DNA from: Nautilus pompilius
Taxonomy: Eukaryota; Mollusca; Cephalopoda; Nautilida; Nautilidae
Reading direction: 5' to 3'
Assembly (NCBI GenBank): GCA_018389105.1
Contig: JACATO010000612.1
Location: 654,501 to 718,500, forward strand
DNA: 64,000 nucleotides
Shown piece by piece: positions 1-64,000 of this stretch. Below the pieces are notes generated by a model. It saw nothing but the letters and a program-made list of their open reading frames with translations. It was not told the DNA's origin and searched no databases. A program made the translations under genes and the position numbers. Numbering within the stretch: position 1 is the stretch's first letter; every line of letters begins with the position of its first letter.

Positions 1-2062
1 GGATTATATCTCAAACCAGGTAATAGCTTCAGCTTCAAAGTTTTCAATTTCATAGATTTCATTTATTTTTACAATTTGGTTTTTGAATTTTTCACATGAA
101 TGGAGGCATAAAAGACAGAATTTTTTTTATTACTATAACAAACTGGCTCTTTAGTGACAAAATGATTGAGTCCAAGTATGATATAAACAATTTTTGACAA
201 AACTATTCGTCCATGATTGAGCCACCAACATTAGATCAAAATGTCTGCCATAAGCATTGTCTGGGAACAGATAATTCAGTATTCGGCTGCTTCAACATCT
301 GAGTTTATTGAATTTTCTTTTTGCTTTTTGTCAGTGTTCACTAAATGCATTTATAAGCTTATGAACATGATCATACACTTTTATGACATCAAGTTCAGCA
401 GCTTGGAGAGCCTATGTTACAGATTCTAGCATTGCAAAATAGCTAGGAATTACAGTCAGACAAAAAATAAACATTGTGCTTGAGGCAAATTCTAATTGGG
501 CTGCATTTTTTTTTTTTGTTTTACCTGAGCTGTAGTGGTCAGTATGCTTAACTGATCAAAAATGTGTTCAAAGTTGTCAGAAAAAATTCTAGTACTTTTG
601 TATTTTGCGCTCTGTGTTTCAGATAATAGTAACACATTTGAGAAAAGATATCTTCTCTTTGGACTCTAATGCAAAAATTTTATGATAGCTTTGATTGTAC
701 TGTTTTATATTGCATATATCAGATACATATTTTAGTCATCAAACTAGACTGAGTTTATTAGCATGACAAAGAAGCTGTAGTGGTCAGTATGCTTAACTGA
801 TCAAAAAATGTGTTCAAAGTTGTCAGAAAAAATTCTAGTACTTTTGTATTTTGCGCTCTGTGTTTCAGATAATAGTAACACATTTGAGAAAAGATATCTT
901 CTCTTTGGACTCTAATGCAAAAATTTTATGATAGCTTTGATTGTACTGTTTTATATTGCATATATCAGATACATATTTTAAGTCATTCACAACTAGACTG
1001 AGTTTATTAGCAGCACATTGGACAAAGACAGCTTTTGGATACTTATATTTTATTGTAGCTTACATGCCCCCTTTCCTTTCCCGCTATCATAAAGCACCTA
1101 TCATATCTTGATCATGTAGTTTTTTCTAGATTCAGGCCAAAATTTGTACACTAATCAATGATAGAATTGGCAATGGAAGTAGCATCCAGTTCATTTAGTC
1201 TTGCAAATCCAAGAAATTTCTCTTGGATAATATTTTCACCTTTTGTTGTGTTGGCAAAATATATACCAAGTGACAATTGCTCCTTTCCAGATATGTCAGT
1301 ACTTTCATAAGCAGTTATTGAAGATCCAATTGAATTCATTGCTGAAAAAATTATTTTTTCACAGACACTGATATTTCATTAGCTGGAGCATTTTCCAAAT
1401 GGCTTTGTAGTGTTTTATTTCCAGTTTTGTTTCCTTTACCACATAAACAATTTTGTTGCAAAAATTGGATATAATACTTTCCAGTTCTGTTCAACATCTC
1501 ACTTCAAAACACTGTCCTCTTGATACACACTGTTCATTTCTGGTTTTTTCCTGATTGCTAAAAAGTTAGTTGCATTCCACCTTTGTATTTCTTTGCCAAA
1601 TGGTAAGAATGACTTCTTGCACTTTTATGAAAATCTTTATACTCCTTGTAAATGGCACCATGATGAAAACTCCCTGTGTCTCAAGATGAACTGGCTGAGG
1701 GAAAATTGTACAATATTTACAAATTGCTTCTTTTAGGTATAGGGAATAACTAACTATGGAAAATATTGGTTTAGCTACACATGACAGAAACTCTGCTTCT
1801 TTTGCATCCTTTTGAAATCATAATTCTCAAGAGACAAATCACTTTTTACAAGTAGATTGTGTTTAAGATTGTCTGCTGATTTAATAGGTGGATCAAAATA
1901 CAATCCAATATCATCAGGATTATCATCCTAATGATTGGGTCAATCACATTTAACTACTGCTTTTGAATCTGGACCAGAGATAGTGCTGCTTTGTTTGTAA
2001 GTTCTTGCCACCTTCTATGGTGTTTCTAATTTTTGCTTTGCTAAAAACTTTGTGATATCCAT
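1..2062 (-). pseudogene. hAT-type (DUF4371 / ZMYM1-like) transposase relic, truncated by the window edge
   Basis: Reading the minus strand from a Met at 2062 gives, across many frameshifts and stops, the order of a DUF4371/hAT-dimerisation transposase. An N-terminal MDITKFLAKQKLE comes first, followed by DDNPDDIGLYFDPP. A catalytic-region block reads DISGKEQLSLG (about 1294-1262). Next is LHDQDMIGA (about 1120), then a segment equivalent to the usual VHCxAHxLNLVV. The C-terminal half includes a match to the 'IFIPFLDSII' block near 130-160 and FEAEAITWFEI at about 8-40. In the family these proteins act in the nucleus as cut-and-paste transposases, and some are domesticated as ZMYM/THAP-type proteins. 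Here no frame is open for more than about 60 codons, so it is dead. The hAT C-terminal end lies at or beyond base 1. No terminal repeats or target duplication were found. Confidence 0.72.
528..1018. repeat. Two-copy tandem duplication, 245-bp unit
   Basis: The segment starting AGCTGTAGTGGTCAGTATGC at 528 starts again at 773 and stays nearly identical for about 210 bases. Differences begin only in the last 40 bases, where copy one lacks about ten bases (near 760) that copy two has (near 1005). The unit lies inside the hAT relic and duplicates the part just downstream of its VHC-like block. Such low divergence compared with the heavy decay of the surrounding transposase means the duplication is much younger than the element. 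A local assembly duplication is the main alternative. Confidence 0.93.
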
Positions 2063-2387
2063 TTTTGAAAAATGAGGATCAGCAAAATATCTAAAACAAA
2101 TACAAATGTAAACCATACTTGATTTGACTGGGTCATTTGGCTATTGGATGGGGATTTCTTTGTCAATTTTTATAGCCTAGGGAGATCTAAAAGTGGTTCA
2201 TGGCACTTAGTAACCATAGCAGTGCTTCTAATTGGTTAATCAAACTAAGTAATCAAAACAGTTATATTAACCAATTCACGACCCCTTTATTTCTTAATTA
2301 ACCCATCAGCTTGTTTCTCAAAACTAGGCAGGGAGATAGATGGTTTAGCTATTCACTTTGACATATGCACACTCTGCCAGCTAAATA
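2063..2387. other. Gap without a recognisable gene
   Basis: AT-rich sequence between the hAT and Tigger relics. It probably holds the 5' flank of the hAT element on the minus strand, but no terminal inverted repeat was recognised. I see nothing else. Confidence 0.5.
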
Positions 2388-2649
2388 CAGACAGTCCCTG
2401 ACTTACTACCTAACTTGTGGGAATCCAAGGTTACAGAAAAGATTCCTAAAAAAATAATTTTCTGACTTATGCATTTCACGAAACTTACGGATTCCATAAG
2501 CGACAAATAGTCCTGTAAGCTAATGGCATACATTGCACTGTGGCTGGTGTACATCTGCCACTCATTCTGTGTAGCCATCTTTGTTTGGAAATTTTTGCAT
2601 ACATTGAAAGATTTTCTATTAAAATTCCTAACTTTGTGTAACTGCAATC

Positions 2650-3228
2650 ATGGCTGATAAGCATAAGAGTGATTCACAAGGTGCTAGCAGTGCAAAGAAG
2701 CACCACACTATGTTAGAGGAGAAATTAGACAATGCTGACCATAATATCACAGGCGTAAATTTTCAGCACATCAACTGTGCATATGATCATTAAGGACAAG
2801 GTTGTATTAAGGAACATGAAATAAACATTGATTGAAAAAAGCATTCCAGTGTGATTGCTGAAATGCAAAAAAATTGTTGACAGTGTGGATTGAGGATCAA
2901 AATCAATGGTGTAGGCTGCTTAGTTTGATGGCCATTCAGGAGAATGCTAAAGCCATTATGAAGACATAAAGGCTCAGAAAGGTGAAAGTTTAGGTGAGGG
3001 TAGTTTTGTGGCAGATGATGGGTGGTTTGTTTTAAGGCTCATGCTAATTAGCATGATGTGAAAGTGAGTGGTGAAGCTGCTAGTGCTGTTGTAAAAGCAG
3101 CTGAAGAGCTTGTGAGTGGGTTTGCCAAAGCAAGTTTTTAACATAGATGAAACTGGCCTGTTTTGGAAGAAAATGCCCAACCATACATACATTGCTAATG
3201 ATAGGCTGAGTTTGTATTTGATAGCCCA
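2650..3228 (+). pseudogene. Tigger transposase, N-terminal DNA-binding half and start of DDE domain
   Basis: A Met codon at 2650 begins MADKHKSDSQGASSAKK, matching the basic start of Tigger transposases. Then follow, in shifting frames, remnants of the pogo helix-turn-helix and CENP-B-type domains, GWFxRFKAHAN-like residues and VKVSGEAASA (about 3060-3090). The block NIDETGLFWKKMP (about 3140-3180) carries the first catalytic Asp. Stops and frameshifts are frequent, so no protein is expected. The plus-strand similarity stops near 3228 and the continuation is on the other strand. Confidence 0.8.
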
Positions 3229-3766
3229 GTAATCTTTCCAGAAATCCACCAAGGACTTTCCATCCACTCCTTTGGTGGCCTGCATAGCTTGCAAGAATGT
3301 CCTTTGCAGGTAATATGCCTTGAAGTAGGCAATTACACCTTCTTCCATGGGTTGTAGGACTGAGGTGGTGTTTGGAGACATACACACCACCTTGATATCA
3401 GGGTGAAAATCTTCCAGGAATTGCAGGTGTCCAGGCATTGTCAAGGATTTTTAAAATCTTGAAGAGGATCCCTTTGGATGTGCAATATTCTTTCAATTGA
3501 AGGATAAAGCAGTGTCAAAACCAGTCCTAGAATATAGCAAAGGTTACCCAGGCCTTTGCGTTTGACATCCAAATTACAGGGAGAGACAGCCTCATGATCC
3601 CCATCAATGCCCGTGGGTTCTCCAAATGGTAGACTAACAGTGGTTTTAATTTGCAATTGCCAGCTGCATTGCCATCCAATACAAAGTCAGCCTATCCTTA
3701 GCAATGTACATATGGTCGGGCATTTTCTTCCAGAACAGGCCAGTTTCATCTATGTTAAACAGAATT
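3229..3766 (-). pseudogene. Tigger DDE catalytic block, inverted within the element
   Basis: On the minus strand, from 3766 downward, the reading is NIDETGLFWKKMPDHMYIAK, then the equivalent of LLVYHSENPRAL, then LDNAPGHLQFLEDFHPDIKV (about 3440) with the second catalytic Asp. It continues with PNTTSVLQPMEEGVIAYFKA and ends in DFWKDY near 3235. This is the catalytic core that should follow the upstream plus-strand half, but in the opposite direction. Two stretches of about 101 and 156 codons remain open here, longer than elsewhere in the element. Confidence 0.83.
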
Positions 3767-3784
3767 TTGGACAGAGGTCAAGCA

Positions 3785-4267
3785 AACCAGCATGAATGTT
3801 GTGTTCTCAGTTTGTACACAACTTCAAGGGCTTTGAGGAGCCAGCTGATGAAATGGCAAACAGGCGATGTCGAAAAGCTCTTGGATTCCCACTTACAAGA
3901 GCTATCAAATGAGAACCTAATGGCCCTGGAAGCCAAGAAAGTAACCAATGAGACAGAAGTGCAGATGATCCTGTTAAGGTTGAAGAACCGAAGTGGTTCA
4001 CCTCCAAGGAACTGGCAGAGGTCTTCAGGCATATCGAAGCAGGAACCTAACATCTCCAGATTCACCAAGGTCATCAGGGCCATTCACAAGGACCTGGCCT
4101 GCTACAAGGCCATTTATGATGAAATGAAGGCTTTTGTGCAGTCCTCTTTCTCAACTGCTTTTTCATCAAGGTCAAGAGGAAACCAGAGGCAACCTATCAA
4201 CCTCAGCAGCAGTGGCTTTAGCATCACCAAAAGATTTTGTTGCCTCTTCCTCCTCATCTTCATCTAA
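3785..4267 (+). pseudogene. Tigger transposase, C-terminal region
   Basis: The plus strand resumes with CSQFVHNFKGFEEPADEMAN (about 3805-3860), DVEKLLDSHLQELSNENLMA (about 3867-3925) and, after a frameshift, FTSKELAEVFRHIEAG (about 4000-4045). It ends with RFTKVIRAIHKDLACYKAIY and VQSS. This is the tail that normally follows the DFWKDY region, so the element is complete in content but its middle is flipped. Confidence 0.82.
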
Positions 4268-4618
4268 TTAATTTCACCAGCCAACAGCCGCCCCTTTATG
4301 TGAGCAACTCAAACTCTGAATTGAGGCATGGGGTACAGACATATTTAGTGAATGACTTTTTTTTACTGATTTACAGAAGTCCAATACATGTAGTGTTCTC
4401 CTGAATGCTGCAGTATTTTCTTTTATTTTAATGGTGCATTTACATTGCATAAGTGTACTCTAAGTCACCAGGACATTGTATACCATAGAAAACCTCTTAA
4501 CATAAGCATACAGCAGTATACATAAATGATAAAACAGTCAAGTACTTATCACCCTATACTAAAATCCAACTTACAGAAAAATTGACTTATGTAACAACTT
4601 ATTGTATTTTCCTATATT

Positions 4619-4805
4619 GCTACTTTCTTCTTAGCCTTTGACCTTTTGGTCTTCGGCTGGGTGTGATCAGACTCAGTACTTCTTGTCCAATTCACCATAC
4701 ACCAGTGAGCATGGTAAATCAGGCAAAAAATAATGCCAACATTACACCATCGCCATCAACTTTACATTGTGGATGTCTGTACGCATGGACACTTACTTCA
4801 TGCTC
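4619..4805 (-). repeat. Fragment matching the 3' part of the LINE at 50.8 kb
   Basis: Bases 4700-4790 align with 50838-50938. They share GGCAAAAAATAA, CATTACAC(C/T)ATC(G/A)CCATC and a trailing GTGGA(T/C)(G/A)TC block in the same order and spacing. The other copy follows an identifiable LINE open reading frame, so this is read as a 5'-truncated LINE 3' end on the minus strand. The adjoining CCGAAGACCAAAAGG motif (minus strand, about 4640-4655) may be its terminal structure. Confidence 0.55.
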
Positions 4806-7251
4806 ATAAAGTAAATTAATTTGCTGCTTTAAATATACTGCATGAAAGGTTCTTCAAGTATCTCCCCAATTTACAAGTGAAGGTAGTATATTAGAAAATC
4901 CTGGAAGCTTACTGAACCTGTCAACATATAGCTTGCTAACGAGTCTAAAATAAATTGATTGCATTATTTAATTTTTTGTTGTTGAGCATGCTGTTATAGA
5001 TGCAGATAGTCGGAGGGGGGGGGCAAAGAGGCTGAAAGTCCCCTTTGTTTCAAAATCCGACTAGTAGATTATTACAACTATTGACATTTTTTTCTTTCCA
5101 CTCATTTGTTTTTTTAAGGATTTAATGCCCGTTTGCTAAAAAAAAGAATGAAGAGTGTCCTAGCATCCAACCAAATCTGATATGTGTTTATTTTGTACTG
5201 ATTATAAGTTCCATCAGTTGTGTTGTTTTCATCAAAATGCCTAACAGTGGGCACTTCCTTTTCATCTGGAAACGTTTTCACTATTCTACTAAAACAGCAA
5301 TAGTGTAAAATTAGGCAGACTGATCCTTTGAAGTTTCAGCCAGCAACATCTCCTTAATAATGAAGATTCCATGCCAGGAGCACATAATCTAAGATGGGTC
5401 TTTTTTAGTAATCTGAACAAGGAAATATAACCTGCTTATTTTGCAAACATTAGTGTGATCTAACATTTACACTATTAAAGTTACCTTTATAATAACTGAT
5501 ATCTCTCTCTCATTTTTTTGCAATTTCTAACCAAGATATTTTCCAGCTCTTGAAATTAATTTGTTATAATATAACACAAATGTGAATTAACATTTTTTTG
5601 GCTATTTGGTGGGAACTGAGCTAACCATTGAAAAAAATATATATCCAGAAAGCTTGTGAAATATTTCAAGATGGATAGAGTATGCACAACTATATTGTAT
5701 TTCAGGAAACTTCTTAATTAATCAAAGAATGATGTCAGTGAATGATAATGTGCACACTTACATAGTAAAAAGAGATAATTATCAGTAAATGCAGTAGTTA
5801 GTATAACTAACTATAAATCTTATGTTATAAACTGAAACTTAATGATTTGGCTACTAACAGGAAATTTAGCAGCACATTTTACACTTAATAAAAAGTGAAA
5901 TAAAAATCCAACCTCTAGTTAATATATAGCAGATGACACAAAAGGTAAGTACATTAATTACCTGGAGTATTTTGAAGAAAAGTGTTCAGCTGATTAAGAT
6001 TGAACAATGTTTTGGAAATATTTAAAGCATTTCTACTTTTTTGCTTTTCTATTTTATGACAATTATAACTTTTATGTACCTTTTGATATATAACCCTTTA
6101 AACTTACTATTGATTTTTAGGGATGAATCACTTTTAGTTAAGAATTTTAATATTTTAGAAAAAGTAGGAATACAAATAAATGTTAGTAATAAGATGCTGT
6201 TATTAAGAAACTATCATTGTTGTGCTAACAGCATGTAGATATTTTAAAAAGTGTTTCCTAGTGTTTAGTAATAGTACAGAGTTAGTGAAAGTAAACAAGA
6301 ACACACTATAGATATTGAGGTATGGTAAGTTTATGGCTAGGTCCAAATATTGTAAGCCCTTTCATTTTGATAATTATTGGGTTTTTTTCTCTCTCTCTTA
6401 CACATGCAGAGAGACCAATCTTTAAAGCCACATTGTATCTATCAGATCTCAGTTATTGCCTCTGTGCTGGCAGTTTTGCAAAATATTTATCGAAATTCCA
6501 CCTCCAATCTCATGATAGTTTGCTCACTCCAGAACTTATGACCAATGATTATCTCCAAGTTACAGTAAAGCTGTAGGGAATCATTTGTCTAAAATTCACT
6601 TATAAAATCTGCTTATGTTGGTTTGTATAAGCAGGAAAAAATAAATAATCATCAGCAGCATGTTGGAGATGAAGAGATGAATGGGATAGTAGTAAAGCAT
6701 TTAGAAAGTTAATAACCCCTAGAGCTTTCTGTTGCAAAAATAGAAAATTAATAATGATAAAAAATGGAGGGGGCAGGCTACATTACTGATAGCTTTCTGG
6801 CTCACTTGCGCATCTAAGCTATGTTGTATGAGCTGTTTTAAACAAGTCAGGAATTCAGCTATCACCATTTCTGTGAGATGCTCAAAGTATAACACAATTT
6901 ATATTCTACAAAGAATTTTAAAAGACAGCGTCTACTGGATTATTTTTTATTTGTTTCCATTTAGTAATTTAGGAAACAAAGGAATCTAATTAGATTGTGT
7001 TCCTTTTTTTGTTATTTAGTTCTCATAAAAATCTGATGCTTAAAAATATCTTATAATTTAAATGTCTGGCCTTTGAAAAACTGTCTAATGAGAAAAATCT
7101 CATTTTTGTAGCACTAACAACTTAAAATTTGATGTAGTATTTGCACATCAGTGACACAAACAGCTGTTTTGCTTGTGATAATTTAGAGAAAAATGTGTTA
7201 TGGAATACTTGTCTTTAATTTTCCTTATATTTGTTTGGTGTCCTAGAACTG
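4806..7251. other. Long stretch with no gene recognised
   Basis: AT-rich sequence. The longest open frames (for example 6041-6238 and 6322-6576, plus) are hydrophobic or mixed and resemble no family I know. A G-run near 5010-5020 and short T-runs are the only simple features. Confidence 0.5.
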
Positions 7252-7253
7252 AT

Positions 7254-7345
7254 CAGCAATAACACCGTAGTTCTTGTTAGCAGAAGGATCCCAGAAGTTG
7301 TTAGTAATGACACTGTAGTTCTTGTTAGCAAAAGCACTTCGGAAA
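7254..7345. repeat. Short tandem duplication, about 48-bp period
   Basis: GTAGTTCTTGTTAGCA occurs at 7267 and again at 7315, each preceded by AA(C/T)(A/G)ACAC(C/T). The two units differ at several positions, so this is an old local duplication. Confidence 0.75.
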
Positions 7346-7767
7346 ACAAACATGGCAGCCAGTTTTCTTAAATGCTTTCATTTTAATAGTACTCTCCCTT
7401 CATAAAATTTTGAAAATAAGCAAGAATATCTGATTTCATATGCGTGTTTTAATATATCAATTAGAAAAAATAATAGATAAATAACTTAGTTTGAACTGTA
7501 TGCCCAGTGAACACTTATTCTTGTATGTCATTTAAAGGAAGCATAATTTTACCTGAAAGGCAAGAAGTTTCAAAGTTGATGCAAAGGCCTTAAAAATAAT
7601 TATTTAAGGAAATTCCTAAAGGCTTTTCCCAACTCAAATCTTAGTTCAAATATTTAAGCTCTAATATTATTTTGTTTCATTTTTTTTTTTAGCTTCCCTT
7701 AGTTTGATTTATATAAGAAATTAGTAACTCATTTGGTGTTTATGGCAGTATCAGACACACATGCTAG

Positions 7768-7836
7768 GGATGTTCAAATGAAACATCTGAAATAGTATCA
7801 CCATAATTTTGTTTTGGTTGGATTTTATATGAATTT
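7768..7836. repeat. Copy of a short palindromic repeat family (GATGTTCAAATGAAAC type)
   Basis: It starts GGATGTTCAAATGAAACATC and contains TGAAATAGTATCACC. Related copies lie at 24762-24831, 28284-28354 and 42931-42998. The best copy (28284) is an imperfect hairpin, so the family is probably a tiny MITE. Confidence 0.55.
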
Positions 7837-8245
7837 TTCTAATATTAAATGTTGTTGTATTAAGCTTGTGTTTTCCAAAAAGTTATTCTTGAAAAATGCA
7901 AGTATTTTGCATCAAAATATTGTACATATGACATTGTTTAATGATGTATCTATTATGACATAATAAAAATATCATTTATTTAAATGACTCCTTAACTATA
8001 TTTTGACACATTGATGACATATTTGCACATCCATGCCAGCTACTTGAAAGAAAAGCATCTAATCATCTGCTATATCTTTGGTTTTATCAATGATAATGAA
8101 GATCGTAGTAGGTAAATTTAACATGATATAAAAGTTGGACTATATTTCATTATTCCTTTAAACAGTAAATCTAATGAGTTTCAGAATAGAAACTTTAGGA
8201 CATTTGGGTGTAAGTGGGGGGGGTAAAAATATCGGAATTGAAATG

Positions 8246-8848
8246 CAGCCAATCCCCGCGTAATCGCGGTTCGGCATTCGCGGCCCCAGTTATTCGCGGA
8301 ATTTTCCTTAGAACCTAACTAATAATTGTTCGTGGAAACCCCCGCATATTTGCGGAATCGCAAATATCTTCCGCAATTTTTTTATGGCTTTTTTGTGGCA
8401 ATATATATTTTTTCACGCTTTTTAACGCTAAATTATTAATAACAATATAATCTACTAATTTTGTAATATAAATACTAACGTAAATTCAGCAAAATATCAA
8501 TATAAAATAAACGCTATTGGCTGGAGGTTTGACAGTAGCCAATCCGAGAGCATTATTCATTTCTCCTCGCTGCTGATTGGCTGCTGCCCACGAGGCGCTG
8601 TCTCAGGCAGATGCAGCCCAGCAGCCCCGCATCATCCCAGTTTACCGTGTGTAGCTATCTCGAGTGTTTCTCTGAGTGTTGTATTTTTTATTAAATTATT
8701 ATTATATCTTTACTTATATTTTTTTATTATATTTTACGTTATATTTTGACGTCTATAGGCATTTATAGGCATTTTTATGGAGCACGTCCAATATTCGAGG
8801 TTTTTCACTCCTAGGAACGTAACCCCCGCGAATACCGGGGGGCAACTG
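8246..8848. mobile_element. Tigger-type non-autonomous element (MITE), copy A
   Basis: About 600 bp, with ends CAGCCAATCCCCGCGTAATC and, at the right, CCGGGGGGCAACTG followed by TA. The two ends are inverted relatives (CAGTTG(T)CCCCCGGTATTCGCGG type), typical of Tigger MITEs. The interior is non-coding but compositionally striking: an island of CpG and CCAAT boxes in AT-rich surroundings. A second copy in the opposite orientation lies at 39223-39800 and matches along nearly its whole length. Confidence 0.88.
8516..8585. promoter_or_regulatory. Cluster of three CCAAT (NF-Y type) boxes inside MITE copy A
   Basis: ATTGG at about 8515, CCAAT at about 8539 and ATTGG at about 8574 lie within about 65 bp. 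All three are kept in the second copy at 39.2-39.8 kb. NF-Y binds CCAAT pairs with such spacings. That the boxes drive transcription is inference. Confidence 0.4.
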
Positions 8849-11590
8849 TATTTAAAAATTGTTTTCATAAAGATTAGACTTGATATTTGTGTTAAATCAG
8901 ATATTTGTAAAAGTTATAATTATTTGATTAGATATTAGAAGTCTTTTCTTTAAAAAAGAACATTTTTTATTGTTTTCTTGGAATATTTTCTCAAGGCAAG
9001 TGGTTGGGAAGGTGAGTAATTTAAATATATTTTAGTAAAGTACCATCAAGTTTTAAAAAAAAAAAAAACAAAGTGAGATTTATATTTAGTTATTTCACCT
9101 TGGGGCTTTTATATAAAGTGTAATGGCTCCATGCCTTCTTATAACTAAATAAATTATAGCTGAAGTACCTGATGCAGCACAAGAAAAAATTACTTTTATA
9201 TAAAAAAAAAAAGGTTTTATATCAATTTGAAAAACAGGAATTTTATTTTTTAAAAAAACAATCATTGAATGAATATTGAATTGATGCTAATGATACATTT
9301 CTTAACATCCTGTAAGCTGTACACTTAAATTTAACTTTGTTCCATAAGAGCCTCTTTATGGACAGTTTCTAGTTTTCCCTGGAGTGAAAATCAGAACAAA
9401 TTTTGTTTTGACCAATTCTTGATCACCATGGGAAAAAGCATGGACCATCCAAATTGAGGCTAACAAATTTCAATGATTGGCCTTGTGCTTTATTGATGGT
9501 CATAGCAAAGCTGAGTTTTATAGGGAATGAAATCAAGAGAATCCAGAAGATCTTTTTAAAATTGCATAATAGTTATGCTTTAGCTGACTTGTATAGGAAT
9601 CTGGAAAAGCACCTGACCATTATGGAACCAGTTTATAAGATGATGATAAACCTGTAGCAAATTATTAAATGAATTTTTATTCTTAGTTCTCAAAGTTATT
9701 CCATGTATAATTTCAAAGCCTGTTGTTCATGGCTTTCAAATGGTCTTCAAGGGTGACTGTTGAAAAATTGAAATCTGTGGTTGCTTCTGAGTTGAATGAG
9801 CACCGTGAAGCTGTAGTAACTATGAACCTTGATAGGTGGCCTTTCTTGGTATTTTGCGTCCAGACTCTGGTGTCTTTGGATCCAGCCTTTGATCCTGATG
9901 TGCTTTTGTTATAATTTGAGGCTGCTAGATTGCCTATTTTGAATGAGTGCAGTAAACTAAATGTAATTTATAAAGCTTTGGTAAAACAGTCTTTGGTGGC
10001 CTCAAAATGGTCTTCAAGACCAATGTGCAGTAACTTAAAAGCTAGTTTAGATTCTGAAGTACCTACACCCAAAATCTGGGGTCTCTAGATGCTACAGTTC
10101 AGCCATGAAAGAGTAACAGACAAACACTTGAAAATATGTATTAGATCAAAAAATAACATTTTAAATCTCAAGTTAAATTTCAACAACAATAAAAGAAATG
10201 ATGAGAAATAAAGAAAACAAACTTAGATGGCAGCTGCATTTAAAGATAATATTGGCATTTAATGTGATTATGCTATAAATATTAGAGTTTTATCAGATAA
10301 ACCCAGCTAACCCTATTCACACTGAACTATCCTTGATCACTTTTCAGAGACTATAAATATTACTTGAATGAACACCATTAGTTTTTAATCATCTGAGTAT
10401 GAAGTCAGTTTTTATGAATAATTACTCATTGTAAGCTGGAAAATATCAATGTTAAATAAACAATGAAAATTGTAATTGAATTCAGATCTCAGTGTTTTCA
10501 TTGTATTTTAATTTAAAAAATTGTCAAATTTCAGAAAATAGTTTTGTTTGTTGGTATATCTATTAGAGTTTTATCATGCTATGTGCTTAGAAATTTGTAA
10601 AACTTTTCTTTGAAAAACAGTGCATTTAATAATACATGCCAGCATTTTTCAACCATTAGTTATTATGATGGAGTATCATAAATCTATTAAAGATGTGCAA
10701 GATTTTTGGTGAAGAGAAAGCAGCATAATTTTAAAATACATCCACAATAGCAATTTTGACTAACAGCACTGGCAATTAATTATATTCACAACTCTGTGAA
10801 GTTTAAAACTTTTAATTTATTAATGGGAGAATTGACAATAATGTTTCAAGAAATTAAATGCTCCTGCTGCATCTGGGAGACTTTATGACTGTAGTAGTGA
10901 CATCAAAGGGAACTATTTCTGCAACAGATATATGTAACAGTTATCATTGTTAATTAAGACTGATGTTCAATGAATGATGGATCATCAAGATGATATGACA
11001 GTATAGGTTCAGGTTTTGGAAGTTTATGTACATACCTATGGTGATTTCAGGTAGACTCTGCTATATCAAGTTATAATTGGAAATATTAGTTAAGAATTTA
11101 TGTTGGAAATTGGTTTAATAACTGATACCAAAAAAAGCAGCAGTGGTCTGATTCCAAATTCTTTCTAAGGATGCAGGAAATGATATTGAGTGAGTTTCTT
11201 TGTTTAGGGAATAAAAGGAAGTTGGCTATCACAAAAGTTGCAGCTAATGAATGAAAAGAACATTAACTTGACACTGACAATTCTGGAAATAATATTAAAA
11301 AATGGATTTTTGTTACTGACTGACCTTGTTTTTCACACTCAAAATGTGTGTGCATCAATGAAAATAATCTTTGGTTAGAACAATATCATTGTGTTATTAT
11401 TGTGGTTTGTTGCTTTATCACTATAATTCCATATCCACAAGAAATTACTGTATTAAGGAGGCCCTTTCAACATCAAAACTGTGGGTAATTAGTCATACTT
11501 TAAAGATGCTATATCCCACACAACGTACACTCAATTTAAGTTATGTGACAAAATAATTTTTTCTACAGCTATAAATTAAAGCTGTTTTAT
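8849..11590. other. Long stretch with no gene recognised
   Basis: AT-rich sequence with poly-A and poly-T runs near 9052 and 9205. Two plus-strand open frames (9454-9657 and 9723-9914) lie close together and have ordinary amino-acid composition, but no motif was recognised. A fragment of an old element is possible. Confidence 0.45.
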
Positions 11591-11597
11591 ATATAGT

Positions 11598-12862
11598 ATT
11601 GAAAATAATTATGGAAACCCACATAGGATATGCACAAACAATGAGTAATTGCAACTGAGAGACGTATGTAATACATACACAATGCCTTATTACATAAAAT
11701 ACACACACAAATTAAAAAAGGTAGGTCTTTTGCTTCATGTCATGCTCCCATACAAGTTATGATTGTATGAATAGTTTATATAGTCTCAATGATGTTCAAT
11801 TCACTTTGTGTAGGCTTAGGAATCTTTGTGAGTGTTTCATCAGCCTCTTTATATTCCAGATAGTTTTCGACACAATGGCTGTAATCTTGAGGTCATTGTC
11901 ATGTTGAAGATAAATCCTTGCCTAGTGAGATGTCTTCCCGAGGGAATGGCATGATGGATGAGAACCTGCCTATATCTGTTGGCAGTTAGTATACTTTTGA
12001 TTTTATGCAAATCTCTAACACCCTTGACTAATATGCAGCCCTGCACTCACATTGATCTACCCTCATGCTTCACTCTAGCCATTATATACTACCGCTTCCA
12101 AATCTATTTTCAAACAGACTGTTGTTGATTATTGCCAAACAGTTCAAACTTTGACTCATCTGTAAAGAACACATTCTTCCAGGTTTGCTCATCCCAATTT
12201 TCATTTCTGTTGCTCATTTCAGCCTTCCTGTTTGGTTGTTGGTTGTCTCTCCTCAGAAAAAGCTTTTGGGCAGCTACACATCCATTGAGACCACTTTGCA
12301 CTAATGTTTATCTTACTGTTTTTGAATAAATGTAAATTCCTGTACTTACAGCTGGATCATTCACATCATCTATTGCACAGGGAACTTATTCTAAGGTGCT
12401 TAACATCACTTTTGCAGAGTTTGGGCTTTCTTCCTCTACTGTGTATGTTGTCAATAGTACTAGTTTCACATATCTTCCTCAGAGTCAAAGACTTTGGTTT
12501 TTATATGTGTGTCATGTGATATTTCTTTCCCAGGAGCCATAGTATTCACCAAACTACAGTGATATTACTGTCTATACTTATATTGTCTTTCTGTGGGTTT
12601 ATCATTTTCTGATTATGATTGTTTGCATGACAACTAATCACAGTGTACTGTATCAACACATGACTTTTCTGTGTGCATTTCACGTTTACACATCAGATAT
12701 AATTCTATCACATTATTTGCATTTTATACCCAGATTTTTCTTTTGTTTTCATAATTATTTCCAATATTTTATGTTGTTGTTTGACTATAATACAAGAGAA
12801 AACACATCAATAATACCTGGAAATTTTTTTTAAAACACCCACCCATAATTCTTATATTCAAT
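11598..12862 (-). mobile_element. Tc1-like transposon, decayed
   Basis: The left end TTGAAAATAATTATGGAAAC (near 11603) and the reverse complement of the right end (TTGAATATAAGAATTATGGG, near 12862) look like diverged inverted repeats. They enclose about 1.26 kb, close to the size of a Tc1 element. The interior holds the transposase described next. The exact ends are uncertain. Confidence 0.65.
11800..12530 (-). pseudogene. Tc1 transposase relic
   Basis: In order on the minus strand, with frameshifts: the linker RGRKPKLCKSDVKHLRISSL (about 12440-12380), then the end of the DNA-binding region. The first catalytic block is VFFTDESKFELFGNN (about 12175-12132). PSGRHL (about 11930) is followed by the second catalytic block DNDLKITAIVSKT (about 11900-11860), equivalent to DNDPKHTA. 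The third catalytic block (normally SPDLNPIE) is not readable. Two acidic residues survive but stops and shifts rule out a working enzyme. Confidence 0.8.
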
Positions 12863-13987
12863 TACATTGAAAACCATTCATTTAAAATTTTAATGGCATG
12901 TGTTTGTAATGAGCATGCAATTTGATGAAAACTATGTTTTTAAGAGTATAGCTTTTACTGATCCAAGTATAAACAGATACACCTGGATCATATGCATTAC
13001 ATCTCTGCAAGGGCATATTTTGGATTTATTTTAATAAATGCTGCTTCCTATCCATAGCTGAAACTCTGCTACTCAGTTATTCAAACAAAATCTAAAGATA
13101 AATTAATGTCTAGTATATTTTCCTGCTAATCCTAATACCAATACATAAAAGATGTATACAAAGCTAAAAATGAAAGCACATTAAATCACATAGTTCATTC
13201 CTTTTATTTATTTATTGCTGCTTAAACAATGTACATATTTACCTGTAAACAATCATGAGAGAGAAAAATATGCTGATGATTTGCTGAGATGAGCACAGTG
13301 GCATGAAAGTCACATGGTGATTTTGACACTTAAGTCATCTACTTAGGCAGAAAGCATTATTTTGCAACAGCAGTATTAATTATCACAGGTGAAGGAACTT
13401 TAAGGGTCAGGCTTTCTAAAGTTGTGACCCATTGATTATTTTAATGGTATTAGTAGCATGTTTTTAAAGTTTTCCCATGTATTCCTAGTGAATATAAGAA
13501 AAATTGGGTGGTGTAGTAATGATGACTGGTTTTTCCCAATAGATTTGGGGTTATTTAACCTGCCACCATGTTTTTGTACCAGTAATTTCTACAGGGGTTT
13601 CCACTGAGCACTTTGGGTTTCTTTTCTTTTTCACCAGAAGAGTTTTCTACTAAAGCTTTCCTGGAAACCTTGTGTGGGTGTTTTGTAGCAAAATTATTCT
13701 TGCAGTTAGGTTTTAATTTTTACATTAGTAATTTAACTTTTGGAAGATCCGCATACTTGTATATTTTTATTATAGATAATTATACACTTAAATTAGGCTA
13801 ATTGTGAACACATTTTCATATTTCAGTTTTTGAAAACCTGGGAAAGTTGTCATGCTGAACCAAAAAATATGCTATAATCATTATTCAGATACCTCAGAAA
13901 GTTTCTCTTTGCAACTTATTTTGTTCCTTCATATTATTAGACAATTTATTTTGCAATTTGTTTCCACTTCCTTTGCTTTTGTTTAAT
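12863..13987. other. Stretch with no gene recognised
   Basis: AT-rich, no protein motif, no repeat structure seen. Short open frames such as 13613-13801 (plus) look random. Confidence 0.5.
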
Positions 13988-15074
13988 TACTGTATATTCT
14001 AGATTATAAGTCAGTGTGGATTATTAGTCAAATTTGCTAATTTTCCTATTTTTTTTCTTCATTAATAGATAGGTTGATATAGTTAGCCAAAATTCCAACC
14101 ATTCAGAACATTACATCAAATCCTTCATAACACTGTTGCATTCCATTGATGTCTACAGTACTTTCAGGTTTATCAAAGTTAATGAGCTGGTTTTGCATAT
14201 CATTAAATTATTTTGTTGGATGATCTTCCAGATAAATGGAGTATGATGTTTATATTCATGGGGAGATATTTGAAACATACTACAAAAATTATTATTGGTT
14301 CTGGTATTGAAAGCCCGGTGTCTATTTTAAGAAACTGCATGACATCAAGTGATACCAAAATTGCATTATTTGAAAAGCCAAAAGTGTCAATCTTATCCAT
14401 CTTTGACATTTTTCTACATTTTGAGATATTACAGCAATCTTAAATTCAGAAATGCAACTCACAATTTCAATTTTGATAGCACATTAATATTTAGCTCAGT
14501 TTCAAGTTGTCCAACATTTGGGGTTCACAACTAGACCAACATGGTGGTCAACACACTCACGTGTTCTCTGATTGGATAATGTGGTACACACCTCTGGAAA
14601 GCCACCATGGTAAATACTGTACACCAGCAAAAGAAAGATAATGGAGAAATGTAAAGACCGGTCAACGGCTGTGATTTGTTTGGTTTTTAGTCTCAGGTGT
14701 ACAATACTAAGTCCATAACACACAGTAAATTGGGAGAGCACATATTCTTCTAACTTATCCTCAATATTAGTCTACGCAACTTTACAAGTGAGGTTTACCT
14801 TCTTGTTTTTCTTCATAGTCCATAACATATTTTCTGCTTTACACCAGTCCTTAACACACTTCTCACTGACACCGTATTTCCTGCATGTAGCCATATTACC
14901 ACAATTTTCTTCAGCAAACTTAACAACTTTCACAACTTTATGATTGGTATATTTAGATAAGGTAGAGGATTTTTTGGGAGTATTTATACATATAATTAGG
15001 ATTGAAAAGAATAGGTAAAATGTGATTGATAAATGTGCACTTGTTATTGATTGGATAACTTTGCTTGGCTCCAT
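13988..15074 (-). mobile_element. Pogo-like transposon fragment with Brinker/CENP-B type helix-turn-helix
   Basis: The left boundary at about 13988 reads ACTGTATATTCTAGATTATA, followed by AGTCAGTG and ATTAGTC. This resembles the 'attataagtcgac' terminus of a pogo lineage that codes for Brinker-type DNA-binding domains. The coding part lies on the minus strand up to about 15000. No matching opposite end was found near 15.1 kb, so the element may be 5' truncated. The stretch 14200-14540, where the DDE domain should be, did not give a convincing alignment. Confidence 0.55.
14640..14965 (-). pseudogene. Pogo-type transposase N-terminal DNA-binding region
   Basis: Minus-strand residues HKVVKVVKFAEENCGN (about 14945-14900), MATCRKYGVSEKCVKDW (about 14897-14850) and MKKNKKVN match the helix-turn-helix of Brinker-like pogo transposases. 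In that family the pattern is KVVKFAxExGNxAAxRKYGVSEKxVRDW. After a stop and frame change, EDKLEEYVLSQ and LRLKTKQI (about 14745-14660) correspond to the following CENP-B-like domain. The domain binds transposon ends in active relatives. Here it is interrupted. Confidence 0.75.
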
Positions 15075-16560
15075 ATGAGCACATTAAAGATGAATTGCTC
15101 ACCCATTTGGCAAACCTGGACAGTAATTTAGTTTGTTTTTAATTAAAATTTTATAGTTTATTTCAGAAAATAACATGCTGTGTCCTTTAATTTTTTTTGC
15201 AGTAAAGCAGTTTCAGTGACTCTATCCATAGATAGGTTGATTTGGAATATAAATCAAGCAGTTTTGTTTTTAATGTTGTCCTTCTCGTCTACTAAGCTGT
15301 AAAACCCCTACCTCTTGTTTATGAGTTAGCATTACTTTTGCTAAAGTAAAACATGATTAATTTGTCAGGTTAATAATGCACACTGAGAAAATTTAGTTTA
15401 ATCTCACAGAAAAGTCACATGACACCAGCAGCATTACTGAACTATGGAACTAAGGTAATTATTATAATTAATGTAAAACTTGCTGCAGAGCATTAATTAT
15501 AAACTGCAACATTTCTGTAAGCAAAGTTTGTGGCCATCAGTCATTTCATTTCATTTTTGCAAACTGACTTGAAATACATATGAAATTACTGCTATCAGCT
15601 GGTGTGACTTTCTAACATGGCAAATTACACTTAAGAATTTCTTAATGCTGCCCTCTACTATGTTGGTGGTTGGTATTTTCAGGGGGATTCTTTCATCCCA
15701 CTTTTGGAGAATTCTAGATGAAAGTGTGTTGTTGGAATGCCCAGTCAGAATCTGTGAAGACAGTCTTAAAGAAAACTTGTCCAGACTACACTTTGAAATT
15801 TACTAATATTACCTGGCCTTTCTCACCTCTAACATGGCACTGAAAGACAGTTCATCAGGTAATGTTCCACAGGCCAAATACCAAGTAAACATTGCTACCA
15901 ATCAGTAAAGTTGATTTCTGTAAACTACTGGCAAGAATGAATAAATATTTCAACATCTGAATAACGCTTAGGGATGATTAAAACTTTGATCTGTAATCCC
16001 AGATGACTCCATGCATTTAAAAGCTTAGCATTGGATGCTTGCATTTAGTCGAGAAGGCAAAAGTAACTAGAATTATGGGACTATCAGTAATGTTTGAAAA
16101 CACTGTATTGGGTAAAATTTGTGCATGCAGTTGATAAAATCATTGGATACTGTTGTTTAAAATGGTTTAGATTTAGTAAGATGAAATTAGCAATGCCAGT
16201 TGTATTTAGTTTCTTGAGAGATACCAGAATCAGTGGAGTCCTTTATCATAAATCAATTTTGTTTGTGGCATTTTATGGGCAAATTACCTTGATCTTCAAT
16301 TGTTGGTAAAGGATTGCATACATTTTTTTCTGTTTTCTATTTTAATTCTAATTTTTAAGAATACAGAGACGATGATAATCGCCCTCTGATTTTTTATGTA
16401 TCTCAGATAGCTGAGATTTGGGCATCAGTTGGATTATCAACCAGGACTGATCTTGCTCAGAAGGTACAGGTGCCAGAACTCACTGCTTCCTGCACTAGCA
16501 CTATCCAAGTTTCTGTGCAATTAGCATTGATGCTGAAGGCAAGTTTTTAAAAAAATGTCT
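15075..16560. other. Repeat-poor block, possibly containing conserved non-coding sequence
   Basis: No coding similarity. Around 15480-15670, 15830-16060 and 16380-16550 the sequence is of mixed composition, nearly free of homopolymer runs, with motifs such as CATTAATTATAAACTGC. That texture is usual for vertebrate enhancers but is weak evidence. The open frame 16094-16309 (plus) shows no family motif. Confidence 0.3.
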
Positions 16561-19149
16561 TAGTAATATACATTGGGGTTTCATAAAGAAAAGATCAGAA
16601 AAGGGTTCTGACTATCACAGGAAACTCACTGCAAGGTTTGTTAAGAAGCCAATAAAATGAGATCCAAAACTCTTGAGGAGACATGCTTTTGCACAAACAC
16701 TTCTTAGAGAGTCCCATTCTTGGCAAGCACTTTGTTGTGTGCATCTGTTCATTATTCTTGGCAAATCAGACTTTAAAATAAAGTAACACATTATGAATTT
16801 TCACTGTGAAATTTTTTGAAAAATGCATATTGTGATCATTAAGGAACAAAATGATGACATGTATGACTATTGTTAACTGATGAAAGAATATTTACATTTT
16901 TTCAAATTTATTTTATTTATTTTCGTGTATATGTGCTTTTCTTCTGATGGATTATTGCTTATAAAATGGTAATGAAATATACAGCATAGATTTTTCCCTT
17001 ATTGATTACTGTTTAATATTTATATTTATAGACAAAAAAAATCATATGATGTGTTATTTTGTAATAATGAATTAAATGCAGCAGACCATACATGTAAAGT
17101 AAACTACATTACAGAATGTATTAATATAGCAAGATTTATTTTATTGTATAGTAGAACTTTCTGAAAATGAAGCAGAAGGAAGATGATTATTATTTGGTGT
17201 TAGACATTTAGCACCATAAAGAGAGAACTGTTTTTCTCTAGACTGGAGCAGCAAGCATTTTCACACTATAAACAATAGTTTTCCCAAAACTAGTTTATAG
17301 GGTGACCCTCTCTGACAGTAATCATAGCTCCATTACATCATTAATTGAGTTTCTAGGGCAGTCTCTGCAATTATCACTTGTTTCTTCAACACATGGGTTT
17401 TGCAACTTGTCTCTTTCTTATTTGATAGGGTTTATATCTGATGGGCTCTGTCTAATGAGGATTTTCACCAGATACTGTTTAGTCTAAAGTAAATGTAATA
17501 AGAAATAGCAAGGATAGGAATCTTACAAGGAATGAACCAACAATAGGGGTTCAGAGGAAGTGAACCCCCTTGAAGCAAGTGTTACAGCCAAAACTTTCTT
17601 GCACGCTATAGAAGCCAGGCCATACTCCATTGATTTGTCAAAGTGAACCCCTTGCTGACATGAATTTTAAAAATAGAGTAATATTAATAAGTAAAGTATA
17701 CCGTGGATATCTCGTAACTAATATTTGTGGCATCAATAGCCTGGTATCTGTTGGAGTGTAAACACTTTTTGCTATTGTTCAAGATATTGACAGGGAAATG
17801 GATCAGCAGAGATCAATTAACTGATGTTACTTTGTTGGGACAGATGATTTATGTGATGTGGCATCACTGCAGGAGAAAATTATTACATCAGTGTTACATT
17901 TCTGACATTTGCCTGTTACCTTAAGTTACTGAAAATTCATTTTATATTGATTCTTTTTTTTTTTAGATCAGTGGTGGATTTCTAGAATGATAGATCAGCT
18001 TATTTTTCTCAACTTTGAATATTTGCTCATATTTAAGTTTCTCACACCTGACTGTCTCCTACTCTCAGCCAACCAAACCCTGTTTAATTCATCTGTGTCA
18101 CCATCATCATCATCATCATCATTATTTATATAAATTAACAAATAGGTAGGTTTTTTTAGAAATTCACAATTTATTCTTTTTTTCTATTTATCTATAAAAC
18201 ATTTAGGCAAAATAGCTTGAAATATGCTTTAGTTTTTTGTTTTGTTTTTATTGTCATGATAATAAGCTGATTGAATCTCACTTTCCATTTATAACAATAT
18301 CTCTCTATTGATGGCTGGTAGGTATGAGAAACAAGTGGGCTATATACTTGGCATATTTCCATATTTTATTTTTATTATTTATTAAGATATACTTTCGGTG
18401 CATGTTGAATAAATGAATTCAGTAAAAATATCTTTTAATTAGTTTAGATTAATTAATTTTACTAACTTGTAAGCTTCATTTTTTTGAGATGGCCAGTTGG
18501 AGAGCTAAGTCTTGAACAGTACCGATGGTGAGTAGGTTGGTGGGAGAATGACATTATTTTAACAATACAGTCATCAGGAGATTTATGACAAAGATGATAA
18601 ATGTTGGAGACAGACAAAACTCATTTAACCTCCTCATTACTCATCATTTTGAACCTAGGAGACAGCTGATAATACTTCCATTGCAACAAGTTAGGGCAAT
18701 GATTGTGGTAGGCCTATGGATTCATTTTGAGAAGATCAGCAATGTAATAATGATTAATTGTTTATGCTTATTTTATTTATTATTCTTATCATTTGTTACT
18801 TTATTTTACAGAAAGATTGAAATTCTGTTAAAATAAGAAATAAAATGGCTTGATCTTTTTGGTTGGTTGGTTTAAAAATTCATTGGCAGTAATGCATTTA
18901 AAATGGCAAAATAAATAAGGGAAGCATTTAATTTCATTTTTATAATGTTGATTGATTAACAAAACCAACTTTACACTGCACTATTCCGTTACATATTGGA
19001 AAGAGGCTTACTTCACTGTACAGTTTGAACTACCAGTTTACTTTATTCTAATTTGAATACAAGTATAATGGTATGGAGACTTTGATGAAGCAAAGATGCC
19101 TTATTTATTATTAGCAGAATACTGTTGTGTCATACACCTGTCTCAACAA
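16561..19149. other. Long stretch with no gene recognised
   Basis: AT-rich. A short (CAT)n run lies at about 18103-18122. Sequence at 17290-17480 and 17540-17660 is less AT-biased and could be regulatory. No transposon motif or exon could be supported. Confidence 0.4.
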
Positions 19150-19437
19150 TAGAGATAACCTTTCTGCATCAGACATAAACCTGGTGAGTTAGTGTAGTGC
19201 CACAGTTCTCTGCTGCAGTCATTGTTGCCTGTTCTGCATGACTTCAGCAAGGAGCTCCCTACAAAAGCTCTTCATTTTTAGATGTGGAAGGAAAATGACA
19301 TAACCAGCTGATGAAGAAGAGCAAGTAGCCATGCCAGTTGAGGTACACCAAGTAAAGCTAAACCCTGCTGGGAATTGAAGTTGGGCCCTCAAATTTAGTT
19401 CTCCAGCAGCCTAATGATCAGGGCCACCAGCTGCCCA
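19150..19437 (-). repeat. tRNA-derived SINE
   Basis: Read on the minus strand, the first 65 bases form a tRNA-like head. GGCAGCTGGTGGCCCTGATC is followed by ATTAGGCTGCTGG (A-box region, about 19400-19435). Then comes ACTTCAATTCCCAGC (B-box region, about 19368-19382), close to the RNA polymerase III consensus GGTTCRANNCC. The body contains CACATCTAAAAATGAAGAG, which recurs at 37645-37665 (minus) and, diverged, at 46825-46845 (plus). The 3' end is not clear. Confidence 0.65.
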
Positions 19438-19991
19438 TTTGTGGAATAAAGACTGGAATAATAAAAAAAAAAAAATATTTTAATAATATTTAAATTATAA
19501 ATTGTAGTAAAATTTGTGCAAAATAGCCCTTCTTAACCTTAATTTTAAGGAATCATGGAAATGTAGCTATTTGTTGTTTTTTTTATTTTGTTTCTACATC
19601 TATAAGCAGCAACTGACCATAATGTGCAGGTTATGGCTGATAACCAGCTGACAAGCCATATTCATGAGATGTTTTGATCCATATATAACACTGTAAATAT
19701 ATAGTTTAAGCCACACTATATGTACAACACATTTTGCAACTTTGCTAAAGTTGCTTACTAATGTTATACTCACTGATTGTCAAGAGTTCTTAATAGAGGA
19801 GATGAACAGTGCTGCAATATTGTCAGTTAGCTGTAGCTATGCAATCACATCCTTCGTAACTTTACCTATACTGATTCATAAAACACTAAACATCATGCAT
19901 TGAAATTATTTTTTAAAAAAAAAACATTTATCCTGGGAAGTATAATCATCGTTTTTTCCCATCCTTATTTGATTACTAGTCTGGAGATGTA

Positions 19992-21447
19992 CACTACCAG
20001 CCAAAACGTTGGAAGCAAGCATGAGGAAAATTGTTTTTAATAAAAGAATAGTATGACACTTTATTTCTTGCCATAATGTTGTTGATGTAAGATGCAGTAC
20101 ATAGATGGAAAAAAAAATACATATCTGATAAGCTTTGACCCAAATCCTTTTTTCATCAAAATAATCCTTCACTCTGATAACAGCTTTGCAAATTCAGCAA
20201 AATGTATCAAGTAATATTGGCTGTCACTCAGTTCCATGCTATCTGGAGGTATTTCATTAATCGTGCTCTGTGATGTAACGTCATTTTCCAGATGAATCTG
20301 AGAGTTAATCTCATGAGTTCAGTGGATGATAAAATCAGGTGACTGTGGTGGCCAAACTGTGTTCTGGAGGACATCCTTTCTGTCTCTGCTTTCCACATAT
20401 TTGGACGTGTGCTAAGGGTCATTATCTTGTTGCAGAATTAACCCTACACCTATTAGCTGCCAGTAGGAATTGCATGTCTTTGCAGAACACTGTGGTAACA
20501 CCGTTTCTCAGTGTACTATTAATGTATAAAGGTCACCAACTGCATTCCAAACATCCCCAAACCATTTTGCTATCTCCATTGTTAACTGTAGGAACAACTT
20601 ACTGTTCTGACAAGCATTCTCCAACTAGTCTGTGCACAAAATTCTACTGTTGAACCAGAATACCTCAAACTTTGATTCATGTAATTTTGTCCACAGAAGA
20701 CCTCAGCCACATGACCATTTAAACCAGACACCTTTTTACTATTGTCATGGACACGATTTTCTTTTGTGCTATTCAGCTGTGCTGTAATTTCTTGGACTAA
20801 GTTTTCTGTTTCATTTGCTCAACAGCATAATACATTTGTCTTCTTTTTATATGTTACTCTTCTCCCTGTACATTTTCTGTCTTTATTGTTCCTAGTTGTC
20901 TGGTGTCTATGTGCTGTGTAGTGAACACCTTTGTTGGAAATTCCAAGTTTCTTAGCAATCTCTCTCTCTTTTTTTTTTTTTCCAGTCATTCATTTCTCAA
21001 AGTACAAATAGCAGGTCACGTTTAAAGATCAATTTGCTTTTCATTTTTTGCCACCCTGACAACAAAAAGTTCAATAATTATAGACTTCAACAGTTGTTAC
21101 TTTTCTGAGGTTTCAAAATATCCCTTTAACTTGTGATGCTCTGTGACATGTGGCATCGTGTTATTGGCCCATTTCTCATCTACTCAAATGTCAAAAGGAT
21201 AAGAGTATGTTCTGGAAGTCTGCAGGCTATATTTAATACTCAGTTCTGAAGCACAAAGGGAAGGGATATTTTTATGTAACAAAGGTTTAAGTCAAAGGTT
21301 TCTTAGCTATGTGTATTTTTTGCAATAATGTATTGCATCTTACAGTCACTATGTTATGGCAAGAAATAAACTGGTTACATCTTTTTTTCTTTTTAAAATA
21401 ATTGTCCACATATTTGTATTTTACTTCTAAATGTTTGGCTGGTGGTG
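19992..21447 (-). mobile_element. Tc1-like transposon with long terminal inverted repeats, full length, inactive
   Basis: The left end CACTACCAGCCAAAACGTTG and the reverse complement of the right end CACCACCAGCCAAACATTTA are flanked by TA on both sides (19990-19991 and 21448-21449). The inverted repeats continue for about 180 bp (19992-20165 and 21270-21447), sharing TTTATTTCTTGCCATAA, TGTAAGATGCA(G/A)TACAT and a TTTGAC(C/T) block. Such long repeats define the IR/DR type of Tc1 element. The total length of 1456 bp is in the usual 1.3-1.6 kb range. Confidence 0.93.
20230..20960 (-). pseudogene. Tc1 transposase relic of the 20-21.4 kb element
   Basis: Minus-strand order, with frameshifts: RNNKDRKCTGRRVTYKKKT (linker), EITAQLN, VSGLNGHVAE (end of DNA-binding region, about 20715). 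Then SKFEVFW with the DE just upstream lost or altered (about 20680), VVPTVNNGDSKMVWGCLECS (about 20600-20545), QQDNDP (about 20430) and PPQSPDF (about 20350). These are the ordered blocks of a Tc1 transposase. At least three frame changes and internal stops make it non-functional. Confidence 0.82.
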
Positions 21448-23312
21448 TACAAGTACATCTAGAAATTTTAAAATGTGATGTTACCATTAAAGACAATTAC
21501 ATGAATTTTGATCTGGTAACCAATTATTTTAGTGCATGGCAAACATCTGCATGACTATTTGGTTGCCTTAATTAGTTATGCGCTGATAAATAAACAATAA
21601 AATACCAACATTTCAGACAGGTTTGTTTGAATTTCCCATCTCTTGAAAAAGATTTCATACAAGTGTAGACTATCTTAAAGATGAATTACCCATTCCTAAA
21701 TTTTTAAATAAATTATTTAACATTATAAAGTTTTTGAAAGAAAAGCCAAAAGCCAAGATTTGGTCATATCTGAGATAAAATTAGTCAGAAATTGTGTTTA
21801 TTGAAGTCCCCACTCTAAAGAGATGTGAAATGAAGGCACATTTGTTTTTCTACGTGTAGCATGCTGTCTAAAAATTTTAGCATAAACAGGAAATATTGAG
21901 ACTAATGTAAAGAAAAGAAAAACAGATTTTTAAGAGATGTTTTTAGTTTCTTAACAAAAGCTAATTACTTATTTTTTAAAGAACTGTATATCCACAAGTA
22001 CATAAAGTTTTATGGCTGAAATCTAATTAGTTTCAAAGATGTTCATGTACCTTTGCTTTGTTTATATGAAAATAATGATTTTGAAGAAGTGCGTTAAAGA
22101 TTACAGCATATTTTCAAGTGAGTCTGTATCCTTACATACATCTTGATACTATTTTATCATGGAGCTAGGCTAAGTAGGTGATTTATTTACTTTTACTCTC
22201 CATTACCTCAGATTCCATCTGACATCATTAGTTTAACACTAAAGTATATTTACTTTAACAAAGCAAATAGAAATTTCTAAAATAAAATGAAATGGAAAAA
22301 AGTGGCTACTTCATGCCCCTCCCAAAAAAAAAGATGTAAAGGGAACATCACAAAATATTTTGCTTTTATTATTACTCTACTTTTTATAGTCCAAAATGTC
22401 AAATGAATTGCGAATTTCAAAAAACGATTAGAAATAAGTTGAAATTTTAAAAATCTATATAAGAAGAACGTTTGGAAAATTTGATTTTCAATCTAACTTT
22501 TTTTCCATAGCATATAATTAATGAGTATGCATACTTGTATCAATAGATAGTAGTAACATTTCTTTCAATAAACTTTAAAACTTTGCCTGATTAATAGTTA
22601 AGTTGATGGTTAAAGTCACCATGTCATTTACAGTATACTGAATGGCTCTGGTCTCATGTTTGAAATGTTTCTAAAAAATTATGCTCAAGAGGACCTTACA
22701 AGGCCGCTGCCACAGATTTTTGGCTTGAGGCATTGATTTTTTTTTTTAACTGAAGACTTTTTAGACATCACTTTGAAGGCATGGCAGAAGTGTGGTTCTT
22801 ATGAGAAATCCGCTGTTACTTCATCTTCTGCATTCTTATCATTGAACACTACTTGTGAATGGAACATTGTTCTCATAAAATTAAAAGTGCATAATTAAGT
22901 CTCTAAATTGCAAGGTCTGTTTGTCTCTGTGTATGTGTTTTTGTTTCTGTTTCTGTTTGGAGCAAGTGAGATGATGTAGTATAAATGAAGAAAATCCAGA
23001 ATCATCTAATATTATAAGACAGTTGTAGATATTGCTGTTTCTTTAGCAAATGCTTTTTTTTTAACTTCAAAGGTATTTGTACTTTGATATCAAAATCAAC
23101 AACATTTTCTTTCTTTTTTTTTTTTTTTACTAGCAACTCATCATTGAGTTCTTTCTATTTTTATTTTTTTGTCACAGCTGTCTGCAATAACCCTGCTCTC
23201 ACACAGGTCAGAATTTATTATTAGGTTATTGAGTTGATCTATCCAATGTTTTAACATATTTTGTCTATGACTGGCAGTCATTTGTCAATGTGTGCAGTAA
23301 TCATTAGCTAAT

Positions 23313-23352
<40 letters not shown>

Positions 23353-24761
23353 AATAAATTATGCAACTAGAGTTGCACCTCCATTACATGGAGACTTTTA
23401 GCAAATTATACCACTAAAAATCTCCAGTTAGATGGCGTTTTTCCCTCTTTTTTTGAAGCCATTAACTTAACTTTTCTTCGTCTCTATTTGTTGTAGTATT
23501 CCTGCCCTCATTGTTTCTACCACCAGGTGGGGTGATGCAGCTGACCTACACACCTGCAATCCATATAGCATGCCATATTTGCATATTATAAGAATGTTTA
23601 CAAAATTGGATAAAAACTGTAGTATTTGATACTCATAGTGGATGGTGATTTTATAACCACAAACCCTATGTCCATTTAGAACACAGCATTGCATACAAGC
23701 ATCCAGCCCAACCCAACCCCTTCATTTTTTCTTTTTTTTCAGATATTTTGGCATATAATCTGACTTTTCTGCTCTGATAATTTTTCTTTACTTGTCTGTT
23801 TATATTCAATTTTTTTTTTTTAAACTGTGGCTAACTTTCTGAAAATATTCTTATTGATCTACCAATAACAGAGTCAACAATCAATCCTGGTTTTCCTTTT
23901 GGGGCCACGCGCAGACAACATTTAGCTGGAGAAGCAATCACATGTTTGGTGTTGCAGATAAAAGAAAGAAGATCCCATCACTTTTTATCATTTTTTGTTG
24001 TTGTTCTTTGTTTTGGCAACCTTTCTTTTCATTTTAAAATGAGACTGTCAGTAAAACTAGTAAAACCAGGTGAACAGTATTTGCTTTGCTTTCTTTCTTA
24101 AATGAAGTTTTGCATATTTATTTTTTCATAGTATCTTGTTTTTCCTAACTCGTGTAATGTCTAGCTGTCTGAAGAGCTTAATAGATAATATAGTTATCGC
24201 GTTGTTTTGACCACTAGAATTAAGACTTTTAACTGTCAGTAATAGCCAAATATTGTGCAGTCTGTTAACCCAAGAAAGATGGTTTAGCATTGTTTCATTA
24301 GCCATTGTATGTTCATGAACCACAGGTAAGAAAAAACAAGCAAAATCATTTATTATGAAATCTACCATGAATGTTTCAGAAACGTTCATCAGTGGCCAGT
24401 TATTTCAGGTTGAGTTAGTCTATGGCTACTCCCAAATCATTCATAGTTAAGTCGTGAATATAATATGAACTGCAGATCATGAACACTGTTCATGAAAGTT
24501 TGTAATAGTCATTGAAGTGATCACACTTTTTTTTTTAGCCCTTAAATTCTAAGTTTTATTTATTTTGCAAGATTCCTATTTTTACAAATCAATGAAATCA
24601 TCTCACTCACAAAAAAACCATCCAAACCAGATTTGATCTCTCCTTGCTTATCTTGCTCATTTACTGCTGGATCATCTAGAGACTTTTATCCCATTATCTA
24701 CCACTAATGCCAATAGCTGGAAAAATCAATTTTTTGTTGTTTTTTTTATTATAAACACTAA
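21448..24761. other. Long stretch with no gene recognised
   Basis: AT-rich, with poly-T runs at about 23114 and 23810 and the (CT)n tract below. The open frames at 23467-23694 and 24126-24389 (minus) have no recognisable motif. Confidence 0.5.
23313..23352. repeat. (CT)n microsatellite
   Basis: About 40 bases of TC/CT repeats with one interruption (CTCCTCT). Confidence 0.97.
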
Positions 24762-24831
24762 GGACATCCAGATGAAACCCAGCTGAAATAGCATCAGTGT
24801 AACAGTATCTGGCTGAGTTTTATTTGAACAT
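24762..24831. repeat. Copy of the short palindromic repeat family
   Basis: GGACATCCAGATGAAACCCA, then GCTGAAATAGCATCAGTGTA, ending TGAGTTTTATTTGAACA. The ends are imperfect inverted repeats, and the sequence matches the copies at 7768, 28284 and 42931. Confidence 0.65.
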
Positions 24832-26104
24832 TGTTAGTAAATAACTGAAATACGAAATATTCTTAAAGATTTCTTCTACAGTGTGTCTTAGTAACTGCAT
24901 GTGCCTGTGTGTGTTACAGGTTTTATTGTACCAAAAAGCATCTTTCTCTATAGATGACAAAGAGATTTCTTATAAATGAATAATTAATCTTAGTCTCACT
25001 GTTTTTATTGACTTATCTTAATTGCTGTGCTATATAGATTTGTGACTCAAAGATAATTTCAAGCAATTCTCTTCTGTTCTCTAACCATTTTAAACCTAAA
25101 CTGATTGATCTTTGGAATCTGAGGCCTTTAGTTAGTATTTATATTATCAATGCCTTGCTTAAATTTATATTATTTTTGAGGGAATGTTTGGATTTGAGAA
25201 TTTTTTTTATTTTTTTAAAAATTCTGTTTCTTATGCAGAGACAGGAAACCATCATGGCTCAAACAAGACTCTTCTAGGAAAGAAATGAGTATTGATGAAC
25301 CTGGTTTACATAATTACTATTACTTACAATTGCTGACAACATTCCTCATTGATCTACAAATGTTGCTAAAAATTTTTACACCATCAGGCCATGCCTTCGT
25401 TAACTGTAGATATTCTTAAATTAAAAATCCTTAATTAATTTGATATTACTATATTGATTGATTTTACATTAAACAGTATCATAAGCAGATAGTGGACATG
25501 TGCAACAAGCAGTATAACCAGTAATCAAAGGATTTGTCTACTTCTAGGAGTTAGATACCATAGAAACATTACATGATCTTGCACTTAGCTCTTGTTCATG
25601 AAACAAATATATTTCTATCATGGTCGATTACTTACTGGGTGATTTTCTACATCAAACAAGATTATGGAAAAATTCCAAAACAAATATGTACAAGTGAGAT
25701 TAATAGATAATGTATTGTTGTTATTGATTTTTTTTTTCTCTCTAGCAAAGAAAGGTTGGTGCTTTGACTGATAATTTAAATCTGAAATAACATCACTAAA
25801 TAGAAAATAGTGCAAACAAATTATAATTAGCTGTAGTTTTACTAAAATGTAGCACTTATTTGATTTGTGTTGTGGTGATCAGACTGTTATTGAGTGGGAA
25901 TTACCAGTTATAAGAACTAATTCTAAAAAAAAAGATCCACAATTAAATTCCTCAATACTTTTTCCCCCTAAAAATATATTCCATTACAGTAGTTTACTGA
26001 AGGTCTAAAATGAAAAAAAAAATTATTTAAATTATCATGCACTGTCATCAGATATCCAGTAATGTACGAACAGTTTTTGGAGAAGTTTGTCAATATTGAA
26101 ACTA
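24832..26104. other. Stretch with no gene recognised
   Basis: AT-rich sequence. I see nothing that can be named. Confidence 0.5.
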
Positions 26105-26547
26105 CAGTAAACAACCTGTTGTCAAACTCTGATGGGACGTGGAGATGGTTGGATACCTCAATGGACTGTTTCTAAGCAAGTGTTGCTGCTTATCCAACAG
26201 CTTCTTTCTTTTAATTTTGCTCAGTAGTGAGAAATATACATTTTCTTTCCTTTGGATTGCTTTCCAAAGCAGTAGCTGAACTGTTATTTAAATTATTAGA
26301 CAACATATTACAAGGATTACATTTACTATCACTGATAAAAATCACTAGCAGGACAAAACAGAATCAATCAACAAGCAAGAAGTGAAAAGGATGATAAGCA
26401 TCTGAAAAAAAAAAAAACAGTATGAGCATGCACAAACATTGGATACAGCTCCCCTGGTGGTGGCCAACTCATGAACTACAGAAGTTGGATAGCCTGAACT
26501 AACAATCTTGGGTTATCTTTGGAAAGTCGATAACAGGTTGTTTACTG
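26105..26547. mobile_element. Pogo/Tigger-like MITE with TA target duplication
   Basis: The ends CAGTAAACAACCTGTTGTCA and (reverse complement) CAGTAAACAACCTGTTATCG are near-perfect inverted repeats, flanked by TA at 26103-26104 and 26548-26549. Inside each end are GTTGGATA-type repeats (GGTTGGATACC at 26148, GTTGGATAGCC at 26484). This is the terminal architecture of pogo-like elements of the 'CAGTAAAC...GGATAA' type. The interior (about 440 bp) is non-coding, so it is a deletion derivative. Confidence 0.88.
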
Positions 26548-26908
26548 TATATCTGTTTTATATCTTTCCCAGACCACTCAGTACACACACATACATACAT
26601 CACAAATGCTAGCTATACAAAATTTGACATTTGTGCAGTGACCCAGTAAATAAAAGGTCACATTTGGCGGTGAAGGATAACATAACCTCCTTTGCATATT
26701 AAAGTCAGAATAACTTCCTCCCACACATACACACACACACCTTAATCATTGTTGCATAATTCTGTTATCTTATGAAGGAGTGGGGTCCATTAAGGTAGTA
26801 AAGTTCTTTCACTTCTGATTTACTTGTTCATATTTTTTTAGAAATGGATGGTACTTGATTACTTGATGCTAAAGGCACTACATTTTTTTTTCTGTTTCTT
26901 TCATAGTT

Positions 26909-26928
26909 ACACACACACACACACACAA
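26909..26928. repeat. (AC)n microsatellite
   Basis: About ten AC units. Confidence 0.95.
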
Positions 26929-28082
26929 TTTGTTTTTAAATGTGAGGTTTATATTTATTTTGGAAATTTTTCTGTTAAAAATATTATATTATCCATCATC
27001 TGCTCACAAATAAAAAGTCGCTTGTTTTCTTTGATTAAAAAATACAAATAAATAAATAAGAATCGCTTTCTAACTCTTCAAGATACTGTCAGTCTTTAGT
27101 GATAAAAGAAGTACCTGAGTCTCTCTACATATCTCTCTTTTGAATTATTTGAAGAGAGTTTCTACTTGAGATGTCAGATGTGTTCCACTTTGCTATAAGC
27201 TCAGTTTCTTATCTCAGCCCAAATCCATTAAAATGTAAATAGGTGAAAGCCAAATTTATGGGCCCAAGCTGTTGTTGCTATGGTTCATTCTTACATCTGT
27301 CATACTCCACTCTCTTTATAGCTGAAAGCAAAAGCCAGTCTATCTTCACTCCTAAAAAGCTTGCACACATTGCATCCACTGGTTAATTAATTGAACATAG
27401 TGTAGGTCTTTCTTTAGTTATTTAGAATGTGGTGGTGTTAAGTATTATCATAGTTCTTTTAAAATAAAATGGTGGAGTGTGGCTTTAATTTGCATTTAAA
27501 GAATATACAGATTTTACAGGCTAGGATACTGACTTTCTATTTTCCTAACATTCATTTTGTCATGTTTTACCATATCATGCCAATATTGTTAGTTTAAACT
27601 TGCCACTGGCTGCATATGGTCATCATCACTAAATATGTGTACTGGCTTATTTCGCCAATTATAAATGGGCATATGTCATTAACATAGATTTTGATCATTT
27701 AATATTTACAAGCTGCAGTACATATTATGGTTTATCATTGAGAATTTCACTGACTTATCAAAGAATTATCTGCTATCTTATTTAAAAGCAGGTTATGTCT
27801 GCAAAGTTTAACCACAGTTAAAGTGGAAATCTGATGCTGGAGGGGGGCAATGTTTAATGTATTATGGTGCAAGCATTTGGTACTAGATTTCTGGCAGGTA
27901 ATTCACCTAGAGTGCACATTGTATGCTCTAATCAAATTGTCAGTCACCACACACTCGTCCCTGTAAATCATTTTGTTTAATTGCAGTGATGAGCTGATTT
28001 TATCACGTACCATTATCCCTGCACTCCACCAAACTGCTGTTGCCACTTTATATTTTATATTAACCCCCACACAACCCATTTT

Positions 28083-28109
28083 GTGTGTGTGTGTGTATAT
28101 ATATATATC
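28083..28109. repeat. (TG)n(TA)n compound microsatellite
   Basis: TGTG repeats pass directly into TATA repeats, about 27 bases in all. Confidence 0.95.
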
Positions 28110-28283
28110 CACAACACAGCCCCATTTATGTGATCAGTATTAGTTCTGGACTTTATTCTCACTTTGTACTGTGTAGCCCTCCTCATTTTAACTATTGGGG
28201 TGCAAGTTGACTATTTTTAGTGATTTTATTAGTTGGAGTCTTGGACATCCCTCACTTGAACCTCTGGGTTTAAAAAATATTAT

Positions 28284-28354
28284 GGATGTTCAAATGAAAC
28301 TTAGTCAGATACCATTAGGATGATGCTATTTAAGCCAAGTTTCATTTGAATGTC
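28284..28354. repeat. Best copy of the short palindromic repeat family
   Basis: It begins GGATGTTCAAATGAAACTTA and ends AAGTTTCATTTGAATGTC. The two ends are inverted complements over about 18 bases with few mismatches, so the single strand can fold into a hairpin with a loop near TACCATTAGGATGATGC. Length is about 71 bp. Three other copies are present in the window. Confidence 0.75.
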
Positions 28355-31149
28355 TGTTCATTGCTATTAATAAATTAATTTCATTGCTAAAGTTCTAATC
28401 ACAAATTTTTAAATTCATATAAGAAACAAAATATTAAATATTTAACTTCATTTTGCTGTTTTGTCTGAACCTTTGCAAACTCCATACAAAAAACGATTTG
28501 GAAAGAAGATCATTTGAGCAGAGCCAAACACAATATTGGAGTTTGCACAACTATGACATATGCAAAGTTTGCAGTTTTCATGACAGAAGGGGGCTTTCAT
28601 ATGTCCCTTTTATTTTAGAGTTTACTGAAATGTCCCTTAAAATCAATCACGTAAGTTATTGCAAAAAAGATAAATGCTTTAACTTCTAGTGTAACATACT
28701 TTGTTGTTCTTTGAATTTGCAGACACTCAAAAATGTTTCAAAAAATTGTATTTTGTATTATTTTAATACATGTTAGAAGGACAAAAAGTTTGCAACTTAT
28801 GCATCATTTCTTGTGAAAAATATTTAAGAATCTACTTTTGTTTATGGAACTGCTAATACCATTAAATTATATATTTTAGTTTTTTAAAAAAATAACATGC
28901 TTTTAAAAGTTTTACTAGATGAAGAATTTCACACTCCAGGATATCCAGTTAGGTGTGTTTTATAGCTCTTAGAATGTTTTTCCTTTCGAGAATTATAGTG
29001 AACTATAAGCTATACACAAATACAAAAGAAAAGAAAATTAATCTCACAGACCTCACCTGTACAAAAACATAGCACTTCAATTTTTTTTTTTTTTTGGATG
29101 TTTATAGCTTGCTCAATTCCTTCTGTGAAGGTGATGGGAAATGTTTAGGCTATTTCCTAGTTAGTAATTCATCACCAACAGCTTTCCATTCTTATTTTGA
29201 TGTCTTTGTTATAACTGCCTTTTTCTAATGAGCTAGTGAATTATTTCTCACATTGTGCCTACCTTGTGGCTTGTCTTATTGAACCCATTGATTCCCTAAA
29301 TTCTTCAGGGAGTTTGGAGAAATGCAAGTTGCACAGCTTTTTAATAGCATCTGCAGTCAAAAAAAAAAACCTTTGCTTTTGTTTTATTTTAAGACTACCT
29401 CCCTCCAAAGAATGAACCTTTTAAACATTGAACTTTGACCTGACATGATCATTATAAATTTTTTTTAACATAAACATTTAAGCATTACTGGTGATTACCT
29501 TATGCATAAAATGAAATTGAATGTGTTCAGTTCTTAAGCATGTGTTTGTAGTCTGACTTATATGCAGTGGTTAAACTAATCACATATGGCTGCATAAGGG
29601 GCTTCTTTGTGTAGACTCCATACCAGTATCTGCTTCATTTCCTTCTTTTGGCTTGCTCATGCTGTGTCTATGGGACTCATGAAGGGATAGCCTCTGGGAA
29701 GCAGCTGCTCATATCTGGGACCTACCTCATGCTGAGCAAATGCATCAGCTGCAGCAGCTGAAGCTTCCTATCCTTTATGTGAAGAGGAAAAAAGAAACTA
29801 AATAAAGTCACTTTGTTGAATTGGTAACCCTGTTTTTGTACTGATTTCATTGTTGTCCTCACACAACTATGTATTTCAATAACTTCATTTGCACCACCTA
29901 GAAATGTCTTTGGTGCTCCCCTAAAATAATGCATTACAGGATTGTTTATCAACTGTAAGCTGAGTAATCGACAGGTTACAGTCTCAAGACGCATGTAACC
30001 ACTGTGAAAATTGTGATATTTCCAGAAAAATAAATCAACCAGCTTACTTCAGATAATTATGTGTATATCAGAAGTAATCCTAATGATGTTGATTGGGTTT
30101 TTTCTTTCTCTCTCTCTTTAAACATAAATTCTGGTAGTGGGAAATACCTGAGTGACTTTTCTATTTTTAACTCTTCTTTTTATCTTATTATCACACAACA
30201 CTGATGTTCTTAATCTTCCTGGATATATATATTTTTTAATTAATAATTGAATTATATAGCCAGCTTTTGATAGTTTTCCCTAGCACACAATCATCATCCT
30301 CCTACAGCTTCTAACACCAGCTTCTTTACTTTGAACTACCATCACAGTGTCTACTTAAAAAAATTGGCATCTTTCTTAAGCCCTGTGGCAATAATACACA
30401 ATATCTTAACATTCTCATCTCTAATTTCACTTTCCTGGTAACTGTCACCACCTGGAATCATTCAGATCAGAATCTGTGAGCAATATAATAAGAACTTCAC
30501 TTCCTGTGATTTTTTTGGTCTGCTGTCCTTGTTTGACAACACACATTTTCTAGGACTGAATTTGTTGCACATGTGTAAAAATTGCTTTTGCCCCCCAGAA
30601 TCTTGTGCTAATGATGACTGACTTTGTCATTAATCCATGATAAGTAAAGATTTATTCATATTCTGAAAATTTGTAATGCTTCCTTCCTTCCTTACTGATG
30701 TGACAGAAGGGACAAGCAAAGGTTTTACAGTATATTATAACCGAGTATTTAATGTTCATCCTTATATACTTAAAGCTTTATTTCTTATATCTTACCAAAT
30801 TTTAGTCAGCCAAATTAATGAGATGCAATTCTGACTTTGGAATTTTTTGGAATGTTTGAAATGACTATTACCTCAAGGTTTTTTTAATTAGTTTGTACCT
30901 GTCAACCTGATAAAGGCCACTTATTTATTCCTTTAATCTTAGCTATTTCATGGACTCATTAATTTGTTTCAAAATTATCTTTGAGAAGAAAAAAAATAAT
31001 TCTCAGCTAAATGCAAAAAATACTATTCTTCTGTTAGATCATAGTTAGCAATGTGATTGTTTGATTGAGGCTATAAAAAAAAAACGTTTTTATTGTTACC
31101 CACTTCTTAGTTGATGAGATGTCAAAGATAGAGAACTTGCTTGTTTCTT
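28355..31149. other. Long stretch with no gene recognised
   Basis: AT-rich. The longest open frames (28453-28689 plus, 29722-29994 minus) contain no known motif. A CT-rich stretch lies near 30105-30118. Confidence 0.5.
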
Positions 31150-32180
31150 CATTCATGGATTACAGCTTTGTTTTATTAAAGTGGCCATACAAGTTGCGAT
31201 TATTGGAACACACCTCCATTTTTTGGGGTTAACACAGGATAATGTAGTCTGATGTGCACAAAGATAGACAATTACAAGCAACAGTTCTCCCCAGCCATTG
31301 AGGTTGCAGCATGCAAAAGCAGTCTTAGCAATGAATTGTAATCTCTTTCTTGTTTGTTTTATCACAGTGTACAACCATCACATTAGCATCGAATCATCTG
31401 GGAAGTTGAAGATATTAACAAACCATGTGTCTGTTTATGCTTTCTTAATTGATTTTCTACAGGCTTAGCCAGTCTTGCCATTAACTCTGTTTGCAGATGG
31501 ATACCTGGGCCTGGCCTTGGTACTTTTGTAATGCTAGAGTAATTGACAGATGGAAATGGAAAGCAAGTAATTACCAATAAATAAGAGTACCAGATTTAAT
31601 TACTCTTGTAATCAATATCTTGATGGCTCAGATCTTTGGAAATATTCATTCATCACTTGTGGCATCTTTTAATTAACTGCTATTGTTCTGATGGCTTCAC
31701 ATCACCACCACCCTCCACTCACACAATTAGAGAATCTATTTGGCAAATTTAGCTCATTAGAATACAATTAAAGCTTGATCACTTTGCATTAGAAATCAGC
31801 ACTTGATGGGTGGATAAGCCCTAAAATGTGCCAGTTAAAAGTAAAGGATCAAAAGGTATCTCTTTAAAGGGTTGACCCTTACTAATATGTTTGTGTTTCT
31901 CAAGGAAGAAGAAATGTGGCTAGCTAGAGAATGCTGAACCTCTACTTTTAGTTTGAACAGGTGAACAGTTGAAAATCTAATTTGAAGTTTCTCTTCTTGA
32001 TGGTTATAATGTGGATGGTGGAGGTATTAGCATGATATTGATAGCGCTTTTTGCCATGGCAATGGTCTGCCTTCTAAATCAGGATAACAATCAGTTAAAG
32101 AAACAAGGAAGGCCCCTTCGTTATAAGCAAGTGGCGGTTCTATAAAGATCTCTGACTGTAATTACAGGTTATAAGGAAGA
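31150..32180. other. Candidate conserved non-coding (enhancer-like) block
   Basis: About 1 kb of balanced composition with almost no homopolymer runs and no transposon similarity, unlike its flanks. It holds repeated homeodomain-type cores (ATTAATTG/TAATTA-like at 31447, 31596 and 31668) and GATTTAATTACTCTTGTAAT at about 31591. The open frames 31153-31374 and 31383-31577 (minus) look incidental. Conservation is inferred from texture only. Confidence 0.38.
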
Positions 32181-34566
32181 AATCAGAGGGAAAACTTATT
32201 TAACAAGCAAACAGAAGTATGAAACAATCACTGAAACAAACATTTCAGTGGTGTCTGCTACTTTGCAGGATTCTAAAAACAGTGGTGAAGACAAACCATT
32301 ACATATACAGGTTAGTTATTGTTTCTTGTTGGTGTAATTTTATTGAGGGGCTGCCACTTGGCAAACACGAAGGTGGTGAATGTCTTGTGCTGCTCTTGTG
32401 ATTGGAAACCACCACTAGAGGATGGATGCTCTTTATTTTTTTTTTCTGTCAGCTGCTTTTCCATTGTAGCTACTACATACATTAATAAGCTGTTTTACAC
32501 TTCTCTTTTATCTACTTCCACTTCTGTATCTCAAGAGGGGGATTATTTACACTACATATCAAAATTATTTAAATATAATTTTATTTTTTTACATTAAATA
32601 AATATATACACATTATCATTAATTAGAAGTAGATAAATAAAGTAGTTTTATTTTGATTAATTTTATTTAGCCATTACTACAGTGCAAAAAATTTCAAACA
32701 TTTTACTGGTTTTACTTTAAAAAACAAAAAAAAGCACTAGTTTCAAGTTTCTGAGCTGGTTGACTTTTAAACAAAAATTTAATTTGTTTATTTTTGCTAA
32801 TAATGAAAATATCAAAACTTGTATAAACTTGCAAGAGACATTTGCAAACAGTATCAGAAACCCATGATGTAAAGATGAATAATACTAGACAGCAGGGGAA
32901 AACATGCTTTGGAATAGTGCAGTGTCATATGGTTTGCTATATTATTATGATGTCTGGGTTTGATATTTGTTTTTATTTTAACTAAGACTACTGTTTCATG
33001 CTTGGAAACAATTAGAAATATAACAACAAAATATAATACAAAAAATATTGAGCAGTTAACGTTTTGTTTGTTTGTTTGCTTGTTTTAATATAGAAAAGAA
33101 TTATCCTTCATCTGTTTTGTTAATTTTAAAATCATTTATTTGTTTTGAAAGTTAGGGACAAAGAATAATTCCTCAAGGGCATGTTGGCTTCATTAGAACA
33201 TAGCATTGTTTTGACACATAGATCAGGCACCATGGAAACTGAGCAAACACTGGAGCTAGGTTTCTAATGAGTCCAGCCTTAGTTACCTACCCTCTAGGAC
33301 AGTAACAGTGTTCTGAACTTCCAGGGACACTGATTATATACAATATGTCAGCATTTTAATCACAAAAATGGTTATCCTTAACACTACTTTTGCTGACAGA
33401 TGCCAGTTTTGTTCTTTTTCCTTTGATATATTAAATGGATGTTAGTATTTATGTGATGAAGATGGGCAACTGGTCGAAGATTTTCTGCAAAGCCATTAAA
33501 ATGTTCCCTAAAACCCAACAACATAATTGTTTTCTTCATGCCAAATACCAGCTTATGAACAGAAAATTGTTGTCTGTAGCTGATAGTGGCTCTCTCTCTC
33601 TCTCTCTCATCTCTCTCTCGCGCTCTCTCTCTCTCCTCTCGTGTGTGTGTGTGTGTGTGGAATATTCCTTTAATGACACTTTTTCTTCTTACTCAATATC
33701 ATTATGATTGCACTAATCCAGCTGCATATAATTAGAATGTCTGTATTACATGTAGCAGTTTCCAATAGCCTCGTTTAATGAGATATTTTACAACTGCATC
33801 TGTACACACTGTTTTCAGATCATGAATTCTGTAACACTTTCTTTTACAACAAAAATCTAAATTATACCAGTGATATAAGTGATTAGTTTTTTTAGAAACC
33901 AAAAGTCAGATAAACGTAGGATATTTCGTTTTCTCATACTTTTCTTAACCTTAAATTAACTCTCATTTTGTTGACCGAGAATCATCAGCACAGACTTAAT
34001 CACACATTCAAAGCATCTCCATCAGAGAAGAGAAATGTCTACTAAAATTCATCATTGATTTTCCTCCAAGAGCAAACGTTCCTAGATTCCAGCCAAATGT
34101 GAATCTATCGATCATATAGTGGTGGCAGATTTTGGTAAACAAACCTTGGTAACTTGATAATTTCACATGGTCGCGTTCCATTTAAAACTAATTTATTTTA
34201 AATAATAATCAGAGCAGATAATAACTTCAGATTATTATAAAATTAATGCTCTAAAAGGGTACATGTGTGCGGTCTTTAAAGAAGCTACAACATTGATGAT
34301 CTGTCATATAGTATTACGACTTAAATTTCTATCACTAAATTATTAATCTCTTAAATAATAATTAGATTATCTACTATTCAGCTTTTTTTTTGCTGAAAAA
34401 CAGTTTAAGATTAATGCCAAGTAGGCAGTCTGCAATTGATAGATGATATGATCAGTATTAAAACTACGGAGCATTATAAAGTTTAAGTATCCCTAATTAT
34501 GTTTCCTCTTAACTTGTGAGTATCATGGACATTGAAATATTTTTAGAAGTTCTTTTTTAACCATTA
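32181..34566. other. Stretch with no gene recognised
   Basis: AT-rich with a compound microsatellite. Sequence at 33970-34160 is more balanced and may be regulatory. Open frames at 32219-32597 and 33435-33707 are not supported; the latter runs through the CT/GT tract. Confidence 0.45.
33590..33659. repeat. (CT)n-(GT)n compound microsatellite
   Basis: CT repeats with short interruptions (CATC, CGCG, CTCG) followed by about nine GT units. Confidence 0.97.
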
Positions 34567-36830
34567 CACTGGTCAACAAAAAAAATTTTTTTCTGCATCT
34601 CTTAAACACCTGGTAATAACTAAGAGTGATGATCACAAATATAACAATGGTTTAGCTCTGTCGGGTCATGATTTTGAGATAAATGGTTCTAGTACCAAGA
34701 ATATTTTGCTTCTATATCCAAAACTTAATTTATAGTATTTGCTTATTCATAAATTAAAATTAAAACAAATTAAAGCTTGTAACTTTTATTTCAGAAAGGT
34801 TTTAAAAATTATCAATTCAATAATAATCATGTTTTGCATGCCCAGAAATGGGATTTATTTGCTCTTCATTTAAAATCATCACTTAATGTTTCTCTTTCTG
34901 AGCATCCAGCAGAAGTCTGCCATCATTTTTGGATCCCATTTTCCTTTAAAGTTTTTTTATATTTTTGATTTGTCTTGGTGTAACCTCTCACCATGTTCAT
35001 CAGAAACATCTCCAAGATCTTCAGGAAAAAAAAATCGAGGTGACTGTCCAAAAAATGAATTTTTAGAGACATTCATGCTCCCAGGTCTTTAGAAGCATTC
35101 AAAAGTTCCTTAATGATTTGCCTATAGTTTTTGGACTTATTATTGCCCTGAAATTTCTGGAATACGCTCTTGAATGAATTCCAGGCTTGTAATTCCTTTC
35201 CTTCAAGATGGTTCAAAAATACTTCTTCATTGAGGAGAGTTCTTATTTGAGGTTTGACATCAGAGATGTTAGGAAACTTCTCACCAAGATATTTAAATCC
35301 ACTTCCATCCTTGTTTAGGACCTTAATGAAGTTCTTCATAAGACCGAGCTTTATGTGGAAGGGTGGTAACAATACATCTTTAGGATCAACTAATCACTGA
35401 TACTTCACACTTTCCTGGTCGAGGAGACTGGTCTTTCTTTACACAATGTTCCTGGGTAACCTTGCTATCCCACAGGCAAAGAAAGCAGCAATACTTTGTA
35501 AATCCACTTTGCATTCCAGTGAGAAGACCGATGACTTTTAGGTCTCCACAGATTTTCCATTTGTATCTTTCATATTCAATGGCATTAAGAAGAATTACCA
35601 TATTTTCATATGTTTCTTTTAGATGAAATGAATGACCAATAGGAATGCTTGGGTATTCATTTCCATTATGTAGAAGTACCACCTTTAAGCTTTGCTTTGA
35701 CGAGTCGATAAAAAGACACCATCGTTTTAATTATTTTCCATTTCAAAGAATATAAATAAACCTTCGATGCCACAACAGAAACATAGTTATTTACAGTTGT
35801 AAAATAACTTGCTTGGTTTGAGCTTCTTTTTTGAAACGATGTTATAAATACATCTGAAGTCACCAAATTTTGTTGTTTAATTCTTGAAGCTAGAAGCTCA
35901 GACCAAGATTTGAATAGGTACAAGTCCATTACCAAGTCATTTAAATCTTCCTGTGTAATAATATGCAGACTGCTTTCACTACGTCGAAATTCCACATCAG
36001 GTTTGTCTGCATGTGACTCATAGTCAGAAGAAAAATTCAGCACCTTTTTGTCCTTTGTTGGCATTGGAACTGGAAGCCCATCACTGTGAAGTACTGGCAT
36101 AATATCTGATTCCACCTCAGGATAAGCAATTTTATGCCTGTTTTTTTTTTTTTGTTTTTTTTTAAGTGAACCCAGCTATTTTGGTCTAGCAAAAGTAACA
36201 GTCATCAAAATGATTTTTCTGCTCCCACTAAACCATTGGCACTGTGAATGGTAGGCTTTTTTGCCTACAATTTAACTAGTCCCTTAGTTGGTGGCAAAGC
36301 AAACGTGTGGCACCAAGCTCTTTTCCTGATCTCCGCACCCAAAGTAGTGAAAGTCAGCTGTTTTTATAATTGGGTTAATGTTTCTTTGCTGAAAAGGTGA
36401 CGTGAAAAGGCTGCAGATATTATAGGAAGAGTCTACATCATTGATAGCCTCGAGCAGCCATTATTTTGAAATAAAATATCACGTAACATAGTGGATAGTT
36501 AATTCCAGAATATTCCTATATGATCTGAAACAAAGAAAACAGGTGAAAATCAGTCGCAATTTGAATATAAATTTGAAAATACTATTTCATATTTATTATT
36601 AAGTAAATTATGATAAATATTCAGAATTATGAATACAGGTAAATATAATTTGAAGATTTTTTCACCGTAGACTCAATATACTGATCATTATTCCGGTAAA
36701 TGAGTCAATTTATGTGTATAAAAATCTAGACCTGATATACAAAAATTGAGTTGATTTTCGGAATAAGCACCATCATATTAGCAAAGTGCAGCCATACTTT
36801 AGTTTGATGCTAAAACATTGTTAACAAGTG
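34567..36830 (-). mobile_element. DNA transposon of an uncharacterised animal family, complete-looking
   Basis: The left end CACTGGTCAACAA (34567) and the reverse complement of the right end, CACTTGTTAACAA (36818-36830), are inverted repeats with 11 of 13 matches. TTA lies immediately outside both ends (34564-34566 and 36831-36833), consistent with a 3-bp target duplication. The 2264-bp interval holds one decayed gene on the minus strand (34880-36400) with AT-rich subterminal regions. The protein belongs to a family I remember as many near-identical 'hypothetical proteins' in cnidarians, insects and molluscs. I cannot place it in a named superfamily. TTA duplications would recall PIF/Harbinger or Sola-like elements, but no such protein motif is visible. 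Confidence 0.66.
34840..36400 (-). pseudogene. Decayed gene of the widespread uncharacterised 'LPPFHIKLGLMKNF' protein family
   Basis: Minus-strand blocks in order: SLPFTVPMV (about 36275), NHFDDCYFC (about 36215, a CxxC pair) and VESDIMPVLHSDGLPVP (about 36110). Then LNDLVMDLYLFKSWSELLAS (about 35945-35880), VVLLHNGNEYPSIPIGHSFH (about 35685-35620) and WKICGDLKVIGLLTG (about 35560-35515). Then KYCCFLCLWDSK (about 35495-35460, second CxxC), LPPFHIKLGLMKNFIKVL (about 35370-35320), PQIRTLLNEEVFL, LQAWNSFKSVFQKF, and FPEDLGDVSDEHGERLHQD (about 35035-34980). It ends with KWDPKMMADFCWML (about 34930-34890). The order matches the family throughout. Stops and frameshifts split it into at least four open pieces (149, 98 and 99 codons plus the tail). 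The paired cysteines suggest zinc binding. The biochemical activity is unknown to me; a transposase role is inferred from the flanking repeats. Confidence 0.78.
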
Positions 36831-36836
36831 TTATTA

Positions 36837-37070
36837 TACCACCACCACCTTGGATGCATTTGCACTCCACTACTTTTCAAAGCTATATTACTTAAAACAG
36901 GTTGAGCTGTATGGCCTGCCTTATCAATATAGTCCTTGGTAATATCAAAGCAAACCCTTGTTTTGTACTACAGTTGTGTTAGCTAAATATAACTCAATAC
37001 AAATACTAGTGTTTCTGGACTAAGGTGGCATAACTAAGGTAAAAATTGACATGGTGTACAGAGGGTTAAA
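36837..37070. repeat. Partial copy of the TIR element at 44.3-44.9 kb
   Basis: ACCTTGGATGCATTTGCACTCC, continuing CACTACTTTTCAAAG and ATATTACT, matches the reverse complement of the 44905 end (GGGGTGCATTTGCATCTCAC, CACTACCCTTCAAAT, GTATTACT). The homology starts within ten bases of the right end of the transposon at 34567-36830, so that element lies directly against it. How far it extends toward 37070 is uncertain. Confidence 0.55.
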
Positions 37071-37559
37071 AGTTTTGTACTTGGCTTGGAAAGTCTTTTA
37101 TAATGAAATAGGTTAGACTGCATTTTGCTGTAATTCACTGATTAATTTATTTTGCTCATGGTTTTTAATGATCAGTAGTTGGTTTTTGAGATAAATTAGG
37201 TAAATATCGGTCTGGTTTTGGTCACTAAAAGATGAGAAAACATTTAGTTCCTTGTGAGCTATTTGTTAAGAGAAATTATTCTATTATTACTGTTAAATGA
37301 CGAAAACACAAATTTGGATTGTTGTTCTGTTGTGACATATTGGATTGCAGCTAGCAAGCTACTGTTTGTGCAAAATTATAGAAGAGAAGAAAAGAAAACA
37401 GTAAACACATTTTAGCTGGCTTGTAGGAAAATTTGGTGCAGACTGTTACAAATTATCATATTTTGTAGTGAACACCATTAACTACACATTTGTGTACATC
37501 CTGATTGGTTGTGGTTTTTAATAATACATCTTGAGGATATATATATATATAGACAAATC
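37071..37559. other. Gap with no gene recognised
   Basis: AT-rich sequence ending in a short (AT)n run at 37539-37550. Confidence 0.5.
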
Positions 37560-37810
37560 TGGTGAAGGAGGCATACAGCCAGAGTTATTCTTTAGACAGT
37601 GTATCTGTCCAAGCACTTCTGACTTTGGCAGAGAAACCCTGCTATAACTCTTCATTTTTAGATGTGAGCAGAAAAACAAGAGTGCCCGGAGGAAAGTCAC
37701 ATGACTAGATCTGGAAGTCAGGGAAGTTCTTAAACAGTGCCAGTCAGCCCCCTGAGAAGAGGGGGGGGGATTTAAATCTTTACTTATGTCTGCCATAACA
37801 TCCCACACAA
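37560..37810 (-). repeat. SINE-like repeat, related to 19.15-19.44 kb
   Basis: On the minus strand the segment GTCATGTGACTTTCCTCC, then TTTTTCTGCTCACATCTAAA and AATGAAGAG, matches the body of the SINE at 19.3 kb. The sequence in the other direction (GATGTGAGCAGAAAAACAAG, GTGCCCGGAGGAAA) resembles the 'gtgggaggaaa...cccggaggaaa' repeats common in fish genomes. A G-run at 37762-37770 lies in the tail. The tRNA-like head is not evident here. Confidence 0.5.
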
Positions 37811-38288
37811 AAAGAACAGTGGTGGTGTTGCTTTTTCCTCTCTATCAGATATTTTTTTTAGATTTTCTGCTCTTCAATGCCTCTTCCATTGCTTCTCCTG
37901 CAGCAGTAAAAATAATACCAAAAAAAATAATAAAGAAAGATTGGTAAAACATTTTCCATTTTGTTTTGTTCCATGGAATCTTTAAAGAAGTTTGTGCATT
38001 AATCTATGTGCCATAGGACATAAGCAATGAGGAAAGAAAAACTTTTTCTTTTTCTACAACCCTAACAAATTATTTATCCTATTGTCTGTCCTGCTCTTTC
38101 TGCTTTTATTGATACATTTGATGAAAAACAGTCACTGGAAAAGAAAAGAAAATTACTGAAATATGTAATATCTAATATGGAATAGAAATAAAGAAAATAA
38201 TTTTAAAATTGTCACTCTGATTAGCTTCTCTTTTTCAGAAAATTTCTTTATAATATGGCAGATACATCATTTAGTTTTCTTGTTCTTT

Positions 38289-38319
<31 letters not shown>

Positions 38320-38877
38320 CATTGGCAGCCATGATTGTTTTTTCCTCAACGAAATATCCCATATGACATAATCAATTTATTAGTAGGTATATTTTCATGT
38401 ATATTAGTATTCAACTGCACATGACAAAACATGTTGAAAACCGTTGGACTTTGGTTACATGAGGCTTTTTTTCATCCTAATTTCTTTTTTTTTATACTTT
38501 CTTTGGTGAGTCTACATTTGTGAGTATGTGTGAATTTATGTTGTTGAGGGGTTTTTGCTTGTTTGTTTGTTTGTTTTTTAAGAGTTTTTATCACTAGTAT
38601 ATATTTAGATCTTTCATCTAGTTGCCTTTGACTTGGATTTTACAAACAGAGCTACAGATGTTTACCTCCAAGTTATGTACTACTGAGAGCTCTGTACTTT
38701 TGCAGAACTGTTGGGGGTAAAAAAAAGAAAATGGATTGTCTTGCTTCATCATTTAAGTTTGGGCTACCTCATCTATAGTTTACAGCCCTATCCTAGGGAT
38801 ATTGAAAGTTTGTATGAGGTTATAAAGTGCTTTACCACAATGATTCGGGGCATGGAAAGATCTTATTTAGTCTAAAC
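37811..38877. other. Stretch with no gene; contains an (AC)n tract
   Basis: AT-rich sequence with an (AC)n microsatellite at 38290-38322 and a (TTTG)n-like run near 38560-38577. I see no coding motif. Confidence 0.5.
38290..38322. repeat. (AC)n microsatellite
   Basis: About sixteen AC units with one G interruption. Confidence 0.96.
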
Positions 38878-39049
38878 CAGTGGTTCTCAATGTGGGGCGT
38901 ACGCCCCACAGGTGGGCAATTCGATTTTTAAGGGGGGCAATTGAGTACGAATGAAGAGGTCTGGGTCCAAATATATCACCACATGGGGGGCATCAGGATT
39001 TTAGAGGTGATTAGGTGGCGCATTGCCCAAAAAAGGTTGAGAACCACTG
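38878..39049. mobile_element. hAT (Charlie-type) MITE with intact 8-bp target duplication
   Basis: The 172-bp element starts CAGTGGTTCTCAA and ends TTGAGAACCACTG, perfect 13-bp inverted repeats. The octamer GTCTAAAC stands directly outside both ends (38870-38877 and 39050-39057). TIR sequence and 8-bp duplication are diagnostic of hAT elements. The interior contains short palindromes (GGGGCGTACGCCCC) and G-runs and codes for nothing. Confidence 0.97.
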
Positions 39050-39222
39050 GTCTAAACAATTAGACTTCCTGGCCTCGCATATTAAAACTTATGTGGAAAT
39101 TTAATTGTGACTCAGATTTTTTAAAGGTAAGGAATGGGTAGACAAGTTTTACTTTATTTGTTCTTTGTTTCATTAATTTGTGGCTGCAAGGGATCCTGAT
39201 TTTTCATCTGTTATGCTGATTA

Positions 39223-39800
39223 CAGTTGTCCCCCGGTATTCGCGGGGGTTACGTCCCTTGAGCACCCGCGAAGAGTGAAAAACCACGAATATTGGACGTG
39301 GTCCATAAAAATGCCTATAAACGTCAAAATATAACGTAAAATATAATTTAAAAAATATAAGTAAATATATAATAATAATTTAATAAAAAATACAACACTC
39401 AGAGAAACACTCAGCGAAACACTCGAGATAGCTACACATGGTAAACTGGGATGATGCGGGGCTGCTTGGCTGCATCTGACTGAGACTGCCAATCAGCAGC
39501 AAGGAGAAATGAATAACGCTCTCGGATTGGCTACTGTCAAACCTCCAGCCAATAGCGTTTATTTTATATTGATATTTTGCTGAATTTACGTTAGTACTTA
39601 TATTACAAAATTAATAAATTATATTGTTATTAATAATTTGGCATTAAAAAGCATGAAAAAATATATATTGCCACAAAAAAGCCTTAAAAAAATTGCAGAA
39701 GATATTAGCGATTCCGCAAATATGCGGGGGTTTCCACGAACAATTATTAGTTAGGTTCTGAGGAAAATTCCGCGAATAACTGTGGCCGTGAATGCCGAAT
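39223..39800. mobile_element. Tigger-type MITE, copy B, 3' terminal repeat missing
   Basis: It starts CAGTTGTCCCCCGGTATTCG after TA and is the reverse complement of the 8246-8848 element along almost its whole length, with the same CCAAT boxes and CpG-bearing ends. At the right it stops at GTGAATGCCGAA (about 39799), lacking the last about 24 bases seen in copy A (CCGCGATTACGCGGGGATTG and on). Only one inverted terminal repeat is therefore present. Confidence 0.9.
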
Positions 39801-42800
39801 GTATAAATATGTGTATTTTTTTTTTTGTAGTAATAGTTTAGTAAATGCATGGCACAGTGGGATCAGTATGTTTATTCAGTGCAACACAATTATTACCTTT
39901 AAAAATGTATTGACTGAAGACAGGGCACTGTGTATATAAGCTAAAATACTTCTTGCTCCTCTGTAAATAACCTAAGCCGTTATAAGAGAACATAATCTGA
40001 TGGCGCTCTATGTATCTAGATCATTCTAAGTGTAGGAAAAAAAATTGCTGTTATTATTGGCAGTATAAATGTAAATGCTGATGTCTCTTAAAGAAACTTG
40101 AACTGTTGTGCAAGCAAAATAGTATCTGCTAATTTATTTTTTCCTTGGATCCTCAAGTAAGAAAGGAGTGGCAACTTTACATTTATTTATTTAAAGTTTA
40201 TAGTTTTATTTAACAAAAGAGATATACAAAAATAGTGTGGCTTTTCATATGGGGAAGCTTTAAATTGTTCTTTCAGTAAGTGGTCTACAAAACAGAAAAG
40301 GAAAGTGTTTGCTTGTACCAGCATATTGAATGTCACCACCAATTATACCATATTTAATTCCTTTATATTACCAAGATTATACATTGGTGTATACATGCAT
40401 GTGTACGTCCATGATTGTATATTTGTCTAAGGAATTGAAACACCTTAAACTAAAATACACCTATTTAACCCATATTATACATGATACAGTAGTTACTTTG
40501 AGCACTGCAGAATATTATTGAGTGGCTCTGGTATTGTTCATAAAGCTTCTGGAAGGACATTTATATTATACATTTGTTATCTCAACATGAAAACCATATC
40601 TTAGTAGTCATGAAATCTAACTTAGCTAATTTCTACTGTCTTATATTAATTTTATAGTTAGTAGTATAGTAGAGGTGAGGTGCATCTCTCTTCTGAAGTC
40701 AGAAGTGATGGGGATGGGGGTGGGGGTCTTTTGGTGCACATACACTATAGGTTCTTCTATAAAATTTGTTATAATATTCACTCTCCTTGATATTGATTCC
40801 CCTTTGTTTTTTCTTAATAATTGTCATTTCTTATCATCCATTTGTAATTGTTCCACAAATGGCATAAACTGCTTCATAGCTTGATGGTGTTTTTGGTTTA
40901 GATATCTAAATATCTACTGATGTCTGACATTTAAAATAAAGTTATTTTTGCTTGGTTGTTGTCTTGTTTCTTTTATATATGTATGGAATAAACATCAAAT
41001 AAATTGTCTTTGTCAAACTCATCATCCTCAGGTGTGGTTTATTTTAAGATAGTCTAATTGTTACTTCAAATCTCAAGCTAGAATAGAATTACATCAAAAT
41101 GGCCAGAACCATTACTTCTCATGTTAATTTGGAAATTATAATTTGTTACAAAGTGTATGGTAACATTTATATCATCATTTCACCTACTCAAGGGTTTTGG
41201 GAAATTTCAAACTGTAAATGAATAAATGCATATGCTGCTTGCCAAAAAACAGTGGAATTTAAGTTTCTTCATATTAGTAGGATGTCAAAGATAGGAAAAT
41301 AGCTACAGTAACACAAGTTTTTATAAGTATTGTAGGTGGAACTGTTTCTTTAATTAATGGCAAAAGCTTGTTTCAAATTTAAAAGATGCTGGAGTGGTTT
41401 CATTGCCTCTTAAGTAATCTTATATTTATTGATAAAAACAAGATTTTTAAAATTGTGCTAAACACCCAAAATAAACACAATAATAATGTAGAAAATACGA
41501 GTTTGTTTTCTATTGATCGTACATTAATATGTCTGTCTTTTCATGCATCAAAATATGAAAAAAAAGAAAATGGTTTTAATGCCAGAAATGATTGATATTT
41601 TATTTTCTCATAGCTTTTATCACAGAATTAGAAAGTAAGTAAACAGACAAACTTGCTAATTTCTGTAGTTGATAGTTTAAGACACAATATTTTGAGGGAG
41701 ATTTTTGGAATGTCAAGAATGATTTTCTGTATCCATTTGTAAATATATAGTGGGGGAGAATGAATTACACATTCCTTTTATCCTTCCAGCAAATTTTATT
41801 TATTTGTAAAGTAAATCTAAAATTATTAAAATACCTGGTGCATTATCAGAGATAGGAGCTGAGATACAGCAATGTTATATCCAAATTGATACTAAATTGA
41901 GGAGCTACACTGTCAATGAGAACACACTTGATTACTTCTACCAAATTAATAATAAAAATTGCTGTTCCACATCATTTTAAATATAATAATAAGCTTTAAT
42001 ATTAAACAAAAATTCTTTGGAATTAACAATTACAAACATTGAAAAATATCTAATAAAGACAGTTAATAAATAAATTAATAATAATAAAATTAATAATGTT
42101 AATAATGAAAAATCAAACCACTATAGAGGAGATTCTATTCTCTGCATGTCATATATGGTATTGGTAGTTAAATGATGTAAGCTTTACGAGCATCATCTAC
42201 CCAGCAACAACAAGCAATTGATGGCAGCTTACACACAAATATACTGTTTTCCTGTAAGTCACACAGCCCACTGTGACCTGTTACACACAACAAAGAGCCA
42301 TTATCAGGGCAAAGTGGATTTATTTTGATGAAACAACGGTTTAAGTTCAACATAATTAACGATGGACTTTTACCTCTGTCAATGAAATTTTTATTGCTCG
42401 TTTTGGGAAGTTTATTCTCTTGTTGTCTTCAGCCATATTTTTAGCATCCATTAATGATCCTATTCATGTGTCACTGGTGGAATTCAAATCAGAAACCCAC
42501 ATTGGATGTGAATAATAAAATAGACCTGAAGATGGCAAGAGAATAAACCTAAACTGTAGTGTCCATCATTAACTAGATTACAACTAACCAACCCAAAAAG
42601 GCATACTTGAAGTCAGATTTTATTAGATGTGTGTATTTGTTTGCATCCATGTCCATGTATTTATATTAGAAAATCATGAATGAAAAGTAGAAGGCACAAG
42701 AAACATATATGAACATTTTAATCAACACAGAAGTACATTTCCTGTGTGAAGTATTCAAAATACAGCATACAAATTTATCTGTAATAGCATGACTTTCTTT

Positions 42801-42930
42801 TCTCAGTTTAGCAGAAATGAAAAATAAGCAGCAAATCTTATATTTCCTTGTGTTACATGGGTTTTGTAAAAAAATTTTAATAGTAAAATGTTAAAAAAGG
42901 ATGAATAAACAGCTTTTTATCAACTACAAT
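39801..42930. other. Long stretch with no gene recognised
   Basis: AT-rich. A short sequence near 40693 (TCTGAAGTCAGAAGTGATGG) resembles part of the SINE-like repeat at 37.6 kb. At 42405 and 42528 two similar segments (GTTTATTCTCTTG and the inverse CAAGAGAATAAAC) form an inverted pair about 110 bp apart, from an unidentified small repeat. No coding motif was found. Confidence 0.4.
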
Positions 42931-42998
42931 GGGACATTCAGATGAAATCTGTCCAGATACTATTACAGCAATACTGTTTCAGCCAGTTAAACATCTCT
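42931..42998. repeat. Copy of the short palindromic repeat family
   Basis: GGGACATTCAGATGAAATCT, then GTCCAGATACTATTACAGCA and TGTTTCAGCCAG. It matches the 24762 and 28284 copies in its first 50 bases. The right end is diverged. Confidence 0.6.
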
Positions 42999-43289
42999 GG
43001 TAGATAACGGGGCATTATGTGTTGGTGAATTCTTTTACTTTTTAAAAGTATTTTAAAGAATTTCGTTTACAATGTTCATTTTTTATTATGTTTTTTTTCT
43101 TTTGTCTTCTATGATTCTTTGCAAAGGTGTTATCAAAATTATTTTATGATCTTGAAGTATAAATAAATAAATAACACTTAGAAGTTATTTTTTCTATTGT
43201 TTTTTAAGCAGATAATGAGCATAGCCATCGTAGGTTACTTTCTTTTGATTGTTTTGTAATTATTTGGTTGGTCTTAGAAAAAAACAAAA

Positions 43290-43960
43290 AGCAAATGCGT
43301 TTTAGCAAGCAACTGGTTAACTTTTGTTGTTCTAAACATTGTGATAAAAGTGAACCTCTTTAGGCCAGACAGCTTCATACATTTTGGTTCCTTCCATAAA
43401 GATGTCGAAACACAAAAAATTAGATGCCAATTTATCATGCCCAAAGCAGAAAATTGTTCTAAATAGTTGCATTGTTCATCAGGTTTCTTAACATCACAGG
43501 GCTGCCTGCTCCTGACAGCCCACATTGTGCAACAGGGCAACAACACTTAACGACAGCTCAGGCCTTGGCTCTGTAATTTTATAACTATTGTAAATTGCTG
43601 TTATCAGTCTTACAGTTCTATCCACTAAATCTATAACTTCTGATGTTTATCAGGTTTTTCAAGGCAGCTTGCCTGTCAAGAAAGCTTTTAACTGTGCCAT
43701 CAGTCCATTAGCATGGCAGTTAGTCAGTCAGGGCGGCAACTTACACTGGTTTATTTTTAGGAATTCATCCAAGCTCCGCCTAGGTGGGATTTAAAAAACA
43801 AAAAAGCTGACAGTGAATAGCTCAGGTGTTTCTCTGCAATAATCAAGTTTATAATCTCCACAATGTTTAAGGAATGAATATGAATTACACTGAAGCACAT
43901 GCGGTAATTATGCATCTTAGAGATGGGACTCCACTGTATTTATAAACTTTCTTCCTTTTA
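43290..43960. other. Candidate conserved non-coding (enhancer-like) block
   Basis: A block of balanced composition without transposon similarity or homopolymers. It includes TGTGCCATCAGTCCATTAGC and GTCAGTCAGGGCGGCAACTT, and a later part with GCACATGCGGTAATTATGCA. The 90-codon open frame at 43274-43546 (minus) lacks a family motif and is probably chance. The regulatory role is inferred only from texture. Confidence 0.4.
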
Positions 43961-44302
43961 TTTCTGTGATAGTGTAACTAATGCCAATGCTGAGATAGCA
44001 TAAAAAAATGACAAGCCATCTAAAAATGAAGGCTTTAAAAGAAAACTGACATGAATGCATGTTTTAACAGTCTTGTTGTGAAGCAAACTTTAGGAATGGC
44101 AGTATTTCTGCAAATAAAAAGTTTCTACTGACCATGTTTTGAAAAAAGACTAATTTCAGATTTAGATAGTAAAAAAATTAATTAAGTAATGCCAAAAAAA
44201 AAGGAAATCTGATACTTAATTGCTATGGAGCCATTTATCCTCTACTCATCTAGTAATTTCTTAAATCCTTCATAAATCACATCAGTTTTTACCTTACAAA
44301 TA
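43961..44302. other. Gap with no gene recognised
   Basis: AT-rich, nothing seen. Confidence 0.5.
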
Positions 44303-44905
44303 CTACCTTGGGTGCATTTGCACCCTAGCTTAGTACCATTATCATTTTTGTTGAACTAGCTGTATATTTAGTTAACATACTTGTTAATGCAGAACATATG
44401 GGGTTTGAACAGTAAGGGTTTGTCATTACAAAGGGATACAGATTCTCCAACTGTAAGTGGGTGTAAACAGAGAGATCTTTCCATAGCAATGTGTAACACA
44501 CTGTAGAGAATCTTTATGTTTGTTTAATACAATATACTAGTTAACTAACATTTCTTTTATGCTCTCACTTATCCTTGGAACGTTATTGGACCATGATTTT
44601 TTATACTTACAATGATTATTTTGGTTTCTTCATACATATCTATTCTCTTCATTAGAGTTTCTTTTAGACATTTTCAGTGCAAAATGAACATATTTCAGTA
44701 AAATGGCAACTTTACACAAGAATGGAAATGATCTTGGAACAATCCTGTATCAACTATGACATTACCTAGTAAACAAGGCTATGTGTAATGGAAATTTGAC
44801 CAAGAAGCACAGAAAATCTACAGGTACTTTGTGTCATGGCATAACCTCTGTTGAGTAATACAGATTTGAAGGGTAGTGAGATGCAAATGCACCCCAGGTG
44901 GTATG
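44303..44905. mobile_element. Non-autonomous DNA element with 'TGGGTGCATTTGCA' inverted ends
   Basis: The left end ACCTTGGGTGCATTTGCACC and the reverse complement of the right end, ACCTGGGGTGCATTTGCATC, agree at most of 20 positions and enclose about 600 bp without coding potential. Part of a second copy lies at 36837. Each terminus also carries an internal palindrome (GGGTGCATTTGCACCC at the left). The target duplication is not clear (TACTACC outside and at the left edge, TACCACC in the right complement), and the superfamily is not assigned. Confidence 0.62.
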
Positions 44906-46009
44906 CAGGGGACTCAATAATTTTTATTTTTTAATTTTTTTTTTTTTTGGAGGTGTGTTCCTAAATTATTAGCTTTAATGTTATTGATTTATCACTGTAT
45001 AACACAGCTTTAATAGATGTTTGAAATTTTTATAACAAAACCTTTAGTTTATTGGCTGAATGAAGTACATATATTGATAGTCAATTAAGTTGGTCATGAG
45101 TACACAACTCTACATTTGCACACTATAATATTTTTCTCTGTGTGGTTGTGTGTGTTACTTTAAATTAAAAAAAAAAAACTTTATGTTATCGATGGGATAT
45201 CTCAATTAACGTTTAAAACATCAGGAGTACAATTTGTTTTTTAACTTAGCCATCATAGATGAATGGAAAGAAATTCAAGGATGAATTAGTGGTGAAAAAA
45301 TTCAATAGCTTAAACTGTCTTTTTAATTGTGATACTCCTCTGCATGAGTTATACCTCTGGAGGCTGTGTTGATAATTGCATGATATAAATGGTAGGTAAT
45401 TTGTCATTGTCAATGAATTTAAAAATATTTCTGAGATATTAGTATAACCTCTAAAGGGGAATAAAACACTGTAGTTTATGGTAAGAACGAAATCTTTATT
45501 GGCTTTGTAATCAGCTTTCTCAGAGTAATTAGACAAAAATTGACCTGAATTTTGGCCAAAAACTAAATTAGAAAAAAACTAAGCATAATTTTTTAACTTT
45601 TTGAAACTTTGTTGTAACTTGAGAATAGAATCTTTTTGTTTTTTTTTTTAAAAAAACGAACAAATATTATCAATTCTGAGGCTCTCATTTTTGCTAATGA
45701 CATTATTCTGTGGAGAGAGAGAGATGAGAGTAGATTCTTTTGATTTCTCTCAGGTTTTTGTTAAATTCACACAGTAGGAATTTGCTGTCAAACCAAATTG
45801 GAGAACTGTTATGATTTACAGTTAACGTATGTGAAGCAAATGCAGATTTGAGATAATTGCTTTTGTGGGAAGACTTTCTGCATTCAGGGACCCTAATATT
45901 TAAAGTAAGTTGTGCTTAATAGATGAAGACTTGCTAACTAATACTTAGGTTGGAATAATTATTGTGAGATATATTTAGTATCTATGAGGTCTTTAACAAA
46001 TGCAAGTAA
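44906..46009. other. Stretch with no gene recognised
   Basis: AT-rich, poly-T at 44937-44949 and poly-A at about 45166. The open frame 45246-45536 (minus) has no recognised motif. A GA-run lies near 45712-45726. Confidence 0.5.
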
Positions 46010-47270
46010 AGATCACAAACATTGGGCGTTTGAAGAAAAGAAAGCACTGTTATGGTTATTGAACATTCTAGAGATTTTATTGGTAATTCCTGGAATTGGA
46101 AGAGTTACATTTGACTTAAATCGAGTTGTTGTTTTTTTCTCAGAAGAGCCTGGCTTAATTAAAGATTTGTTAATAATTTAAACAGGATAAGAATTTCTTT
46201 TGAAATACTTGATGTGCATTTAATTTGGCTAACTTTCAGAGTCACAAATTTGAAAGGCCGATTGAAATAGAGCAGGGAAAATGGTTTCTTTAGTAGAAGC
46301 CAGATGATTGCTACAGAAATCTAAATATTTATCTTTGTGCCATGCAGGGACAGTTTAAAAAAATGATAATAAACTCGACAAATTTATATCATTTGCACAT
46401 CCAGAAAGGTAAGTGAGTTATTAACTTCTTGTTCCATGGTAATATGCATGGATGTCTGGATGAGATGAAGATGAGAAAGAAATAGCCAAATCATCACTAT
46501 GTGGCTACATAAATCAAGTATCAAGAATGTATCTGAGCCACTGTTTAGATTTCTTAGAAGAGCAATGATTGATGCTTCTTCTGGTGAGTAGAACCAATCA
46601 TTCCAAATAAAATACGAATACAAAAGATAATTCTGACCTAAATCTGTAATGTCTCTAGAACAGTTTTATCAAATATAACTTATTTAAATAAACATGAGAA
46701 ATTCCATCAATGGAAGTTTTGATGAATTAAAGCATTATTTTAAAATCTTTATTACTTCTGTAAGAAAAATTGAACTATACACAAAGGACTCAGTGTAGCT
46801 GGCTGGCCACGTGTTTTCTCCCACATCTAAAATTAAAGATTTCTAGTGTGGATGTTTGCTCTGTCATCCAGGAAGCTGCTCCCCCACCATTGTTGCTCTT
46901 TCGACATCTGCCAATATCAATTTTTTTAAAACAAAGACAATAATAATTCTGATTGGTACACCAGCTTTGTGTACATTATATAACTGGGGAACTATAGAAT
47001 GATATGGATTAATTTTGTTGATGATCCTCCTGTTTTTAAAATTTTTAAGTGATTCTTGAGAGCAGGAGTTGGATGGATGTTGGTTTACTTGTTCATAAGT
47101 ACAAGAGTCTAAAAAATAACAGATTTTGATATTATGGTCTATTTTGATAACAGTGGAAGAATTTCCTTTATCATCAGGCAGTATCACAAAGCTGGAATCA
47201 GATTTTGGTCCTTCAATGACTGCATATTTATTTTTGGATCAGAGGGTGGTGATTTTGATTTTAAGTAACT
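46010..47270 (-). pseudogene. Penelope-like element, reverse transcriptase relic
   Basis: Minus-strand blocks in Penelope order: VILPDDKGNSSTVIKIDHN (about 47190-47130), HKAGVPIRIII (about 46965-46935), WLRYILDT (about 46545-46520, equivalent to the RYxDDT catalytic motif), and FLSHLHLIQTSMHITMEQEV (about 46490-46430). Then NNSLTFLDVQM (about 46430-46395), KDKYLDFCSNHLAS (about 46330-46290) and VTLPIPGITNKISRMFN (about 46115-46065). The DKG, GVPxRPI and LPFLD motifs are characteristic of Penelope-like elements, which lack the usual LINE endonuclease and often carry a GIY-YIG domain. No GIY-YIG domain was recognised here. Between 46640 and 46863 the similarity is missing and a SINE-like piece is present. 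Confidence 0.8.
46795..46863 (+). repeat. SINE-like fragment interrupting the Penelope relic
   Basis: GTGTTTTCTCCCACATCTAA, then AATTAAAGATTTCTAG, aligns with the SINE body at 19.3 and 37.65 kb (CACATCTAAAAATGAAGAG). The palm region of the Penelope reverse transcriptase that should be here is absent, so the repeat either inserted or replaced it. Confidence 0.4.
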
Positions 47271-48479
47271 TTAATTTCACCGATAGTGAAAGAAATTAAC
47301 CATACCAGTGAAACCAAACCAGACTCTATTAGAAACAGAATCTAAAAATTGGCAAATGTTTTGGAGTTACAGAAAATGTCGAGTCTTTTTTTTTAGAATA
47401 GACGTTGTACATGTTTCATTGAAGTTTTGTCGGGGATATTAACCATCTTTCTGGTGATAACCAGAATGCAGTTGAACTTCCTGATTTGTTTGTTGTTGTT
47501 TTTTCTTGGAAAAAAGATTTTGTTTAAGGTTTGTAGGAAGCCTCTAAGAATAGAGAAAAGTGGGGTTGTGAAAGATTACACTCGAAGAGGGTAACATTGA
47601 TTCAGTTAATTTAGTGAATATATATATATTCCAATTTTCAGATATAAGTTTTTGTCCAGTAAAGTTATGAATTATGTCAGAAGATAATTTGATAATGTGA
47701 TGAATTTATAAACATTTAAAACATAATTAAATTATTTTTAATAATAATTATATAATTTATAGATCACCTTTGTTGAAAAAGTTATTTAATTTTTAAATAA
47801 TTGTAATTATAAAAGTAATTAATGATGTGGTTATAAAAATTTATGCTAGTAATCTCACCAAGGATATTTCAAATAGTTTGTTTAAAACTGATGGAGGATT
47901 GTCATGTTTTATTGGAGTTCAATGATTCATATTAATATTTTCTAGTTAGTTTTTGTACTTAAACTCCATAATCTGAAAGCTAAGCTAGTGGGAAATCAGT
48001 GTAAAGACATCTCATGTTCATCTGTCAGCTTTCCTTTGAAACTCAGCCAAACAGGGCAATATTGTCTAAGTTGATGGTATTTTACCATTGATAACCAGAT
48101 ATGATGAACATCCCAATACTCCCCAAAACAGAACTCTGAGAAATTTGAGCAACACAAGAGAATTCAGGAGATACCACTTTGTCCAACTGTATCATAGATG
48201 TTTTGCATTTTTTTCATTTTTTTTTATTTTAAAGCATTAACAGTGTGTTTGGGAAGCACAGCTAGTACTTAGTGATTGAAATGATTAAGTTCTAATTGAC
48301 TGTTGAATACTCTGGCTTCCAAAATTTTAAATACAAACAAAACAGAAAAATTTCCAGAATGTTTAAAGTTTCATTCAACAAATGATCAAAACAAATTTCC
48401 TTTCATGTAAAACAGATTTTATCAAAGAAATATCTAAATTACAAATAAGAATGTAAAAAAGAACGAATTACAGGTAGTC
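47271..48479. other. Stretch with no gene recognised
   Basis: AT-rich. The part next to 47270 may hold the N-terminal region of the Penelope element but nothing could be read. A short (AT)n run lies at about 47620. Confidence 0.45.
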
Positions 48480-49200
48480 AGTAGGGAGTGTGGTCCCACT
48501 GGCTTTGTAAGCTGCTTGTAGCCCTATCAATAAGAGCAGTGGGCAAGAAAGTCTTTTGTCTTATTAAAGAAATTTGCAGTTTTTGGTGTGTTTGGAAGTA
48601 AGTAACTTGTCTTCCAAGAGCATCTCAAACATTCTCAATAAGATTAGCTTAAGAGGATGTTTTGGCTATATCATACAACTAATTGTTTGGTATTGAAGAC
48701 ATTGGTCAATCACACATTTCCATCATTGTCCATTAAAATCAAGTTATTTCCAATTGCGCTCGCACATGGTCTGACAAAGGGATCAAGAATCTTGTTCTGT
48801 ACCCAAATGCAATCAGAGTACCTCCATGAGACTTGCAGACTAATGGGCTGGTTGTGTGTTCCATATTTGCTCCAGAAGAATATGTTCTGTGAGTCACATT
48901 GAAGGTTAAATCTTGACTCATTAGTAAAGAGAACATTACTCCAGTCATGCAGTGTTTAAGTGGCATGCTCATGGCACCAGTTAGATCACTTCTTTCAAAA
49001 AGACTCTCTTTTATGCAGTCTTCTGCATATGGCTAATGCTGATACCAATCTTTCTGTGGCCACAGTTCAGAAGCAGGTTGATTTGGTGTTGAAGTTATGC
49101 TTTGCCATGCCAAATGTGGTACATAGCAATCATCTGTTGGGGTTATCACCTGTAGTCAACTTTAAATTGATCATATTAGGAATATCTCATTAATTATTAA
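48480..49200 (-). pseudogene. Tc1-like transposase relic (different lineage from the others)
   Basis: Minus-strand blocks: ATERLVSALAICRRLHKRES (about 49060-49000, frame-corrected reading of the end of the DNA-binding region), then VMFSLLMSQDLTFNV (about 48940, equivalent to VLFTDESRFNL with frame change) and HRTYSSGANMEHTT. The second catalytic area is changed to LMDNDGNV (about 48725). Then IENVxDALGRQV (about 48630-48600) and SLQSQWDHTPY at the end (about 48500). The order is that of Tc1 transposases of the DALGRxV / GGHTxY type. No terminal repeats were recognised. Many stops. Confidence 0.72.
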
Positions 49201-50759
49201 TTAAATATATAGATTCCATTACCAATAGATAAAATTTCAACATAAATAAATATAACAGAACAGAACATCTAAACTAGAAACTGAGAAATCAGGCTTTTTC
49301 ATGTAGGTACACATCTACACGCATAAAAGAATTAAGTTTAAAAATCTTTCAAAATAAATCAGATGTTTAAAACATCATTTGCTGAGCACAGCTTTGCATA
49401 CAATTGATTGCATGTATTTCAATGTTCACATGACTTAAAATGATCTGATTGTTTTAGCATCCATTTAGAACATACTTCCAATATCCATGCAGGAAATGAT
49501 CATGAAAAAAATTGACTGTACCAGTTACTAAAAAACTATTGTAGGACAAACATCACCAATATTAAACTAATCTTTATTAAGACAAGTAGTTAGTGACTAT
49601 TTCCAGCCAGAAATCAGTCCACACACACTTCATAATAAAAGGAATCAGCTCTTGTTTATATAACTAAAACTAATAAGATATAAACAAATAATATTTGCTA
49701 AGTGTCTTTATACCTCTTTTGTTTATCTAAAGCTATTAGTCACCAGAGAACTAGGTTTTACTAATGCATGGTTATAATCCTTGCACATTTTCTTTTTGGT
49801 TCTCTGTGAAATGGTAAAACTGTATCTGTTTCCAGCTACTATGACTTGATATCTGTATGCATTGCATAATATGTGAAATCTATAGCACTTACTTTGTGAT
49901 GAACATTTCATTTCTTAATATCATTATGCCATCAGTGTCCCTCATTAACAAGTAGAAAGACTCACTATTAACCCAAATTGTTTTTAAAGAAAACAAAAAA
50001 AACAATATTTTTAGTAGAAATTAAAGGTACAGAAATTTCGATTGATGGACATGAATGCTTAACAAAGAAAGATTTAACATTGATCAGCGACAAGAAATCT
50101 TTTTTAAAAACATGAAACTGGCTAAACTTGGCTTCTGTCTTCCCATCTTCCGAATAAAATATATGACTAGCAGGCTTAACAGATTTGGTTATAAAAATCC
50201 AAGCACTTCCTTCCACCTTGGTGGATGAACAGACAAGTACCTCACTAAACAGCTTCTGACTTCCTTATGTATCCAGAAGAATGCTGAAGCTGCAAAATGA
50301 GTTTTATTAAAATGGAAAAATGTAGGAAAACACTTGGGAACTGTTTGATAATAGCCATTACTTCAGAATCAAAAATGGTAGTCAAAAAAAGGCCTACAGC
50401 ATTTTATTTTTGTGTTTAGAAAGTGCATGTATGGGTCTATGGAATGTACATTATCAATTTTTGTAGAACTATACTCAGAGTTAATAATAAAATGGTTGAC
50501 AGAATTGTGGCTTTGATAATGGTAACTGTTTAATGCACTTAGAGCCCAAAGTAAAAAGCTGTCATTTTGTTTTCTTTTCACCTCGGATATGAAATTAAGT
50601 ATTCATGTGAAAGCTTTTTAGAGTACAATAAACAAGATTAAAGTGTAGTAATTTATGGTAAATGCAGTGAATGATATGTACAATGCATCTTTTGTTTTAC
50701 ATTTTTAAAAAAGTCAATAGCAATACAATGATTGGATCATCTCAAGAATATATTGGGTG
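49201..50759. other. Stretch with no gene recognised
   Basis: AT-rich. Open frames at 49723-49911, 49968-50216 and 50369-50581 (all minus) are short and without motif. Confidence 0.5.
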
Positions 50760-50769
50760 TTTCAAAAGT

Positions 50770-52200
50770 CAATAATAGGTATTCACGGACATCTAAGGGA
50801 TTTTTTCCAGGGTTTGGGGGCATACATACACTCTGCCAGTGATGAATTGGGCAAAAAATAAAGCCATCATTACACTATCACCATCCATGTTCCTATTTTC
50901 CCCTACCCCCCCCCTCTTGTGGACATCCATTAGTATGATTATTTTTCAGTAAACATTGCCTCACAGACTGGATATGTTAATGAGTATAAGTCTGAAGCAT
51001 CTTACACTAGTTTTGGACTAGGATACTCTTTATCTATTGTAAATTGAATTCCAGCAGCTGTTGGAAGAAGCTTAATTTCACAATGGTGTGTTGTTGACCT
51101 GTCCTTTGGAATAAGTATAAATCGATGCAGGCTCTACCACAGGTCTCACAGATGAAGTCACCAGGTGGACTGCTCACTAGAGAAGAGCTGGATAAACAAT
51201 TTCAATATCCGACAGTCTAACATTGATACAATATGCTCAACCTATAGAAATTTAACTCTATTAGTAATGCTTCAGTGCCCTTTTAAGGACTTCTGTGTTT
51301 GATATTTTACTGTGCCACATGATTCTGGTGATTGAGCAAAGACAGTGAAGATGGAATTGCTCAAGGTATTTGATATGTTTGCGATAAAGAGTCTGTCTAT
51401 GAACCATATAATTGTGTCATAAGCATGATGGCCCAGTAATCTGCGACCTTTTTGAGTTTTGTCCCATGTACAGACAAGAGGTAATGCTTGAGCTCTCTAA
51501 AAAAGCTGAACTCACTCTGGCAAGCTCGAGGATAATTTCATTATTAAGCAACATGTTCAGCCCTAAATTACTACCAAGGTAGAAAAATTCAGGCATGGCA
51601 TTGACTTGTATTCCATCAACAGTGACAGTGGACATGACAAGAATAATGATTGGACAGTTTGAAAAAGATCTCAGATTTCTTTAATGTAGATGATAAGACT
51701 GAAGTTCTTGAAGGTGTGTAAGAAATGATCAATAATTCCTTGGATGTCTTTGAGTGCAGCAAATAAGGTCATGAATGAGCATCTATAACTTTTGTCTGCT
51801 ATCTATGTGTATAAAAGAAAAATGCGGCACCGCTTAAGACAAGACTAAACAGGTAGTATCATGCAACCCTGCTTGAGACTACTGGTGGAAGCAAACAGTT
51901 GACTATCATCATCATTTTTCTAAACACAAGCCAATTGCCATCTTGGTGGAGCTGTATTATTTGCATTATCTTGGCAGAAAGCCTAAATTTTAGTAATAGC
52001 TTCCATAGCCTCCCCCCTTCTCTACTAAATTTTTCAGAAAGATGAATACTGCATGGGCCTGCAATTCTGCTCCTTGCACTTTTCCAGTATCTGGCAAGCA
52101 GTGAAAAATTATACCCACTTTGTTCATACCAGAATCTGCATTAACTTTCTGACAGGAATACCTCCACAATAATAAGAATAATCTGAGGATGATGAGTACT
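50770..52200 (-). pseudogene. LINE 3' half: reverse transcriptase plus C-terminal zinc finger, RTE-like
   Basis: Minus-strand reading, frame-corrected by eye: RYWKSARSRIAGP (about 52100-52060, equivalent to 'LQEKCREQNxP'), IMQIIQLHQDGNW (about 51975-51940), SSLKQGCMILPV (about 51880-51840). Then TVDGIQVNAMPEFFYLGSNL (about 51625-51565), LARVSSAF (about 51520), LYRKHIKYLEQFHLHCLCSI (about 51390-51330) and ISNTEVLKRAL (about 51300-51270). A terminal zinc finger FICETCGRACIDL lies at about 51165-51125. This is the order of the LINE proteins often annotated as 'craniofacial development protein 2-like' or 'endonuclease-reverse transcriptase'. The endonuclease and N-terminal parts are missing, as in a 5'-truncated insertion. 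The tail 50838-50938 recurs at 4.7 kb. Confidence 0.8.
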
Positions 52201-52600
52201 TAAGCACAACTAACATAAGCTATACCATAAATTTTATTAAAATGTAGATGGGGAAAAATTTTGCTGGAAAAATCCATTGAAGCCATTGAGCTACATCAGC
52301 TTTTTCAGCTCCATAATATATTGATGGCAACTAGTTGTAAAAGGGAATAAATACACTTTTGCTATACCCTGCATGTGTACTAATGATTATCTTTTTAACT
52401 GTCACTGTCTTACAAAGCATCTTGCCACATACCAAACCAAAACTATATTTATGTACATTTGTTTTTGATGAGTGTTGAGAGATCTTCTGAAAAGCTTATT
52501 TCACTTCAAACTACATGCTCCATTTTTTACCGTTTGTTAGTCTAGTCATCACTGCAATTTAAAACAAGTACCAGAAGGATTAATATGAAAATAGGTCCTT
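52201..52600. other. Gap with no gene recognised
   Basis: AT-rich sequence between LINE and Tc1. It may contain more of the LINE but no motif was read. Confidence 0.45.
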
Positions 52601-54039
52601 TACTTTGTCTCAATAAATTAGAATATTGTGTAAGAGTTCATTTTTTTCCATAATTTAATTCAAACAGTGAAACTTTCATATATTCTAGATTCATTATGCA
52701 TAAAGTGAAATATTTCAAGCCTTTTTGTTTTAATTTTGATGATTACAGTTTACAGCTCATGAAAATCAAAAATCCACTATCTCAAAATATTAGAATATTT
52801 CATAAGATCAATAAAAAAAATGGATTTATAATATATAAATGTCGAAATTCTGAAAAGTATTTATGCACTCAATACTTGGTCAGGGCTCCTTTTGCACAAA
52901 TCACTGCATGAATTCGGCGTGGCATAGAAGCGATCAGCCTGTGGCACTGCTGAGGTGTTATGGAAGCCCAGGTTGCTTTGATAGTGTCCTTCAGCTGGTC
53001 TGTATTGTTGGGTCTGGTGTCTCTTATCTTCCTCTTGACAGTACCCCATAGATTCTCTAAGGTGAATTTGCTGGCCAATCAAGCACAGTAATACCATGGT
53101 CAGAAAACCAGTTAAGTCTTGCTGGAAAAGGAAATCAGCATCTCCATAAAGCTTGTCAGTAGACGGAAGCATAAAGTGCTCCAAAATCTCCTGGTAGATG
53201 GCTACATTGACTTTTGACTTGATAAAATACAGTGGACCAACACCAACAGATGACATGGCATCCCAAATCATCACTGCCTGTGGAAACTTCACACTGGACT
53301 TCAAGCAACTTGGATTCTGTGCCTCTGCACTCTTCCTTCAGACTGTGGGACCTTTATTTTCTCCTTAGCCCAGGTAAGACGCTTCTGACGTTGTCTCTTG
53401 TTCAGGAGTAGCTTGACACTAGGAATGCGACACTTGTAGCCCATTTCCTGGACACGTCCGTGCATGGTGGCTCTTGATGCACTGACTCCAACCTCAGTCC
53501 ACTCCTTGTGAAGCTCCCCCAAGTTCTTGAATCGGCTTTGCTTGACAATCCTCTCAAGGCTGCGGTCATCCCTCTTGCTTGTGCACCTTTTCCTACCACA
53601 CTTTTCCCTTCCAGTCAACTTTCCATGAATATGCTTTGATACAGCACTCTACGAACAGCCAGCCCTTTCAGCAATGACCTTCTGTGGCTTACCCTCCTTG
53701 TGGAGGGTGTCAATGAGTCTTCTGGGCAACTGTCAAGTCAGCAATCTTCCCCATGATTGTGGTTGTGTACTGAACCAGACTGCGAGATTTGTGGTATTTA
53801 TACTGCATAAATAGTGATTTACTCCTACTCGAAATGGAATATTCTAATATTTTGAGATACGTTTTTTTTTCTGTTTTTCAGCTGAAGGCCATAATTATCA
53901 AAATTAAAATTAAAAAATGCTTGAAACATTTTAGTTTACATGTAATGAGTCTAGAATATATACAATTTTCACTTTCTTAAATAACTGACAAAAAATATTG
54001 AACTCTTCCACGATATTCTAATATTTTGATATGTACCTG

Positions 54040-54041
<2 letters not shown>
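52601..54041 (-). mobile_element. Tc1-like transposon of a family known from fishes, long inverted repeats, internally deleted
   Basis: The terminal repeats are about 210 bp long. The left one (52601-52815) has AAATTAGAATATT, TTCATATATTCTAGATTCAT and TCTCAAAATATTAGAATATT. The right one (53832-54041) carries the same blocks in inverse order. TA lies at both outer ends. The length is 1441 bp. The gene between them is described next. I recall this family, including its terminal AAATTAGAATAT repeats, from zebrafish and other teleosts and from lampreys, where horizontal transfer was proposed. Confidence 0.94.
52866..53755 (-). pseudogene. Tc1 transposase gene with loss of catalytic segments
   Basis: Start region MGKIADLT (53755, minus). 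Then KVIAERAGCS, SAVSKHIHGKLTGREKCGRK (about 53660-53600), SRATMHGRVQEMGYKCRIPS (about 53490-53430) and QRQRQKRLTWAKEK (about 53400-53360). After this the reading jumps to GPTVxRKSAEAQNPSCLKSS (about 53350-53295), so about 25 residues containing the first catalytic Asp (normally in FSDESKF) are gone. KFPQAVMIWDAMSSVGVGPL, KSKVNVAIYQEILEHFMLPS, DADFLFQQDL, a small deletion, the damaged 'SPDLNPIE' site (about 53065) and RRIHAVICAKGALTKY complete it. Apart from deletions the protein is well preserved, so this insertion is comparatively young. Confidence 0.92.

Positions 54042-54105
<64 letters not shown>
54042..54105. repeat. (AT)n(GT)n compound microsatellite abutting the Tc1 end
   Basis: About fifteen TA units pass into about fourteen GT units. 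The tract begins at the last base of the Tc1 target duplication, so the element probably inserted into, or seeded, an AT-repeat. Confidence 0.97.
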
Positions 54106-54106
<1 letters not shown>

Positions 54107-54369
54107 CTTTTACATTTTGAAACTGGTGCTGTTTCCAGTTTTTCCAGCTACTTGAAACATTCACTATTTTTGTTTTCTTGAATCCCTTTTACATAGCAAA
54201 CTGCATGAAAAGATTTCTCAAGAATTTTAAAACATACTGTTTCCTATGCTAAATGTACGTTATATGTGTAAAAAATATATATAATGCATGGGAAAGGCAG
54301 GGGTAAAAATGTATGCCAAAATATATTTCATACATTTTAGCATGTTTAAAACTAAACTTCTACAATATC

Positions 54370-54755
54370 TAGTAGATGCTGACTTTCATTCTTCAACATT
54401 GATAGTTTTAGCTGACACATTGATGTAAGTTTTCTTAGGTTCACTCTTTGTTGCATATCTTCCTATAGCCTTTCAATTTAGGTTAGATTTGGAGACTGTG
54501 TAGACAGACTATTTCATCACTGTCATCTTTTTTCTTTATGAAAAACTTCAGATAGTTTGAAATAAGCTTCAGACCATTGCCTTGCTGGAAAATGCAGTGT
54601 CCTGCCATAATAACTTGGAAAAACCATAAATGAATGTATCTGACTGAAATTTGCATATCTGTTGTATGATTATGTCTTCATGGATATTTAGATGGGCAGA
54701 TAGATAACCAGTGTATGCCTATGTTGAAAATAAGAAGATTTACAATATTTCCTAG
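54370..54755 (-). pseudogene. Tc1 transposase C-terminal fragment
   Basis: Minus strand: GHCIFQQGNGLKLISNYLKF (about 54608-54550), equivalent to the FQQDNDPKHTS block with the catalytic Asp changed to Gly. Then KKKDDSDE, SPNLTxIERL (about 54490-54465, the third catalytic site) and MQQRVNLRKLTSMCQLK (about 54455-54405). Upstream of it (higher coordinates) the similarity ends at about 54755, where another Tc1 begins in the opposite direction. Confidence 0.68.
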
Positions 54756-54764
54756 TTTACCCAA

Positions 54765-55490
54765 GGTTTTGTTATAGGCCATTCAGAGTTTGGCCACAGT
54801 CAGATTGCCAAAGATCTCAACATTTCTTATAGATATATCACCATTATTACTGTGAGGTTCATTGAAACAAGTGTCATTGCTATGGCAAAGCAACTTGGAA
54901 GGCCAGCAGTGACATCACAATAAGAACATGCTTTTACTTGACATTTTCTGCACTCACCATAGAGATTCACTTGCTGACATGAGCCAAACAACATTTCAGC
55001 ATTTCCACCAAATTGGCTACAAAGTGTGTAAGAAACCCTTTTGTCTAGCAGGAATAAATGTTTAAAAGGTTCGGTCAGAGAACATGTCTAATCAAAAGAC
55101 CCTTGAGTATCAGTGGCAGTGTGCACTCTTCTCTAATGAACCCAGCTTTATAAATTCAAATCTTGTGGTTGTCTATACTTGGGTTTGTAGAAGACCTAAC
55201 AAAGGTAATCAACTCAATGTCTTAAGCCAGCAGTCATTTTATAAACTACAGTTTGTCTGGTAGGATAGAAAGACAAAACTGGTATTTGTCAAAGGTTGTT
55301 TTTATTTGGCTGAGTACACTGCCATTTTAAAGATATCTCTACTCTTGTACTGGCAAGGCATATTGAGATTTGATGCCTATATTCTCCAGGAGGATGCCAC
55401 TACATGCAACACCTTTCTTGTGACCATACTCTGGAAGAGGGCTAATGGTATTCATTGTCTTTACTGGGTGTCCAGATATTTTTGTACTTA
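54765..55490 (+). pseudogene. Tc1 transposase relic, head-to-head with the preceding fragment
   Basis: Plus strand: GHSQIAKDLNIS (about 54798-54835, helix-turn-helix of the paired-like domain), AKQLGRPAVTSQ (about 54880-54915), then RVCALF-like residues. The first catalytic block reads WQCALFSNEPSF (about 55112-55150, equivalent to VLFSDESKF). VYTWVCRRPNKG (about 55170-55205) and YILQEDATTC (about 55380-55410) follow; the latter is the second catalytic region. It ends near GIHCLYWVSRY, just before the SPDLNP site. The terminal CTGGGTGTCCAGATATTTTT (55463) also resembles a Tc1 terminal repeat (CAGTGGGTGTCCA type), so the element may have been truncated there or another one starts. Confidence 0.66.
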
Positions 55491-56759
55491 GGCATCTGTA
55501 GGAGCATCTGGATCATTATCTAAGAGTAAGCCACCCACTCCTGCCAGTATGAAGAAATTACAGGGAATTTTGTGTTTAAAAACGTGGACCATTCAAGTAT
55601 TAACATAAATAATTCCACTCTATTACTTGTCCTTATTTGCTCTTTTTTTTGCCCAACAAAACACATGGTAGTAGTAACAGGTAGATAAATGATTATGGCA
55701 GATCCCAAACATTTGTGTTAATTGTAATATTTTTCTTGTTAGTATGTTCTTGTATTGTATAGTTTCTCCATTATTCCTTCTGTCAATTCTAGTTGATGCT
55801 CCTTATGAAAGCATATGAACCCAGGTAGAACCTTTTGATTACCACTGTTAAGTGGGCACACACTACATCAAACTCTTCTTCAAGCTGCTCCCAGATCCAA
55901 GTTATAACATTTAATGAATAGGAGAGATCCTTTTAATTTTCACTACTCCATAAAGCTTTATTGCATAATTATGAAGACTTTTTTTTGCATACTGTTTTGA
56001 AACTAATCATTTTGTTATATTTTTATTATTGCAATATGTCTTTGTAGTTACTTTTCGATGTAATCTATCTCTTAATGTTTATGGATTAATAAGACTACTG
56101 CAGCTTTTAGGAAACCTGAGTAGCAGTTTTCCTATATTTTTCTCTTTATTTTTGTCTGTTTACTACTTGTCTATTTTGGATAATCATCTCTGATCTTATT
56201 AATTATACTTTTAGTTGCTCTAAGATGTGCAATGTATATTGTGGACTTCAAAACTATTGTGTAATTTCACATCACTGAGCTTTCATTTTGGACATAAATA
56301 AACCACACTATAATCACTTAGCCATAGCTCTTACAGATGGAAATTACTTACATGCATTTATTTAATTACAGTACACTTAGTGTATGAATCATCTTTTCAG
56401 TTATATTCAAATATATTCAAATTTCAAGATTTTTTTGAATATTTATTTGACAGCAATTTCTGTACTGCCTTAAACAAAACAAATTTTCCTATGAAAGTGA
56501 GTATATTTACAGCATTTATTTTCTTATTGTATTTGTTATACGTAAAACATCAGGTGACAAACACTTGATGGGCAGCTTGTAAACACATTTCAGCAGCCAG
56601 TTTTGATCACTCAAAGTTGTTAAATACTTTTTTGATTTATTGTATTTTGCCAAGATGGCACAATTAGAAGTGGGGATTTCTTGTTTTACAATGCTCTCTA
56701 CACATTTTCAGTGTTTATAGTAAATGAAGTCGTGGTTTAAATATTTCTTTTAAAATTAT
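55491..56759. other. Stretch with no gene recognised
   Basis: AT-rich, nothing named. Open frames (55520-55708 minus, 56380-56568 plus) are without motif. Confidence 0.5.
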
Positions 56760-57500
56760 CTACATCTTATCAGATAATCACCGCAACTAATCAGTACACT
56801 GAGGGGATTTTTTGTTTCTTATCTAATCATTGCAGATGGCATAAAAGGGATGAGACTGTTATGAAGACAAATAATGAGTGTCAATAGTTAAATGGAACTT
56901 TTCTCAAAGAATATTGTGTAAAAAGGAAAGGAATCTAATTTTATTTTTTTTTAAAGAACCTTCTTAATTATTTAGCAAGAACCTGAAAGTAGATAACTTT
57001 AGTGCAACAGTTCTGAATGGGTTTCATTAAGTGCACTAAATCCCAAAAAAAAAGTTAGATTGTGACTCAATTCATTGATTAAGTTTAGCAATTGTGTTAA
57101 CCTACTACAAAGAAAAATGCTACGGAATTAATCAAGGTGCGTTTTCCTGACTTGAAGATCATCTGTTTAAGTTATTTCTCTCCTGATTTTTCACAAAGTA
57201 AAAAGAAGAAAAAATCTGTATTGATCATTAACTCCTTGCTAATCTGTGAGGGATTTGTGAGGTATAGCTGATCAGGGCTTAGAGGGAATAAACAGAACAA
57301 TAAATGCAGGCGTTTCACATATAAATTAAAATACAGTGTCACTCTGTAATGAAATATAATTGTTTTTCATACCCTGATTAACCTTTGTGTTTATTGCTTA
57401 TTATTTAAAATAAATGTTGCTTTTATTTACTTGTAGTAGTTTGACAGGCTATGACTTTGAGTTTTAGTCATTTCGTGAAATCACTAGCCAGTCTTTTTTT
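56760..57500. other. Possible conserved non-coding block
   Basis: Sub-segments at 56790-56900 and 57120-57480 are of balanced composition, for example TATAGCTGATCAGGGCTTAG. They hold ATTAACCTTTG and TTGATCATTAACTC motifs that could bind homeodomain or nuclear factors. No coding signal. Inference from texture only. Confidence 0.3.
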
Positions 57501-58189
57501 AGAAAATGGTCGATGTCACAGATTGACTGTAGCTTAAGTTAATATGTACCTTTATGTATGGGTGTTCTGAAATGCAGATAAACTGGTTGTTAGTATCAAA
57601 CAACAGACTGTTGGATGGAACCACCTTATTGGTAAAGATATCTAAGTTGAATGCTGCAAGATATCTCACACGTTAATTCCATGACTTTATTTTTCCAGCA
57701 GAATAATCTGATGTGATGTATCACAAGGCTTGCTTGGGTTTATCATGAAATTCAGTAATTTGCATCAACATTTCAGCATGTACTAAATGACACAAAAAAC
57801 ACACACACACTCATACCCCTCTCCTCTCTCCAGAATAATCTGAGGAGGTCATGATCAGTTAGCTCAGAGCTCCCATTCCACAGAACCTTTGTGCCTTGGA
57901 ACATACTGAGTAGGAGTGTGCTTATCTACTGAAGTCTGGTGAATTGCCATAGCTTTAAAACATATGTAATTCTAAGCATTATTTAGTTATCCTTTTTGGG
58001 TTTTCATTTTTTGTTTAAATTATAATTTTAATACAGTTGCATTAGGCAGGTTTCTTTAGACATTTTCTCCTATTTTAGGTTCTACTTGTGTCACAGAACA
58101 TATTTTTTAAACATCTACCCAAAATGTTCAAGGCATTCTATTTGGAGTAGAGCATCTTCGCATGTTTTTATAGAGTTATCACTGTACTC
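57501..58189. other. Gap with no gene recognised
   Basis: AT-rich, a short (CA)n run at 57795-57812. Confidence 0.5.
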
Positions 58190-59250
58190 TTCTACTTCCT
58201 TTTTATCAGGATTTTTACTACCTTTTCTGTGGATTTATGTGCTTCTTTTAGATCATCTAGTTTAATACCATTATCTGTGCATAGTTTGTTTTTATTAAAG
58301 TTGGCATATTCCATAGCAGACACTGGACCCACATTTGCATCTTCCATCACAGGTTCTAAATCTTTATCTTTTTCCACCATGTCATCATTTATGTTATGTG
58401 GTTCAAAACCAGAGCACTCTCTTATAGCCTTGGCTAGCCAGTTAATATTATTGAGAATCATAATTGATATCATCAACTCTGCCAGTGAAACTGCTTTAAT
58501 TATTTGTGCCACCAATGACAACAAAAGCAACTTTTCATACTTCACTTTCATGCAATAGGTAACACCTTAATCAAGGAGTTGCATCATGCATGTAGTGTTG
58601 CTTTTTAGAAAACAATCTTCACATCTGACAATTCAATGCATGGATGGCAAGTAGCATTGTCAAGGAAAAGGAGAACTTTTTGTTTTGTTGTTTTAATTTT
58701 ATTGTTTAAAATGTGAAGACAATCTTCTATGAGGGTTGAACAAGCTCTCTTGTTTGGCCACAACACAGGTAGTTGTTTATAAGTCAAGATTCTTAAAATA
58801 TCTTGGCTTCTATGATTTTTCTATTTCACTCACCAATGATGCAGCATAATAGCTAAGTGAACCGCACTTTTAACTTTTCAGAGCCTAGCGATTTGGTGGT
58901 CAAGGTTCTAAAAAATAAACCAATCTCTTCACAGTTGAAGATGTCATTTGGAGAATTTTCTTGAGTCATATTGGCTAACTTTCACTTGTGACTTGATAAT
59001 TGGCTCCAAAACAGGCAGGTTCCTTGAATGTGTATCCACAAACCTTTTCCCACACCAAATGTTTTATATCTATGTTTTCAGTTTTCCTATAAGCTGCCCA
59101 GCATTCTTTCATTCTAATCTTTTTTTCAGACTGATCACTCAATAACTTCAATTTTTCAAAATTTTTTTTTTACAGAGTATTAAATGTGTTTGATGAACTT
59201 TTACTTGCCAAGTTTACACACTCTGTACTGTGATATGGCTGACAGGTGAC
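58190..59250 (-). pseudogene. Second Tigger/pogo (TIGD/jerky-like) transposase relic
   Basis: Minus strand, with frame changes: KKIRMKECWAAYRK and KHLVWEK (about 59130-59060, end of DNA-binding half). Then NDIFNCEEIGLFF (about 58950-58910, equivalent to DIFNxDETGLF with the catalytic Asp region altered) and GSEKLKV (about 58880). Then TYKQLPVLWPNKRACSTLIE (about 58785-58725), KVLLFLDNATCHPCIELSDV (about 58675-58615, second catalytic Asp kept) and KVKYEKLLLLSLVAQ (about 58545-58500). ILNNINWLAKAIREC (about 58465-58420) and an acidic C-terminus end at 58192. The nearest relatives I know are TIGD4/TIGD6-like proteins, so this lineage differs from the 2.4-kb Tigger. The PNTTSxLQP segment is deleted or unreadable. 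No terminal repeats found. Confidence 0.78.
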
Positions 59251-59712
59251 CTTCACTAAAAAGAGAGATTATTTAGCTACATGGTACTGCACAAAGAAAA
59301 GAAAATACCACTGGAAAAAATTCCATATTTGTAACATTACAGATCAACTACTGTGCATAGTTAGCAATACTTCTAAAGTATCTGCTTCTGTGTTAAATGG
59401 TTTATGCTATACAGAGGTAAAAATATATGCCAACCCATAGTTTATTTGCCAGGACACACATTTTGCATATAAGGCAAGTTTCCATCTTATACAGTTTTCA
59501 CTATATATATACTAGTCATAAATTTGTCATAGGATCAATTAAGTACCTACACCTGTGTAGAAAAACATTTTTATTTCAGCCAAATCAGAGCAATCAGTCT
59601 TTTGATTGAGCATGTTTCTGAAATGTTTTATTCTTGCTTTTGTTGTTTTTCTTTTTCTTGTTTTCGTTTTTTTTTTCACTTATGTACCAGGTGGCAGTAA
59701 AGTTACTTCCTG
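59251..59712. other. Gap with no gene recognised
   Basis: AT-rich. It may hold the left flank of the outer element described next. Confidence 0.45.
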
Positions 59713-59864
59713 CAATTGATTACTTATAATTCCCAAACTGCAATGCTTAAGTTAACAGAAGTATGAGACCATACAAAGGGAAACATGGGAAATTTTGCCA
59801 CTGGGAGGCACTGCTAACGTCATAGGATGTCAATTATTAAACAACCATATCAATTTTAAAAGTA

Positions 59865-60628
59865 CAGGCAGTCCCCGGGTTACAAACAAGTTCCGTTCTT
59901 ACGACGGTCTCTAAGTCGAATTTGTATGTAAGTCGGAACCCATACGTATGGTTTGTACTTAGTGTCTGTTTGTCTAATAGTATATATATACACTTAAACA
60001 CTTTAAACACACTCTGCTTCTCCTTGCAATTTGATGTTATGCAAATTTGCCCTCACCATGACTAGCAACAAATTCCTCTTCACTTTCACTAGATGTACTA
60101 GTATGTGCAGCTTTCAAATCATTGAAAAGGCTTCTTAGCCTTTTCTTGCACTAAAGCAAGGCTAATCGGTATATTTCACTGATTTTGGTCCTCCAGCCAT
60201 ATCACTAAAAGCTTTTCCATTTCAATAATCAACCCACTGCATTGCTTCATGATTATTGTTGCTTTTATTGAGGCAGAACCTTAACATGTTCCATTATCTG
60301 CACTTTGTCATTCAAAATGGTCCCGATCATTGACCGAATGTAGCCTAACGCCTTGCCAATGTTTGTTGGAATTTCACCCCTTTCAGAATGCTTTATAATG
60401 TCAACTTTATCCTCCATTGTTTTTCTCTTATTTGATGCATCACCAGCACTTGCATCAGATTTTCATTTTGGAGCCATGATAGGGATTTGCACATTATCAG
60501 AAATTGAATATGAATTCACATGAACGACTTCTTATCAAGTACAAGATCTGAAATAATAGACTTTATAGCAGTCTGTTCGTATGTATGGAACATCATAAGC
60601 TGGACGTTCATAATCTGGGGACCGCCTG
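59865..60628 (-). mobile_element. Tigger deletion derivative keeping only the DNA-binding half
   Basis: The left end CAGGCAGTCCCCGGGTTACA and the reverse complement of the right end CAGGCGGTCCCCAGATTATG are typical Tigger termini, with TA outside both (59863-59864, 60629-60630). The gene inside (60477 down to about 60060) stops where the DDE domain should begin. At 764 bp it is about one third of a full Tigger. It inserted into the element at 59713-61009. Confidence 0.92.
60060..60477 (-). pseudogene. Tigger transposase N-terminal (HTH + CENP-B) region
   Basis: From a Met at 60477: MAPKxKSDASAGDASNKRKT, MEDKVDIIKHSERGEIPTNI, GKALGYIRSMIGTILNDKVQ and IMEHVK (the pogo helix-turn-helix with an intact RGExPTNIGxALG pattern). 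Then, after stops, LKWKSF, YGWRTKISEI and SLFNDLKAAH, ESEEEFVASHG (CENP-B-type domain end, about 60075). One stop sits at codon 5 and others follow, so translation would need readthrough or a downstream start. No DDE residues are present. Confidence 0.87.
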
Positions 60629-61009
60629 TATTACATGACTGATGAAATCACTGTGTAACTATTACAGAAAACAACAAAAACCCGAATTACCAACGCAAAT
60701 CTATTGAAACAAAATTTTATGAACATTTTTCTGAGCTGTTTTAATTCATTACACTTTTTATAATGTCTGCCTCCATTCTCAATAATTTTCCACATGGCAC
60801 ATATCTGCATGCAGCAGACTACTGTAGATGGTAAGAATGTGTTGCTGAATTCTGGTTTTACAAAAATTTCAGAGGTAACATCAAATAGTATAGTTGGCAC
60901 CCTCAGTGGCAAAATCTAAAAACTCTGGGAATGCATTTCCCATGATGCTCTGTGTATGCACAGTTACTTCCATAACACACATTATGGTTTGGGAATTATA
61001 AGCAATTGA

Positions 61010-61889
61010 CTGATGTACGAACGAGTGTGCATGTACCAGGATTGCTTGTTTGATTTGCCTTATTAAATGTACAATTGACTGTACACAACATTTTGTTCAT
61101 TGTATGAGATTATAAATAACTTATTTCACTATTTCTGTATTGGTTTGTTTGTTTTTTTTTTTTTGTTTTCTTTACATGATAACTTTAAGAAAACCATCTG
61201 GGTTATCAGAATGCACCTTCTTTTAAAAAATATAACAGAGTTTGAAATCTTTTTAAAATGATTATGTAAAGTTTGTTTTTCTAATCAAAATACTTGGGGT
61301 TTTGTGGTTAAAATTATGGGGAAAGTCTTTCATATCATTCTATGTTTGAAACAGATGAAAAAAGCCAGGAAATAGATAAAACTGTCAAAGCTAATCATAA
61401 TGGCTCAGGTTGGTAGCACTTTTCTCTAAGACTTAAAGGATGTTTGCATTGTTTTATCAGTGATCATTTGAGACATTGTGTCTCTGTTTACTTGCAAGAT
61501 CAGACCTGTTTTCACTACTTAGAGATGAGTTTTCAAATAACAGGACTAGAGTGTTTATTGGCTTCTTTTGGGGTGTGTGTATCTGTTACAAGCAATTATG
61601 GGTAGATAACAATCTTGTATCTTTTTTCTATGAAAAGTATTTTCTGTTATATGCCGGTGACTTTTTAAAAATAATCTTCATGTCCAAAAGCATCAGTGTG
61701 TGTCACCCTCACTTATTTAGCAGTTGCATACAGCCTTGGTATTTGTTCATCACAGTTACTGAAGGGGATTACTTAGATAGGATTAATAGATATTCAAGCA
61801 AGCAGTTTTTAGAGTTTTATTAAGATACCATTGGTAAATAAATAAATACAATGAAAAAAACCTAATAGGTAAGCTTCATTTCCCATATG
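61010..61889. other. Stretch with no gene recognised
   Basis: AT-rich. The open frame 61476-61823 (plus, 115 codons) is the longest outside transposons. It is rich in Phe, Leu, Ser and Cys and has no recognised domain, splice-like boundaries or repeat relation. Confidence 0.45.
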
Positions 61890-62370
61890 AGTAGCTTGCA
61901 GAGAAAGCCGTAATTTAAGCATGTATTGTTGGCTATATGTATATGTAGTCATTGCTTACCCTGAAAGGAGCACGTCCAGACTCATCTGAGCAGATTATGG
62001 TTCATCAGGGTGTTTGCAAAATGCATGCCGTACAAAAGAATGTATTAGTTATCAGTCAGCAGAAGTACTGATGTAAGTGGTGTCTGCCTGTTTATTATTA
62101 TGCGCAATGCAGTTTTCCAAGCCCAACAAAATGTACACTACCATTCGGATAATTTTTCTGTTTAGCAGTGAGAACCTGTTACCAGTGTCTGGAGCATCAT
62201 AATGATCTCTCTGCTCATTTCCTGCTGAGAATAGCCATTATGGAGATTAAGCACTTTGTTAGCCAGAAACTCGACCTTTCCACCCTCTCTCCCTCTTCCA
62301 ATCAATAGTGGCTTAGATTACCAGAAGCCATGAAGTTAATATCTACAGAAAACGGTTGCTATCAATAAAT
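61890..62370. other. Candidate conserved non-coding (enhancer-like) block
   Basis: About 480 bp of balanced composition between AT-rich flanks, free of homopolymers. Segments such as TGATCTCTCTGCTCATTTCC and CTGAGAATAGCCATTATGGA, and ATCAGTCAGCAGAAGTACTG, have the texture of deeply conserved developmental enhancers. No open frame or transposon motif. Conservation itself was not tested. Confidence 0.42.
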
Positions 62371-62989
62371 TATACTCAGGATTAAAAATGAACGATTACC
62401 ATTTAAATCGCTGTTACAATTCTCTCATTATTTGATCTGTTCTTTTCAATCTTCTACCATACCAGGAGACCTTGATTCTGTTAAAACCCTAACTTATATA
62501 AACTTATTTTAGTTAAATGACAGTTTAATTAAGATAATAATGGTAAATAAATATAACATGAAAAAAAAAATGATTGCAGTGCTGGGGAAAGTTATTCCAT
62601 CGCCCTGTATTTTAAACAGAATATTGCATTTTTAACATAATAAAGCTAAGTATTATTTTCAGATTTCTTGTGAAGAAACAACCTTAGAGTAATAAAACAG
62701 TAAGGAATATTATTTTAGCAAAATAAATGTGTAAACAATAAATCAGAAATTAAGAAATGCATACCATTGTCATAGTTATGTTGTAATTAATTATACTTAA
62801 ACCAAAAAAAAAAAAAAATTGAATTTTTGGAGTGATATCAGAATTTGGGCACCACTGTATACCATTCAGATTACAGCACAGTTATAGTTGTATTTCCTTA
62901 GTTGCCAAATGGACTTCATTAAATCTTGATCCTGAGTGAGTGCTTATTTAATGAAGTTGCTTGTCTGTTACTTATTTTCATCTAACCTC
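62371..62989. other. Gap with no gene recognised
   Basis: AT-rich with poly-A at about 62805. Nothing seen. Confidence 0.5.
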
Positions 62990-63365
62990 CTCTCCCTTCC
63001 CCTTATGAAAACTCTTTACAAACAGACACAGGGTGGATGCATGTTTGGAATTTTACACCAAAATGAATTTGGACTGTTGACGTAGGATGAGGATGGCAGC
63101 AGCAGTTTTTGATGTGTTTATCAGGCGGGGTAGACTAGGAGAGCTCAGCTTGTAGATATCAAGCATGAACTCTCAGCTTAGTAACAAGTTCAAAGGTTCC
63201 AGCTTCCCTTCGACTTTAGTCTCTGCCTCCTAGCAACCATGTTTGTTAAACAAGCTGTGTCAGCTTCAAGGAGATGGACAGTGCTTACAGAAACCTCTTT
63301 AAAATGGTCCCTCTTCTCTGACACTTTGGATGGGTAGCCAGCACTCTTCTTGATGATGGGGGGGA
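62990..63365. other. Candidate regulatory block with an RFX-type half site
   Basis: Balanced composition, no coding potential. CCTAGCAACCATG at 63229-63241 matches an RFX (X-box) half site. Stretches such as GGTAGACTAGGAGAGCTCAG and CAAAGGTTCCAGCTTCCC look enhancer-like. Confidence 0.35.
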
Positions 63366-64000
63366 TGAAACTCCTTTTTTCAGCATAAATTACTGAACAT
63401 TAATTTTTTTGTGGTGTTAAATACTGAAAACTAGAAAATAGTATACGTATATAAATTTGTGACAGAAGTTATCACTTTTTTTTATTCCAAAGTGAAAAAG
63501 TTGTTTATTTTGTTTGTTTGTTTGTTTAAAAGCAGGGATAATTCAGTATTTTATTACAGTTACTTCAGATATTTAAATTTGGACTCTCTTGAAAATATCA
63601 AATTCACATTGGTCGCACATGGAATTTAAAAAAATATTGTTTCGCTAATTAGTAAATCAATAATCAACTCACTGAAAACTTGTAGTTTTATCTTGAAAAC
63701 CAATTTTCCTATGAGGAACTTGTGTGATCAAAGCATTCTGTGGTTTAAACTTCTGGTTACTCCTAGCAATTGATAAAGTCTTGGCTGTAACCCAGGTGAC
63801 AGTTGCCATAGTCACCACGTCATAGGGAAATCCACTCAAGATTATTAATTCTCATCTATTTATCCTTGAAAATAAAGATTTTAAAAATAATATTTAATTT
63901 GTATTTCGATAGGTTTTTTTTTCTTTCTAATACAATTTTATACACTACTTGATATATAAAACTAAAAGAATAGGCTAAATGTATTATTTTAGAATCTTTT
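63366..64000. other. Right end of the window, no gene recognised
   Basis: AT-rich with a (TTTG)n-like run at 63510-63528. Apart from the X-box-like motif nothing is supported. Confidence 0.5.
63802..63816. promoter_or_regulatory. RFX-type X-box-like motif
   Basis: GTTGCCATAGTCACC resembles the palindromic RFX consensus GTTGCCATGGNAAC, with one half diverged. It lies in a short balanced stretch (63730-63850) close to the right edge of the window. Confidence 0.35.

Follow-up and report, generated by a model that had tools for sequence, protein, structure and literature searches.

The window, that is, the whole stretch of 64,000 nucleotides of Nautilus pompilius DNA that was analyzed, contains at positions 34567-36830 a unit with 13-bp inverted ends and the triplet TTA on both sides (Table 1). 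Both ends and triplets had been proposed in an initial annotation of this DNA, and were confirmed at exactly these positions. The left end is CACTGGTCAACAA and the right end, read along the strand of the gene, is CACTTGTTAACAA, the reverse complement of nucleotides 36818-36830; the two ends of this copy agree in 11 of 13 bases, the left one starting with CACTG and the right one with CACTT. Between them lies a minus-strand gene with the five conserved peptide blocks that the initial annotation had listed, in the order given there, spread over two frames, while further conserved pieces occupy the third frame of the window translation. A hand count on the translation put frame changes at six or more and in-frame stops at five or more, so that the unit, which had been described as complete-looking, is complete in its ends but not in its gene.

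Table 1. Features of the element at 34567-36830 and of a related empty site, in window coordinates. Residues are numbered as in protein P0001; A1 is the alignment of 43 family proteins.
Feature	Position	Strand	Basis or conservation
Paralogous empty site for copy L081, one triplet, no element	11588..11677	+	gapless 75/90 match to joined flanks
TTA target duplication, left flank	34564..34566		read directly
13-bp terminal inverted repeat, 3′ end of gene's strand	34567..34579	+	read directly; same end in 65/70 loci
Disrupted transposase gene, split over three frames and interrupted by in-frame stops	34888..36460	-	translations and relatives
Glu pair of VSDEHGER, E509/E512	34987..34998	-	both 43/43 in A1
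H(4)H zinc pair H490/H495	35040..35057	-	both 43/43 in A1
His of LH motif, H382	35355..35357	-	window copy FH, family LH; H382 43/43 in A1, L381 invariant
C(2)C zinc pair C333/C336, block CCFLC	35476..35487	-	C333 42/43, C336 43/43 in A1
Second predicted catalytic Asp, D314, block CGDLK	35542..35544	-	codon checked; 43/43 in A1
First predicted catalytic Asp, D260, block LFIDSS	35704..35706	-	codon checked; 43/43 in A1
13-bp terminal inverted repeat, 5′ end of gene's strand	36818..36830	-	read directly
TTA target duplication, right flank	36831..36833		read directly

Other repeats were observed in the window. On the minus strand, positions 2974-3450 hold a remnant of a DDE_1 (pogo/Tigger-type) transposase (Pfam E 1.2e-08), and positions 53301-53648 a remnant with the helix-turn-helix of a Tc3-type transposase (PF01498, E 1.7e-12), of which the adjoining frame 52861-53337, devoid of a Pfam match, looks by eye like the continuation. 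At 528-1012, a 246-bp unit occurs twice in tandem with 98% matches. The genome assembly also holds 117 COX1-family matches distributed over many contigs, most of them with TGA and other stops, a pattern expected of mitochondrial DNA copied into the nucleus. For one COX1-like stretch (L072), the best match, itself a named one, is from Octopus vulgaris (90% over 91% of the query), which makes a cephalopod host likely though not certain, as this stretch may be a nuclear copy.

Within the window, the end motif is found 25 times at up to 3 mismatches, 24.9 matches being expected; its significance therefore rests on copies elsewhere in the genome. The 727.6-Mb assembly was searched with a 114-residue query, which yielded 3,627 candidates; 150 were scored and 70 of these 150 were read as loci. 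Both ends, within 3 mismatches of CACTGGTCAACAA, were present in 65 of the 70 loci, and a single end was seen in the other five (L003, L012, L016, L036 and L060). When no more than 2 mismatches per end were allowed, both ends were in place in 63/70 loci, as against 0/70 for each of 40 permuted motifs. Element length was 2.30-2.42 kb in 52 of the 65 two-ended loci (whole range, 1,775-2,736 bp). In 51 elements that could be oriented, the consensus ends match each other across exactly 13 bases, and the ends of the young family begin with CACTG. The exact 16-mer TWACACTGGTCAACAA, which combines the end with TWA, occurs 1,788 times genome-wide (903 + 885), and its reversed control 0 times. The earlier proposal that the unit is a cut-and-paste DNA transposon whose ends belong with this protein family is supported.

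Alignment of the flanks of these copies, a check that had been suggested beforehand, showed identical triplets in 47 of the 65 two-ended loci (TTA in 24, TAA in 21, TCA and GTA in one each), preceded by A in 45/47 and followed by T in 45/47. When flank pairings were shuffled 2,000 times, there were on average 25.5 identical triplets and never more than 37. As identical 4-mers flank 0/65 elements and identical 5-mers 1/65, the duplication is of 3 bp (TWA), in contrast to the 5-bp target duplication of Transib and RAG-like elements. Eight of the 18 loci with non-identical triplets have TTA on one side and TAA on the other, for which mutation or recombination between copies could be the source. 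A few loci are not independent, because L019 and L020 share flanks on both sides, and L001 and L002 on one side.

A paralogous empty site for L081, one of the short deletion copies described below, was found within the window itself (Table 1). It is 83% alike, has CAA where L081 has TAA, and is the only such site found in the DNA examined; junction-spanning matches for L027 and L051 fall within the very loci they came from and were left out of the count. The best match of each of the 65 elements among the others has approximately 94-99% identity, in alignments that often span part of the element, the exception being L001 and L002, which are 91% alike. A frame of at least 540 aa is left in four of the 65 elements, three of them with 554 aa and the fourth with 617 aa, and all four retain the catalytic and zinc residues of Table 1. 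Among the first 100 ends listed there were 20 close pairs, of which 16, and in addition L037, were examined; 13 of the 16 newly read pairs have matched TWA triplets. Eight of ten copies of 1.30-1.37 kb share the same deletion junction (344 to 1361 of the L043 element), hence a deletion derivative was amplified, presumably in trans. Both the deletion derivatives and this single paralogous site are consistent with a 3-bp duplication and with movement by cut-and-paste.

Two observations concern the genomic surroundings of particular copies. Contigs C2019 and C2314 of the assembly each carry two identically scoring copies of the element, separated by approximately 26.5 kb, an arrangement suggestive of uncollapsed haplotypes in the assembly. 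Comparison of window positions 34560-38015 with L071:3038-6539, a copy on contig C99, revealed about 1.2 kb of common 5′ flank (approximately 98%, counting mismatches only) and a common element (91%), the other flanks being different; identity declines from the 5′ flank toward the 3′ end of the element, where the homology ends.

A read-through of the window gene pieces was used as query and retrieved, among 4,724 candidates, 1,230 proteins at E <= 0.001. The best 120 of them are mostly 550-570 aa long, and five of these name their organism (Mythimna loreyi, Oratosquilla oratoria, Scirpophaga incertulas, Pyrocoelia pectoralis and Helobdella robusta), the database names being hypothetical or uncharacterized. 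No Pfam family was matched at E 0.001 by the 43 proteins of alignment A1 or by the other 77 of the best 120, and four proteins of the family gave no match in NCBIfam. Peptide-pattern scans of viral contigs and of one genome per bacterial or archaeal species, which detect only DNA matching a few such patterns, confirmed no relative: 5 and 44 stretches were matched in two scans and none encodes one, and two further scans had no matches. A text search of a collection of papers turned up neither a typical family peptide nor the end sequence.

The initial annotation had also proposed looking for an RNase H-like DDE fold, and such a core, resembling that of RAG1, the enzyme that rearranges antibody genes, is predicted for the family's transposase by structure modeling. 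D260 and D314 are the predicted catalytic aspartates, and E512 is preferred over E509 as the putative third residue upon comparison by eye with the RAG1 sequence. Sequence identity to RAG1, Transib and RAG-like transposases is approximately 10-15% and no sequence-level match was found: the only chains returned by an hmmsearch of A1 against PDB sequences were two unrelated ones, both with E of at least 0.3, and hhalign of the family against a piece of mouse RAG1 gave no match. The published kinship between CMC transposases and RAG1 gains support from the structure model.

The N-terminus of the family is Cys-rich and its structure model is ZAD-like; the RAG1_imp_bd model matches weakly in 4 of 77 relatives (best E 0.17). 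According to the accessible part of PMC4411706, the N-terminal Chapa zinc domain of Chapaev3 also occurs in the N-terminus of RAG1. ZAD (zf-AD) heads many zinc-finger transcription factors of arthropods, whereas in the present family the domain resembling it sits on a transposase; no single line of evidence for the resemblance is significant. A bolder proposal, which we hold as tentative and rather doubtful, is that ZAD is the same domain as the N-terminal zinc domain of Chapaev3, and through the latter as a portion of the RAG1 N-terminus, in which case a RAG-related transposase would have been the source of the first domain of the arthropod ZAD factors. If the resemblance were homology, it would suggest where the first domain of a large family of arthropod regulators originated.

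Taking these features together, an intact copy encodes one protein of approximately 555 aa, in which the N-terminal zinc domain is followed by a RAG1/Transib-like RNase H core that, in the model, carries a C(2)C/H(4)H zinc site as well as a helical insertion. A transposase dimer would bind the 13-bp ends and cut them by DDE chemistry through D260, D314 and E512, the catalytic roles of which are predicted. A hairpin would probably be formed on the flanking DNA, by analogy with RAG1 and Transib, and the element would then be joined to an A-TWA-T target with a 3-bp stagger.

The element is real and of an already known kind. We regard the unit, with a probability of roughly 0.92 and judging membership by features, as a Chapaev3-type transposon (CMC superfamily) that has decayed; this copy is dead and stems from a minor, older lineage. 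The view that the family is uncharacterized is not supported, since its tested features fit Chapaev3 as presented in the available parts of PMC4079192 and PMC4411706; in the latter, Chapaev and Chapaev3 rank as clades within the Transib superfamily. A family that databases call uncharacterized, and that has no clear Pfam model, thereby gains an identity, ends, a target rule and a predicted fold.

PIF/Harbinger elements make TWA duplications. This group was considered on account of the triplet but not adopted, RAG1 being the best match for the fold; that PIF/Harbinger does not appear in the structure lists is no proof. The ends of EnSpm/CACTA elements start with CACTA, and those described here with CACTG, which argues against assignment to this sister group within CMC, as do the TWA duplication flanked by A and T, the element length and a single-ORF transposase of about 555 aa, all matching the Chapaev3 description in the accessible text of PMC4079192. 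Such an assignment is improbable, even if EnSpm elements likewise combine CAC..GTG ends with 3-bp duplications and carry C(2)C and H(3-4)H motifs (PMC12730594, in part). That relatives bear the names hypothetical or uncharacterized and that the best 120 lack a Pfam match below E 0.001 could speak for a new superfamily; this we consider very improbable, as the tested features agree with those published for Chapaev3 (PMC4079192, in part) and the predicted fold is RAG1-like. A host gene family or domesticated transposase with ends arising by chance has in its favor that some relatives are entered in databases as ordinary predicted genes, yet 65/70 loci have paired ends, targets are duplicated, deletion derivatives exist and near-identical copies lie in different places; the probability of this reading is negligible, and for the Nautilus genome it is refuted.

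For Chapaev3, the accessible text of PMC4079192 gives CAC..GTG ends, TWA duplications between A and T, and the motifs C(2)C, LH and H(4)H; a member of 2,289 bp has a 556-aa transposase. Chapaev3 elements, such as Garfield of Bombyx, share with the present one these ends, the A-TWA-T target, a length of about 2.3 kb, a protein of about 555 aa, the three motifs and the existence of non-autonomous derivatives (PMC4079192, in part), a likeness of features. Garfield and Merrow genes have two exons, whereas the present element has one ORF, as have most other Chapaev3 genes, for which a single exon is described (PMC4079192, in part). EnSpm/CACTA elements resemble it in their CAC..GTG ends, 3-bp duplication and zinc motifs (PMC12730594, in part), but in its CACTG start, target rule and size the Nautilus element is as Chapaev3.
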